Shown here piece by piece: positions 1-64,000 of a stretch of DNA of 64,000 bases (positions are counted from its first letter, which is position 1; every line of letters starts with the position of its first letter). The notes under the pieces are model-generated. The model was given only the letters and a program-made list of their open reading frames with translations. It ran no database searches and was not told the DNA's origin. The stretch covers positions 8,554,501 to 8,618,500 of the forward strand of contig WPIO01000001.1 in NCBI GenBank assembly GCA_009760855.2. The letters run 5' to 3'. A program made the position numbers and the translations under genes. Source of the stretch: Cristatella mucedo (lineage: Eukaryota; Bryozoa; Phylactolaemata; Cristatellidae).

Positions 1-1340
1 ATCCGAGTTCATTCTTCCTCCAGTCATGCGCTTACGTACTCTGCGCTCGGCACGCTCTTCAGCCTCCATTCGTCTCGCAACTCTTCACACTAAATTTACA
101 CTTTTAAAACTGGGCCTTCAGTTCGTGAGAGCTAAAAGTCAGGAACTCCCGTCAAATCTTTCCAATCTAAAGCATTGATTTTGCATCATTTAAGTCTCTT
201 CTAAAGATGCATCGGATCCGCTCTGCTCTCCCTCTGTCTAGGTGATTCTTTCATTAGTGCTCCGATTGCTTGACTGTGCACTATTCAAAACATATTACTA
301 ATCAGGGACCCTACCAACTAGCGACACTAAGTGTCTCCGCGTGTGCTTTTCCATGCTTGAGTTAGCTGATAGTTTGCTTGTCATCATTAAATTTTTACAA
401 CTGCTTATTTTGCAAGGAGTCTTAAAATGTCTAGATGTAGATTTTTTCCGTAAGCCACACTATGACAAACTTAGTATTGTTAAAAGACAAAAACAGTGAT
501 GAGCAATGAATTTTCTTGACTTTGGTTGGGCAGTTTTGTTTTAGATATCATGCTTTACCTTTATACTGGGCAGCATACCAGACATTGAAGTCTCAACGGT
601 TTTACCTCTATTTAATCTAAATCTATATATTACAATAAAACTATTTACATTTGTACGTGGCATTGAATAATCAATTGTGCTTGCTGACCACTATTCACAA
701 CCAGTAAGCAATTTAGAGGCTCTTAGGTAAATGTGATCCGTAGCCATTAAATCTATGCATGAAAGTAAACATTTTCATTTTGAAGAGGCACACTCCCCAC
801 ACAGCGAGTCATCTAAGCAATTTTAGCAATTCTAAACATTGCGACCGCCTGGTAGTTAGTGTAACATAATTTCCGAGCCTGCAGCCGATATCACTTATCA
901 CCAGCGATTTTACAGTAACAATAACTACTTGATCCCCAGTATCAAACTGACATTAGTAAAAAGACGGTTTCTTGATGGTCGCTTCAAAACTCTACGTCGC
1001 AAGGTTGTGGAAGTGTCCTTACGGATGAAGGAGGTCGCACGAATTATTTCACCCTAGAGATGGTTAGTCACGGCACCCCCAATGAGGGCACTTTTTTAGC
1101 AAATTATCTGCTAAGAAAACGTTACTTGCTCAATTTGGACGCTGTTAGATAACGATACCAGAGCCAGGTAAGGTAATAAGTTTGTTATTTCGCCTCTAAA
1201 CGCCTGTAGCTCACTACTTCCAGGTCTTCCTGCCAGTGAAATAACGCGCTTGCAGTCGGTGGAAACTATATAGCTGAGCTTGTCCTTTGTGAACACGGAA
1301 ACTATCGCATTACCCCGTTTCCCACCGACCGTTACTGGCA
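1..1340. other. Intergenic stretch, nothing recognised
   Basis: AT-rich DNA with stops in all frames. A 76-codon minus frame at 1111-1341 starts with a true ATG but resembles no family I know and has no clear splice sites. I see no repeat here related to those in the rest of the window. Confidence 0.5.
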
Positions 1341-1342
1341 TA

Positions 1343-1586
1343 ATAGTAACATAATAATATAATAGTCGTAATACATCTGCATAGCGCCTTCAAAGAACTT
1401 GATCTCTTTCTAGTCTTTTGACGCGTGCTGTAAGAGAAGCGTGATTAAATGGTTAGCGGTAGGAGTCAACAAACATAACATGGTTAGAGGTGACACGCAC
1501 AGGGTCAGCATGCAAAAGTGGTTTGCGGCAGCGTGGACAGCGTCACCATACGTAAGCACGCAAAGGACGAATCCCGTGGTCCCATT
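1343..1586 (-). mobile_element. L2/CR1-like LINE, 3' end
   Basis: Reading the minus strand, the segment has the 3' tail common in this window: AAGCGCC-like bases, an AGAGA/TCTCT stem, GGCGCTAT and then a TAT/ATT-rich end (low-coordinate side). Upstream come the motifs ATGCTGACCCTGTGC and TAACCATGTTATG, also found at 3760-3800, 9540-9600 and 16480-16530. It is truncated at its 5' end and has no open frame. Confidence 0.75.
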
Positions 1587-1775
1587 AAATGCTTCCCATC
1601 AGCCAGCGTATTGACTTCAAGGTTAGGTCACTCGTTCCCGTGAACTTCTCCGAGAATCTTAGTCCTCTGGCTTCTCATTGTATCACTCTAAGCCCTTCTA
1701 GCTCGGTTCGTTTAGCTGTGCCTCTAACTCGCTTTAGATCCTTTGGAAACCGCCGCGTCGGCTCCACTGATCTTA
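1587..1775 (+). mobile_element. LINE reverse-transcriptase C-terminal fragment
   Basis: The plus-strand translation contains LPISQRIDFKV, then a Ser-rich stretch and LAVPLTRFRSFGNR. This follows the order of the conserved tail after the catalytic domain of CR1/L2-type reverse transcriptases (LPV.QRI..K followed by V.R.R...G.R.F). The copy is short and decayed. The next insertion, a SINE, follows directly. Confidence 0.6.
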
Positions 1776-1777
1776 AT

Positions 1778-1953
1778 ATGAAAAATATATATATAATATA
1801 ATTCATTTGTATAGCCCCCTGAGATAAATTGATCAATATTCAGGCGCTTCACTTATGCAACGGGGCTCAAGCCCACGACCTCGGTCATCGAATATATTCA
1901 TCTTGACCTTAGTCGTTAGGGGGAGCACATATACCGCTGGGCCAAACCAGCTG
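1778..1953 (-). mobile_element. tRNA-derived SINE, family 1
   Basis: The minus strand starts AGCTGGTTTGGCCCAGCGG (A-box side of a tRNA-like head), continues to GAGGTCGTGGGCTTGAGCCC (B-box side), and ends in the GCGCCTGAATA..GGGGGCTATACAAATGAATTAT tail. The same structure recurs at 8250, 27519, 38226, 44319, 44857 and 56648. This copy has an inserted segment between the boxes and an AT-rich end. Confidence 0.85.
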
Positions 1954-3165
1954 CATCTTAACCTTGGCTGATCCGAGAATTTCTTGTCTTGCATATCCAA
2001 TCCACATGTTTTCCCACTAGTTACTACAGTCAGGAGGAATCCACGAGCTAGCTCTCAGAGCTAAAGTGAGTACACAGCGTGGAGCTTTCGCCCTCTTAAC
2101 TAAATTGCTCTAGTCTTTCGGACATCAAACAATATCTTCAAAATTCTTACCTTTGCGACTGCAGTCTGTTCACTTTCTGCTACAAGCTTTCTTTAAAAAA
2201 AATAGAAAGCAACTTGGTTACACCCGGTCTAGGCTTTATAGAACTATGATAGCAGATCATTTAAAGGTGATTCTATAGCTGCGGAGAATATTTAAAGAAC
2301 CTTACTCTAGCTGGAAGGCGAGCCTCTATCTCCGCAGACCTAGCCCCCGAGTCCATTCTCGTGGACTCGTGTCTCGCTGTCTTGTGGCTTTTCCTAAAAT
2401 GAGAAAAAATCTGAAGGAGTAAAAACAAAGGTATACTTAAAGAAGGAGCTTTTAACGGTTTTATTATCAAACTTACTTAAAGATAACTTTCTGAAATTGC
2501 AGTCAAATTAAATACCTCCTGTCAGTAGAATCAGCGAGTCTTCCTCTCCTCACGAACCTTCGGCGATTAATCTCCACTCCTCCAGCAGCTGATGCTATTG
2601 ATTAATCAATCCCTTTTAGCCTATTCATGATCTTAATCTTTGTCTTAGTTTTAGAAGACTCTCGCAACCACACTCCAACTACTGTTTCAATTATACAGTC
2701 GTCCGTCGCCGCCACTTGGCGCTTCAACTTTTCCAGCTTCACTCTATTGGGGTTTTTCAAATATATTAATTAAAAAGTTGATCGAGATAGTGAACATGAA
2801 ACAGCGCCCGCTCGGTTGTCTGAGTCAATTACTTACTCATGTATTACAATAAAAATTAAAATTACTGTACGTTTGGACTGTAGGCCTATGCATTCGAGCA
2901 CCCTCACAAATCTTTCAACGCCATGTGCGGCCGCTCGACAACTCCTTGTGTGGGGCAAAACCTGTTTCCAAAAGATCTGGTATGGTGAAACCAAGCCTAT
3001 CAGAGCGTGCTGTTCACTGATTGACTATCCTATTCTCTAAATGTATACTAAAATGCACAATGATAATAATATGATATTTGTAACGTCTAATATGTCTTAT
3101 TTTCTCTTATTTTGTCATATACGTTGGGTAATACGAGCGGAATGGTGATTAAATGGGTGTTACTT
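1954..3165. other. Intergenic stretch, nothing recognised
   Basis: No repeat family of this window, no convincing exon and no RNA gene is visible. Short open frames at 2273-2470 (minus) and 2816-3040 (plus) look like chance frames. Confidence 0.5.
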
Positions 3166-4030
3166 AATAATCATAATAATTCATCTGTATAGAGTCCTCA
3201 GAGAACTGAATTTCTTTCTAGGGACTTTACAATGCTGTATAGAAAGCATTACCAAATGCTTGGTGGTAAAATCCACAAGCAGCAGACACAGTATAAGCAG
3301 GTACATGCACATGAAGTACGAATCGCAAAGACCCACCAAAAGCTGTAACAAAAAGGTGCGTTTTAAGCTTCTTTTCAAATGTCTTGTCAGGGGACGCTGT
3401 GGCGTACGTCGGTAGTGAGTTCCAGCCTTTGGAAGCATTGTAACTAAAGGCACGGCCTCCAACGGTTTTGAGGTTCGAACGAGATATGGCCAAACAATTT
3501 GAGTCAGAATAGCGGGTTGTACGATACTTCGCCTGGTGGGGTATAGTTCTGATAGGTAGGCTGGAGCCAGAGAATGGAGGAACATAAAGTAAGTGACTGA
3601 ACCTTGCAGTGGATACGCTGCTTGATTGGGAGCTAGTGCACGTCGGCGAGAAGTTGTGCTATGTGGCTATAGCGACGCTCACGTCAGATGAGCCTAGCTG
3701 CAAAGTTTTGCACCGATGCGTACTGACACTGTGCATGCTGCCACTAACCAGACTCGCATGCTGACCCTGTGCATGTCACCCCTAACCATGTTATTCTTCT
3801 TGTTTATTGAGCATGCTACTACTAACCATTCGATCGTGTTTCATTTGCAGCCAATGTAAAGCGCTTAGAAAAAGATTGAGTTTTCTGAGGGGTTTTTATA
3901 AAGTGCATTATTATTATTATTATTATTAACAGTAAGCATGATTTCACACGCAGGGAGACCAGCAAGCAATGGGCTGCAGAAGTCGAGACAGGATGTCACA
4001 AATGCAGCCAATTTAGAATTTAGTAATCCT
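3166..4030 (-). mobile_element. L2/CR1-like LINE, RT C-terminus and 3' tail, interrupted
   Basis: On the minus strand the segment encodes decayed pieces of a reverse-transcriptase C-terminus. These include a YNASKGWNSLPTYATASPD-like stretch (equivalent to the usual A..WNSLP) and a KTHLF-like motif. The 3' tail ends at 3166-3185. The coding part resumes at 3929-4020 with the DFC.SLLA-like region. The two parts are separated by a plus-strand LINE tail at 3717-3928, so the element has been split by a later insertion. Confidence 0.8.
3717..3928 (+). mobile_element. LINE 3' end nested inside an older LINE
   Basis: Plus-strand sequence beginning near the LINE 3'UTR motifs (GCATGCTGACCCTGTGCATG, then TAACCATGTTATTCTT) and ending in AAAGCGCTTAGAAAAAGATTGAG, then about seven ATT repeats. 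It sits within a reverse-oriented copy of the same family whose coding sequence is continuous across the insertion when this piece is removed. It is therefore the younger insertion. Confidence 0.75.
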
Positions 4031-4034
4031 GTCT

Positions 4035-4283
4035 AAGCAAGCCCAAATTTTGCTAATGTTATGAAGTTGAAAATAGCATTTCATGCCCACGGGCTCAAAT
4101 AATGTTAAAACCTATATTTAGAGGCTCGTAAACAGGTTTCTATGCTCTAAAAATAACAATAGCATATACTGACTACGACGGTATTTGATTTTTAAAGAAA
4201 GAATCCTACTTCGCGGAAATTCATTTATCATGGTAGAGTCTGGAACTGATTAACTGCGATAAACGAGGGACAACTGTATACGT
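4035..4283 (-). mobile_element. Tigger/pogo-like DNA transposon end
   Basis: Read on the minus strand, the segment starts at a TA with TACAGTTGTCCCTCGTTTAT and continues through GGTTCCAGA-like, ATAAATGAATTTCCGCGAAG and TAGAGCATAGAAACCTGTTT. The first block is the usual terminal inverted repeat style of Tigger/pogo elements (CAGTTGTCCCTC, TA target). The internal blocks match what I remember of related elements in fish and coelacanth. The other end is missing and no transposase frame is visible. The family call rests on memory of the consensus. Confidence 0.55.
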
Positions 4284-5580
4284 GTTATTAATATCGATTT
4301 TTGAAGCTCTCATATACTTTGAAATTATCTCTCTTCTACAGTTTAGACTTTTGAAACTCCTGTTTGATTGCGAGACGAACCGATTGAAAGAATTACATTG
4401 GATTTTATCAGTTTGGTTACTCTATGAAGTCGCATGACAGTGACTGTGACCAGCTCCTCACTGATGTCGCACAATGGCTCCCACATATGACTGCTTTGGC
4501 TAGGACAGGGAAAAAGCATCCGTATTTGGGCTTCCGCTTCTCAGAATCAAGGTTTTTCAGTTGAAAATACCTTCTCATAGAATTTTCTTAATTTTACTCG
4601 CATCCTACAGTAACGCTGAAAATCTGCTGCTTTCAAGCCGCATTTTTTTTCGATTGATCTTTTCTTCCCGCAAAGACGCATTGATTGTTCTGATGAGATT
4701 CTGACATTCATTTAAAAACTCATGCTCTGCCGTGGTGAGGCAGTAATTGAGGAATGTCTTGCCTGCCTTATCTAGCCAACGTTCGCAAACTCCGATTATT
4801 TTGCAGCCATGCTTCTTCTGGTTCGAGTGCTCATGATCCATTGTGAAGGATGAGAATTACATGCAATCGTCCTAGGGTTCGTCGCAAGGTCGGTCGGTAG
4901 GAGTCTGACTGGCTGACTGGCTGACTCGGCGGTTTTCTAGATTTTCTTCCTCGTATATCAGGCGGGCGGGCACAGCCAGTAGCCAATTGTGCATCTACGC
5001 ACTGCACAATTGAGTGTCGACAAAATGGACAGAATAAATCGGTCATTCCTTGCTAATGTGCATCCAAGCGCTTGCCACGTTTGGCGCGTGGTTTTTAGTT
5101 TTGGTTTTAGCATCGCTACACACCTCGCTGATTGCCAGCACGCTTTGCATCGTGCCGGCCGTTGTGTCCAAGTTCCAAGCTCGAGAGATAAGCAGCAATG
5201 ACCTTCGACGAACTGTCTTCGCGAGAAACTGTGTGCTTAAATCTATTCACGCAGATCTTGCGACTTCCCGGGAAGTAAGTGATCAATCACATCGCGACGA
5301 CGAGGGACATGAAAAAAGGCACGAGCAGCTCTAGCCTTCTTGCTCAACTTTAGATCGGCAGGAAGACATTTCGAGGCCTGCGCTGAGAGATTGTAATATC
5401 GCAACGTAACGGATTGCGGCACGCGTCGCAAATTAAATCGTAATGCTTTGTCTCGCGACAAGCTTAGTCATCGACATGCAAATTTTAACGGGACTCAGCA
5501 AACGGCGGAACTTGCAAGAGCGAATCGAGACCTTTGGCCAATCCCGGCAACAATTTAGTATCTGTCAGAACAAAAGTGCT
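4284..5580. other. Intergenic stretch, nothing recognised
   Basis: Moderate GC. A 78-codon minus frame at 4605-4841 starts with a true ATG and is Lys/Glu-rich, but it matches nothing I know and could belong to the adjoining transposon or be chance. GGCTGACT is tandemly repeated near 4908-4925. Confidence 0.45.
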
Positions 5581-5934
5581 TGAAGACTGATGTCGAACGC
5601 GTCGGTCGCCGATTCGTTTTGTCGCGGGCGAACCTTCTCCGACCACTCCAGCGGCGTGCGCACTCGCTCGCTCCCACGTCCCTCTGCGCCGCCGTCGGCT
5701 CGGGCCGGTGGGCGTCTGTCGAATGCGTCTCGCGCACGCGGCAGCCGTTCCGATGTATGGATTGGCGAGGCGCGCGGCCGACAAGATGGCGCATCGATCT
5801 GTCACCCCAATCTATCTGTCACCCCAAAAAACCCGAGTAGGTTGGGCTCGTCGTTGCTGAGGCGCGGCCGAGCTACGGCGGTGGCGGCGGCCGCACGTGG
5901 CGGCGACGGCGACGATCGCGGTCGCGGGCCTCGC

Positions 5935-5988
5935 GTGGAGCTCCACTAGTCGTCGTCTAGTCGTCGTCCACTAGTCGTGGAGCTCCAC
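5935..5988. repeat. Pair of 12-bp perfect palindromes with ACTAG repeats
   Basis: GTGGAGCTCCAC occurs at 5935-5946 and again at 5977-5988. Each copy is followed by ACTAGT, and the space between them carries repeated CGTCGTC and CTAGTCGTC. The second palindrome ends at the stop codon of the minus-strand frame. The whole block can pair with itself. Confidence 0.8.
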
Positions 5989-7697
5989 TAGTTCGTCAGC
6001 TCCGCGCAGCGCTCCGCCAGGCAGATCAGGTCGGACGCCATGACCTCGGTCACGCGCTGCACGTCCTGCAGCAGAGCGCAGCTGAGGCAGAGCGCTCGCT
6101 CGAGGGCGCGATTTCTCTCCACCTGTGCGTCCAGAGCAGCCCGGCACTCGCGCAGCTGCACCTCCGCCTCCTTCTCCTCGTCATCCTCCTCCAGCGGCGC
6201 CGCCGCCACCACTACGCTGTCGTCGGCTCGTGCGACGGGGCCGCGTCCTTCTTCCGCCGATGCCGGCACGCAGCGCCGCCCGGCATCACAACGAGCCGCC
6301 GAGTCGTCGAACGCGGCGGCGCACCCTGCCGCCAGATCGATGGTCGGCGGCCTCCGGCGGCGGCCGTCTCCGCTTTGCGAAGCCGGAGCGAGCTCGGCGG
6401 CCCAGCGGCCTGAAGCTCCGGGCTCCGTACGCTCGAACGGCTCCTCCGAGAAGACGGCTTGCCGCGGCCTCTCGTCGCCACTCGGCCTCGCCCCCTGACC
6501 TCGTCCGAGTGGCCGCGCGGCGGCTGCGGCAGGCGCTCGGACTGCGCACGTCGCGACAGCTGGCTGCCGGACGTGGGCGCCGGCGCCGTGCTCCTGCGCC
6601 CGCCGCTCCGCCTGTCCGCTCTGTCGGCACGGCTGTCCTCCGGCCTGTAGCTGCCGCAGCGGCGGCGGCGGCGGCGGCGGCAGGTCGCCCAGAGTCGACG
6701 GCTGCTCCGCCGACTCGCCCGGCGGCCAGGCGGGGCCGGCGCGAGCGCAGCCGCCTCCTAACTCGGCCGCCGCCAGACGCCGCCGCGAGGCGGCCCGGAA
6801 CGTCTCGTCGCGGCCCGGCGTGCTGGCGGCGGCGGCGCCGCCGCCGCCGCCGCCGGGCAAAGGCGGCGGCGAGCAGCCGGCGGGACCAAGCTGGTGCGGC
6901 GGCGTGCGGGCGGAAGGCGGAACTGCCGGCGGCGGCGGCGTCGTCGTCGGCCGTGGCGCCGCTCGTCGAACGCGCCAGCTTCCGCCTTCGGCCGTTTGGT
7001 TCGGGCCAAGAGCGAAGCCGCCTGCAGTCGGTCCCTCGGCGAATGACGGGCTGGCGCTCGGCTGCCACGCGGAGGCGCGTAGCTCCGACGACGACGACGG
7101 TTCCGCGTCGGCCGCTGGAGACGCCGGAAGCGATCTGTCCGCTTCTCGCCGAGCCCGGAAAGCGAGCAGTCTGCTGCCGCTGAATATCGAAGTGCTCGAG
7201 GGCGAGGTGGTGGATCGCGGCGACCGGCCGTCATCAGTCCGCGCCGTTAAACTTAGTGGAACCATCGACGCCACCGTCGACGCGGCGGCCGCCGCCGCCT
7301 CGGAGGAGGGGCCGCAGAGCGCACTGAAGAAGGTCGCATCCGGGCTGCCCGAGCTGCAGCCGCCGCCGCCACCGCCGCGCTGCAGCGAGTCCAACACTTT
7401 CGTCATGCGTCGCATGTTCCGCTGGTGGCATTCGATCAGTTTCTCCACGTCGTCGCTGACCAGGCGAATGCTTTTGTACTTGCAGAACGCCGCCCGTAGC
7501 GCGTCCGGAAGCAGCCCTCGCGAGCTGTCGGCGCGCCCGCTGAGGCGCCGCAGGAACCACAGCTCGGCGGCTTTATAGCGGATCTCGCGCTCGGCTGCTG
7601 CGGCGCTCGACGCGCGATCGAATGCTCGACGCCAGTCGTTCCTCGCGGTCACGAACAGCTCATCAGTCGAAGGCGCTTCCTTATATCTCGGCCACAT
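5988..7697 (-). CDS. Unclassified low-complexity protein, possible single-exon gene
   Basis: A 569-codon open frame from the first true ATG (7695-7697); a TAG lies in frame 14 codons upstream of the first codon of the longer open stretch. The N-terminal ~105 residues have ordinary composition and look helical (EREIRYKAAELWFLRRL, then LPDALRAAFCKYKSIRL and VEKLIECHQRNMRRM). The middle ~380 residues are Gly/Ala/Pro/Ser-rich with runs of Gly and Pro. The last ~60 residues are acidic then coiled-coil-like (EEDDEEKEAE, LDAQVERNRALERAL). I do not recognise a family. For: balanced, non-repetitive ends on one frame and position in a CpG island. Against: stop codons are rare in such GC-rich DNA, so openness alone proves little, and no poly(A) signal is evident just downstream. 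It may be only one exon. Confidence 0.45.
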   Translation of the reverse strand: MWPRYKEAPSTDELFVTARNDWRRAFDRASSAAAAEREIRYKAAELWFLRRLSGRADSSRGLLPDALRAAFCKYKSIRLVSDDVEKLIECHQRNMRRMTKVLDSLQRGGGGGGCSSGSPDATFFSALCGPSSEAAAAAASTVASMVPLSLTARTDDGRSPRSTTSPSSTSIFSGSRLLAFRARREADRSLPASPAADAEPSSSSELRASAWQPSASPSFAEGPTAGGFALGPNQTAEGGSWRVRRAAPRPTTTPPPPAVPPSARTPPHQLGPAGCSPPPLPGGGGGGAAAASTPGRDETFRAASRRRLAAAELGGGCARAGPAWPPGESAEQPSTLGDLPPPPPPPLRQLQAGGQPCRQSGQAERRAQEHGAGAHVRQPAVATCAVRAPAAAAARPLGRGQGARPSGDERPRQAVFSEEPFERTEPGASGRWAAELAPASQSGDGRRRRPPTIDLAAGCAAAFDDSAARCDAGRRCVPASAEEGRGPVARADDSVVVAAAPLEEDDEEKEAEVQLRECRAALDAQVERNRALERALCLSCALLQDVQRVTEVMASDLICLAERCAELTN

Positions 7698-7926
7698 TCG
7701 GCTGATGAGGCGAAGGACGACTCTGGGATACCTTCCCAAGCGTCCCTAGGCGTCCGGGCCTAACGACCAACAATTGATTTCAAGCTTAATGCGCTGCCGA
7801 CGCTTCGGGAAAGCAGCTTCGTGTCAATTACTGCCGCCGCTCGCAGGATTCAGCTCCAGCGCTAGCTTTGCTTGAATCTGAGCGCGTTGCTTTGAATAGT
7901 TCGACGAGAGCAAATTTCGATCGTCT

Positions 7927-7966
7927 CCCCCGCCCCCGCCCCGCGCCCCCGCCCCGCGCCCCGAGG
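7927..7966. promoter_or_regulatory. Tandem GC boxes upstream of the minus-strand frame
   Basis: Repeated CCCCGCCCC and CCCCGCGCCCC units, about four in 40 bp, lie 230-270 bp upstream of the ATG at 7697. GC boxes of this type bind Sp/KLF factors in animals. Function here is inferred from position only. Confidence 0.4.
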
Positions 7967-8249
7967 CCGGAGCTCCAGGCGCATGCTTAACTCCTCCTTC
8001 TGTACCGCACACGCGGATTATTGTAGGAGTCATTCTTGGCAGTCTGCTGCTGAAGTATATAGCTTAGCTAGGTGTGTGTCCTTAGCAGCATGGCCACTAC
8101 CCGTCAAGAGAAGTGTTCGGGTAGATTAGACGGACACCCGTTCGCTGGCCTGGCGAAGATGCCACGCCCACAAACGGTTTGAATCGGCGGCATCGGGGTC
8201 TTTTAATATGAAATGTAAACTGCATGGATCTGCAGCAGAACTACTATTA

Positions 8250-8393
8250 TATAAATATATAATTCATTTATATAGCGCCCCAAGAGAACTTAATCTCTAT
8301 TCAGGCGCTTCACATATGCCTCGGGGCTCGAGCCAACGACCTCAGTCAAACCTTAGTAGGAGCGAGCACCCTAACCGTTAGACCAAACCAGCT
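8250..8393 (-). mobile_element. tRNA-derived SINE, family 1
   Basis: The minus strand runs AGCTGGTTTGGTCTAACGG, then CTGAGGTCGTTGGCTCGAGC and the LINE-like tail GCGCCTGAATAGAGATTAAG, TTCTCTTGGGGCGCTATATA, AATGAATTATAT. It is close to full length and close to the copy at 27519-27662. Confidence 0.9.
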
Positions 8394-8560
8394 CGGTGGT
8401 CGGTTGTCGGCAGTTCGACAGCGAACGCATACGATCATCTGCGCACAGGAAGCCGACGGGGGCGTCGGGATGCATAGAGAGAGCCGAGGCGCTCGCAGTG
8501 GCAGTCAGCTGATCAGACCGCTTCGTTTGCGTAGCGGCAGAGGAGCTACAAAAAAAATCC

Positions 8561-8728
8561 TAGCTGATTAAACAGCCTCTTTTTGTATAGCGACAGAAGA
8601 GCCTTGAAGGCTATCACCACCGCTTGCAGTGGCGATACAGAATCTCCCACCGCAGGAATCGAACCCACGACCTCGGGACCGAGGTCGTGAAACCAACCGC
8701 CTTACCTAGTGTGCCATCACGGCTCACC
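8561..8728 (-). mobile_element. tRNA-derived SINE, family 2
   Basis: On the minus strand the head contains GGTCGTGGGTTCGATTCCTG, a good B box. The body has CAAGCGGTGGTGATAGCC and the tail is AAGGCTCTTCTGTCGCTATA, CAAAAAGAGGCTGTTTAA. This tail differs from family 1. Related pieces occur at 19775, 33231, 44718, 48251, 50112, 52505 and 63446. Confidence 0.85.
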
Positions 8729-8835
8729 AAGCTAAACCTATTCGTCCTAAACCAGCGCCTCGAACGGCCCGTCATCAGAGTGGCCATGTTTTTGCGCTCG
8801 CTGTGATTGCCGCCACGGCGCTTGCTAAGCTCGAA

Positions 8836-9412
8836 TAATAATAATAATAATATATTTGTATAGCAACCTCGGAGAATTTAATCTCCTTCTAGGCACTTAA
8901 AACACGCTGCATAGGAAGCGTGGTCAAATGGTTAGTGGTCGCAAGCTCAATGTCAACAAGCATAACTTTGTTAGAGGCGAGACACACACAGGATTAGCAT
9001 GAAAGTATGGTTAATGGCAGCATGCACACTTTCAGCACGCAAAAGCACACAATGAAGAAAACACATAGACACACTAAATGCTGTAATAATTATATGCGTT
9101 TTTAACTCCTTTTATATGTCGTCAAGTCGGGAAATGTAGTGACGCCAGTCGGAAGTGGCTTTGGCTTTGGGAGCGTACGAAATAAAGTTACGGTCTCCAA
9201 AGGATTTGAGGTACGTACGAGGTGTAGCTAAACTATTGGATTTAAAAAAGAGAGTGGTACGATGCTTACCTGATCGGTGAGTAGATCTGATAGGTAGGTT
9301 GGAGTCAAAGAATGAATGGACCTAAAAGTGAGTGAAGAATTCTTGAAGCCGATGAGTTGCCTGTCGGCGAGAAGTGGTGTGATGTTGCAACTGCGACGCT
9401 CACGACAGATGT
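8836..9412 (-). mobile_element. L2/CR1-like LINE, RT C-terminus and 3' tail
   Basis: Minus-strand LINE copy with an ATT-repeat tail at 8836-8852, the AGAGA/TCTCT-type stem at 8870-8895, and a decayed RT C-terminal region up to GTCGTGAGCGTCGCAGTTGC near 9400, equivalent to the CRERR.CHI region of the coding sequence. It is interrupted at 9413 by another LINE tail and seems to resume near 9700. Confidence 0.8.
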
Positions 9413-9640
9413 AATGATAATAGATAATAATAATAGCACACTGTACAGCACCCTCGGAGAACTTAATCTCTTTCTAGGCACTTTAAATTTGCTGCAAAGG
9501 AAGCATGATTGAATGGTTAGTAATAGTATACTCAGTAAATAACAAGAATAACATGGCTAGAGGCGACATGCACAGGGTCAGCATCCAAAAACGGTTAGTA
9601 GCAGCATGCACAGCGTCAGCACGCGTGTAATCTTTAATTT
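9413..9640 (-). mobile_element. Second LINE 3' end inserted next to the first
   Basis: Another minus-strand tail (ATT repeats at 9421-9440, then the stem-loop and the ACATGGCTAGAGGCGACATG and CAGGGTCAGCAT motifs). It lies between the 5' and 3' parts of the older copy and is probably a nested insertion. Confidence 0.7.
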
Positions 9641-9689
9641 AACGTAATGTATCTCCGTTTGTAACCACAAAGCCACAAAGAACACGTGG

Positions 9690-9830
9690 GTGTTACGCAG
9701 GAGATTCGATCATGCAGACCAGCTTGGCTGCAGAGTTTTACACTAACTGTAAGCACTTTGTTGCACAGGCCGGTCGACCAGCAAGCAGTGAGTTCTAGAA
9801 GTATAGTAGGGATGTCACAAAGGGTACGGA
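9690..9830 (-). mobile_element. Remainder of the interrupted LINE
   Basis: The minus strand has TTCTAGAACTCACTGCTTGC followed by GGTCGACCGG and, further on, AACTCTGCAGCCAAGCTGGT. This is the same order as the plus-strand copy at 15970-16060, around the DFCDSLLAGL and QNSAARLV motifs. Confidence 0.6.
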
Positions 9831-9910
9831 AATTCCCCCTGGACTTCTCCCGGACATTTCCCCCTGGGCTAGGACATTCCCCCAGGGGTAGGGCATTTCC
9901 TCCCCTCCCG
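9827..9910. repeat. Cluster of GGACATTTCCCCC units
   Basis: Imperfect direct repeats at 9827-9842, 9850-9868, 9870-9886 and 9892-9905 with the core GGAMATTYCCCCC, each followed by TGG or AGG. On the other strand each core reads GGGGGAATKTCC, which resembles a kappaB-type site. Confidence 0.6.
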
Positions 9911-10009
9911 TATGGAAATGTCATGATATAAACTGTCTCGCTTACATATCTTGTAAACAATATAATATAGTATATAATACATAGCACATTCCTACATTAT
10001 AGTCATTAG

Positions 10010-10340
10010 AAATGCGGTCTCTGCGGCTCTGATTTTCGGCAGACCACCGAGGTCAAATCTCTGCCTCAGGCGGCCAGCAGCAGACGCTCTCGGCAGCAGC
10101 CGCGAGCGCGTGGCAGTATCATCGACCGCCGCCACTGACGCCGCCGCCGCTGCCGCCCCTCCTGACATCAGCACCGCCGGCTACCGCCCGTCCAAAGCTC
10201 ACCGCCGCCACCGCCGCAGTCGTTGCTGCACCGGGCGTTGACCGCCGACGCCGCACTCGCCGTACCGCCTCCGTCGGTCATGTTATCGATTCGTCGCTTA
10301 TACTGAATAAGGACGTATGACGAGAAGTCCATCCGTGGCG
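10010..10340. other. Short CpG- and GCC-rich patch
   Basis: Dense CG dinucleotides and GCCGCC/GCTGCC runs within otherwise AT-rich DNA. It could be a small promoter island or an exon of an Ala-rich protein. Neither strand gives a convincing exon. Confidence 0.4.
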
Positions 10341-11074
10341 CCGTGACTGCGACGCGTGCGATGCATTTAGCATATGAACACGAATCGTGCCGTCTGAGGT
10401 CGTTTATGGGTAGTGCTGAAGAAATTAAATAAATCCGCCGGGAGCAGCAGCGTGACTTAAAACATATAATATAGTGACCTATAATTTATACCAGCGGGTG
10501 CGTACAGTACACTCGCATTAAAATGATCTTATCGTGCATGCACTATACGAATCATTAGCTCTCCTGCGGTGTCATTAGCTTTCCGGTGGTACTGGAGTGG
10601 ACGGAGCTACGCAGATAGACGAGCTTGAGTTATAGCGGCTGATCCAGGCTCCGCGGGAGATTGTCGATCTGGTGAAAAGCTGCAGCCGGGAGGACAGCGA
10701 CGTGTCCGGGTGACAAATTGCATCCTATAGATCCAGGATAGGTATTTTCAATGCTGTACTGAATGCAAATGCTTCGATTTGTCTGTCAGATTAAAATTCT
10801 TTTGTCGGGAGTTCGAAGCACACACATGTATGCGTACAATCACGCCGATTATCCAACCGTAGGCGCGTAAACTCACGCGAGATTAGGAGGCGTATGTGAA
10901 CGTGTAGACACTTCGATTCAAGTAGTCCTGACAGTGCCGTAAGGCATTCTGCATTCATGCAATTCATTAATAAAAATGTAGTACTCGCGCGATATCTTAT
11001 AGAATAGGCAGCTTAGACCCATGGAAAATTCCAGTGTTGCAGTGCAATGCCTGCTTGAGTGTCCGGTGACTTAC

Positions 11075-11150
11075 CTGTTGATCCTGGCTTGCTACCACGA
11101 AAGGACTCGAACCAACGACCTGGATCGTGAAGTGCTCGTCCCGTACCTCA
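11075..11150 (-). mobile_element. tRNA-like SINE head fragment
   Basis: On the minus strand the segment reads AGGTCGTTGGTTCGAGTCC, with a canonical B box GGTTCGAGTCC about 35 bp after a GGACGAGCAC stretch. It resembles the heads of the SINEs in this window. No tail is recognisable. Confidence 0.45.
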
Positions 11151-12790
11151 AGTCTCTTATTTTTTGTGACTCTGTCATTGCTGAGGCGTTTACTGAGCTT
11201 TGGCAACATGACTCTTATCGGCTTTTCCTACAGTCTCTTTCAGCTGTAGAGTTCATCGTATGCGACGTTTCCGTTTAGTTTCGACATTGTGAAGCTGAGC
11301 GGTTTCCTCAGTTATTTTTCTACTTCGTAGATGTCCACGATAGTCACGCATATATTCGGATCTCTCTGCTCTCGTATATTCTGGATCATGTGCTGTGAAA
11401 GACTCCACGATGGCCAGCAGAAAGTGACCATAAAAAGTGAAAGTGAAACTCTGTGTAAAGTGCGTGACAGTGTGTGGTGCCAGCGTCTGACGTATTCCTT
11501 TTGGTTCTACTAGATTTTAAAGATCTTTTTCTGTTTGGTATTATTTAAAAGTCGAGCAACATTTCCAAGCCATAAATAGGCGAGGGCCTTCTTAAAGCAT
11601 GCTGCTAGGAGATTTTTGCGAATGGTGGGGGAAGCTCTCTACCATTTTTGGCACTTCGCATCCTATGTAAAGAAACGTTTTTAGGTTTAAGTTAGTTGTA
11701 TGTCAGTGAGCAAGTGAACCGCCTTCAGCATTTAATATTAAAATTGTTTAGACCTTGTAATGTAACGATACCCCATTAAATTCTTGTATTAAAAGCACAC
11801 ATGTCTAAATTAAATCACAAATACCAAAAACTGTGTGCTGGGTTTTATTTTAGTACCAGCCCCGCATGTTTATGAGAACCACTTGCATGTCGCTCTGCCT
11901 TGCGAATTAGCATCAGGCTTACACACAGGCGTTTGAAGGAAACACTGGCCTATCGACTGTATATTTTTGGGCGACAGCAAATAACTTTATCCGCCAGCCT
12001 AGGGTTTCATTCAAGAGATAAAGTCCTGCAGGTTCTTTGCATGGCTTTTAGTTATCCATTGCTCCGATTTTCACGACGATGGCTCTTGGCTTAACATTAC
12101 CTAGTAACTGTTAGCGAGACTCAAATTTAGTACTGTGCTTTCAATGAGCATTTGTATTCTCGCCTGCACATTCGATCTTCTGGAGTCGCGAACATTCGCG
12201 AACCCCTAATTGCTTACTAATAATGGTACACGATGGCATTGTTCTCCAAAATAATGTATTAGCAATGGTATGACAATACTCGTTCAGTCGGGCGCTGATA
12301 AATAGCGAAATTTCGGGGAAATACGCAAGTGGCTTCAATCCAAACAAGCTGCAAGACCACATCTGTCGATCGAAACCACAGGCGTAGAAGAAACCTAACT
12401 ATCGACCGAAAGTAACTTCCGCTTCTGGCTGCAGTTGGTAATTGTCACGCACGATTGTAAGATTGGTGAAGGTTGGATCATCTTATTAAGTTCCAACGCA
12501 TTTGCATTGCGGTGAAACGCAAAATGGCCTCTCGGATATTTGCGACTGTTGCTACGTTGGGCTACTAGATTCGGAGAGTCACATCATAAGCTACGAGAAA
12601 TTTGTGTTATTCTCGGATTTCTGAAATTTATTGTAATTCTGTAATCCTTTTAATTCTGAGAGCCGGTCGGTATTAAGAACGCAGCCTCATGCTGAAACTA
12701 AGTTTGAATATCAGGCCTGTAGTGTGGGATAGCGGCCTTACAGCTATATTTGAGAAACAGTGATTGCATGAAACACCATCGCGTAAAAGG
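11151..12790. other. Intergenic stretch, nothing recognised
   Basis: No LINE or SINE remnant, exon or RNA gene could be identified. The frame at 12141-12362 (minus) shows no family resemblance. Confidence 0.5.
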
Positions 12791-12795
12791 AAATG

Positions 12796-13215
12796 CAGTT
12801 GTTTTTAGTACTCGATTGATGAGGTGTTCCTGCAGCTCATTCAAAGTACATTGCTCACCTGGACGCGAAAAAATGCGGTGCCACGCAGAGCGACCCTGGA
12901 GCAGTGCGGCTGAATGCTAAGCAAGCCAGGCACCTAGCACCAGGCACAATAGGCACGGGACATTGATGAAGCCTCAGCAGCAGCAGCTGCTGCTACTGCT
13001 GCTGTTGCTATAAATGCTGCTGCTGCTGCTTAGGCTCAATCGTAATTATGGGATTGACGACCCGTGCCAAAAGTAACGCAGCACCTGGCCAGCTTAGCAT
13101 TCAGCCGCACTGCTGCTGCTGGTCACTCTGCTTGGAACCGCAGTGCGTCCAGCTGAGCGATATACTTTCAATAAGCTGCAGGAGTATCTCGTTAATCGAG
13201 TACTAGAAGCAACTG
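12796..13215. repeat. Long inverted repeat able to form a ~200-bp hairpin
   Basis: The left arm (12796 to about 12990) and the right arm (about 13012 to 13215) are reverse complements along nearly their whole length. Both start CAGTTG and share, in order, TAGTACTCGATT, CCTGCAGCT, GCTGGACGC or CCTGGACGC, and TGCGGTKCCAMGCAGAGYGACC. They also share a perfect 22-bp match (12901-12922 with 13092-13113), GGCACGGG and GCCTMAGCAGCAGCAGC. The centre is a short CTG-repeat loop. No clear target duplication flanks it. It could be a foldback or MITE-type element, or a gene for a long hairpin RNA. Confidence 0.9.
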
Positions 13216-13283
13216 GACGGTCAGAAAATGTATGCCACGTAACGCCAAGTCTATAGCTGATGGGCTCCTTCAGGACTTTATGG

Positions 13284-13480
<197 letters not shown>

Positions 13481-13904
13481 AGGGGTCCAACAAAATTTCC
13501 ACCCTCAGCTCTCGAATAGTTAAGGTTCGACGCAGACTTTTGTGAATCCGCCCCAATAAACAAAAAGCCGCACCCTCTTCTGGAAGGGGAACCCCTGGAT
13601 CTGCTCTTCGTCGAATACTCGCCGCTCAGAAGCACTCTACAGTCTCTTCCAAGGAGTCACTGCGTCTCGAGATCCTCCATTTTGGAGAGCCCTGGCTTTG
13701 TGCTGTCGGCACGAAGACCCGGACGCATCTTGAAACCCCATCTAACGAGAAAGTGGTGCACTGCGTTTGGAGAGGCTGGACGTGTGTGCGCTCGCTCAGA
13801 CTGTGTTACCCGGCGTATTTGTCTAGCTAGCTTCATCGAGAGAGGAAAAATGGCTAGCTCCTAATTTAAATAGCCTCATTTAAGCTGCGTGCCTTTCATT
13901 AGAC

Positions 13905-14229
13905 TAGTGGCTCTCAACCTTCCTAATGCAGGGATCCTTTAATACAGTTCTTCAAGTTATGGCGAGCCCCAACCATACAAATATTTTCGCTTCTACTTCA
14001 TAACTGTAATTTTGCTAGTATGAATCACAATGTGAATATCTGATATGCAGGATATATTTTCATCGTTACGAATTTAACATATTTAAAAGCGTAGTGATTA
14101 GTCACAAAAAATACGCAATTATGGGAAAGGACCATCGGTAATGCGTGTTTTCCTATGGTCTAAGGCGACCCCTGTGAAAGGGTCGTTCGACCCCCAAAAG
14201 GGCCACGACCCACAGGTTGAGAACCGGTG
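13905..14229 (+). mobile_element. SPIN-like non-autonomous hAT transposon
   Basis: A 325-bp element with terminal inverted repeats TAGTGGCTCTCAACC and GGTTGAGAACCGGTG. It is flanked by 8-bp target duplications CATTAGAC (13897-13904) and CATTAGAT (14230-14237). Internal blocks in order include CCTTTAATACAGTTCTTCA, CTTCATAACTGTAATTTTGC, AATATCTGATATGCAGGAT, TAGTGATTAGTCACAAAAA and GGCGACCCCTGTGAAAGGG. These agree with what I remember of the SPIN (Space Invader) family, known for horizontal transfer among tetrapods and some invertebrates. No transposase frame is present, as expected for the short derivative. Boundaries are firm; the family name rests on memory of the consensus. Confidence 0.88.
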
Positions 14230-14237
14230 CATTAGAT

Positions 14238-15206
14238 CTTTCCACCCAGGCAAGCTTGTATGCCGTCATATGTCGAGGGCATGCAAGCTACGCGCCGAAA
14301 GTGACCAACCACGAGACGTCTTTATAGATTTATTAAAAAAGGGTAAACATCTCGATTTTGCGACCCTGAAGCTGCGTACAAAAGGCGCCATGCTAAGTGG
14401 GTCTTTTCAGACTTCTCCCCATAAGTTTACCAGGTTAGCCGTCATTACAATATGGTCGCTACTCGAAACAAGAGTTGCCCAATATCGAAAGCGGATACAC
14501 GAAACTTGTCACCGGATATTCCCTCCCATCATATAACTTTTTTAGCAAAAAAGAAAACTCCCTCACTGGAGAAAAGTCACTCAGCTGCTCGCCAAACAAG
14601 TTCCTTATACGACAAGCTCGTGGAGACTCTGCAAATAATCAGCTGTATTTCAAAATGTCAGGCTACGTGGGAGCCTTAAACTTCTGGAAAATAAACAGCT
14701 ATCAAATTGCAAAATGGAAATGCAATCTATTATGCAACCTAGCAATCTGTTATGGCTCGGTAACTTTGTTTATGTAAGTGAATACTTTTAAGTTCAATAG
14801 CCGTTGTCTCTTACGTCTACAAATGATCAGCGACTTGAGAAATGCTAAAGCAAGATTCATTGTCACTAAGAATTGTTATCCATAAAACGTTTTGCACTAA
14901 ACCAGAATAAAACTGTAGATTTGCTGTTTTTCTCATCTCTTGTAATTCTTCGGCATTTCTTGGCATGATTCTAGTACTCCACATTAAAAATGTCAAGACT
15001 GGTGACTTCGTGTACTGTATATGCATTTTCCGTTGACTGATCATTCGCTGTTGTCAGGTAGAGTTCAATTACCTTAATCTTTTTTCACGCAGTTGCGCGT
15101 GCTGATTGATCATGATAATCCTAAGCACTCCGATTGAAGAAACTGAAAAAATCTGGCGTTGCTTTCTTTGATTCACTATTTTCACACTTTCTTCCAGCTA
15201 TTCCAG

Positions 15207-15275
<69 letters not shown>

Positions 15276-15880
15276 GTACTTCTCGTTCCGCTCCTTGAGT
15301 CTTGCTGTCAAACGTTCGCTGGTAGACTTGACATGGATTAAGGTCTCTCGTGAGATCGCCGGGGTCTTTCTTGTTGACAAGTACGGCTTCCTCTCCTCAG
15401 CGGCGTCTGCGAAATTGGAATGCGGATCTGAAATAGCTTCCCCGCTGTCTGGCTTGCTTCGCCCTCCTGTAGATCAGGCAGATCCCTCGCCGAAATGGCG
15501 GCATGGTAGTGAGGCGATGGAAAAAGCAATGTGTGGATACAGGATCGAAGGCGCGCTCCTGCCAGTTCAATATTTGGACAAAGGTAAGTCAGTTTCGCCA
15601 AATTCTTGGAATGGCAAACTACACGGCTCTCTTTTCTCCCCCCCCCCCTATCAGCCTATGCACGCAACGGAATTGTGAAAAATAAGACATTATATTTCAC
15701 GAATTCCCTAATGCTATGCAAGAAGCTCCAACAAACTAGCTGCGATTGCTCACCTTACCTTTAGGCTTCGTCTAGCAGTGTTCGCAAATAAGATGATGCA
15801 TTGATTTAAGATGATTTAAGAGTTATTTATTTAAGATGATTAATTAGACGACCACGTCAGCTCCACAATCAAGTCTGCCT
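14238..15880. other. Intergenic stretch with an AT microsatellite
   Basis: A pure AT dinucleotide tract lies at 15209-15269. Several frames of 60-130 codons overlap here without resemblance to known proteins. Nothing else is recognisable. Confidence 0.5.
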
Positions 15881-15889
15881 ACTTTCAGC

Positions 15890-16660
15890 TACATTACATT
15901 GCCGAAATTCGGGCTTGTTTAGATAAGGATACCACGTCTAAGTTGGTCCATGCATTTGTGACGCCCCGTCTTGACTTCTGTGACTCACTGCTAGCTGGCC
16001 TACTGGCATGTGCAATCGGGCTCTTGCAGCTGGTGCAAAACTCCGCAGCTAGGCTTGTCTGTCGTGAGCGTAGCGGTTGCCACATCACGCCACTTCTCGC
16101 CGACCTGCACTGGCTACCAGTCAAGCAACGGATTGGCTTTAAGGTTTTGTCACTCACTTTTAGCTCACTTCATTCTTTGGTTCCAGCCTATCTCTCAGAT
16201 CTACTCCCCACAAGGCCAAGCATAGTACCACCTGCTTTTCGGAATCCAACAGTATACCGCTACATTGTACAAACCTCAAATCCTTTGGAGATCGTGCATT
16301 TAGTTCGTATGCTCCCAAAGCCTGGAACTCACTCCAGACTTGCGTCAGAATATCCCCTGACTTGACCACATTTATAAAGAACTTGAAAACACACCTATTT
16401 AGGAGAGCATTTGGTGGGTCCCTGCGATTCGTTCTTCCTGTGCTTATGCGTGCTGACATCGTGCATGCTGCCACCAACCACACTTGCATGCTGATCCTGT
16501 GCATGTCACCCCTAACCATGTTATTCATGTTGTTTATCAGGCATGATATTACTTGCCATTCAAACGCGTTTCCCTTTGCAGCAAATGCAAAGCGCCTAGG
16601 CAGAGATTGAGTTCTCTGAGGGCACTTTATCAAGTGCATTATTATTATATTATTATTATT
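15890..16660 (+). mobile_element. L2/CR1-like LINE, best-preserved RT C-terminus
   Basis: The plus-strand translation gives FVTPRLDFCDSLLAGL, LVQNSAARLVCRERSG, CHITPLLADLHWLPVKQRI and SLHSLVPAYLSDLLP. After a frameshift come LKTHLFRRAFGGSLRFVLPV and the 3'UTR. This is the conserved order downstream of the catalytic YADD domain in L2/CR1-type elements. The tail (16585-16660) has the AAAGCGCCTAGGCAGAGATT stem and ends in ATT repeats. It is truncated at its 5' end. Confidence 0.9.
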
Positions 16661-17439
16661 GATGTACTCAGGGCTAGTCTTTATCCTCGAAAGGCATGCC
16701 GAAGTACGCTTAGGTTTCGAGCATCTAAATGGGGGCTGTGGCCGAGCAGTCGCAGAGCCATCTTTCGCTCTTCCGTCGATACATTGTGCTCACACATACG
16801 TAGAGAAATGCATCTGCCGGGTGCAAGCAAACACTTGATGCATGTCAACCAACTATGGTATTTATTAATCTTTTAATCGGCAATTGCATAAACTGAAATA
16901 ATTGCTTAAGGCAACCAGCACTATTTACTACTATGTAATAGGCTTATGTATGCGTTACCTCAGCAATTCTAGTAGCGGCACAACGGGTGCGAACAGTGTG
17001 CGAATCTGACATCCGAACCGTACCTAATAGGAAAGTTAGAGATTGACGAAATATCACGGTCCTGACAGGAAAAGCGATTTTGATAAAAAAAAATAGCTAT
17101 TTTATATTTTATTTAGGTGTAAGTGGTGAGAAAAATACTGTGCACCTACGGACAAGAATTAATTGAATTATGTTACCAATATTTGCTTATATCATAGCTC
17201 ATTGTTTTGGAGGAAATTCGATTACTTGAGTATTCAACATAATCCTTTTTCCAAAGAGCTTTGGTTTCCACCACGAGGTGTTCATTTAAGTAGCAAAGTT
17301 CGTTAGCTTAAAATAGAAATGAAAAATACGGGAACTTTAAAAGAGTTGTTTCGCCATGGCCTCGAGTAGCAGTTATTCATGGGTTGGTTCCTGCAGAGTT
17401 ATAACTCAGATACGCTAACAGTTGTGCTGCTAACTATGA
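16661..17439. other. Intergenic stretch, nothing recognised
   Basis: AT-rich DNA with no repeat remnant or exon that I can identify. Confidence 0.5.
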
Positions 17440-18070
17440 CTGCTGATAATTTTGTGTTAAAGCGATTAGGCAACTGCAGCTGACTATGAATATAGCTGCA
17501 AGGCTAGTCTTCAAGTCCCAGAAGTTTGAGCACGTTTCTCCTTTGCTAAAAGAGCTAAGATGAATGCTGGTTGACCAACGGATTCAGAGCAAGGTTTCTT
17601 ACGCTGACCCACAAGGCCCGCCACGGTTTGGCTCCTTCGTACCTAGCTGAACTGCTGCATCAGTTTCAGCCTGTTCGCGCCCTCAGGTCCTGTGTGGACA
17701 ATAAATTAGCTGTCCTATTCCTCCGCTTAAAGAACGTTGGCGACGACAGAAGCTTTAGCTCTGAAGGTCGTAGACTGTGGAACTGGCTTCCACAATTCTT
17801 ACGCAACGACAACTACTCTCCTGCTGCCGACTATGGCTCATCCTTTTCAGCGGTCCTGAGCTGCTACTTTCATGCTACTCACTACCTCAACTGCTCTCCT
17901 GCCTCTGCTATGCTTCCCACTTTCTCTTTGTTGCGTGAGATAAAGTCTGTTGGCTACCGAATGCGTAGCGAAAGCCGCTTAGGCTTTTGAGCGCGCTATA
18001 CAAAACTCTCCTGCGTAACACCCACATGGTCTTTATGGCTTTGTGGAGTTACAGACGGAGATACATTACA
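17440..18070 (+). mobile_element. Second LINE family, RT C-terminus
   Basis: The plus-strand translation contains LTHKARHGLAPSYLAELL, VRALRSCVDNKLAVLFLRL and FSSEGRRLWNWLPQFLRND. These are the usual markers of a CR1/Rex-type RT C-terminus, but the sequence and 3' region differ from the main LINE family. A frame break precedes LTHKARHG. The 3' region (17930-18070) is shared with the minus-strand copy at 54040-54650 and lacks the ATT tail. Confidence 0.8.
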
Positions 18071-18850
18071 TTATTCAGATGCGCACGTACAGTAGAGTCT
18101 CTTAGTACCAGTCATGCAAATGCAGATTGAGTAAGTAAATGTTGCCAACTAATCGACAGGTACTTGATGTCGCTGCCGCTTTCCTTTAGCTCATTTGCGC
18201 CCAAGTTTTTATTCGCTCTTAAACTTTCCGCAGCATTTCCGTTCTACAGCAGGAAGTTGATCAAGTTGGACGCCTCTTGGCTGTCCGCTAGAACATAGAT
18301 CTGGGCAAAGCTTTGTTGCGGTGTCTCATGTGTCATAGGTACAAGCTCAAGTTCTCCACTGCAATGCCACGCACACGTCCATGCGTCAACATATGTGACC
18401 CGGCCAAGCCAAAACAAGTCGCAGCGATTTCAGCTGTGTCTTGACGTACGGAGCGCGAGCATCTCTAAGCGCTTGCCACCAGCTCGAAGAGCACAGGACG
18501 CGGTGCGCTTGGCTGCGTGCTACTCGCGTGTGCCGGGAAGTGCAAAGGGCCTGCAAACTCTACTCGTCCCGTGGGGAGCCTAGTAAGTACGTGCCTGCTC
18601 TCGCTACTGGCGGCAAATAAGTGCAAGAAAGGCGCGGAGCTTTTAAAAGCAGGAAGTTATAAGCGGGTCACACGTTTGACTCATAAGCTATGACAAGCAC
18701 GTATTTGTGTTCGGCGTCGTAATGGCTAAGTGGCGGCACGGTTGCCAAAATAAAGTGTTGAAAAGAAGAATAAATTAGCAGGGTCTCTTCTCCCCTTATT
18801 GCCCAATTGTTTGCCTCTGCCGATGAGGATACCGTTTGATTTTTTCGATA
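18071..18850. other. Intergenic stretch, nothing recognised
   Basis: A 62-codon plus frame at 18395-18583 ends near a GTAAGT-like sequence, but there is no family resemblance and no clear acceptor. Confidence 0.4.
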
Positions 18851-18856
18851 ATTTAT

Positions 18857-18940
18857 AATAATAATAATAATACATCTGACAAAGCGCCCTCGGAGAACTC
18901 AATCTTTTTCTAGGCGCTTCGCAATTGCTTCAATGGAAGC
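18857..18940 (-). mobile_element. LINE 3' tail
   Basis: ATT repeats (minus strand) followed by the family stem-loop AAGCGCCTAGAAAAAGATTG, AGTTCTCCGAGGGCGCTTTG. Only the extreme 3' end is present. Confidence 0.75.
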
Positions 18941-19774
18941 ACAATCGAACAAAGTGCTCCGATTTTCGCTACGCACAATTTCGTCTTTCAGAGCCATTCT
19001 TTCCTTTTCGCGGGCTCGCTGGCAGACTGCCCTGCAATGCCAAGTGGCAGACCTCTTATACAATTATAAAAAGGGTACACGTCCATGTTTGCATGCCTTC
19101 AGCCCTGTCTTTAAGAGTTGCAAGGACCCTGTGTGCTGCACAGAATGCTGCACGCTGGAAGAGGCACTGCAGAGCGAAGCAGCCTCGTGCACAAAGACCT
19201 ATTGCCAACCACCTTTTGAGGCAGCTGACCGAAACAGCAGCGACTTTGCGACCCTACGGCTGACCCGATGGATCTGAGGTGCCTTACCTCAACGAGCTGT
19301 CGAGGCAGCAGCCCCATTACCGAGTCTCGTCGTCGAGCTGCACCCGGCTCGTCTGTAAGTTCTTTTGGGCAATTTTCTAACGTGCGAAAGTGAGAAATCC
19401 TATGTCAAGGTAGCCGGTGCCCGAACCAATAAACCATTAGATGACGAAAAGCCTCAAGACAGTCGCCGATAGTTGCAGCATTCTGAAGCTGGAGTTTAAG
19501 GTTTTTCGAAGCAAAATGACGCCTGTCCTCCAGACGAGTCCAGGGTGCCGTTATAGAATAGTCAATTTTAAGCTGGAAATCGTGGAGATTTATAATCAGG
19601 TTGCATTAAATATCCAGTCGTTTGTTCGCACGCCTCTATTACCAAGAGTTTCTGTTGTTGAAACAACATGACTGTCCACCAGACAGGTTGAAGAGCGATA
19701 CAGAATTTTCGCAGGCACCAAATGCATGGATCAACTAACTCGCCAGGGCCCTTGCTGTGGGCGCTCATTTATTG

Positions 19775-19835
19775 ACAACTGCAAGTGGTGGTGATAACTG
19801 TTAAGGCTCCTCTGCTTCAATACAAATGAGGTAAT
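19775..19835 (+). mobile_element. SINE family 2 tail fragment
   Basis: CAAGTGGTGGTGATAACTG, then TTAAGGCTCCTCTGCTTCA and ATACAAATGAGG match the tail of the family 2 copies at 8561 and 63446. The head to the left is too decayed to delimit. Confidence 0.55.
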
Positions 19836-19959
19836 TAATATTATTCAGGCTAATATTTTTTCAGCATTATCTTGAAATAGCAAGGAAGACACAGAGGCTG
19901 CCTCAAAGCTATTCACTCATCATTGCCTCTGCGAGCTATGGACATCTTTGCAGCAGCTG

Positions 19960-20229
19960 GTGGATGATAAAACCACTTCTTACTGACCTATACTGGCTTC
20001 AAATCAATCAGCTTATCACCTTCAAGGTTCTGCCATTCATGAGATTTGTTGTCACTCAGCCGGCTCTCGTTCCTTAAGCTACGGAGCTGCCCTTTTGAGC
20101 AATCTAAAATCCTTTCCAGATCCGAGTCTTCAGCTTGTATACCCCAGTTTCCTTTACAGCATATGTAAAGTGCCTAGAAAGAGACAGTTCTCTGATGGCG
20201 CCGTGCAAGTTTATTATTCTTATTGTTAA
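19960..20229 (+). mobile_element. Decayed LINE 3' portion
   Basis: The plus strand has ACTGACCTATACTGGCTTCA (DLYWL, equivalent to DLHWLP). It ends with CATATGTAAAGTGCCTAGAA, AGAGACAGTTCTCTGATGGC, GCCGTGCAAG and TTATTATTCTTATT, the main LINE tail. No frame remains open. Confidence 0.7.
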
Positions 20230-21290
20230 TACACGCCTGGACCCAATTCAGTCTAACGTCATGGCATTTCGTGACTTTTATGTTCCAAGCAAGCCAGTTA
20301 TCTTCGTTCCTTAAAGCACTTGGTCAGTCGTCAATGCGAATTATCCTGCGTGTGCTTGCTTATTCGTGCTGCGATTGTGCATGTTATCACTAAGCAATCG
20401 ATATGCTTCCTGCACGGGAATATCAGTCGTCTTATCGTGTTGGGCAGCCAGCAATCCTAGCCCAACCACAAATTAAGAGGTATACAAAACAATTGTCTGG
20501 TATGGGGTGAGCTCAGAGTGTGGTCAAGGCAGTGCCTCCCTGTAAGGAAACAGCACCTCTTAGTAAGTGCTTGCCGATGAGCCATCCATCGATCATCACA
20601 GTCAATTGTCTCACAGAAGCAGGCGACATTGTGATGTGGCCAGGGCTGGCGACTGATAGAGGGTGCGACAGTTCATAAATCATCATATAAGCACTCAAGC
20701 AGTCTCTGACCTACAGAGATGCAGAGACCGGCTGAGAAAGAGCCGGGCGCACCAGAAACCACACCTCCCGTGGCTAATCGGCACAGACTTCCACATGAAC
20801 CCATCTAACAGCTAGACAAGGCATCGGCTTGTGTCCCTGTCGGGGTGTAAATCGACATCTGAGCTGGACGAGGCCACAGACAACGACCCATTAAAGCTCG
20901 ACCATATTTGAACACGGTCGATCTACATAATCAGTAGGGTTTCAACACTAATTCAAAACGTTACCTTTGGAGGTCTTGACCTTACCGAACACAAACATTT
21001 CGTAGCACTGGCCTACTTCGTCAGCTATTGCCAGCCGTAGTGAATCACCGGGCCGAAGCAAAAATGCATCACAGCTGAGTAAGGAGCTAAGCAGCCGGCC
21101 ACAGCGATCCTGGGGTCAGGAAGGGCCGACCGACCTCTGCCTTGAATCAGAACAGGTGGCAGCATGACTAGGCAGGCATCCAAGCGGCAGGCATAGCCCT
21201 TGACCAAGTCACTGCTACCTGGGCTTCACTACACACAAGCAGCACTACGTGTGCCACAAGGTTATCAAGGTTATATGCCCAGGAGCTGGG
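20230..21290. other. Gene-free flank downstream of the Eph gene
   Basis: No exon or repeat is recognised. The stretch separates the last LINE from the likely end of the minus-strand Eph transcript. Confidence 0.4.
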
Positions 21291-21291
21291 C

Positions 21292-21297
21292 TTTATT
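21292..21297 (-). terminator. Candidate poly(A) signal of the Eph gene
   Basis: AATAAA on the minus strand, about 865 nt beyond the Eph stop codon. It is the first canonical hexamer I find downstream of the stop. The implied 3'UTR is CAG/CTG-rich. Transcript evidence would be needed to confirm it. Confidence 0.35.
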
Positions 21298-21437
21298 GCC
21301 ACACAAAACGACGAGGCTTCGATGGCTCAGTAGCCACCTCCGTGCTATACGGCAGGCATGCACTGTAGGCCGGCAAATGGTAGAGCGTGCATAGCTACGG
21401 CAGTCACACCAATGAAAAGCAAGGAGCCCTGCGTCTG

Positions 21438-21459
21438 TGACGTCAGACGTGTGACGTCA
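21438..21459. promoter_or_regulatory. Two CRE palindromes
   Basis: TGACGTCA occurs at 21438-21445 and 21452-21459 within a repeated GTGACGTCAGACGT unit. TGACGTCA is the full CREB/ATF consensus. They lie in the probable 3'UTR or downstream flank of the Eph gene, so any regulatory role is uncertain. Confidence 0.5.
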
Positions 21460-22159
21460 GACGTCTGTGGCCCACTGAACCTACAGTGGCGGCAAAAGCG
21501 TGGCTGAGGTGATCCTCGCGACAGCACTGAAGCCCGAGTCCTGCTCTTGTTCAGCTGTCGGTAGAATCACGAACGGCTGCCGGACGGCAGTGGCACCATT
21601 GCCAGCGGAAGCGTCGTCGTCTACTGGCGGCCAGGCAGAACGTTGGCCTGCCCCTTCTCAAGGCTTTCCGGATCGCAGCTATATGATAGCTGCCCGGCAG
21701 CAGCCGTTGCCGCCACGGGGTGGAGGCGGCACCTGGGCCCGAGTCTCGAGCGGCTGCCTTTCGAGACCTCCCGCGAGGAGCAGGCGACTGGCGAATTGCA
21801 AACAGCCCGGTGCCAGAGAGCTGAGAGCAACCAACGCAAGAGTTAGCGCCGCCCAGCTCGACGGGGTCCACACGTCCTTTGATGTCGACTCCAGCTTCGC
21901 AGCTGCCCTGGAGCAGCTGCCGTGGAGCTGCTGCGCGTTCTGCCACTGGATGTTCTTCATTCTCTCCGAGAATTGTTTTTGGCAGCAGCAGCTAGGGTCG
22001 GCAGCGGCAGCTGCAGCAGCTGCAGTGCGGCTGCTGCCTGGACGGTATGGGCGTGCCGCGCTCCGCCAGCTACCACTGCAGGGGAGCTGGGCAGGCGCCG
22101 GCAACAGCAGCTAGTGGGCCAGAGGGTTGGGCAGCCCCTCCGGCATGCTCAGACACGCC

Positions 22160-22493
22160 TCAGACAAGGAATCCGGCAGAGGACGTGGTGGCTGCCGCCG
22201 TGCTGGCACCGTTGAACGTTCGCTGGCAAACGGTTTGCCTTGCCAGCCGCTGCACGGTCGCCACGATCGAGCTGCGATGCTCGTCGTTGGAGACGCCGAT
22301 GGCCTCCAGGGCGCTCGAAGTCAGTGTGGCCAGTCGCTCGAACGTGACATAGCCGTGTGCGACAAAATGGGCATAGTAGCACTCCATGCCGATGGCATTC
22401 AGCACCGACCGCAGAGCAACGTGTGGCTGCGCAGTGCCTGCCTGGCCCGGAAAGTCGACCGGCTGCAGGTCGTATAAGTCGACAATGGAAGGC
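22160..22493 (-). CDS. Eph: Eph exon 11: SAM domain and C-terminus
   Basis: After a split Val codon: [14 protein letters not shown], then the SAM domain [50 protein letters not shown]. The usual Trp of the first SAM helix (EWL) is replaced. The protein ends GFLV and TGA. Val at the end and Phe at -2 fit a class II PDZ ligand, as in other Eph receptors. The acceptor is TTTCTTGTGCTCAG|G. Confidence 0.9.
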
Positions 22494-25400
22494 CTGAGCA
22501 CAAGAAACGAACTTCCGTCGTCACATCGCAGAAGGCACAACAGCAGCGGCCGAAAGGACAGGATCAGATTGCGGCTGGCCCCATTTCAGCAGCTGCAAAA
22601 CTGGCAGGCTGACTTGCATGGGGAAAACCTTGCAGTGAGAAGAGCCGTGCACTCGCTGAGCGCATGGCCCGACAGTGGCAAAAGACTTCCCACCCAAAAG
22701 GCATGTTTCGCCTTCCCTTTCGAAGTCTGCCCAGCAATAGCAATGCCAACAAAGAAGCGATTTCTGAATGCACACTAGATTGCAGAAGTAAAAGCATGGC
22801 CAACGTCCACATCTTGCTACTGTTCACCTACAACAAGCTACGGGAGCGCAACGACCTGCTTTGCGCTACTCCTACTATCCAGGAGTGTCGAACCACATAT
22901 TATTAGCTCCATCAGTGAAGTAGCACACCCATAAGCATCTTCATAGAATAATTTGTCCAGAAACTGATATTTAGTGCTCTTGCTGCTTCCGATGCAGCTG
23001 CTACTGCTACGTCTGGTTCTGTTTCATACGTTCCACGTGACTACTCTCACAGCTGCAAAAATGCAGACTAAGACCAGAGGCCACAAGCAAACGCCCAGAA
23101 GAAGTCACACGATTGTGTTGATTATCCCTAATCTTTATTGCATCTGTCTATCTCGGGTAAGCTTTCACTACCGTGATCCACCGATCTTACTAGCACAGAC
23201 AGACGGGGAGGGGGCAAGTTGACATGGCTGGCCAAAAAACACTATTCACTTCAAAGCCACGACATAGCAGTCCCAATTCCCAAAGAAGGGAATTTCAACA
23301 TTTCCGACTTCGTGGCACCAGCTAACATGCTCTGAATTAGCTAACACCCTTTCTAAGCGGGGTAGGTAGAATTTGACGAAACCCTGACAAGGCTCATATG
23401 CCTGTACACACTCTATGTAAGCATTACACCAACTTTTGGCATGACATCTCCTGCTTTAAAACGATAGGCAAATAGCAGATTCTGACTCGAGTGTTGACTT
23501 GACTTTGATCGAGACTAACAAGCGATAGTGCAGCTGCGTGTGGACACGGGTATTAGGCAGACTTACACCGAAGGCGCCGGCGGTGGTAGCAGGTCTTTAG
23601 ACCTCGACAGGTTGTCCAGTACTTGGACGATGGCAGCAAACCGAGGACGCAAACCTCGCTCCCTCTGCCAGCAGCGGAGCATAAGCTGGTGGATGGCCGC
23701 AGGACAGTCCTGTTGGCAAAAAAAACACTCAGAAACGTGTTTCTGCTACTGCATGCTCAGAATAGGCTGCAGCTCGTCAGCTAGTTGCCCAATGTCTGTG
23801 CCCCCTCTGCTGCTTCTGCTTGAGCTGCAGCTGCATTGTTGGAAAATGAGCAGATCAAAATATGCTGCTCGAGTGAACAGATCTAGATTGATCAGAGTGT
23901 GGAGCCCAGTTGTAGTATGGGGGAATCAGCTTTGCTTCACAAAAGAGCCATCCACAGTAATCCAGAGCCTGGCTGTACCTACATAAGCTAACAACTCAGG
24001 TGATTGGAAGGTAGGGGGAGCTGGGAAGGACAGAGAAAGAGAGGGAGAGAGAGAGAGAGAGAGAGAGGGGGTACTAAGGAGAGACAGGCAGAGAGCACGA
24101 GAGGCAAATATACAGTCATCAAAACTAGCTGGGGTGAGGGAGAGAATATGCCGACACAAATAAATAGAAATAGGGAAACGAAACAAACACTCAAGCAACA
24201 CAAAGAGAAAGAAAGCAAAAAGAATACAGAGAGACAGGGAAAGACTGAGACAGGAACACAAATAGATAAAAGGAGAAACAAAGACAGATGAAGAGGCAAA
24301 GGCAAGCAGATAGGCAGGTTGACAAACAGATAGACACATACTGCCTCTGCTGGCATTGCACACAGCAGCTAAGCAAGTCCTGCAGACTCCTGCTTACCAT
24401 CGGTGCTGGCAGCCGGTAATCTTGCTCCACAGCCTTGATGACGTCATGGTTCGACCAGTTCCAATAAGGGCGTTCGCCATAAGACATGACTTCCCACATC
24501 ACCACACCATAAGACCACACGTCCGAAGCAGTCGTGAACTTCCTGTATGCTATGGCCTCTGGCGCAGTCCAGCGAACCGGAATTTTACCACCCTGCCAGA
24601 CAGTCAAGAGAACCAGTGACCAGTGAGGCAATGCCCATCGCCCATTTGGCTGTGGCAAGTGACAAGCAAGCAGCTAGGAAGGAAGTAAGTGCCAAGCAAT
24701 GACGAACGAAGGTCGCCACCGAGTGATGCAGGCAGGCAGCAGCTGTCCAGCCACTTACCCGAGTGGTGTAGGCTCCCTCGGACTCGTTGTACTCCACCTC
24801 ACGCGACAGGCCAAAGTCGGCCACTTTGCACACCAGTGTGGCACTGACGAGGATGTTCCTGGCAGCCAGGTCGCGATGCACGTAGCTCATCTCGGACAGG
24901 TAGTGCATTCCCGAGGCAATACCTCGGAGCATGTTCAGCAGCTGACCGAGGGACAGGCAGCCATCGTTCGCCTGCTCGCGAAAGAGGCGAGGCTGCGACG
25001 TGTGAGAAGGCAAAGGCAACCGGGGCACCTGCCCCCCCCCCCATAGGGAGAGCAGCTCCCTGAGCAGCGACCTCCGCCCCAGCACACAGGAAGTGACAGA
25101 AGAAGCAGGTGACTGCTAGCAAAGCAGCCGCACGTCCAAGTCTCCGCCCATCGTCCACCCGAAGGACCGTGCACTGGTATGGTGGGCCTGAGGCGGCACT
25201 CACCCGAAGGAACGTGTCCAGCGAGCCGTTCTCCATGAACTCGGTGACGATCATGATCGGGTTGGCCTTAGTGACCACGCCCTCGAGGAAGATTATGTTA
25301 GGGTCGCTGAACTGGCCCATGATGGATGCCTCGGTGAGAAAGTCGAGGCGGCTCTTCTCGGACGCTCCGCCCTTCAGGGTCTTGATGGCCACGATCGCAT

Positions 25401-28400
25401 CGGACGAGCCAGGCAGCCGCAGGATGCCACGGCAGACGTCGCCAAACTCACCGCCGCCGATCACCGACTCGATCGTGATGCACGAGGGATCGAGCTCCCG
25501 TGCGAACTCGCGCACGGCATTGCGCGGATCCTCGTACAGGTGCGGGTCGACGTATGTCTTGCCGGGCCGCCCGCGGATGCTGCCGGCTGTCACCCCCATG
25601 ACGCTTGACGGGAACAGCGGAGCTGCAGAGGCTGAAACGGCGGCAGCAGGGTGGTGGTGCAGGTCTGCGCAGACGGCGACAGTGTGGCACGCGGCTGAGC
25701 AGAGCATCGTAGCCAGCATGTTGTCGGCAATCCAGATCGTCCCTCGACGGCGCGTCGATTCGCTTCGCACCGGGCGCATCTGCCCCAAGGCACGGCTCAC
25801 GCCTAGCGCCCCCAAACCGAGAAAACTGCAGCCGAAACAATCGGCCGCCGACCGATCGCAGGCCGCTGCAGTCCGAGAAAAGAAAGGGGCAGCAGCAGTG
25901 AGAAAGGATTAGCTGAGCACGACCAAGGAGAAAGAGGGCACGAAGGAAAAAAGGCTCGTCCTCCAAAAGAGCTCCCGGCGATCGGAAGTGCAGAGATAGA
26001 ATGGATGCCCTGCCATTTCCAGCGGGTTCCTCGGCCGGCTATTGTTGCTGCTTGTTGTTTTTTGGGAAGGCGCCAGCCCTGCGGCAGCCATGCTGCTGCC
26101 TGCGGCTGGCTGGGGCAGGCGGCATCCAGTGGTGTGGCCCCAGGCTGGGTCGGCTCAGCCGAGACCACCACAGCAGGTAGCCAGCCAGCTGCTCAACCAG
26201 TGCATGGCAGGTGGTTGCACGCGAGGGGAGGCACGGGCTAGCAACGATAATTTCCCAGTCCTCCTGTGCCGCCTGGCGTTCCGCCGACGAGCAGCAGCAG
26301 CCGCTGCTGCTGGCGCATACTCACGGCCGTCGAATGGTGGCACGCTCGGCGTGACCGGCGACTGTGGCGCCGGTCGATCTGCTGCCGCAGCCGCGGCTGA
26401 TGCTGCCGCTAGTGCTTCTACGCTGCGGCCCAGCATGCCGGTGATGGCGGCGGTGCTACTGCTGCTGCCGGCCAAGGCCGAAGCTAAAAGACGTGCATGC
26501 ACACGGTGCGCCAAGTGGTGCCACTCACACTCGTGCTGCACGACAAAAGCGCCGCTGTGACCAGCTCAGCAGGGTGACAGTGCTCTAGAGTGCGTGCAAG
26601 AAACCGTGGCACCGGTAAGAGGGGGGAGGGGGTCAGTGTCACGTGCCGGCTACGTTTAAGCAGTAAAAGCGCAACACAACCCGTCTGCCCATCGAGAGGA
26701 GTCCGCGGTCTCCTATCATGGGCTAGCTCGGCAGCAGTCGAGTGGGGCTGCCGAGTGGTCGGTGGTGCCGCACATGCCTGCATGCTAGCAACCAGCTGCA
26801 GGCTTACATGTAGTGCGCCACGGCTGTGAGGCGCCGTAATTGGCCTGCTTTGTTTTGCTGCAGCAGCCACGTGTTGACAGGATGCTGTGTATCAGCTTGT
26901 ACACGGTTGCACAGCTCGACTGCGGCTCGCCATTACTGGACCTGAGAACAATCAATCGACATGCTGTGCCCCCCATCGACGGGACTTCCTCGGAACAACA
27001 CAACACAAGGCGGCAGGCAGCACGATTAACAGAGCGCCCATTTGGCAACAGGTTCTGTTCACTTTTACCTCACACACCAGGGTGCTGTGCACACAGTGCT
27101 AAGGACATGCAGGCAGGCATGTGCTTCCCGTAAGGCGCCATGCCATGCAGACACTTCCTATGAGGGTACATAGCACAGGCACTCACTCACAAGGAAGCCG
27201 GATGAACACCCTAATGTAGGTCAACTTGTGGGACGGTCTCAAGGACGGCAGCTACTCGATATGGAGAGCAGACAGCCAATGGCTAGCCCAAGCAGACAGT
27301 CCTGGTTCAGAAACGTAGTTATCCTGCCTTTGTTTGCACTAAGCAGACAGCCCGTAGCCGATTAATGTTAAAAACAATAATATTTACCTCAAATCGTCTT
27401 TGCTCTCGTTGCTGTACATGGGCACAGGTCTGCTGTCGCCTGGCTCCCCTCTGGCAAAGGAATACTTGGAGGACTAGGGGACTCGATCAATGCTCATTTA
27501 CTCACATGCTGAACTCGAGCTGGTTTGGTCTAGCGGTTAAGGTGCTCGCCCCGACCAAGGTCTGACTGAGGTCGTGGGCTCGAGCCCTGAGGCATATGTG
27601 AAGTGCCTGAATAGAGATTAAGTTCTCTTGGGGCGCTATATAAATGAATTATATAATTATAACTCGATTAAAGAGAGGCGAAGTGCAATCAGATGAAGGA
27701 TCAGTCGTTGGTCCGAAAAATATCATGGATTTGAAAACAAGGGAGCCAATATTGGCCAGTCATTATGTATATAATCTTGTCACACTATCTACCACTGGTC
27801 GTTGGCAGCTAGCAGGCTTTGGTAAGACAATGGCGGCACTCAGACAATCGGCCGACACCGGTATCCTATTCCAACCCACCATGCCCATTCTGCGAGAGCT
27901 CTCTCTTATGCTTAGCGCTCATGCAATCTCCACTCCTTTAGGTCAGCTTGGAATGAAATTCACAGATCAGCTGTCTATGCCACGAAGAACTAATTATTGT
28001 ATCTGGCTCTGAGGATTGACTATAATAGTAATAAACTCATGCTGGTGGTGTGGCTTCCTGTGAGCTGCACGTGTCGAAACCTTTTTGAGAGCAAAATCCT
28101 CAACAAACTGCATACAAACGGCAATCTGCAGACAGGCAGTAATATCCACACAAGATGACAATTTTCCATGAACCGGTTAATGTACATCTTACCGTTTCAA
28201 GTACACTCTGCAGCATGAGCATGGCGCATGTCACAGCAAAGTCAGCACTAGCTTAACGCTAGTTCGGATGGTGGGCAGCAACAGCAGCAGCGCAGAATGC
28301 AAGCAAAGCTCGAACGAAGTGAGTTTCAAATCGAAGCACAGTTTTTGGGGCAGAAGTCTGCGGGGCAGAAGTGCAGACTGGCATAGCAGACCGGCAGTAG

Positions 28401-31400
28401 GCTGGGCTGAGACAATAACCGGATTAGCCACAGCTCACGAGTGCTTATTTCGGAGACAATGTGAGAGATAACGAAGGAGCAGCAGTCGCTCAGCACTAGG
28501 CAGCAGCAGGAGAACCGGCCAGCTGGCCATGAGTGTTAGCTAGCTCGTGACCAAGGTGCCGAAACTGCCTCTGACTCAGCTGATGAATGACGAGAGAAAG
28601 ACCGAGCACAGTGGCCACACTGAAAAAACCGGCTGCCAGCAATAGTGCTGCTCACGTTCAGCACAATTGGTTTCGGGTGCCCCCCCCCCTAAGCAGGTTT
28701 GAAGCAGCTAGCCAATGGAGGTGCAGGCGAGCTGCTGTAGAGGCCATTGCTGGCTGGATGGAGCAGCCATAGAGGAGGAGGCTTCGAAGGAGGCCACTAA
28801 ATTATGCAAGGTGGGTGCAGCACTTTGGTTGCTCAGTCACTGAGGATTGCTCTGGACATTTGCATACGAACGAGGTGTCAAATAGGCCAGTCCTGGGGGG
28901 GGGCCGACGTCTGGGGTTTGGGAACTGTTTCGGTGTGACAAGACAATCAGCAAACCCCACCCCCTCAGATCTTCCAAAGGCAGTTAGTTGGGCCACTTGA
29001 GAGGTCAGCCTGAGCAGCAGCACTTGAGCCAGCAGTCGGGCACTGGTTCCTTATACCAGGCAAAACCACCAACCAACCTCCTCCCACCCCCACTAGTTAC
29101 GCTGGGATTGGTCAGTCTACATTGGCATGGCTCCTGCTCCCTTGCACGCTCGCGAGCTTGGTGTGGTCCGCGGAGGAGGCAGCCGACTCGGCCGACGTCT
29201 GCCGATGGCTTTACCAGCGGACTCATGAGGGCTGCGACCGGACGAACAAGCGTGGCACGACCTAGCCCAGGTGCCAGCCTGTGCGGCGGCGTACCTGCGG
29301 GCCAGCGTGACCATGATGATGACGACGATGACAAAGACGATGCCCATGCCCACGATGACGGCCACGACGGCCACGACTATTACCGTCGTCGTTGCAGTCG
29401 CAGTCGGCTCGCTGGTGGTGCTGAATGCCACCTCCTGGCTGGAGGACACCAACTGGCCGCCAGAGTAGCTCGCCACCTGCTCGCGGCCAAGTGGAGCGGT
29501 CCAGCCGACGGCTCAGTCGAACGACAGGAGGGGCATGCATGTAGACCCGGTCGCTGCGATGCCGCAGGCACAGTAGGAGATGTGAATCTCCTTGCATTTG
29601 CAACAGCAGTGGCAAAAGTATAAGCACTGCACCTATAAATGATGCAAACTAGCACTCGAGCAAGCCCAGAGGCTCGCGATGACTCAAACAGAAGGGTAGA
29701 CGTTTGCCATTTATATAAAAGCAGTTCAGACACAGGCTAATTCTCTTTGAAAAATCAAGTCGTGATGTCTTTTATTTAGTCCGAGTTACTCCAAAATAAA
29801 GTTGGTGCTGGTGGTGCTGGTAGTCCATTATAGGAAGTTATTCTCTGCTGTATGGCGCCCTCTACATAGATCGGTTCGTGCCCACACTCTGACATTTAAA
29901 CACCCATAATGCCCTTGTAAAGAAGAAACACCTTTCCGATAGGACCTTGAGCAATATCAAACGTAGCAGACTGATGAAGCATGGCTTCTAGCTCAACTTT
30001 AAGGCAAAGTGGGTTCTATTTTCGTTGTGGACACCAAATTTAAAAAGACCTGTCTCTTGTGCTATCGTATGACCTATCGCTGTTGGGCTCCTCCCCTAAT
30101 ACTAAGCAACTGCATTCATACTGACGGCACGACTGCCATTCTCTCACGATCTCACCCAAATTGTTCAGCTTAATTTTCCACAATGGCCAAAAGACTTCTC
30201 TGTGCCAAGCAGAATAGTCAGAAAGTCACTGTGCAATGAATACTCGGCGACTCGGTAGTGAGCGAAATAGTCAGGCATAATCTGACAAGGTTTGCCTGCT
30301 GCACAGGTTGCCTACATTAGCTTGCCGATATATATGTGCTTGCCGACTCTGCTCTTCCCCAGGGCTGTTTTTCACGGTACTGAATCAATCGAGGCCTTGG
30401 TTTGTCACACTAAACGTTCAACGAGGGAGTTCGAAGGTAAACACTCATCGCTAGGAGCTTCGCACACAGCCGACTAGCAGAGGTGACAGCCGGATTCTGG
30501 CACCGACAGCCCAGGGTAATAAAAAAGGCTGTAAATCACCGAGAAGGGCCAGACGACTCGATAGATGACTGACAAGCCCTCGGCAGGAAGTTGATCCATC
30601 CAAGAGCAGCTAGCAGAACAGCTTTCGGCAAGTCACCCCTCATTTCTATGCCTAGCGATCATCAGCTGCGCTTTTTTTGGGGGTGGGGAGTCGCCTCTAT
30701 TCGATTGACTAGCCTGACTGGCCAAGAAATCGGCAGGCTACTTTTATCCAGCCATAAGCATATCCAGCATTTATTAAGCCACGGATGAAGTCATACCTTA
30801 CCATGCTCAGATCAGCCAGTTTAGCCGCCTGAAGGGGCATTCTTTATGCTTGAAATGTGGGAGTTACAACCACTGACAACCCTGCTACCTGAATTTCCAA
30901 CAAAAATGGCAACTTTCTTCAGAATGCTTCGTTGTTGCTGGAGCAGCCGTCCTCGAGCAATCTGCTGTACAGCAGCAGTGCAGTAGCAAAGCCAAGAGGG
31001 CAGGGAGGCATTTGCCCCCTCCCAAAAGCAGGGCAGCGACTTGGGTCGCCCCCTAATCCTACACACACCAATCCTCCCCAGACCATCACCTTGGATGAAA
31101 TTGTGTCCTAATTATGCAACCACCGAGTTCGTGTTGAATAAACACTACGATTTTGCAATACAATTTTTCAGTTATTTCGGGTCTCCACCACACATAAAAA
31201 TAGTATGGATCTTCCCCCCCCCCCCCCCCCCCGATGCAAATCCTGGCTCTGCCTCTGGAGGATTAGGTACTGCTGGCTGATTGGAACAGCCTAGAGGCAT
31301 TACCTTGAAATAGTATATCATGGCTGGCTTCAGGCCGAATATGGTCACAGACTCAGACGTCGAGTTCACCACTTTGACCACTGTCGAGTCGGCTGTACGA

Positions 31401-34400
31401 TAGGTAATTGCATACATGTCTGCATACGGAGTCGGCATCCACGAAAATGTGATGGCTGTGCTGTTGGACTGAGGTACCAGCAGTGCAAAGGAGCCGGCTG
31501 CAGCCGAGCCTGACGAAGTGGTCGTAACTACCGCGATGGCCGGCATGGCTGCCAACAACGACATTTTGGTGACGCCGTTTGTTGAAAACACGGAGAAGTT
31601 GTAGGTGGTGCTCGAAGATAGACCGAAAACGCTCACCCTGGTGACAGTCAAGCCCGTCTGCATCGGTGCGTAGGTGACCGCCGGCGGGCAGGCGTCACAG
31701 ACGACGCTGTAGAGTACGTCAGTACGGCCGCCGGTGTCAGTAGGAGAGAGCCACGTCAGAGTGACCCGGTCGGACAGCACCCCAGCGGCTGTCAGCGAGC
31801 GCACCGGCGAAGGAGGACCTGTGGCCAGTACAAGCAGCAGTGAGGTGATCAGCAGCAGTCTGCCCAAACCTGTGGCAGGGGCGCCGGCGGGCGAGGCAAG
31901 CATGGCCGGCGGCACGGCACACGGAGCACTTGAGCCGGTCGTCGAGGAGACTTATTTCCAAAATGACCAAGTGACTATGACAACACCAAACTATTAAGGT
32001 CACTGCCTCGGACTGATTCTCGACCGGAATCAGACGAACGTCGGCCTACAGTGGATGGTGAAAGACGTGATTCGCGTATGGCACCGATCACGTCTTTTCT
32101 CCCGGTGGGGCGTAGCAGGCTGCTTGAGCTACATCCTGCTGCACCAGGCTAAGCAGCCACAAAACGCTTACCTACAGCCTACACTGAAAAAACGGGCACT
32201 ATAATAACAATAATAACAGTAATAATAATAACGAAATTTGTATAGTGCCCTCGAAGAACTAAGTCTCTTTCTAGGCACTGCACATGTGCTGCAAAAGAAG
32301 CTCGTCAACTGATAAGTTATAGCATGCAAAATGTCAGGACACTAGGGGCAATTCACTCGGCCGGAGCCAGGAGCGGACAGGTTTCTAGCTTCTTTTTTTA
32401 ATGTCGTCAAGTCAGGGGATGTCGTCAAGTCAGTCGGGAGTGAGTGCCAGGCTTTAGGGGCATACGAACTAAAGGCACAGCTGGTCTCCAAAGGATTTGA
32501 GGTTCGTGCGAGGTGTAGCTAAACGATCAGCAGTGCAACAGAGCAGCCTGCAGCCGAGCTTGACGAAGCGGTCCTAACTACCGCGATAGCCAGGACGGCT
32601 GCCAACGGCGACATGTTGGTGACAGGCAAACTATAGTGAGCGCTGTCGTCAACGACAACGTCTTGCTTACGGTCGACTGGTGGTTGCAGCAGTGGAAAGT
32701 TATAGCAGAGAGCATGAAACTCACCTTGCTCTTTTCACAGCAATCTACTAATCAAAAGACTCGGCCCTACATCTCACACAGTATATAGCCACAAGATGTC
32801 TCCCCTTTGCCTATTTCCAATTCGTGACCTACAGTCAAGAGCTTTGGGGTGGCAAGAGGGCACACTTCGAGGTGGCAAAAGTTGCTGACTACCCTCTGCC
32901 GAGCGAGGTAACTGTCTGCTACTAGCCAAACGATGCCGACAGCAGCGGCTGATGTCTCGGGCATGAGAGAGGACCCGCAGCACCTCTGTGAGGTGCAGGG
33001 AGATGGTGTTGGCGCAGCAGTGTAGGGAAGTGTTTTGCGAATCGATTGCAACGAGTCAGCAGCAGTGTGTCTGCAGAGAGGCAATGGCACCACTCTACTT
33101 TGTATGCAAATCAAGATGATAAAAAGGCTGTTCGTCTGCTAAGGCAGCAGTCTGGAACCTTGATTGTGACACCTTTCACACTAGCATGTAACAGCATCCA
33201 TTTGGGAATCACCATTTCATATCCCAGAGGCAAGGCGCTCACACCTCATACCCAGGTCGTGGGCTCGAGTCCTGAGGCAGGCAATTCTGCATTGCCTACT
33301 GCAATCAGAGATGGATGATTACCATTAAAGCTCTTCTGCTGCTCTATATAAATGAGGCTGTTGAACCAGCTGACCTTTATTATTGATCACCAAGTCCTTC
33401 TTAAGTACCTCTCATCTTCCCCAGGGCATCAGTTTCACTTCACTGCTATGATTTAGGTACTATCAAAGTGGGGGATTTCTCAGCAATTATGTCAACGGTC
33501 AACCCGGGAGCCTTTAAAGCATGGAATATACCAGGAATCTGCACTTGGTCCACCTCTTTTCAAAATGCACATGCTTAATGCTGATTTCATCGCCAAGCGC
33601 AATTTAGACTTCTTTTTTATTCCCATGGCATGCAGTTGTACCTGTGCTTTGATTTTTCCTTGCCTTCAAGTACGTCAAATACTAAACTCTCTTGCTGCAT
33701 GTATTGCTGACATTCGCACTTGGATGTCAGCAAATTTTCTCAAGTCGAATGACGATAACACCAAATTACCAGTTATGGACAAACCTTTTTATTATTCAGA
33801 AATTGGAAAGCCTAACCCACAGAAAATAGGCTTAGCCAACATGTCTCTTGTAGTGTCTGCACGAAATCCAGGCATCCTGGTATATAGCAGTCTTTTGTTA
33901 GATGAGACATCAGCTCCATAGTCAAGTCTACTTGCTTTTATTATAGTGCAAAAATTCAGGAACAGTGATCCATAGATTTAAGATATACTCTCTAGATTTC
34001 TGTAACTCACTGGTTAAAAAATCTTCCTATCCATGCAATAACATGCTTACAGTTGGTGCAAAATTCCGTACAGTTGGTGCAAAATTCCGTACAGTTGGTG
34101 CAAAATTCCGTAACTAGGTTTGTCTTGCGTGCATGCTGCAACTGCCAAATTGCATCACTGTTCATCAACCTGCACTGGCTCCCCCATCGGCAGCGTATCG
34201 ACTTCATGGTTTGGTCACTCACTTTTAGGTCACTTCACTCTCTGGCCCCAACCTACCCATTGGAAGTACGTCATCATTAGGATGCAAATCGTACAACCCA
34301 CCCTCTTTCGACATGTCATCTAGCTGTATCCATAACCGAAATTAAATCCGTTGAAGTCAGTGTCTTTAGTTTGAATGCTACTAAGGCTTCGAGCTCACTC

Positions 34401-44117: not shown

Positions 44118-46479
44118 AAACACAATGTGCATATTTGTATTAATGTTCAGGAGCCGGCAGCCATGCATGTTTTTGGTAAATTTGCCGAAACCGACATCAA
44201 CGAGCTGGATAGGTTACATATTTGTTACGACAGCTTGGCTTACACAGCTAAGAGGTAACGCCCAGTCCCTGTTTAAAAGGTTGCCGAGCCAGAGACAGGT
44301 CAAGTAATATATATTGCCACCCTGGTTTGGCCCAGGGGTCAGTGTGCTCGCCTTTGACGAGCGAGGTCATGGTTTCGAGCCACGTGGTGTATGTGAAGGA
44401 CCTGGATGGAGAATAAGTTCTCTCAGGGCACTATACAAATGAATTATATTTTACACAGCTGTACACCTACTGGTACAGAGAGCCACAGTGCAAACTCGGC
44501 TGGCGAGCGAGATGCCGAGAGAACAGACTAGTGAGCTCACCTATTCTCGAAAGGAATGTTCTGAATCACGTGTGGAGATACATAAATCAAGTTCAAACAG
44601 CGTCTCTCCCGCAATGGCTGTCTGGGTAATCTCTGTCTGGTTATTTAGCAGCCCAGCAAGGCGATAGTATGGGGAAAATATTTGACAGCCGACAGACCAG
44701 GCTCTTTTGGTCTTTCTCAGGGTCTTGGCCCAGAGGTAAGGTGGTTGCACATCACAACCCGTTGATCGAGTTCGGCAGCAGGCTAACCATTATTGCCCAC
44801 TGCAAGCCGAGTGATAACCAAAATGGCTCTTCCGCCGCTATATAAACCAGACAGTTGTGTTAGGCCCAGGGATAAAGTGCTTGTCTTAGACGATCGAGTT
44901 CGTGGGCTCGAGCGCTTCGGCACACGCGAAGCGCCTGAATAGAGATTATTAAGTTCACTTAGTGCACTAAGCAAATGAATGATATATTTGAATCCGACAA
45001 ACTTTGCCACAGCCGTTGCCGAGGGCGATCGCTGCCTATTAGCCTGCACATTACCCGTAATCTTCGACCTCATGCTTGGGCCGACCTATTTTGCACTTGC
45101 TACTGCCTTGGAGCTGCAGTATTAAACTCTTAATTGATGAAATTATTCGGCGACCGCATTTCTTGCTAGGGCGGTGCAGTGCGAGTTCAGCAGACACGAG
45201 CGTCAGGTAGCTGAGCCCATGGGGCACTAGGAAGGAGCATGCTGGATTAATACGACCGTTGGCGGCCAGGCGGTGCTGTTTGTTAGTCGGCGCTTCGCTT
45301 CCAACTTCCAAATAGCGCTAATAGCATCGATATTCGGCAGCATTATACATGCACGGTTTGCCCGAGGCAGTTCTATCGTGAACGAGCGACATAGTATGCA
45401 AAAGCCTAGCGCTAGCTAACGTGCAACCGAAGGGTGCGCAGCCTGCTGTCGCGTGTGTGCCGGATCACAGGCGCCCCCTGCGAGCTGTAGAGCACCGGTG
45501 GCTGCCTGCTCTCGACTACCGCAGGTGCTGAGCAGGCTGATTCGACCGAAGTTCTCCGTCGCGAGTGCTTCGCTCGCTAATCGAAGCTGGCACTCATTTC
45601 CGAATTAGCTATAAAACGGCATTCCGTAAAATGAGGAAAAGAAACACGAGTAGGAGGCGATCGCTCGAGCTCGGCGGGCGAAGGGGCCACAAAACAGGCG
45701 AGCGAATGGCGCCGTTGGGAGCGCTCTAGCGCCCTGAGCTTTCGCGCCACCAGACGGCGCCCAACGAGCGGCATGTAAGCGGTCGATCGCCGCCGCCCGT
45801 CCGCAGCCGGCACGGCTCTCGGCGCCGGCAGCCTAGCAATGGAGCAAGCGATGATGCGACGAAGCCGGCGGCAATCGCGGCGAAGATCGTACTTGTCCAG
45901 CGAACCCAGCGAGCCGGGCCCTTGACCGGAGCGTTACCCTCGCCACCGACGCCGCCAGGCTTCCGCTTTCGGGCGGCAGCGGACGAAGCGAGTCGCCGGC
46001 GCTCGGCGTCAGCTAGCGAAGGACAGCTCGCGGTCGCCAAGGTGGGCGGGCGGGCGGGCGGCCTTGCGACGCAGCTAGAATAACCGACCGATGTCCCGAC
46101 AGCGTTCGCCGGAGCAGACGCGCCGACGCCGCGCGGGCGGCCGCCGCGACTCGAGCGAGACGGGCGAACCGGCGCGAGCGACGCTCGACCGCGACGGGCG
46201 GCTCGCTGTCGGCGGAAAGAAGCCGACGGCGGCTGCAGCGGCCGCACGCTGAGCCCGCACACTGAACGCGCGAACCTCCCTGGGTCGGCGGGCCAGCGCA
46301 GGCCGCGCGGCAGCTACGCCCTGCGGCGACGGCGGCAGCAGCCGACGTCGCCGGTATTGGAGACCACGCAAGCGTTCGCGCGGTAGTCGCTCACCGTCCG
46401 CGGCTAGGGCAAGACCGCAGGAGCATGCCCATAGCACGAGCTTTGCCGCTACTCCGACGGCGGGCTGGCGGCCCGCCAT
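22160..46479 (-). CDS. Eph: Eph receptor tyrosine kinase, 11 coding exons
   Basis: Membrane receptor for ephrins on neighbouring cells, used in contact-dependent repulsion and boundary formation. Exons in transcript order: 46479-46395, 37523-37462, 36137-35468, 35212-35057, 31818-31304, 29476-29295, 25579-25204 (or from 25603), 24971-24759, 24592-24398, 23709-23567, 22493-22160. All junctions are GT-AG and the phases agree throughout, giving 976 codons (984 with the other acceptor), a normal Eph length. Domains: signal peptide 1-26, ephrin-binding ~30-215, Cys-rich ~216-325, FN3 ~326-425 and ~426-517, membrane helix ~527-553, juxtamembrane tyrosines 566 and 572, kinase ~590-850, SAM ~890-950, C-terminal FLV. 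Key kinase residues are all present (GGGEFGDV loop, Lys in [17 protein letters not shown]), so an active enzyme is expected. The ligand-binding region is divergent. No promoter element is defined beyond the CpG island around exon 1. Confidence 0.95.
22494..23566 (-). other. Eph intron 10
   Basis: 1,073 bp between the kinase-end exon and the SAM exon. CAG/CTG-rich in parts. No mobile element or additional exon is recognised. Confidence 0.8.
23567..23709 (-). CDS. Eph: Eph exon 10: end of kinase domain
   Basis: Encodes [20 protein letters not shown], then [17 protein letters not shown] and a Pro-rich stretch PPPAPS. This matches the Eph DCP..LH.LMLDCW...R..RP.F..IV..LD.L. The acceptor follows eight T residues (TTTTTTTTGCCAACAG|GAC). 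The donor is CGGT|GTAAGT, phase 2. Confidence 0.93.
24030..24300. repeat. Purine-rich GA repeat tract in Eph intron 9
   Basis: A GA dinucleotide core at about 24044-24067 lies within a longer plus-strand A/G-rich stretch with GAGACAG and AAAGAGA motifs. Open frames here (Ser/Leu-rich or Arg/Glu-rich) are composition artefacts. Confidence 0.8.
24398..24592 (-). CDS. Eph: Eph exon 9: kinase C-lobe
   Basis: 65 codons: [59 protein letters not shown] and RLPAPM. These are near-invariant Eph kinase motifs. The acceptor is CTGTCTGGCAG|GGT and the donor is ATG|GTAAGC, phase 0. Confidence 0.96.
24759..24971 (-). CDS. Eph: Eph exon 8: kinase catalytic loop
   Basis: 71 codons: [19 protein letters not shown], then [13 protein letters not shown] and [10 protein letters not shown], ending YTTR. 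The catalytic Asp and Asn and the DFG are intact, and activation-loop tyrosines are present. The acceptor is GCGAGCAG|GCG and the donor is CGG|GTAAGT, both phase 0. Confidence 0.96.
25204..25579 (-). CDS. Eph: Eph exon 7: juxtamembrane and kinase N-lobe
   Basis: Carries [12 protein letters not shown] with the two conserved juxtamembrane tyrosines, then [13 protein letters not shown] (glycine loop), VAIKTLKGG (ATP lysine), [14 protein letters not shown] and [17 protein letters not shown] (Thr gatekeeper). The donor is CGG|GTGAGT, phase 0. Two acceptors fit phase 2, at 25579 (GGCAG|C) and 25603 (GTCAAG|C). They differ by eight residues. Confidence 0.93.
25604..27518. other. Eph intron 6, GC/CTG-rich part
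   Basis: Contains CTG/GCC-rich stretches (for example 26280-26480) that give overlapping Ala/Arg-rich frames on both strands. None has a consistent frame with splice sites. I see no further Eph exon, since the phase 2 donor at 29294 joins exon 7 directly. Confidence 0.6.
27519..27662 (+). mobile_element. tRNA-derived SINE, family 1, best copy
   Basis: GCTGGTTTGGTCTAGCGGTT, AAGGTGCTCGCCCCGACC, CTGAGGTCGTGGGCTCGAGC (B-box side), then the tail TGAAGTGCCTGAATAGAGAT, TAAGTTCTCTTGGGGCGCTA, TATAAATGAATTATATAATT. It lies antisense to the Eph gene, inside intron 6. Confidence 0.92.
27663..29294. other. Remainder of Eph intron 6
   Basis: No repeat of the known families and no exon is recognised. Confidence 0.6.
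29295..29476 (-). CDS. Eph: Eph exon 6: end of FN3 and membrane helix
   Basis: Starts [20 protein letters not shown], which continues the last strands of the second FN3 without a gap. A linker follows, then about 27 hydrophobic residues ([26 protein letters not shown]). The donor is CGCAG|GTACGC, phase 2. The acceptor GCGAGCAG|GTG has a weak pyrimidine tract but gives the right phase. Confidence 0.85.
29477..31303. other. Eph intron 5
   Basis: 1,827 bp. A 19-bp C run at about 31214-31232 lies near exon 5. A plus-strand stretch near 29285-29470 mirrors exon 6 and is its antisense shadow. No mobile element is recognised. Confidence 0.6.
31304..31818 (-). CDS. Eph: Eph exon 5: first FN3 and most of second FN3
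   Basis: Starts [13 protein letters not shown], followed by [19 protein letters not shown] and SVVCDACPP, the Eph first FN3 signature (W..P...GGR.D..Y.V.C..C). The second FN3 covers [19 protein letters not shown] to [10 protein letters not shown]. The acceptor is ACTGGCCACAG|GT and the donor is AAG|GTAATG, phase 0. A 96-bp diverged copy of 31478-31573 lies in the preceding intron. Confidence 0.92.
32199..32527 (-). mobile_element. LINE 3' portion in Eph intron 4
   Basis: The minus strand ends in ATT-type repeats at about 32199-32232. The stem AGTGCCTAGAAAGAGACTTA and RT C-terminal remnants extend up to 32527 (ACACCTCGCACGAACCTCAA, equivalent to the matching region at 9215-9235). It is in the same orientation as the Eph gene and abuts the duplicated exon fragment. 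Confidence 0.8.
32528..32623 (-). pseudogene. Duplicated fragment of Eph FN3 exon 5
   Basis: 96 bp aligned without gaps to 31478-31573 inside exon 5, with 14 mismatches by hand count (about 85% identity), in the same orientation. It covers the junction between the two FN3 domains. The corresponding frame stays open ([26 protein letters not shown]), but no splice sites bound it, and similarity fades after 32623. Its other end meets the LINE at 32527. It is most likely a partial exon duplication broken by the LINE. Confidence 0.9.
33231..33363 (+). mobile_element. tRNA-derived SINE, family 2
   Basis: Head with CCCAGGTCGTGGGCTCGAGT. The tail is ATGATTACCATTAAAGCTCT, TCTGCTGCTCTATATAAATG, AGGCTGTTGA, as in the other family 2 copies. 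It lies in Eph intron 4, antisense to the gene. Confidence 0.8.
33430..34690 (+). mobile_element. Longest LINE copy: RT catalytic part to 3' tail
   Basis: The plus strand retains decayed RT motifs: a [15 protein letters not shown]-like form of the usual GS.LGPLLF, then MQLYLCF (position of DDTQLYLCF), then [19 protein letters not shown]. The C-terminal [26 protein letters not shown] and [10 protein letters not shown] follow, and a 3' tail ends near 34690. Several frameshifts are present. The copy lies antisense in Eph intron 4 and contains an in-frame tandem triplication at 34049-34111. Confidence 0.8.
34049..34111 (+). repeat. Three exact tandem copies of a 21-bp unit
   Basis: The unit ACAGTTGGTGCAAAATTCCG plus T occurs at 34049, 34070 and 34091 without a mismatch. 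It encodes the heptad QLVQNSV of the LINE RT, so the expansion keeps the frame. Confidence 0.95.
35057..35212 (-). CDS. Eph: Eph exon 4: EGF-like Cys-rich motif
   Basis: Encodes [19 protein letters not shown], then PPRSSSS and [10 protein letters not shown], up to VACTG. This follows the Eph pattern C..G.YK...G...C..CP..S....G...C.C..GF.RA....MACT. The acceptor is CTCCGCTGCAG|CA and the donor is ACCG|GTAAGT, phase 1. Confidence 0.93.
35468..36137 (-). CDS. Eph: Eph exon 3: ephrin-binding domain and start of Cys-rich region
   Basis: Starts [10 protein letters not shown] after ATTAG|CAG (an alternative acceptor three bases further in is possible). Then come [26 protein letters not shown] and [10 protein letters not shown], equivalent to the Eph NWLRT.FI....A..I..EL.F..RDC segment. 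RFVVLYKQC and the sushi-like [19 protein letters not shown] follow. The donor is TCAG|GTAGGG, phase 1. The paired cysteines of the domain are present. Confidence 0.92.
37462..37523 (-). CDS. Eph: Eph exon 2: start of ephrin-binding domain
   Basis: 62 nt encoding [20 protein letters not shown] after a split Ala codon. It matches the Eph N-terminal strand, typically V.L.DS....DL.W..YP..S. The acceptor is TTTTGCATTTGCAG|CC and the donor is TCG|GTAAGC, phase 0. The exon is too short to be found by an ORF scan and was located by motif. Confidence 0.9.
38226..38365 (-). mobile_element. tRNA-derived SINE, family 1
   Basis: The minus strand runs AGCTGGTTTGTTCCGGCGGT, TAAGGTGCTCGCCCCGACC, CTGAGGTCCTGGGCTCGAGC, then GCGCCTGAGTAGGCTATAAG, TTATCTTAGGGCGCTATACA, AATGATTTAT. 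It lies in Eph intron 1, in the same orientation as the gene. Confidence 0.88.
38366..41084. other. Eph intron 1, microsatellite-rich part
   Basis: Contains a CA tract at 39508-39567 (with ATGC interruptions) and a compound AT/AC tract at 40328-40366. A CT tract follows at 40376-40411, and a further AC tract at about 40420-40443. GCTGCCGCAG-rich sequence lies at 39110-39190. No exon is recognised. Confidence 0.65.
41085..41202 (+). mobile_element. LINE 3' end
   Basis: TATGTCACCCTAAACCATTT, TATTCTTGTTGTTTATC, then AGAGATTGAGTTCTCCGATG and about nine ATT repeats. The part between the 3'UTR and the stem is deleted. Confidence 0.7.
42312..42480 (-). other. Possible unassigned exon in Eph intron 1
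   Basis: A minus-strand open stretch of ordinary composition, [18 protein letters not shown], then [20 protein letters not shown] and [16 protein letters not shown], ends at AAGCAG|GTGAAC (good donor form, phase 0). I recognise no family. Its phase does not fit between Eph exons 1 and 2, so it is not a simple cassette exon. The acceptor is unclear. Confidence 0.25.
43640..43716. repeat. CTG/CTA trinucleotide tract
   Basis: Mixed GCTGCTACCACTACTACT and ACTGCTGCTGCTGCTGCTG units on the plus strand, in Eph intron 1. Confidence 0.85.
44031..44116. repeat. Compound AT / GT / CG microsatellite
   Basis: A TA tract followed by GT repeats with GC interruptions and a final GCGCGCGCG. All three alternating purine-pyrimidine classes lie side by side. 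Confidence 0.95.
44319..44451 (+). mobile_element. tRNA-derived SINE, family 1
   Basis: CACCCTGGTTTGGCCCAGG, then GAGGTCATGGTTTCGAGCC (good B box) and the tail GGACCTGGATGGAGAATAAG, TTCTCTCAGGGCACTATACA, AATGAATTATATT. It lies in Eph intron 1. Confidence 0.85.
44718..44853 (+). mobile_element. tRNA-derived SINE, family 2
   Basis: GCCCAGAGGTAAGGTGGTTG, ATCACAACCCGTTGATCGAG, TTCGGCAGCAGG, then GAGTGATAACCAAAATGGCT, CTTCCGCCGCTATATAAACC. The end adjoins a family 1 SINE that starts within a few bases. Confidence 0.75.
44857..44989 (+). mobile_element. tRNA-derived SINE, family 1, 5'-trimmed
   Basis: TTAGGCCCAGGGATAAAGTG, GATCGAGTTCGTGGGCTCGA, then GCGCCTGAATAGAGATTATT, AAGTTCACTTAGTGCACTAA, GCAAATGAATGATATATT. 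It immediately follows the family 2 copy, forming a two-SINE tandem. Confidence 0.8.
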
Positions 46480-47280
46480 ATTCTGCGGAACCGCTCATGC
46501 AAACTACAAGCCGTCGTCGTCACACTGCAGCCGCAGCGAGGCGTGGGGGAGGAGAGCAGGATATCCCACAGTTCCCGGGGGTCATGGGATTGGTCGACCT
46601 CGGCGCTAGCGTCGCTGGGTGAGCGCGACGCCGCCGGACGCGCCCCGTGCGTCGTCGGTCTGGCGCCATCGTCTGGGGTCGCTCTGTCGGTCCTCCGCTT
46701 TAGCGCAACCGGCGACGCCCCAACGCGCGGCGGAGTCCGCCGTCGCCCCCACGCGAGCCTCCATTGGTCGACGAGCTCTCTCGAGCGAGCCGCCAGCTTC
46801 CCGCGCGCGACTTGCCAGCGAGACGATGGCGTCGCCGAGCCAGAGCGGTCAGTCCGCGCTCGCGGCAGCCCTGTCGACCGCCGAGGCCTCGCGATTAGGG
46901 CTGTGGCAAGGGATTGCAGCGGCCGCGGCGGGGTAGCAGGCAGCCGAACGGCAGCGCGGCTGTTTACCGCGGTTGGCTGACGCTGCCGCTTGGGCAAACA
47001 TGACACGCACAGACTTCGATATGCGGCCCGGTAAGCTAGGAATAATATTTGAAATGACCCCACCTAAGCTATGCTCGATAGCAGACGCTATCGTCGCACG
47101 GCGGTGGTTAGCGATACGGCGCCGGTCTCGGGCGTCCGCTGATCAGCTCTGCGCCTGCGCGTCGCCCTATGGACGGCGGCACGCCCGCCCCTAGCTGACG
47201 CAGGCTGGCGTATGGTGCTCGCTCGCTGCTGAATCCGTGGCGTTTCGCTTTCGAAATCGGCGAGCGGATAAGGCCAATCT
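45430..47280. promoter_or_regulatory. CpG-rich island containing Eph exon 1
   Basis: Dense CG dinucleotides and GCGGGCGGGCGGGCGG runs (46048-46062) within AT-rich surroundings. The Eph start codon is at 46479 on the minus strand, so 46480-47280 is the likely promoter and 5'UTR. No TATA box is evident. Many long overlapping frames here are by-products of high GC. Confidence 0.75.
46395..46479 (-). CDS. Eph: Eph exon 1: signal peptide
   Basis: 28 codons plus one base. ATG at 46479 with A at -3 and G at +4, and an in-frame TGA six codons upstream. The sequence [14 protein letters not shown] then [14 protein letters not shown] has a basic start, a hydrophobic core and an A-L-A cleavage site. The donor is GACG|GTGAGC (phase 1). 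It is joined to exon 2 because the phase fits exactly, the signal peptide is what exon 2 lacks, and no better start lies between. The intron between them is 8,871 bp. Confidence 0.8.
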
Positions 47281-47550
47281 TCCAAGGCGGCAAAATAATT
47301 AACTTAATACTTAATACTAAAAGAAATACCTTAACATGGACTGCGAATCGCGAAACTACTATCTCACCAAGCAGACGGCGAATGCATTGCAGACACTGCC
47401 GAGACCGGTCGAAATTGTTTTCCGTCATCAGAGTTTCCTCGAAAAACCGAACAAACCCAGTTATGTCTCGGTCAGCTATGCGCTAATTGCCAGAGTCTTC
47501 AATTTTCAAACTTAAGACCATATACCTGCAATCTTTCGCGGGTATACGCT

Positions 47551-47584
<34 letters not shown>

Positions 47585-47590
47585 TGTGTA
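47551..47590. repeat. CA tract ending in a GT inversion
   Basis: About 15 CA units followed at once by CGTGTGTGT, so the end of the tract is self-complementary. Confidence 0.9.
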
Positions 47591-47695
47591 TTTATTTACG
47601 TTTCGATTGTGCTTCCTTCGCAGTAAATTTAAAGTGACTAGAAAGAGATTTCAGTTCTCTGATGGCGCTTTATCAAACATATTATTATTATTGTA
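47591..47695 (+). mobile_element. LINE 3' tail
   Basis: TTTAAAGTGACTAGAAAGAG, ATTTCAGTTCTCTGATGGCG, CTTTATCAAACATATTATTA. The 5' side joins the CA tract. Confidence 0.75.
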
Positions 47696-47899
47696 CATAC
47701 GTATACATAATTTTGGTTTGCTAAGACAGCCACGACAAATGCGGCCTCGATGAGTGCTGCGAAAGGCTGTGCTACAGCAGTCTGCCTTCGTCTTTCAGGT
47801 GCCGATTTAAGTGAGCTCATAGCCGCACCCAACATTTGTAGTTGCAAAAAACGACTACTTGCAAAAGATTGCAGGTAATCCGTCCTCCTCCTCAGTCTC

Positions 47900-48240
47900 A
47901 TTGTCCTAATCGTCCTCCGACGCCGCTAAACTCGCTCTCGCGCATTTTCGAAAAGGCGGAGCCTCGAAAAGGCAGCGTCGGCGTCTGCGCCGGTCAGCGC
48001 TTGCTGGATTTCCATCGTCCTACCCGCTCGTCAACCACGGACTCGGCAATTCAAGCGAAACTTAGCATGATAACACCGCGATCGCGGTGTTCTCGTCCTC
48101 GCGGCGATCAAGAGAGTGAGGACGAGAAGAGATCTAGCGTAAAGGACCGGTGCAGCAACAGCAACAAGCCATTGTTTGAGTCCATTGGACGCCGTCTTGT
48201 CGCACTTGAACTATCGCATCTAAAAGAAATTCAAGTACAG
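47900..48240 (+). CDS. Possible internal exon of an unidentified gene
   Basis: A plus-strand open stretch with ordinary composition and no repeat: ITPRSRCSRPRGDQESEDEK, RSSVKDRCSNSNKPLFESIG, RRLVALELSHLKEIQVQ, ending CAAGTACAG|GTTAGC, an acceptable donor. An acidic/Ser segment followed by an F.SI..RL..L helix loosely recalls the C-terminal BESS-like or helical ends of MADF/Myb-SANT proteins. That resemblance is weak. The frame runs on into a SINE at 48251, which supports an exon end near 48240. The start is unknown. Confidence 0.3.
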
Positions 48241-48250
48241 GTTAGCTCAT

Positions 48251-48390
48251 TTAACAGCCTTTGTGTATATAGCAGGCAGATGAGCCTCGGCGGCTATTAC
48301 TTCCGCTTGCAAGGCGAAATAAAAAATGGCCTGCTGCAGGACTCGAAGCCACGACCTGTGCAGCGAAGTGCAAACACCTATCTAAGAATC
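48251..48390 (-). mobile_element. tRNA-derived SINE, family 2, decayed
   Basis: On the minus strand: a CAGGTCGTGGCTTCGAGTCC box, a GCCGCCGAGGCTCATCTGCC body and a CTATATACACAAAGGCTGTT tail, as in the other family 2 copies. Confidence 0.65.
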
Positions 48391-48569
48391 ACTAATCTCG
48401 CAGCACGGCTGGGGACAGTGAAGGGAGCACTGCTCATTCGAAGTGTTCATTGCATGCTGCCTCCATTGCAGCGTGGCGCGAGCACGTGTTCAAAGAACTT
48501 CCTCTGCCCCCTAGCTCTTCTACGCCCAGCACACGAGCGAGCCTGCTGCCAAAGCGACAGGTCCTCGGA

Positions 48570-49060
48570 TAACAATAATAATGCATTTGTATGGGTCCCT
48601 AAGAGAACTAAAGCTCTGTCTAGGCTTCTTGACATACGCTGTAGAGGAAGCATGTCTATTGCTTAGCGATAACATGCACAGTGCTAGCACACAAAGGACA
48701 ATTCACACGGTCCGAACAGGTGCATTTTAGTTTAATCTTAAATGTGTTTAAATCAGGGTTTATAATGAAACCAGTCGGGAGCAAGCTGCAGAATTTGGGA
48801 GCATAGTAGCTAAAGACAGGGTCTGCAAGGGTTTGAAGGTTGGTTTGAGGTACAGCCGAACGATTTGAGAGAGGAGAGCCTGTGATAGGGTGGCTAGCCT
48901 GATTAGGGAGTAATTCTGGTAGCTAGGTTGGAACAAGAGGATAAGGGGATGCAGGATAGAGTAACAAAACCGTAAAGTCAATGCAGTACTTGACCGGGAG
49001 CCAGTGAGATCCTCGAGAAGTAACGTGATGCGACAATTGTGACCCGATAGAAAATGTTTA
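48570..49060 (-). mobile_element. L2/CR1-like LINE, RT C-terminus and tail
   Basis: Minus strand: tail with ATT repeats near 48570-48583 and the stem AGACAGAGCTTTAGTTCTCT. RT remnants follow (LILLFQPSYQNYSLI region and the equivalents of the motifs at 3440-3560). Confidence 0.8.
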
Positions 49061-49289
49061 CTGCAGACTTTGCACTCACTGCAAGCTCTGTATTACTCTG
49101 GCCGAAAAACCTACGATTAGTGAGTTATTGAAGTCGAGACTGGATATCTCAAACGCATGGACCAACTTGGATGCGGTATTGTGTATCTCAGTCTATAAAG
49201 GCCCGAGTTTTTTCGCTGCTAATAACATAAATTTATTGGTTCCCATCGCGAATAGCCCCACCAACCAACAAGTGTGACGAGCATACAAA

Positions 49290-49640
49290 AAATAGTAATA
49301 ATAATAAAATATTTGTACAGTGTCCACCAATAACTTAATCTATTTCTGGGCACTTTACATGTGCTGTACAGAAAGCAGGACTGCATGATGAGTGGTAAGA
49401 TAAATGGTGTTAACATCCCTGATACGGTTCGTTGTATCATGCACAGTATCAGCACGCATAAACAGACAAAAGACAAATCACGAGGATCCAGCAAATGCAC
49501 TGAGAAACAGGTGTATCTTTAAGTTTAAAATAATGTCAAGTCAGGGTATTTCGTGAAGTCATTAAGGAGTGAACTCTTGGCTTTTGGAAGCATACGAACA
49601 TGGCTTAGAAAAAGTAGACGTAAGCCTCTGACCTGCTTGC
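49290..49640 (-). mobile_element. LINE 3' portion
   Basis: Minus strand: ATT-repeat end at about 49291-49308, GTGCCCAGAAATAGATTAAG stem and the TGCATGATACAACGAACC region. RT C-terminal remnants continue to about 49640. Confidence 0.75.
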
Positions 49641-50111
49641 ATCGTGATCGAACAAGACCTGTAGCCAAGAATATGGTCAGGAGTCACTAGTCATTGGTTT
49701 TATTTCAGATCGTTTAGCTCTATGCAATGTGGATTAATCTCAATATGTTGGCCTGTTTGTTGACGAGAGAATTGACGGTGACCTGAAAGTCAGGGAGACC
49801 GGTGATTCAGTCGAACGTTAAAGCTCAGCTTGATGCTGTGACAGCTAGACTCTGTTTTGTAGCTTAGCATCTTGAGATGTGGAAAATATTGCCGTGCGTT
49901 TACGTAACCATGTGGACTTACGATTATGTTATGTGTGATGTTGAGTTCTGTTATCCTTTACTAGTGTCCGCTTATCTAGCAAATAAGTTCCAGACAGGCT
50001 TTAAAGCAAACTAGTCCACCAACTCTGGACTGTATAAAGTATAAAGTATAAAATGATCTCAGCAACGCTGAAATAAGTATTTTACAAAGTAAATAAAAAG
50101 TAAAGGCAAGT

Positions 50112-50260
50112 TGATTGAACAGCCTTATTTACGTAGCGGGAGAAGAGCCGTTTCAGCTATCACTCTCGGTTTCTGACGGCAAGAAAGAATTGTCTGCCAC
50201 AGGACCCAAACCTATGACCTGGAATGTGTAGAGCAAGCAACTTAACCCTAGTTGTACACC
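50112..50260 (-). mobile_element. tRNA-derived SINE, family 2
   Basis: On the minus strand: CAGGTCATAGGTTTGGGTCC (B-box region), GAGAGTGATAGCTGAAACGG, CTCTTCTCCCGCTACGTAAA, TAAGGCTGTTCAA. Confidence 0.8.
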
Positions 50261-50279
50261 CAGAGTATTGGGCTAGTTT

Positions 50280-50420
50280 TGTTGAATCTCTCAATAGGGT
50301 TTGATATTATTGATCATTAAATATCTTTCTTTAGCGACTGCCATATCGCCTGGATATCACTCACTGCATTGGTTCTGGCTTAGGTCAGTGCAGCCTAGCT
50401 ACCCCGGTCGTCAGATCCGG
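50280..50420 (+). mobile_element. LINE RT fragment, upstream part
   Basis: The plus-strand translation GFDIIDH followed by ISFFSDCHIAWISL and ALVLA matches the usual AFDTIDH..LL.RL...GI...ALNW order in the fingers region of L2/CR1-type RT. Short and decayed. Confidence 0.5.
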
Positions 50421-52500
50421 TGGAATGGGTCAGATCAGTTCCTGACAATGACTAGAATAGTCTGCGGTTCGGCAAATTAAAACAACCGCTTTTGCTCATA
50501 GCAGGACTGCTTCGTTAGAGACTGGCTGTACCTTGGAGCTCGGTATCCATAGTTTAATAGGCTCGTATTCCGCACTGCTTGCATATACAGCATACACGCC
50601 TTCATTTTTATACCTGTACGCGCGTGGTATATACAGATATATCCTAAAATATCCTGCTGAAGATTGATTTTCAACTGCTGCCAAGTCACATGTGTATGCA
50701 GCACAGCTAGAATAACAGCAGTCGGTTTGATGATTGGGCTCCAAGCTAAGATTTGCAGAGCTATGGCACTTCTCCTATAGGGGGCTTTAGAGAAATCCCA
50801 CGTGAAGCCCTCTCATACAGCAACCATATAGCTAGCTATATCCAAGACGAGATTCCCATTTTGCAAAAACATGCTAATTGTTACTCCAAAGAACATTGGA
50901 CGAGTTCTTAAACTTTGTAAACTGAAATGCCTCAATTCATTCACAGCATGAGTACTTGCATTTACGGTGCATTCTACCCGGCTAGACCAGGAGCTGGAGC
51001 CGGAGCTGGCAGCTGCCACAAAGATCAATAGCCCGTAGGCGCATCAGTCTGGCAACCTGGCAACCTACATTTAAGATGCTGAAGCGCCCACACTAGATAC
51101 TAGGTTGATCTCAACTACGCAGGTGATGCCAAGTAGTGTGTAAACCAGCGTCTTACGGGTAACGAAACGCAGAGACCGGGACACAGAGAGAGATACCCGA
51201 ACGCTTCCCGGAAGCGTTTTCTGCAGCGACCTTTCCTTACCCAAACGTCACAAGGAGGAAGAGAATGCAAAGGGACAGATGATCACCAGAAGCGAGCAAA
51301 CACAGGAGACCACAATGCTTGTGAAAGGCCCTTCCAGAAAGAATGGCCACTGAACTGGCCAACCCCGTCTACCGGGGCGTATAAACACAGGCAAATGCCT
51401 CGAAGCAAGTACCCCCTAAGCCTAGCGTTGCATGCGGTCGAAAGTAAGACCGCCAATGTTTAAAGAACAACGGTAAATTCTATAAATAATATCTGGAGTC
51501 CAGCCGAGCTCTAAGCCAACGCTCCAGTGCTCCCACTGAGTGCTCGCAAGAGCCTCAGGTCTCTTCCTGGGTGGCAGCCAAGGCAAAAAAGTCACTGCCT
51601 CCCAGCACCAGAGAGGTGAGATCGACAACCCATCTCGGGAATAAGTTAGCAAGCACAGGAGCTATTATGAAACGGCAGCCGACAACGTAGGAATCGGTCA
51701 AGAAAGGAACTGCTGGCACCACCGGCAAGGAATATGCAGGTGCTGTCAACAGTTTAAGGTAGTGCCGGAAAGGGGGTAATTCTGTCGATTCCCTGATGGC
51801 CTCTCTCGGTGGGATGCGACTGACTCACGGGTCATAGCAAACCGTACTACTACCCGGCTCAATCTGCACTAAGCGCAGAAGTTCACTCATCGCAGCATTC
51901 AAGATCAGGATAAGCAAATTATACTAAAAAATACCTAGTGATGTAGATGCAAGTTTAAATGATTGAGTCCAAATAATGTTGGCAAACCTCGCCACAAATG
52001 CCGCAAGCACCACAAGCTAGAGAACTTGTGTGAGCGCAGTGCCGTTTCCAGAGAGTTAGCTTACGTGACTCTCAATATCTGCCAAATTTTAAGGCGGTGT
52101 AGTAGCTAACAAGAGCTGAGAGATGGGCAAAACAAACGGATTTATGCCTTCATGAAACGACAAATTTGGGGACTCCATTTTGTTGGCTAAAACAAGGTAC
52201 GCATTGCAGAGACTTTGTGATTCCTAGCAATGCGTATGCTACAACATTAAGAAACAGATGCAATTCAGTCTTGTTTGAAACGAGAAAGCGCTGTGATCAC
52301 CATAAGCTGACAAAAAAACGATGCAAGGCCATAAAAATGCGAGCCTTGAAGAACCGACTTGCTCCTTCCAAAAAACAGCTGCTGGGACAACAACTTACAA
52401 CGGGGCTTAAACTATGCAAATAAATCGTTCTTCGGAGGTTATGCCAGCAATGTATACTCGCCAGGATTTCACTTTGAAAACAAATAATAAATAAGCGGTT
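50421..52500. other. Stretch without recognised genes
   Basis: Moderately AT-rich. Short frames only. A GAGCTGGAGCCGGAGCTGG repeat (about 50990-51012) and a GGCAACCT direct repeat (about 51052-51066) are visible. Confidence 0.45.
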
Positions 52501-52504
52501 ATCT

Positions 52505-52640
52505 GATTTAGGAACCGCTTTAAGACAGCGGCGGAAGAGCCTTAACGGCTATCACCACCGCTAGCAGTGGGCAATAGAGGATCGCCCACTGATGGACTCG
52601 AACCCACCACGAACCAAGCCTACTGCAATGGGCTAGGGTC
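52505..52640 (-). mobile_element. tRNA-derived SINE, family 2
   Basis: On the minus strand: GTGGGTTCGAGTCCATCAG (excellent B box), CACTGCTAGCGGTGGTGATA, GCCGTTAAGGCTCTTCCGCC. The 3' tail is altered. Confidence 0.8.
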
Positions 52641-53281
52641 CACGCCCAATCGACTTGGGCTGACAGGCGGAGTTCTGTGGACTGAGGAATCAAAGCTTGA
52701 TATTTTCTACACTAATAGGAGATTGTATGAGATCCTGTTCATTACTTAAGCATACCACGCTGGCCACCTTCAGAAGAGTAGGGAAATTTCGGCAGCCGGA
52801 GGATTAATGGCAAACAGAAATTGCCCAGCCACTTGTAGCTGAACTGTATCGCATAGAACGCACCATCAACCAGCATAAATACTTGGATATTTTAAAGAAA
52901 ACGTCAGCACTCCAACAGCACTGGTCCTGAGAAGGCTATAACGTATGAGACAGCGGAATAACGACCTCAAGCAAACCGTGCTGTCGATTAGAGAATTTTT
53001 CTATTGTTGTCTCGATCCTCCACTGACTGCATTTGCCATGTTCAAGCATGGCCGCAGACGCATGCGAATAAATGTGCTCTGAAAGCAGTACTAAATGGAT
53101 TACCAGAGAAATCCGTAGACTTTCAGGCAAGTATGGTAACTGACAAATTTATGACGAAACCTCTTAACACAATATAATATAGGCAAGTACCCAATAAGGC
53201 GTTCGAGCCATCCAAAGTAATATGCACGGATAAAATATTTTGATGGGTATGCAAGGCTCCCAAGAGTGTCGCTGGTTGATG

Positions 53282-53470
53282 ATAATGATAAAAAACAAAA
53301 TTAATAATGAATTTTAATAGTCTAAGAGAACTAAATTTTTCTCCTTAGGCCTTTTAGGATGATGATTGAATTGATTACATAGGATAACATGAACAACTAT
53401 AGCATGCATTAACACGGGAATGAATACTTGCATGGATCAAGCCTGCGAGATTTGGTAGGATAATCGCATA
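53282..53470 (-). mobile_element. Decayed LINE 3' end
   Basis: Minus strand: CATTATTAATTTTG-type end, then AGGCCTAAGGAGAAAAATTT AGTTCTCTTAGAC (the stem) and ATGTTATCC/GTTCATG remnants of the 3'UTR motifs. Confidence 0.6.
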
Positions 53471-54039
53471 GTGCTCTATATATTTAATGCTTTTTCTCAC
53501 TAACTAATGCTGTTTCTCCCTATTAACCATCTTTCAGCCAGTCGGCGACAATTTTATTTATTATCTTTTCCGACTCTGTGAACGGCATTAAGACTATTAT
53601 TACGATTCCAAAGCATTTATTAAGGTATTGAAATTCTCTGAATACGTATAGTGGTTATGAAGCACCTGATGTTGCTTAGCACGATTCCAATTTTCAACAG
53701 CAAGGTGTATAGAGTTTCGATCACAGACGTGATTAATCACTGAACCACTGATTTCTATGACAGCCTTCCTTCGCATAGCCGAAAGGATCTTGCCCATGCC
53801 CTAACAGATAACTTCAGCTCAACTAGGTTAGCTAAGCCTACACACCCGGGGCGTTACCAGTAAATCGAGTAAATTAGGCTCGAACAGGCTCTATGAGTGA
53901 TCTTTGTCACAGCACTGCTGCCAATATAGGTCCAGCCCGCCGACGTCATACTCCCATACATACACAGCCAAAGGTCCCGTACGACCGTGACATCTAGCCA
54001 TTACCATGGCCGGTATACTAGCCTCCAAGTTCACGTTAA

Positions 54040-54650
54040 TGTATTCCCGTCAGTAACTCCACAAAGACTTCGTGGATGTTATGCAGGAGAGTTAAATATA
54101 GCGCACTCACAGCCCAAGCGGTTTTCGGTACGCATTCGGTAGCCAACAGACTTCATTTCACACAACAAAGAGAAAGTGAGATGCATAGCTGAGTCAGGAG
54201 AGCAGTTGAAGTAGTGAGTAGCATCGAGGTAGCGGCTCGGGAGCGGCTGGTAAGGATTCGCCGTAGTCGGCAGCAGGAGAGTAATTGCCGTTCCGTAAGA
54301 TTTGTGGAAGTGTCTAGGTGACCTCTACAACCTGCAGAGCAAAAGCTTCTGTCCCTAACGGTCCTTAAGCGGAGGAATGAGCCAGTCTTAACGCGAAGTA
54401 ATGGAACAGCTAATTTATTGCCATACAGGACCCGAAAGCAAAAGTAGGCTGAAACTGGTGCAGCAGTTCAGCTACGTACTAAGGAGTTAAGCCATGACGG
54501 GACTTGTGGGTCAGTTTAACGACTTAGCTCTGCAACCGCTGATCAACGGTTGCAGCCACCCAAGCTCTTTAAGCAAAGAAGATTGTAAACTAGCCTTGCA
54601 GCCGTCCTCATAGCTAGCTGCAGGCATACTGGCTTTTTCGATAGTCCAAC
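54040..54650 (-). mobile_element. Second LINE family, RT C-terminus and 3' region
   Basis: Reverse-oriented relative of 17440-18070. On the minus strand it shares GGAGTTACTGACGGG near the 3' side, CTACCGAATGCGTACCGAAA, ATGCTACTCACTACTTCAAC, CCGACTACGGCGAATCC, and AACTGCTGCACCAGTTTCAG. It confirms the 3' limits of this family. Confidence 0.85.
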
Positions 54651-54764
54651 CAAAAGAAAATTACAATAATGTACTTAACAGAGTTTTCAGGCTGCATATA
54701 CTTTTTCTCAGTAGCTCCTAGGCTGATAGAAGTCGTATTTATAATCTTTAATTACCATGCTCCT

Positions 54765-54890
54765 TCACTACTGCTGCTGTTGCCGATCAAGGCACTTCAT
54801 TTCTAGCAGACGTTTTCAGCAAATGCAAAGTGCCTTGATACGAGTTCTCTGAGGGCGCTATATCAAATGCATATTATTATTATTATTACG
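54765..54890 (+). mobile_element. LINE 3' tail
   Basis: ACTACTGCTGCTGTTGCCGA, then AAATGCAAAGTGCCTTGATA, CGAGTTCTCTGAGGGCGCTA, TATCAAATGCATATTATTAT. Only the 3' end. Confidence 0.8.
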
Positions 54891-56220
54891 CGTTAGCCAT
54901 CGGTAGTATTCCTTCCAGCATGAAATCTAGGCTGTTGGCCAAGAATTTAGTAAAGAGCTGCTGATACAACCACGTACAACAGAGTTGCCTCATCCAGTGT
55001 AATATCCCTTGCCTCCTTGAGCCAATGTACAAATCGGGTGTAACTGAAGCAGTTTGGCCAGGTAAAAGCCTTCTGTTGTCCGACAAACCTTACCTGTAGA
55101 AAGGGCATGGACAACACTAATACTTGCAGTGAGCCTGTTAAATTCAGCAAAGGTGGACCTGAATTCCTGAACTACACACTTTAGTCAGAACTCATTAGCC
55201 AGAAGCTTGAGCTACCATAACCGTACTAGCACCACTACATCTTACCGACAAGCTTTAGGAAGGCATTAAGTACCGGCAGCTCCACCAACGGGCCCACAAT
55301 GGTACATCAAAGCTGAACCCAATTGTCATTTTAAATAAACTTGGCTGCACTCATTGCGTCAACTTTATTAGATTTGGTGTCGAATAACATGCGTGGCTGT
55401 CTTGCCAAGCAGCAGACTGGTTTCACTTATTTAATTTTATGCTATTACCTACTAGCCGGGCATGTTGCACTGATCCACAACAGGTACCCGTGTAATTCCT
55501 AATAAAGCTACACGAAGACACACAACAAGTCGTTATGGCAATTCATCGCTTTTATCATTTCAACAAATATTTTTCATTGTCTACTGTTCGAGAAAACCTA
55601 CTGCAAACCTAATTATTCCTACGGTCTACCTAGGTAATGCCACCTGAACCGACTAACAGAAGCAAAGCTGGTACCTCGTGTCTGCAACGCATAGCGAGGC
55701 ATAGAGTAGAAAGACATATAAACAGATTCCAGGAACACCAGGCAGTGCAGCCTGGCAAAGACATCAGAGATGACTGCCTGTCCTTGAGCAAGCTACGTAT
55801 AAGATACAAAGCAAGAAAATATGATTTATTCAACGAGAACAAGCTGGTTGAGCATGAGCAGCGGCTGACAGACGTGAACCAATTGAACCCAACACCAAAA
55901 CCAATCGTGACGGTTACGTTTCGTGCTGCCGTCGCTCAACCAAGTTAACAGCACTCGACCGACCGACCACGATCATTCGACTACCAAAGACGATGGCGAA
56001 CGTGCCGAGAGATTCTCATAAGAGACAGCTTTCGAACCACCGTCTCAGACTGGCGAACCAAAGCTCCGGCCGCTCTACGACGTTCCGAGCGCGTTTCCAT
56101 GGCGTGACGTTGTCACACACTATGAGGTCACCACCCACCTGATCCTCATAGTATTTACTCCTTCGTTGGAATTGTCCTTTGTGTACTTTCGCACGCAGAT
56201 ACCGCATGTTATCACTAGCC
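54891..56220. other. Stretch without recognised genes
   Basis: A 103-codon plus frame at 55637-55948 begins with a true ATG and has ordinary composition, including RHRVERHINRFQEHQ and LRIRYKARKYDLFNENKL. It matches no family I know, and its antisense is also open. I do not call it a gene. Confidence 0.4.
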
Positions 56221-56221
56221 A

Positions 56222-56332
56222 TCTGGCTTGCTTCTCCTCTACAACTGCTTCTTTTCTAGCATTTTAAAGTCCCTACAAAGAGATTAAATTCTCTCGGGGC
56301 TCTTTACAACTATTATTATTATTATTATTATT
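56222..56332 (+). mobile_element. LINE 3' tail
   Basis: TTTTAAAGTCCCTACAAAGA, GATTAAATTCTCTCGGGGCT, CTTTACAACTATTATTATTA. Only the 3' end is present. Confidence 0.75.
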
Positions 56333-56647
56333 TACATACACATGTAAATATAAATAGATATACATATATCACATGTGCAACCATCTACATTGTAGCTGGT
56401 TATGCCGGTATGTCTTTGTGCATATGCATGTTGGTGCACCCGCGTGATTGCAATCATACACGTGTGGGTATGTATGTCTCTCTACAGGAAAAGAATTTCG
56501 GATGGACATCTAGAACCCAGTGTTTTCCCACGTTGGTATCTCATCAACAAAACTGGTGACCTGCACTTGAACAGACGCCGAAAATAGATTAAACAGCTAA
56601 CCAAATTCTTTTCAACTATGTCTTAAGCTAAATTATATAAAATATCG

Positions 56648-56780
56648 CCCTGGTTTGGTCTGGGGTTTAAGGTGCACCCTTATGACGACTGAGGTCGTGG
56701 GGTCGAGCCCTGCAGCACATGTGAAACGCTTGGATAGAGATTAAGTTCTCTTAGGGCGAAACACAGTGGAATTACATATT
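56648..56780 (+). mobile_element. tRNA-derived SINE, family 1
   Basis: GCCCTGGTTTGGTCTGGGGT, TTAAGGTGCACCC, CTGAGGTCGTGGGGTCGAGC, then GAAACGCTTGGATAGAGATT, AAGTTCTCTTAGGGCGAAAC. Confidence 0.88.
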
Positions 56781-57523
56781 ACTTGGGCTATGCATGAAAC
56801 ATAAAATAGAGACAAATCTTATGCAAAGCGATTATGAAATAGCAAGCATCGGCTTTAAACGGTTGCTTCACACACAAAGTCTGGCTGGTATTGGTGAGGC
56901 TTTGCATAAGAAACCGATTCTGGATCTTCTTTCTACTAGGTGCGATGCTGAGCCTGGATCCCGGACGCTCATTTTGTTTGGGTGGCTTGCGGCCATTTTT
57001 GCTCTGTCAAGTGCTATTTCAGCAAGAAGAAATGGATTTGCCAAGTAAGTTATGGACTTATTTATATCCCATAAAGCATATGTGGGATGACATAAACCGG
57101 CGATTAAGGAGCCCTCATCCGTCAAACAACGATCCCTACACAACTTTTTTTTGACTGCCTTTGCATGCTGTAGATAGCTACGTTTCACGACACCCTTAAG
57201 TGGCCAGTGGCATCGATACCCATTCTAGTGCAAGCTGGTCTCAAAAATCGAAGAAGATCCAATTAATACAGTGGAAGCAGAACAATGACACGGTGCAGTG
57301 CACTGCTGCTAGTTGAATACAGATTTTTCTACAACATTCCCAGCTTTCGTGCTCCAAGAGGGAGATAGTCTATGTTTGAATAAATACCTATGGCCAGGAG
57401 TGCATGCATGTAATTAAGCACCGGGGGAATGGCTTGAACTAACGTTAGGTATCGGTAAGTGTGAAAAGAATAGGTACAGAGTTTAACAGGATTGGAAACG
57501 AATTAGAATGGCATCAAGGACTG

Positions 57524-57569
57524 CCCCTAAACAATCCAAAGATAAACCCCTAAACAATCCAAAGATAAA
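57524..57569. repeat. Two tandem copies of a 23-bp unit
   Basis: CCCCTAAACAATCCAAAGAT plus AAA is repeated exactly, back to back. Confidence 0.9.
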
Positions 57570-57907
57570 CTTAATTGGTAAAAAAATCTGCAGGTGGTTG
57601 ACTATAGTTCACAATTACACAACAGCGGTCAGATAACAGTTTGATTACACCACTCTGAAGTATAGCAGCTGCTTCATGCCTGGTGACTTGCAGGCTTGAC
57701 TGATGCAACTCATTTATAGACCGATATGCAAAAATCATCACATACCTGCAACACTTGCTGAGCAGAACGGGGTGATTAAGCAGGCAACCCAACAATCAGA
57801 GCTCTATTGATTGTTTATTAGCATAAAAACGTCTCTCGCCACATTATATAGACCTTATACACCCAGGGCAATCGATCAGGAGGACCCTTGCTAGGTTATA
57901 CTAACTG

Positions 57908-58350
57908 CATCCTGCACTGCTAGCCATGCAAAGTACACGGGAACCAAAAAGACAAGTTCACAGGGAAGGAAAGCACTGCCGAACAGAGGAGTCTTAAGCT
58001 GAGACTTAAATGGTGCCAAGTCATTGTACGTGGTGACAGAAGGCGGATGCGATTTACAGACTTATGATGCACAAAAGCTGGAGGTTCGATCAATATACAG
58101 GAAGGGACCGAGAGATAACTGGAAGCCTTGAGCCAGCAGTCCAAGCAGACACTGTAATAGGTAAGCTGGTGCAATCGAGTGAAGAGAGCCAGAGGGAGGA
58201 TCTTGAAGCCGATTGGATGCGGGACAGAGAGCCAAAGAAACTCAGACAGAACCAGTGTGACAGCCATGCCTTTGACGACAGACTAGGGGAGCTTTTAATT
58301 TTTGCAACAGTAAAAATTATAAAGGGCACCGGCTGGGAGTCCTAAATAAA
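57908..58350 (-). mobile_element. Decayed LINE RT C-terminus
   Basis: The minus-strand translation has PHPIGFKILPLALFTRLHQL, FVHHKSVNRIRLLSPRTM and WHHLSLSLRLLCS, in the order of the LP..QRI.FKIL, L..P......RLL and W..LPLSLR motifs of CR1/L2-type elements. Confidence 0.6.
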
Positions 58351-59029
58351 TTATAGTAATCAAGATGCTTTAGGTTCGTACATGTAGCATTATGTAGAAG
58401 TATCCATAAGTATAGCAGCGCAGATGCCTAAGAAGTACATTTTAGTGCATGCTATTGCCGTGTAAGAGATAGCGAATAGCCATATTTGATTGATATGGCA
58501 TTAAGTGCTTGCATCCAGCAGATGCATTTTGCTGCGTCTGTAGACAATTTATTAAATAAAGAGCAAAAGACTACTACGTGAAAGCATCTGTTCAGGTGTG
58601 CAAAGCCTAAACAGCATTCTTTGGCATACCTGACGGGGATGAAGGCAAGCCTAGGCACCTCATTTCACATACAAATACTGGAAGAGAACACTCAAGGTAA
58701 GGTGAACAATTACTGCTCTCTAAATGAAATTTCTAGCACAATATAGAGAACGCGTGAAATATATTTTTGGTAATCCATATATTGCAGGCTGGCTAACAGG
58801 ATGGCAATACGGGACAAAAGAGAACCACGAAGTTTGCTACGCCTAGAATTAGGCAGGAACCGAATGACCACTTAAGCAACTGATAATTCTGCAAGGCAGA
58901 CTCCTCAAAACATTGAACTGGCAAGATCACGCCTACAATCATGTATCCAAACTTCTTCAACCATCGCCCCAATACCACACTGCCCCGAGCTCCCTGCCCC
59001 ACACCTCAGGAACGAGATAAGCCATCTTC

Positions 59030-59220
59030 AGAAAAGAGCAACAAGTCAGACAGCGATGAAGATATCTCAGATAAACTTTCAAATTTCAGAGATGTAGCTG
59101 AGGAGAGAAATTTATACTTCCCCAATCAGACAGACTTTAAACGATCTGATCATAGAACTTGGTCTTAACAAGTCAAATGCTAATCAGTTGTTTGCAAAGC
59201 ACCCTAAATCGTGCTGCAAG
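59030..59220 (+). pseudogene. Scrap of a transposon-associated coding sequence
   Basis: The plus strand encodes KSNKSDSDEDISDKLSNF and, after a frame change, QTLNDLIIELGLNKSNANQL. An acidic/Ser segment followed by L.DLIR.LGL.K..AE.L recalls a family of repetitive, probably transposon-borne proteins common in arthropods and cnidarians. The piece is short and frameshifted. Confidence 0.3.
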
Positions 59221-59499
59221 TGAAACAATAACTAACAGTGAATGACAAGCAAGCAATCATGCTTCTTCAAGCACACCAAGGCAAATAAGTACAATGCCTA
59301 AGCGGTTAACAAAAGGTCACAAGAAGGAACCCACAATTGCAGCTTAGTAGAACACCTTTTAAAATACTTGCTCTGAATCATGCACATAAAAGCACTCATA
59401 AGTGATTGATATTAAGTGTCATATCATGATTGATTTATAATAAGTAACTGAGGCACAGCTCCACAACTTGAGTCAGGACCACCACTGATACAATGCCAA

Positions 59500-60160
59500 G
59501 CTTACGTAGGAAGTATTTGTGATAGATAAACCCAAACAAGAAAAAGATTTGGCCTACAAGTGAGTGACACGACGATAAAATCATTTCGGTGCTCGATAAG
59601 GAGCCAGTGCAGATTAGTGAGAAGTGGTGTAATGTGGCAGCGACGACGTTCGCGACAAACGAGCCTAAATGTCGAGTTTTGTACCAACCGCCTCATTGCA
59701 TAGGCAAACTGAGCTCCAAGTAGTAACACAGGTTAAGGCAAGGTGTCACAATTACATGAACCAGCTTGGTTGCAGAATCTTCATCTAAGCAAACCTGAAC
59801 TTTTGCGATGCTAGGTAGCAGAAATTAGGTAGACTTAACCGTGAAGATGATGTGATTTAGCTAAATGTCACTTAGGAACAGGTCTCACAGCTTGCTTTAA
59901 GAGGATAAATAAGTTATACATAAGATATTTTTACCAAGCCCATTTTCAATGTTAGCCTTTCGCATTTCTGAGTAACACTTGGTTTTCCCATACCCATAAA
60001 GTTAGTTCAATCGGCATTCAATTTGAATAGTTTGCTGGCATTCAAGAACTCATGTCGTCATTACAAACTTTAAGGAGTAAAGCGAGTTCGGGTGAGTATA
60101 CATTGTGAAAAGAAGTGGATCGAGCACAGGTCACAGGGGTACACCATACTTAAAATACTT
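59500..60160 (-). mobile_element. LINE, RT catalytic part to C-terminus
   Basis: Minus strand from about 60155: YGVPL, then PVLDPLLFTMYTHPNSLYS (equivalent of GVPQGSVLGPLLF..Y..PL), and further on RRLVQNSTFRLVCRERRRCH, ITPLLTNLHWLLIEHR. Several frame breaks and no tail at the low-coordinate side. Confidence 0.7.
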
Positions 60161-60169
60161 ACATTGATT

Positions 60170-61440
60170 GCCTTTCGACTCAACGCTCTGTAAGTTCCCT
60201 CCAAGATAGGACAAACATTTCACCGTAGCGCCAGTGACACACAGGCGAGATAATAAGTGCTCAACAACTACTAGCACAGTGACTCTACTAGAGCATAGCT
60301 GAACGAGCAGCTATACACTTGCAACAGTGCTGACACTGGATAGTGATTAGCTTTAAAGGATGACATGATCTTATATGCTAGTTTCAAGTTTTGATATAAC
60401 AATTTTAGCAGGTCTGGTACTACGCGTTCATTCCTTTAATAGGAACAAAAATAGGGAGACAAGTTTTAAGGTGCTTAATTTTCCGTGGCTAAATTTTTTC
60501 AGCTTGTTTAGCTGGAGTGGCCTAACAACAGGTGCATTGAAGGACGCAGGGAAAAAGATATGAGGCTACAGAAATGTTTACTATTTTCTTACAACAGAAG
60601 GGGTCAAGTGGATCATTATAATAAACTTTAAAATTACTCACTGTCAGGAATGGAGAGTTTCTGGACCACACAGTCGAAATGAAATCAGAAACATGAAATA
60701 AAGCAAGGCATGGTACCTGAAGGGCAACAGATTAATGCCACCGATGGCAGCTTGCTAATTGAGGGGCTCAGTACACGAGATCCGAAAAGGCTGCTTCAAT
60801 AGGACTGCAAACTTGAAGTTGCAAGAATAGAGAGTGACACTGGCTACTCCACTGCAAAAATCTAATGACCTAGGAATTTGGAAGACTAAGAAACCTGCAG
60901 GGGGGTGGGAGTTACGATTAGGCAGTAAGTTGATTTCACCCAGGTGTTAGTCACAATAAAAAGGTCAACGGAATTATCAAGAGTCACGTTGCATTATTAG
61001 GTGCTGACAATTTAGGTAATTAACACACATTCCATAAGCACATTTCAGCAGTGGCTGCTGGGGTTATAACAGGCCTGATGATACCAAATTAGTGATTCAC
61101 TGCAATGAACTACAGCACGTTGCTGACTTACTAGAAAAAGCAACATGTGGGCATCTAAGGTAACAAAAGGTAATTGAGTATTAGGATGTTGTCCAAATGC
61201 CAAAACAATAGATGCATGTGTGGTTCAACAGCGGTCTTACCGATTGCTTAACGCCAGCTTGCTCAAAAGAACGTCAAATATAACTATTCTGTGCTAGCAG
61301 ACTGAATACCATTGCTAACTACTTACACAGCTTGCCAAAGTCATTTGGAAATGTATTATGCTGGAGAGCATTTTTGCACCAAGGGAGGTCAAGCAACTTC
61401 TAACCCACCATTACACGTTAGGCCAGGTTGTCACTGGATC
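60170..61440. other. Stretch without recognised genes
   Basis: AT-rich with short frames only. No known repeat family of this window was identified. Confidence 0.45.
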
Positions 61441-61449
61441 CTGCTCAAT

Positions 61450-61603
61450 AATCTTCAAGAAACTGTAAAATTGAAAGAATCAAGCACTAATCACAATCAG
61501 CTATATCATATACAACAAAGGAGTCTGCTCTGTAATCTTCAAGAAACTGTAAAATTGCAAGAATTAGGTACTAATCACAATCAGCTATATCATATACAAC
61601 AAA
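61450..61603. repeat. Two tandem copies of a ~78-bp unit
   Basis: The unit containing AATCTTCAAGAAACTGTAAA, ACTAATCACAATCAGCTATA and TCATATACAACAAA occurs twice back to back with few differences. It keeps one plus frame open, but it is not recognisable protein. Confidence 0.9.
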
Positions 61604-61799
61604 AGAAACAAACACATATACAATATATGATTAAATAAATAAATGTACGATTCAATTTCAATTAAAACCAAGTGAATCCATGATTCTGAACTGTATATAA
61701 GTTATGTGAGTGAAAAATTAGAAAAGGTACAGGTAACCAACCAAGTCGCACCACCAATATTAGGTACTCCAGCCATATAACAAGCAATCCATTTGTAAA

Positions 61800-61906
<107 letters not shown>

Positions 61907-62689
61907 CCTAAAAATTGTCTGCGTTTTATTAACTTCTGCCCAACAATGCTTCACCAAAACATTGCAGTCACATGCTTTGCCAATATTTGTAAGAAGTCAT
62001 TCATGCTACCTAGTTGGTTTTCCTTACCCGTAGCAAAAAATGCAAAATGACCATTTTTGCAGCTTCCGGGGAATTTCTCTGTCTTCTTACAAATGCATTC
62101 GCCATTTTCAGACGTTAATATTTACCACTGTTGACGCACAGCGAATCAAGATTTACAGGATGCACCATGCATCTGACTAACCACAGGCCTGACATATTCA
62201 AAATCAGAAAATAAATCGATGAAGTGGTAGAAAAAAATATGCAAAACAATGTTTTTGATAACAAGATGAAGAAGCCTTTTGAATAATTACCTGGGTTTTA
62301 ACCCTCAATCGTCAAATACATGGAAAAAACTGTACAACCTTGTCACAAGTTCAATGAAAACTTTTTAAAACATGCAGGTCACTATCGTTTTCGAGTCTCG
62401 GGAATTAGCTAGGTCTCCTACAGCCGTTTTATACGGTTCCGGTTCCTTTTTGTCCGGAAACATGGTTAGGCAGATGAGTCTGCCTAACTATACTCTAACT
62501 ACACTAACAACTTTTAGTGTAGCTTAGAAACACTCATGCCTGCGTCTGCACAAAACTAAATGTCTCAAACTTTCCTGAACCCTTTTCTTTGTGAGGGGGA
62601 TACTTGACATATCCAAGAATTCTCACAGTTTCCTGATAGTGCTACTAAAACCTATCCTTCAAAACATTTAACTGTTTCTAAATGCACGT

Positions 62690-63200
62690 TTATTTTGCAT
62701 GTTTTGCTAACCTCGTAGGCTAACGAAAGAGAGGTCTCTCTTTTGGTTCTGTTACATCTTTCAGCATCATTTGATAACATTAGTCACAAAGTCCTTAAGC
62801 AAAGGTCTTCTCGCCTGAGCTCCACTGCAACGGTTCCTGTCTGATGCAAAGGTATAGCATCAGAGAAGCCTTTAAAAGATGCAGTGCTGCAAGGATCTGT
62901 GCTTGGTCACTTCTTGGTCACAACTATTCAGTGCCTCTACCCAATGTAATCTCCAAGTAGTGTCGGATTTCATTTTATGCAGATGACAGCTGCATTTTCG
63001 CTTTGCTCCTTACCTGTCACAATAAACTCAATCTTTCTCACCTTGCACCATGTATGCGAACATTTGGGTATCAGCTAACGTTTTCTCTAACTACAACTAA
63101 TCTCTTCCAGAACACCAACAAGTGTCCTGCCAAAGCACTCACCTGAAAAGGCAGTGTCGCGCAGTCTCAACTTTCCTCAGCCCATTTAACTGCATATATT
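62690..63200 (+). mobile_element. LINE RT fragment with YADD catalytic motif
   Basis: The plus strand has SASFDNISHKVLKQRSSR (AFDTISH..L), then VLQGSVLGHFLVTTIQCL (GVPQGSVLGPLLF..Y), FHFYADDSCIFA (the FADD active site) and CNKLNLSHLAPCMRTFG. This is the upstream half of the RT, complementary to the C-terminal pieces elsewhere. Frames are broken. Confidence 0.8.
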
Positions 63201-63445
63201 GCAACGCAGTGTCCAGCTCATATCAGCACGGCTAAGTTCTAAAACAGCTCTTCCACCAATCTCACTCAAACACTACATTGCATTAAACCCAATCGCATGG
63301 CTCAATACCCCAGTTCGACTTATGTGATTCTTGTTTTTGGCATGGCTGGGCACCACTGGATAAATTTAGAATAATATGTATATATAAACAACCCTGACTC
63401 TATACAACATAGTAAAACATGTCCACTGAATGACCAGTGTTGGGT

Positions 63446-63592
63446 CATGTGACCAAGAGGTAGGGTGTTGGCCCATCACGACCGAGGTCGTGGGATTCAA
63501 ATCCTGCAGCGGTCGATCCTTAAAAAAACAAGCTGCAAGCAATGGTGATAACCATTAAGGATATTCTGCCGCGATACAAATGAGGCTGTTCA
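63446..63592 (+). mobile_element. tRNA-derived SINE, family 2, best copy
   Basis: GGTCATGTGACCAAGAGGTA, CATCACGACCGAGGTCGTGG, GATTCAAATCCTGCAGCGGT (B-box region), then AGCAATGGTGATAACCATTA, AGGATATTCTGCCGCGATAC, AAATGAGGCTGTT. Confidence 0.85.
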
Positions 63593-64000
63593 ATCTTCTA
63601 ATATATAGGCAAATTGCTAAGATATGATAGTAAACAAGCATGGGATAACCAAACCGCTATTCTGGCAGTTCCATTTTGTCAGAGATCAGTCAGGATTAAG
63701 GAAGGATTGAAGTTAAATGTCCAAAGAGATCTTTCACTAACTCAAGAACAATTTCACATTCAGAGACTTGCTATTAAAACTATAACAATTCTACGATAAG
63801 CGAACCGTATGCTATCAAAATGATTCAAGTACATTACGATGTAATATGAGTGGCCAACCACATTGAGAATCAATTAGGTGTGCTTACAAGAAGCTGAAAT
63901 TAACCCTCTGTGGCAGCCTCTTACTCAATAACGATTTTAAAACCATGGTTTATCGAAAAATTGTTCGCAGCATAATTTTTCTACAGCACATAGAGATCCA
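63593..64000. other. End of window, nothing recognised
   Basis: AT-rich. A 61-codon plus frame at 63614-63799 shows no family resemblance. Confidence 0.4.

Follow-up and report, generated by a model that had tools for sequence, protein, structure and literature searches.

SPIN is the textbook example of a transposon that has passed between animals far apart in the tree, among them mammals, reptiles and a few invertebrates, and it is a family distinct from TcBuster and other Buster-group hATs. These Buster-group relatives have an 8-bp TA-centred target, a BED-type finger and hAT-like blocks, features that the family described here appears to share. Close known systems are the SPIN_NA elements of mammals, whose mouse copies (URR1) are about 225-240 bp long, and two from invertebrates. 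In the bug Rhodnius prolixus, SPIN_NA_12_RP and SPIN_NA_13_RP are ascribed to horizontal transfer from vertebrates, and SPIN together with three other transferred families reaches up to about 98.1% identity to the vertebrate ones, according to the relevant passages of PMC11614815. PMC5440852 describes a hAT element of the freshwater snail Biomphalaria glabrata that has about 1,000 copies, shows 'significant identity' to SPIN and has no intact transposases in that assembly. SPIN-type elements have thus been published before from invertebrates, one of them a lophotrochozoan (PMC11614815, PMC5440852).

The locus studied here lies in a window of 64,000 nucleotides, within a 24.8-Mb contig of a host assembly of 572 Mb in 688 contigs. 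Judged by its sequence, the element in the window is well supported as a SPIN-type hAT MITE, and its extent of 325 bp at 13905-14229 is exactly that given by a sequence-only reading of the same DNA. The element and its parts are as follows.

13905..14229, + strand: element well supported as a SPIN-type non-autonomous hAT element (MITE), 325 bp, K2P 0.116 from the family consensus
13897..13904, no strand: left 8-bp target site duplication, CATTAGAC
14230..14237, no strand: right 8-bp target site duplication, CATTAGAT, 7/8 identical to the left
13905..13920, + strand: 5' terminal inverted repeat, consensus CAGTGGTTCTCAACCT
14214..14229, + strand: 3' terminal inverted repeat, 12/16 complementary to the 5' repeat in the window copy
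14126..14166, + strand: degraded subterminal hairpin, its ends in the window set by eye

The 8-bp flanking duplication with one difference that had been read from the sequence is present, CATTAGAC and CATTAGAT agreeing at seven of eight bases. The terminal repeats, given as 15 bp in the same reading, are worn to 12/16 bp in the window copy and stand at 15/16 in a 321-bp consensus of 40 copies. Searched for inverted repeats, the window copy yields a single 12-nt arm pair at 92%. The subterminal hairpin has a long stem in the family consensus, CCTAAGACCATCGGAAA paired with TTTCCGATGGTCTTAGG in a fold of consensus positions 201-270. We take the terminal inverted repeats CAGTGGTTCTCAACCT to be SPIN ends, the identical letters occurring in a mouse Ate1 primer, and the order of the internal blocks to be that of mouse SPIN. 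BLAST found no second copy of the element within the window. About 430 bp before the element there is a CT dinucleotide array of 98 units (window 13284-13478), and the minus strand carries ephrin receptor exons at 24802-36137, with kinase, EphA2_TM-type segment, fibronectin III and ligand-binding domain.

The earlier reading had tied its proposal to further copies in the host genome, and such copies are numerous. The element's 5' 33-mer, with up to three mismatches, occurs at 1273 places in the genome, as against none for the reversed control, and the 100 places listed are spread over 51 contigs. A DNA search with the element, in which the best 40 of 2041 candidates were scored, gave at least 41 match rows in its own genome; 41 rows were fetched as 40 loci, and a majority consensus of 321 bp was built from these 40 copies. 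The divergence that had been proposed for measurement proved to be about 10% from consensus, with a mean K2P of 0.10 (range 0.054-0.147; window copy 0.116), a mean that may be low for the family as the 40 copies had been ranked by BLAST according to their likeness to the window copy. Changed bases made up 14% of CpG positions and 9% of others. Both ends are present in 31 of the 40 copies, and at least six of the eight duplicated bases are kept in 23 of these 31, compared with 8.1% for mismatched left and right pairs. Insertions are centred on TA, at sites that approximate nnCTAGnn: on both sides, 27 of the 31 complete copies have T at position 4 and 29 have A at position 5. An 8-bp TA-centred target is the target type of SPIN, a member of the Buster group of the hAT superfamily.

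A shorter form is also frequent. Twenty of the 100 listed 33-mer places, all of them exact matches, were chosen by hand, and 15 of the 20 hold an element of 170-191 bp, mostly consensus positions 1-81 joined to 229-321. With a 1-base shift permitted, 11 of these 15 retain at least six of the eight bases of the duplication, against 14/210 for mismatched pairs compared without the shift. Among the other hand-chosen places, three have no 3' end within the sequence retrieved, and the remaining two hold copies of 144 bp and 456 bp. A second estimate of divergence from the same places gave a mean of 0.095, with one copy at 0.189; it covers the 10 of 20 copies whose alignment, leaving aside the 33-mer, exceeds 150 bases, the other 10 being dropped because the local aligner halted at the internal deletion.

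Longer copies lead to the presumptive source of the mobility. In one copy of about 640 bp (L069), additional sequence separates the two halves of the consensus, and this sequence as a query gave 28 rows in the genome. From these rows we selected three combinations of a left and a right match, separated by about 2.5-2.9 kb, and fetched them as L087-L089. L087 is 3288 bp long with a target duplication of 7/8 and L088 is 3110 bp long with one of 8/8, while L089, at 2956 bp, has no target duplication visible at its flanks. All three share both ends with the MITE, the ends being 88-91% identical to the consensus, and they are 77-85% identical to one another across long aligned blocks. Each contains pieces of one and the same protein gene, which runs antisense to the MITE and is broken in every copy by stops and frame changes. 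Full-length transposase copies, which had been suggested as a search target, were thus sought, and no intact one is among the copies seen. The longest open transposase piece, P0001, has 192 aa (L088:1087-1662:+). It gave 13 match rows in the genome: seven close ones (at least 45%) at five loci, one at 33% inside one of these close loci, and five distant ones (27-38%) at five other loci. The close loci other than its own are all short or stop-bearing. Sequence retrieved for three of these distant loci encodes hAT-like proteins, two with zinc-finger N-termini; two of the three hit zf-C2H2_12, one of them above the Pfam cut-off. Aligned with distant hAT-type proteins of the same genome, P0001 is 25-32% identical and both zinc-finger histidines are aligned. 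The LDESTD, TDGAPAM, VRWLS and C-terminal blocks of the SPIN transposase pieces are, we assume, hAT-like. Pfam found no hAT domain in any single SPIN transposase piece tried, and PDB searches with three of the pieces returned no transposase. No relatives of P0001 and no exact SPIN patterns were found in viral_contigs or genome_contigs. Other hAT-type genes of the genome (L110-L112), distant kin of the SPIN transposase, have open frames of up to 468 aa.

Mouse DNA printed as primers provides a comparison with tetrapod SPIN. A text search over 5.39 million papers with exact 14-15-letter words of the element led to a genotyping primer for Fem1b, designed on mouse DNA, in the primer details of PMC12319709, and to two mouse Ate1 primers, given as an identical pair in those of PMC2767504 and PMC2837401. 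As printed there, the Fem1b primer agrees with family consensus positions 10-32 at 20/23, the terminal Ate1 primer with the consensus 3' terminus at 18/19 of the bases inside the element, and the second Ate1 primer with the consensus 3' subterminal hairpin at 18/20. The primers as printed differ from the consensus at six bases in total, five of them at CpG sites; shuffled primers reach 14-16 matches at most. The Fem1b and terminal Ate1 matches are partly selected, since the search words led to both, and chance matches do occur, the Fem1b primer matching 19/23 elsewhere in the window. The Ate1 hairpin primer played no part in finding its paper, and in the assay as printed the two Ate1 primers lie side by side, arranged as their matching sequences are in the element. 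The Ate1 primer pair is the strongest printed evidence for SPIN identity. By these primers as printed, mouse SPIN_NA shares with the host family the terminal repeats, the adjoining 5' sequence and the 3' subterminal CCTAAGACCAT; the forms found here measure 321-325 bp and 170-191 bp and so differ from it in length. Three further oligonucleotides, seen in the primer details of their papers, were set aside and are uncounted. A Vps18 primer found in the same way (PMC3418201; 17/21) and a chick zic3 primer (PMC2908108) were judged to be chance or promoter tail, and the third, designed on mouse (PMC11247941), to be another element.

A provisional mouse consensus, written down after the window copy had been read, was aligned with both sequences. 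Against the family consensus it agrees at 142/147 and 75/75 bases (217/222), a single gap of three bases intervening; against the window copy it agrees at 129/147 and 70/75. At many private changes of the window copy this mouse consensus has the letters of the family, so mere copying from the window does not account for it. The SPIN identity proposed from the sequence is well supported by the mouse primers and the provisional mouse consensus together; identity to the provisional SPIN letters is well above the 75% below which the earlier reading would have looked to another hAT family.

The nature of the host bears on what this likeness means. COX1 on a 21,008-bp mitochondrial contig reads AGA as Ser, ATA as Met, AAA as Lys and TGA as Trp, which is table 5, a code that excludes vertebrates, tunicates, echinoderms and flatworms. 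The genes nad5, nad4, nad4L, cob, nad6 and nad1, recognised by eye, are all encoded on one strand and tRNA-Thr and a tRNA-Pro on the other, presumably the arrangement of molluscs and related lophotrochozoans. A nuclear copy of the mitochondrial DNA, 96-97% identical and without about 520 bp of COX1, lies in a 5.6-Mb contig, and the mitochondrial DNA is therefore the host's own. The host is an invertebrate and probably a lophotrochozoan. There is a second, older-looking nuclear copy of the mitochondrial DNA, at 75%. The mitochondrial contig itself (C688; 21 kb, 44% GC) contains sequence repeated in direct as well as inverted orientation, with identical ORF or tRNA calls near 3.1, 11.7, 13.8 and 20.7 kb.

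Taken jointly, these data are very probably explained by a SPIN MITE that was moved by the transposase of a 3-kb SPIN element, in a family that has since become extinct and that arrived by horizontal transfer. The element would be a MITE, a non-autonomous copy with an internal deletion, derived from SPIN, a cut-and-paste transposon of the hAT superfamily. Both ends are common to the MITE, to the elements of about 3 kb, whose degraded hAT-like transposase gene has a zinc-finger N-terminus, and to the deletion forms of 170-191 bp and about 640 bp. Transposase from intact 3-kb elements would have excised the short forms by their terminal repeats; the excised copies would have inserted at 8-bp TA-centred targets, so that the target was duplicated. 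To judge by the divergence of its copies, about 10% from consensus, and by the broken state of the transposase pieces seen, the family would then have died. The near-match of the noncoding consensus to the mouse one suggests that the family entered the host lineage by horizontal transfer; near-identical noncoding DNA in mouse and a protostome, with copies about 10% from their consensus, may be read as the usual mark of such transfer. If a neutral rate of 2-5 per billion sites per year is assumed, 10% would correspond to about 20-50 million years. That span would fall in the range for tetrapod SPIN.

Vertebrate or other contamination, or misassembly, which the earlier reading had named as an alternative, can be given almost no credence: the 33-mer is found at 1273 places, the 100 listed sit on 51 contigs, the copies have private mutations, 23 of 31 complete ones have their own duplicated flank, and the contig of the window is 24.8 Mb long. 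It is also quite improbable that the family is a different Buster-type hAT of lophotrochozoans, old, vertically inherited and merely SPIN-like. Related transposases at 27-38% identity elsewhere in the genome do indicate that the group is resident, but the Ate1 primer pair, as printed, fits both internal and terminal sequence of the consensus, the provisional mouse consensus agrees with the family at 217/222, and copies only about 10% from consensus are too young for vertical sharing with mammals. Within the preferred explanation, a SPIN element that arrived by horizontal transfer, the transfer might have run from an invertebrate, or a shared parasite or vector, to the tetrapods, with the host lineage nearer the source. 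We consider this unlikely, though less so than the two preceding alternatives; the large copy number and the several deletion forms beside copies of about 3 kb fit a long local history without requiring one, but direction is unreadable from one genome, and no evidence here favours this direction over the reverse.

The Rhodnius SPIN, as described in the passages of PMC11614815 that concern it, also resides in an invertebrate, whereas the present host is probably no insect; the two are likened by description. The Biomphalaria glabrata hAT, compared likewise by its description in PMC5440852, resembles the present family in having a lophotrochozoan host, about a thousand copies and no intact transposase; the two genomes are likely to be different ones. 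With the present genome, a case of DNA transfer among animals that was known already extends to one more distant invertebrate, and its large, dateable family with near-full-length transposase relicts offers a new leaf for the transposase tree, on which direction and timing might be read. Rather tentatively, we suggest a SPIN wave in a lophotrochozoan lineage beyond the freshwater snails and triatomine bugs, possibly a marine one, with more than 1000 copies, about mammal age and near-full-length relicts. If so, the host genome could help to place the donor and the aquatic leg of SPIN's route.

Another hAT family of the genome was considered as a mobiliser of the SPIN element and rejected, a SPIN end being found in 0/38 of the hAT loci searched, 30 of which extend only 1.5 kb past the domain, so that the far 5' end could fall outside. 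This family is the most abundant hAT of the genome, making up 62 of the 138 Dimer_Tnp_hAT rows (those above 73 bits), and 32 of the 38 loci carry it, 98-100% alike across the main aligned stretch. Several of its rows have open frames of over 600 aa, and the family has probably been active recently.
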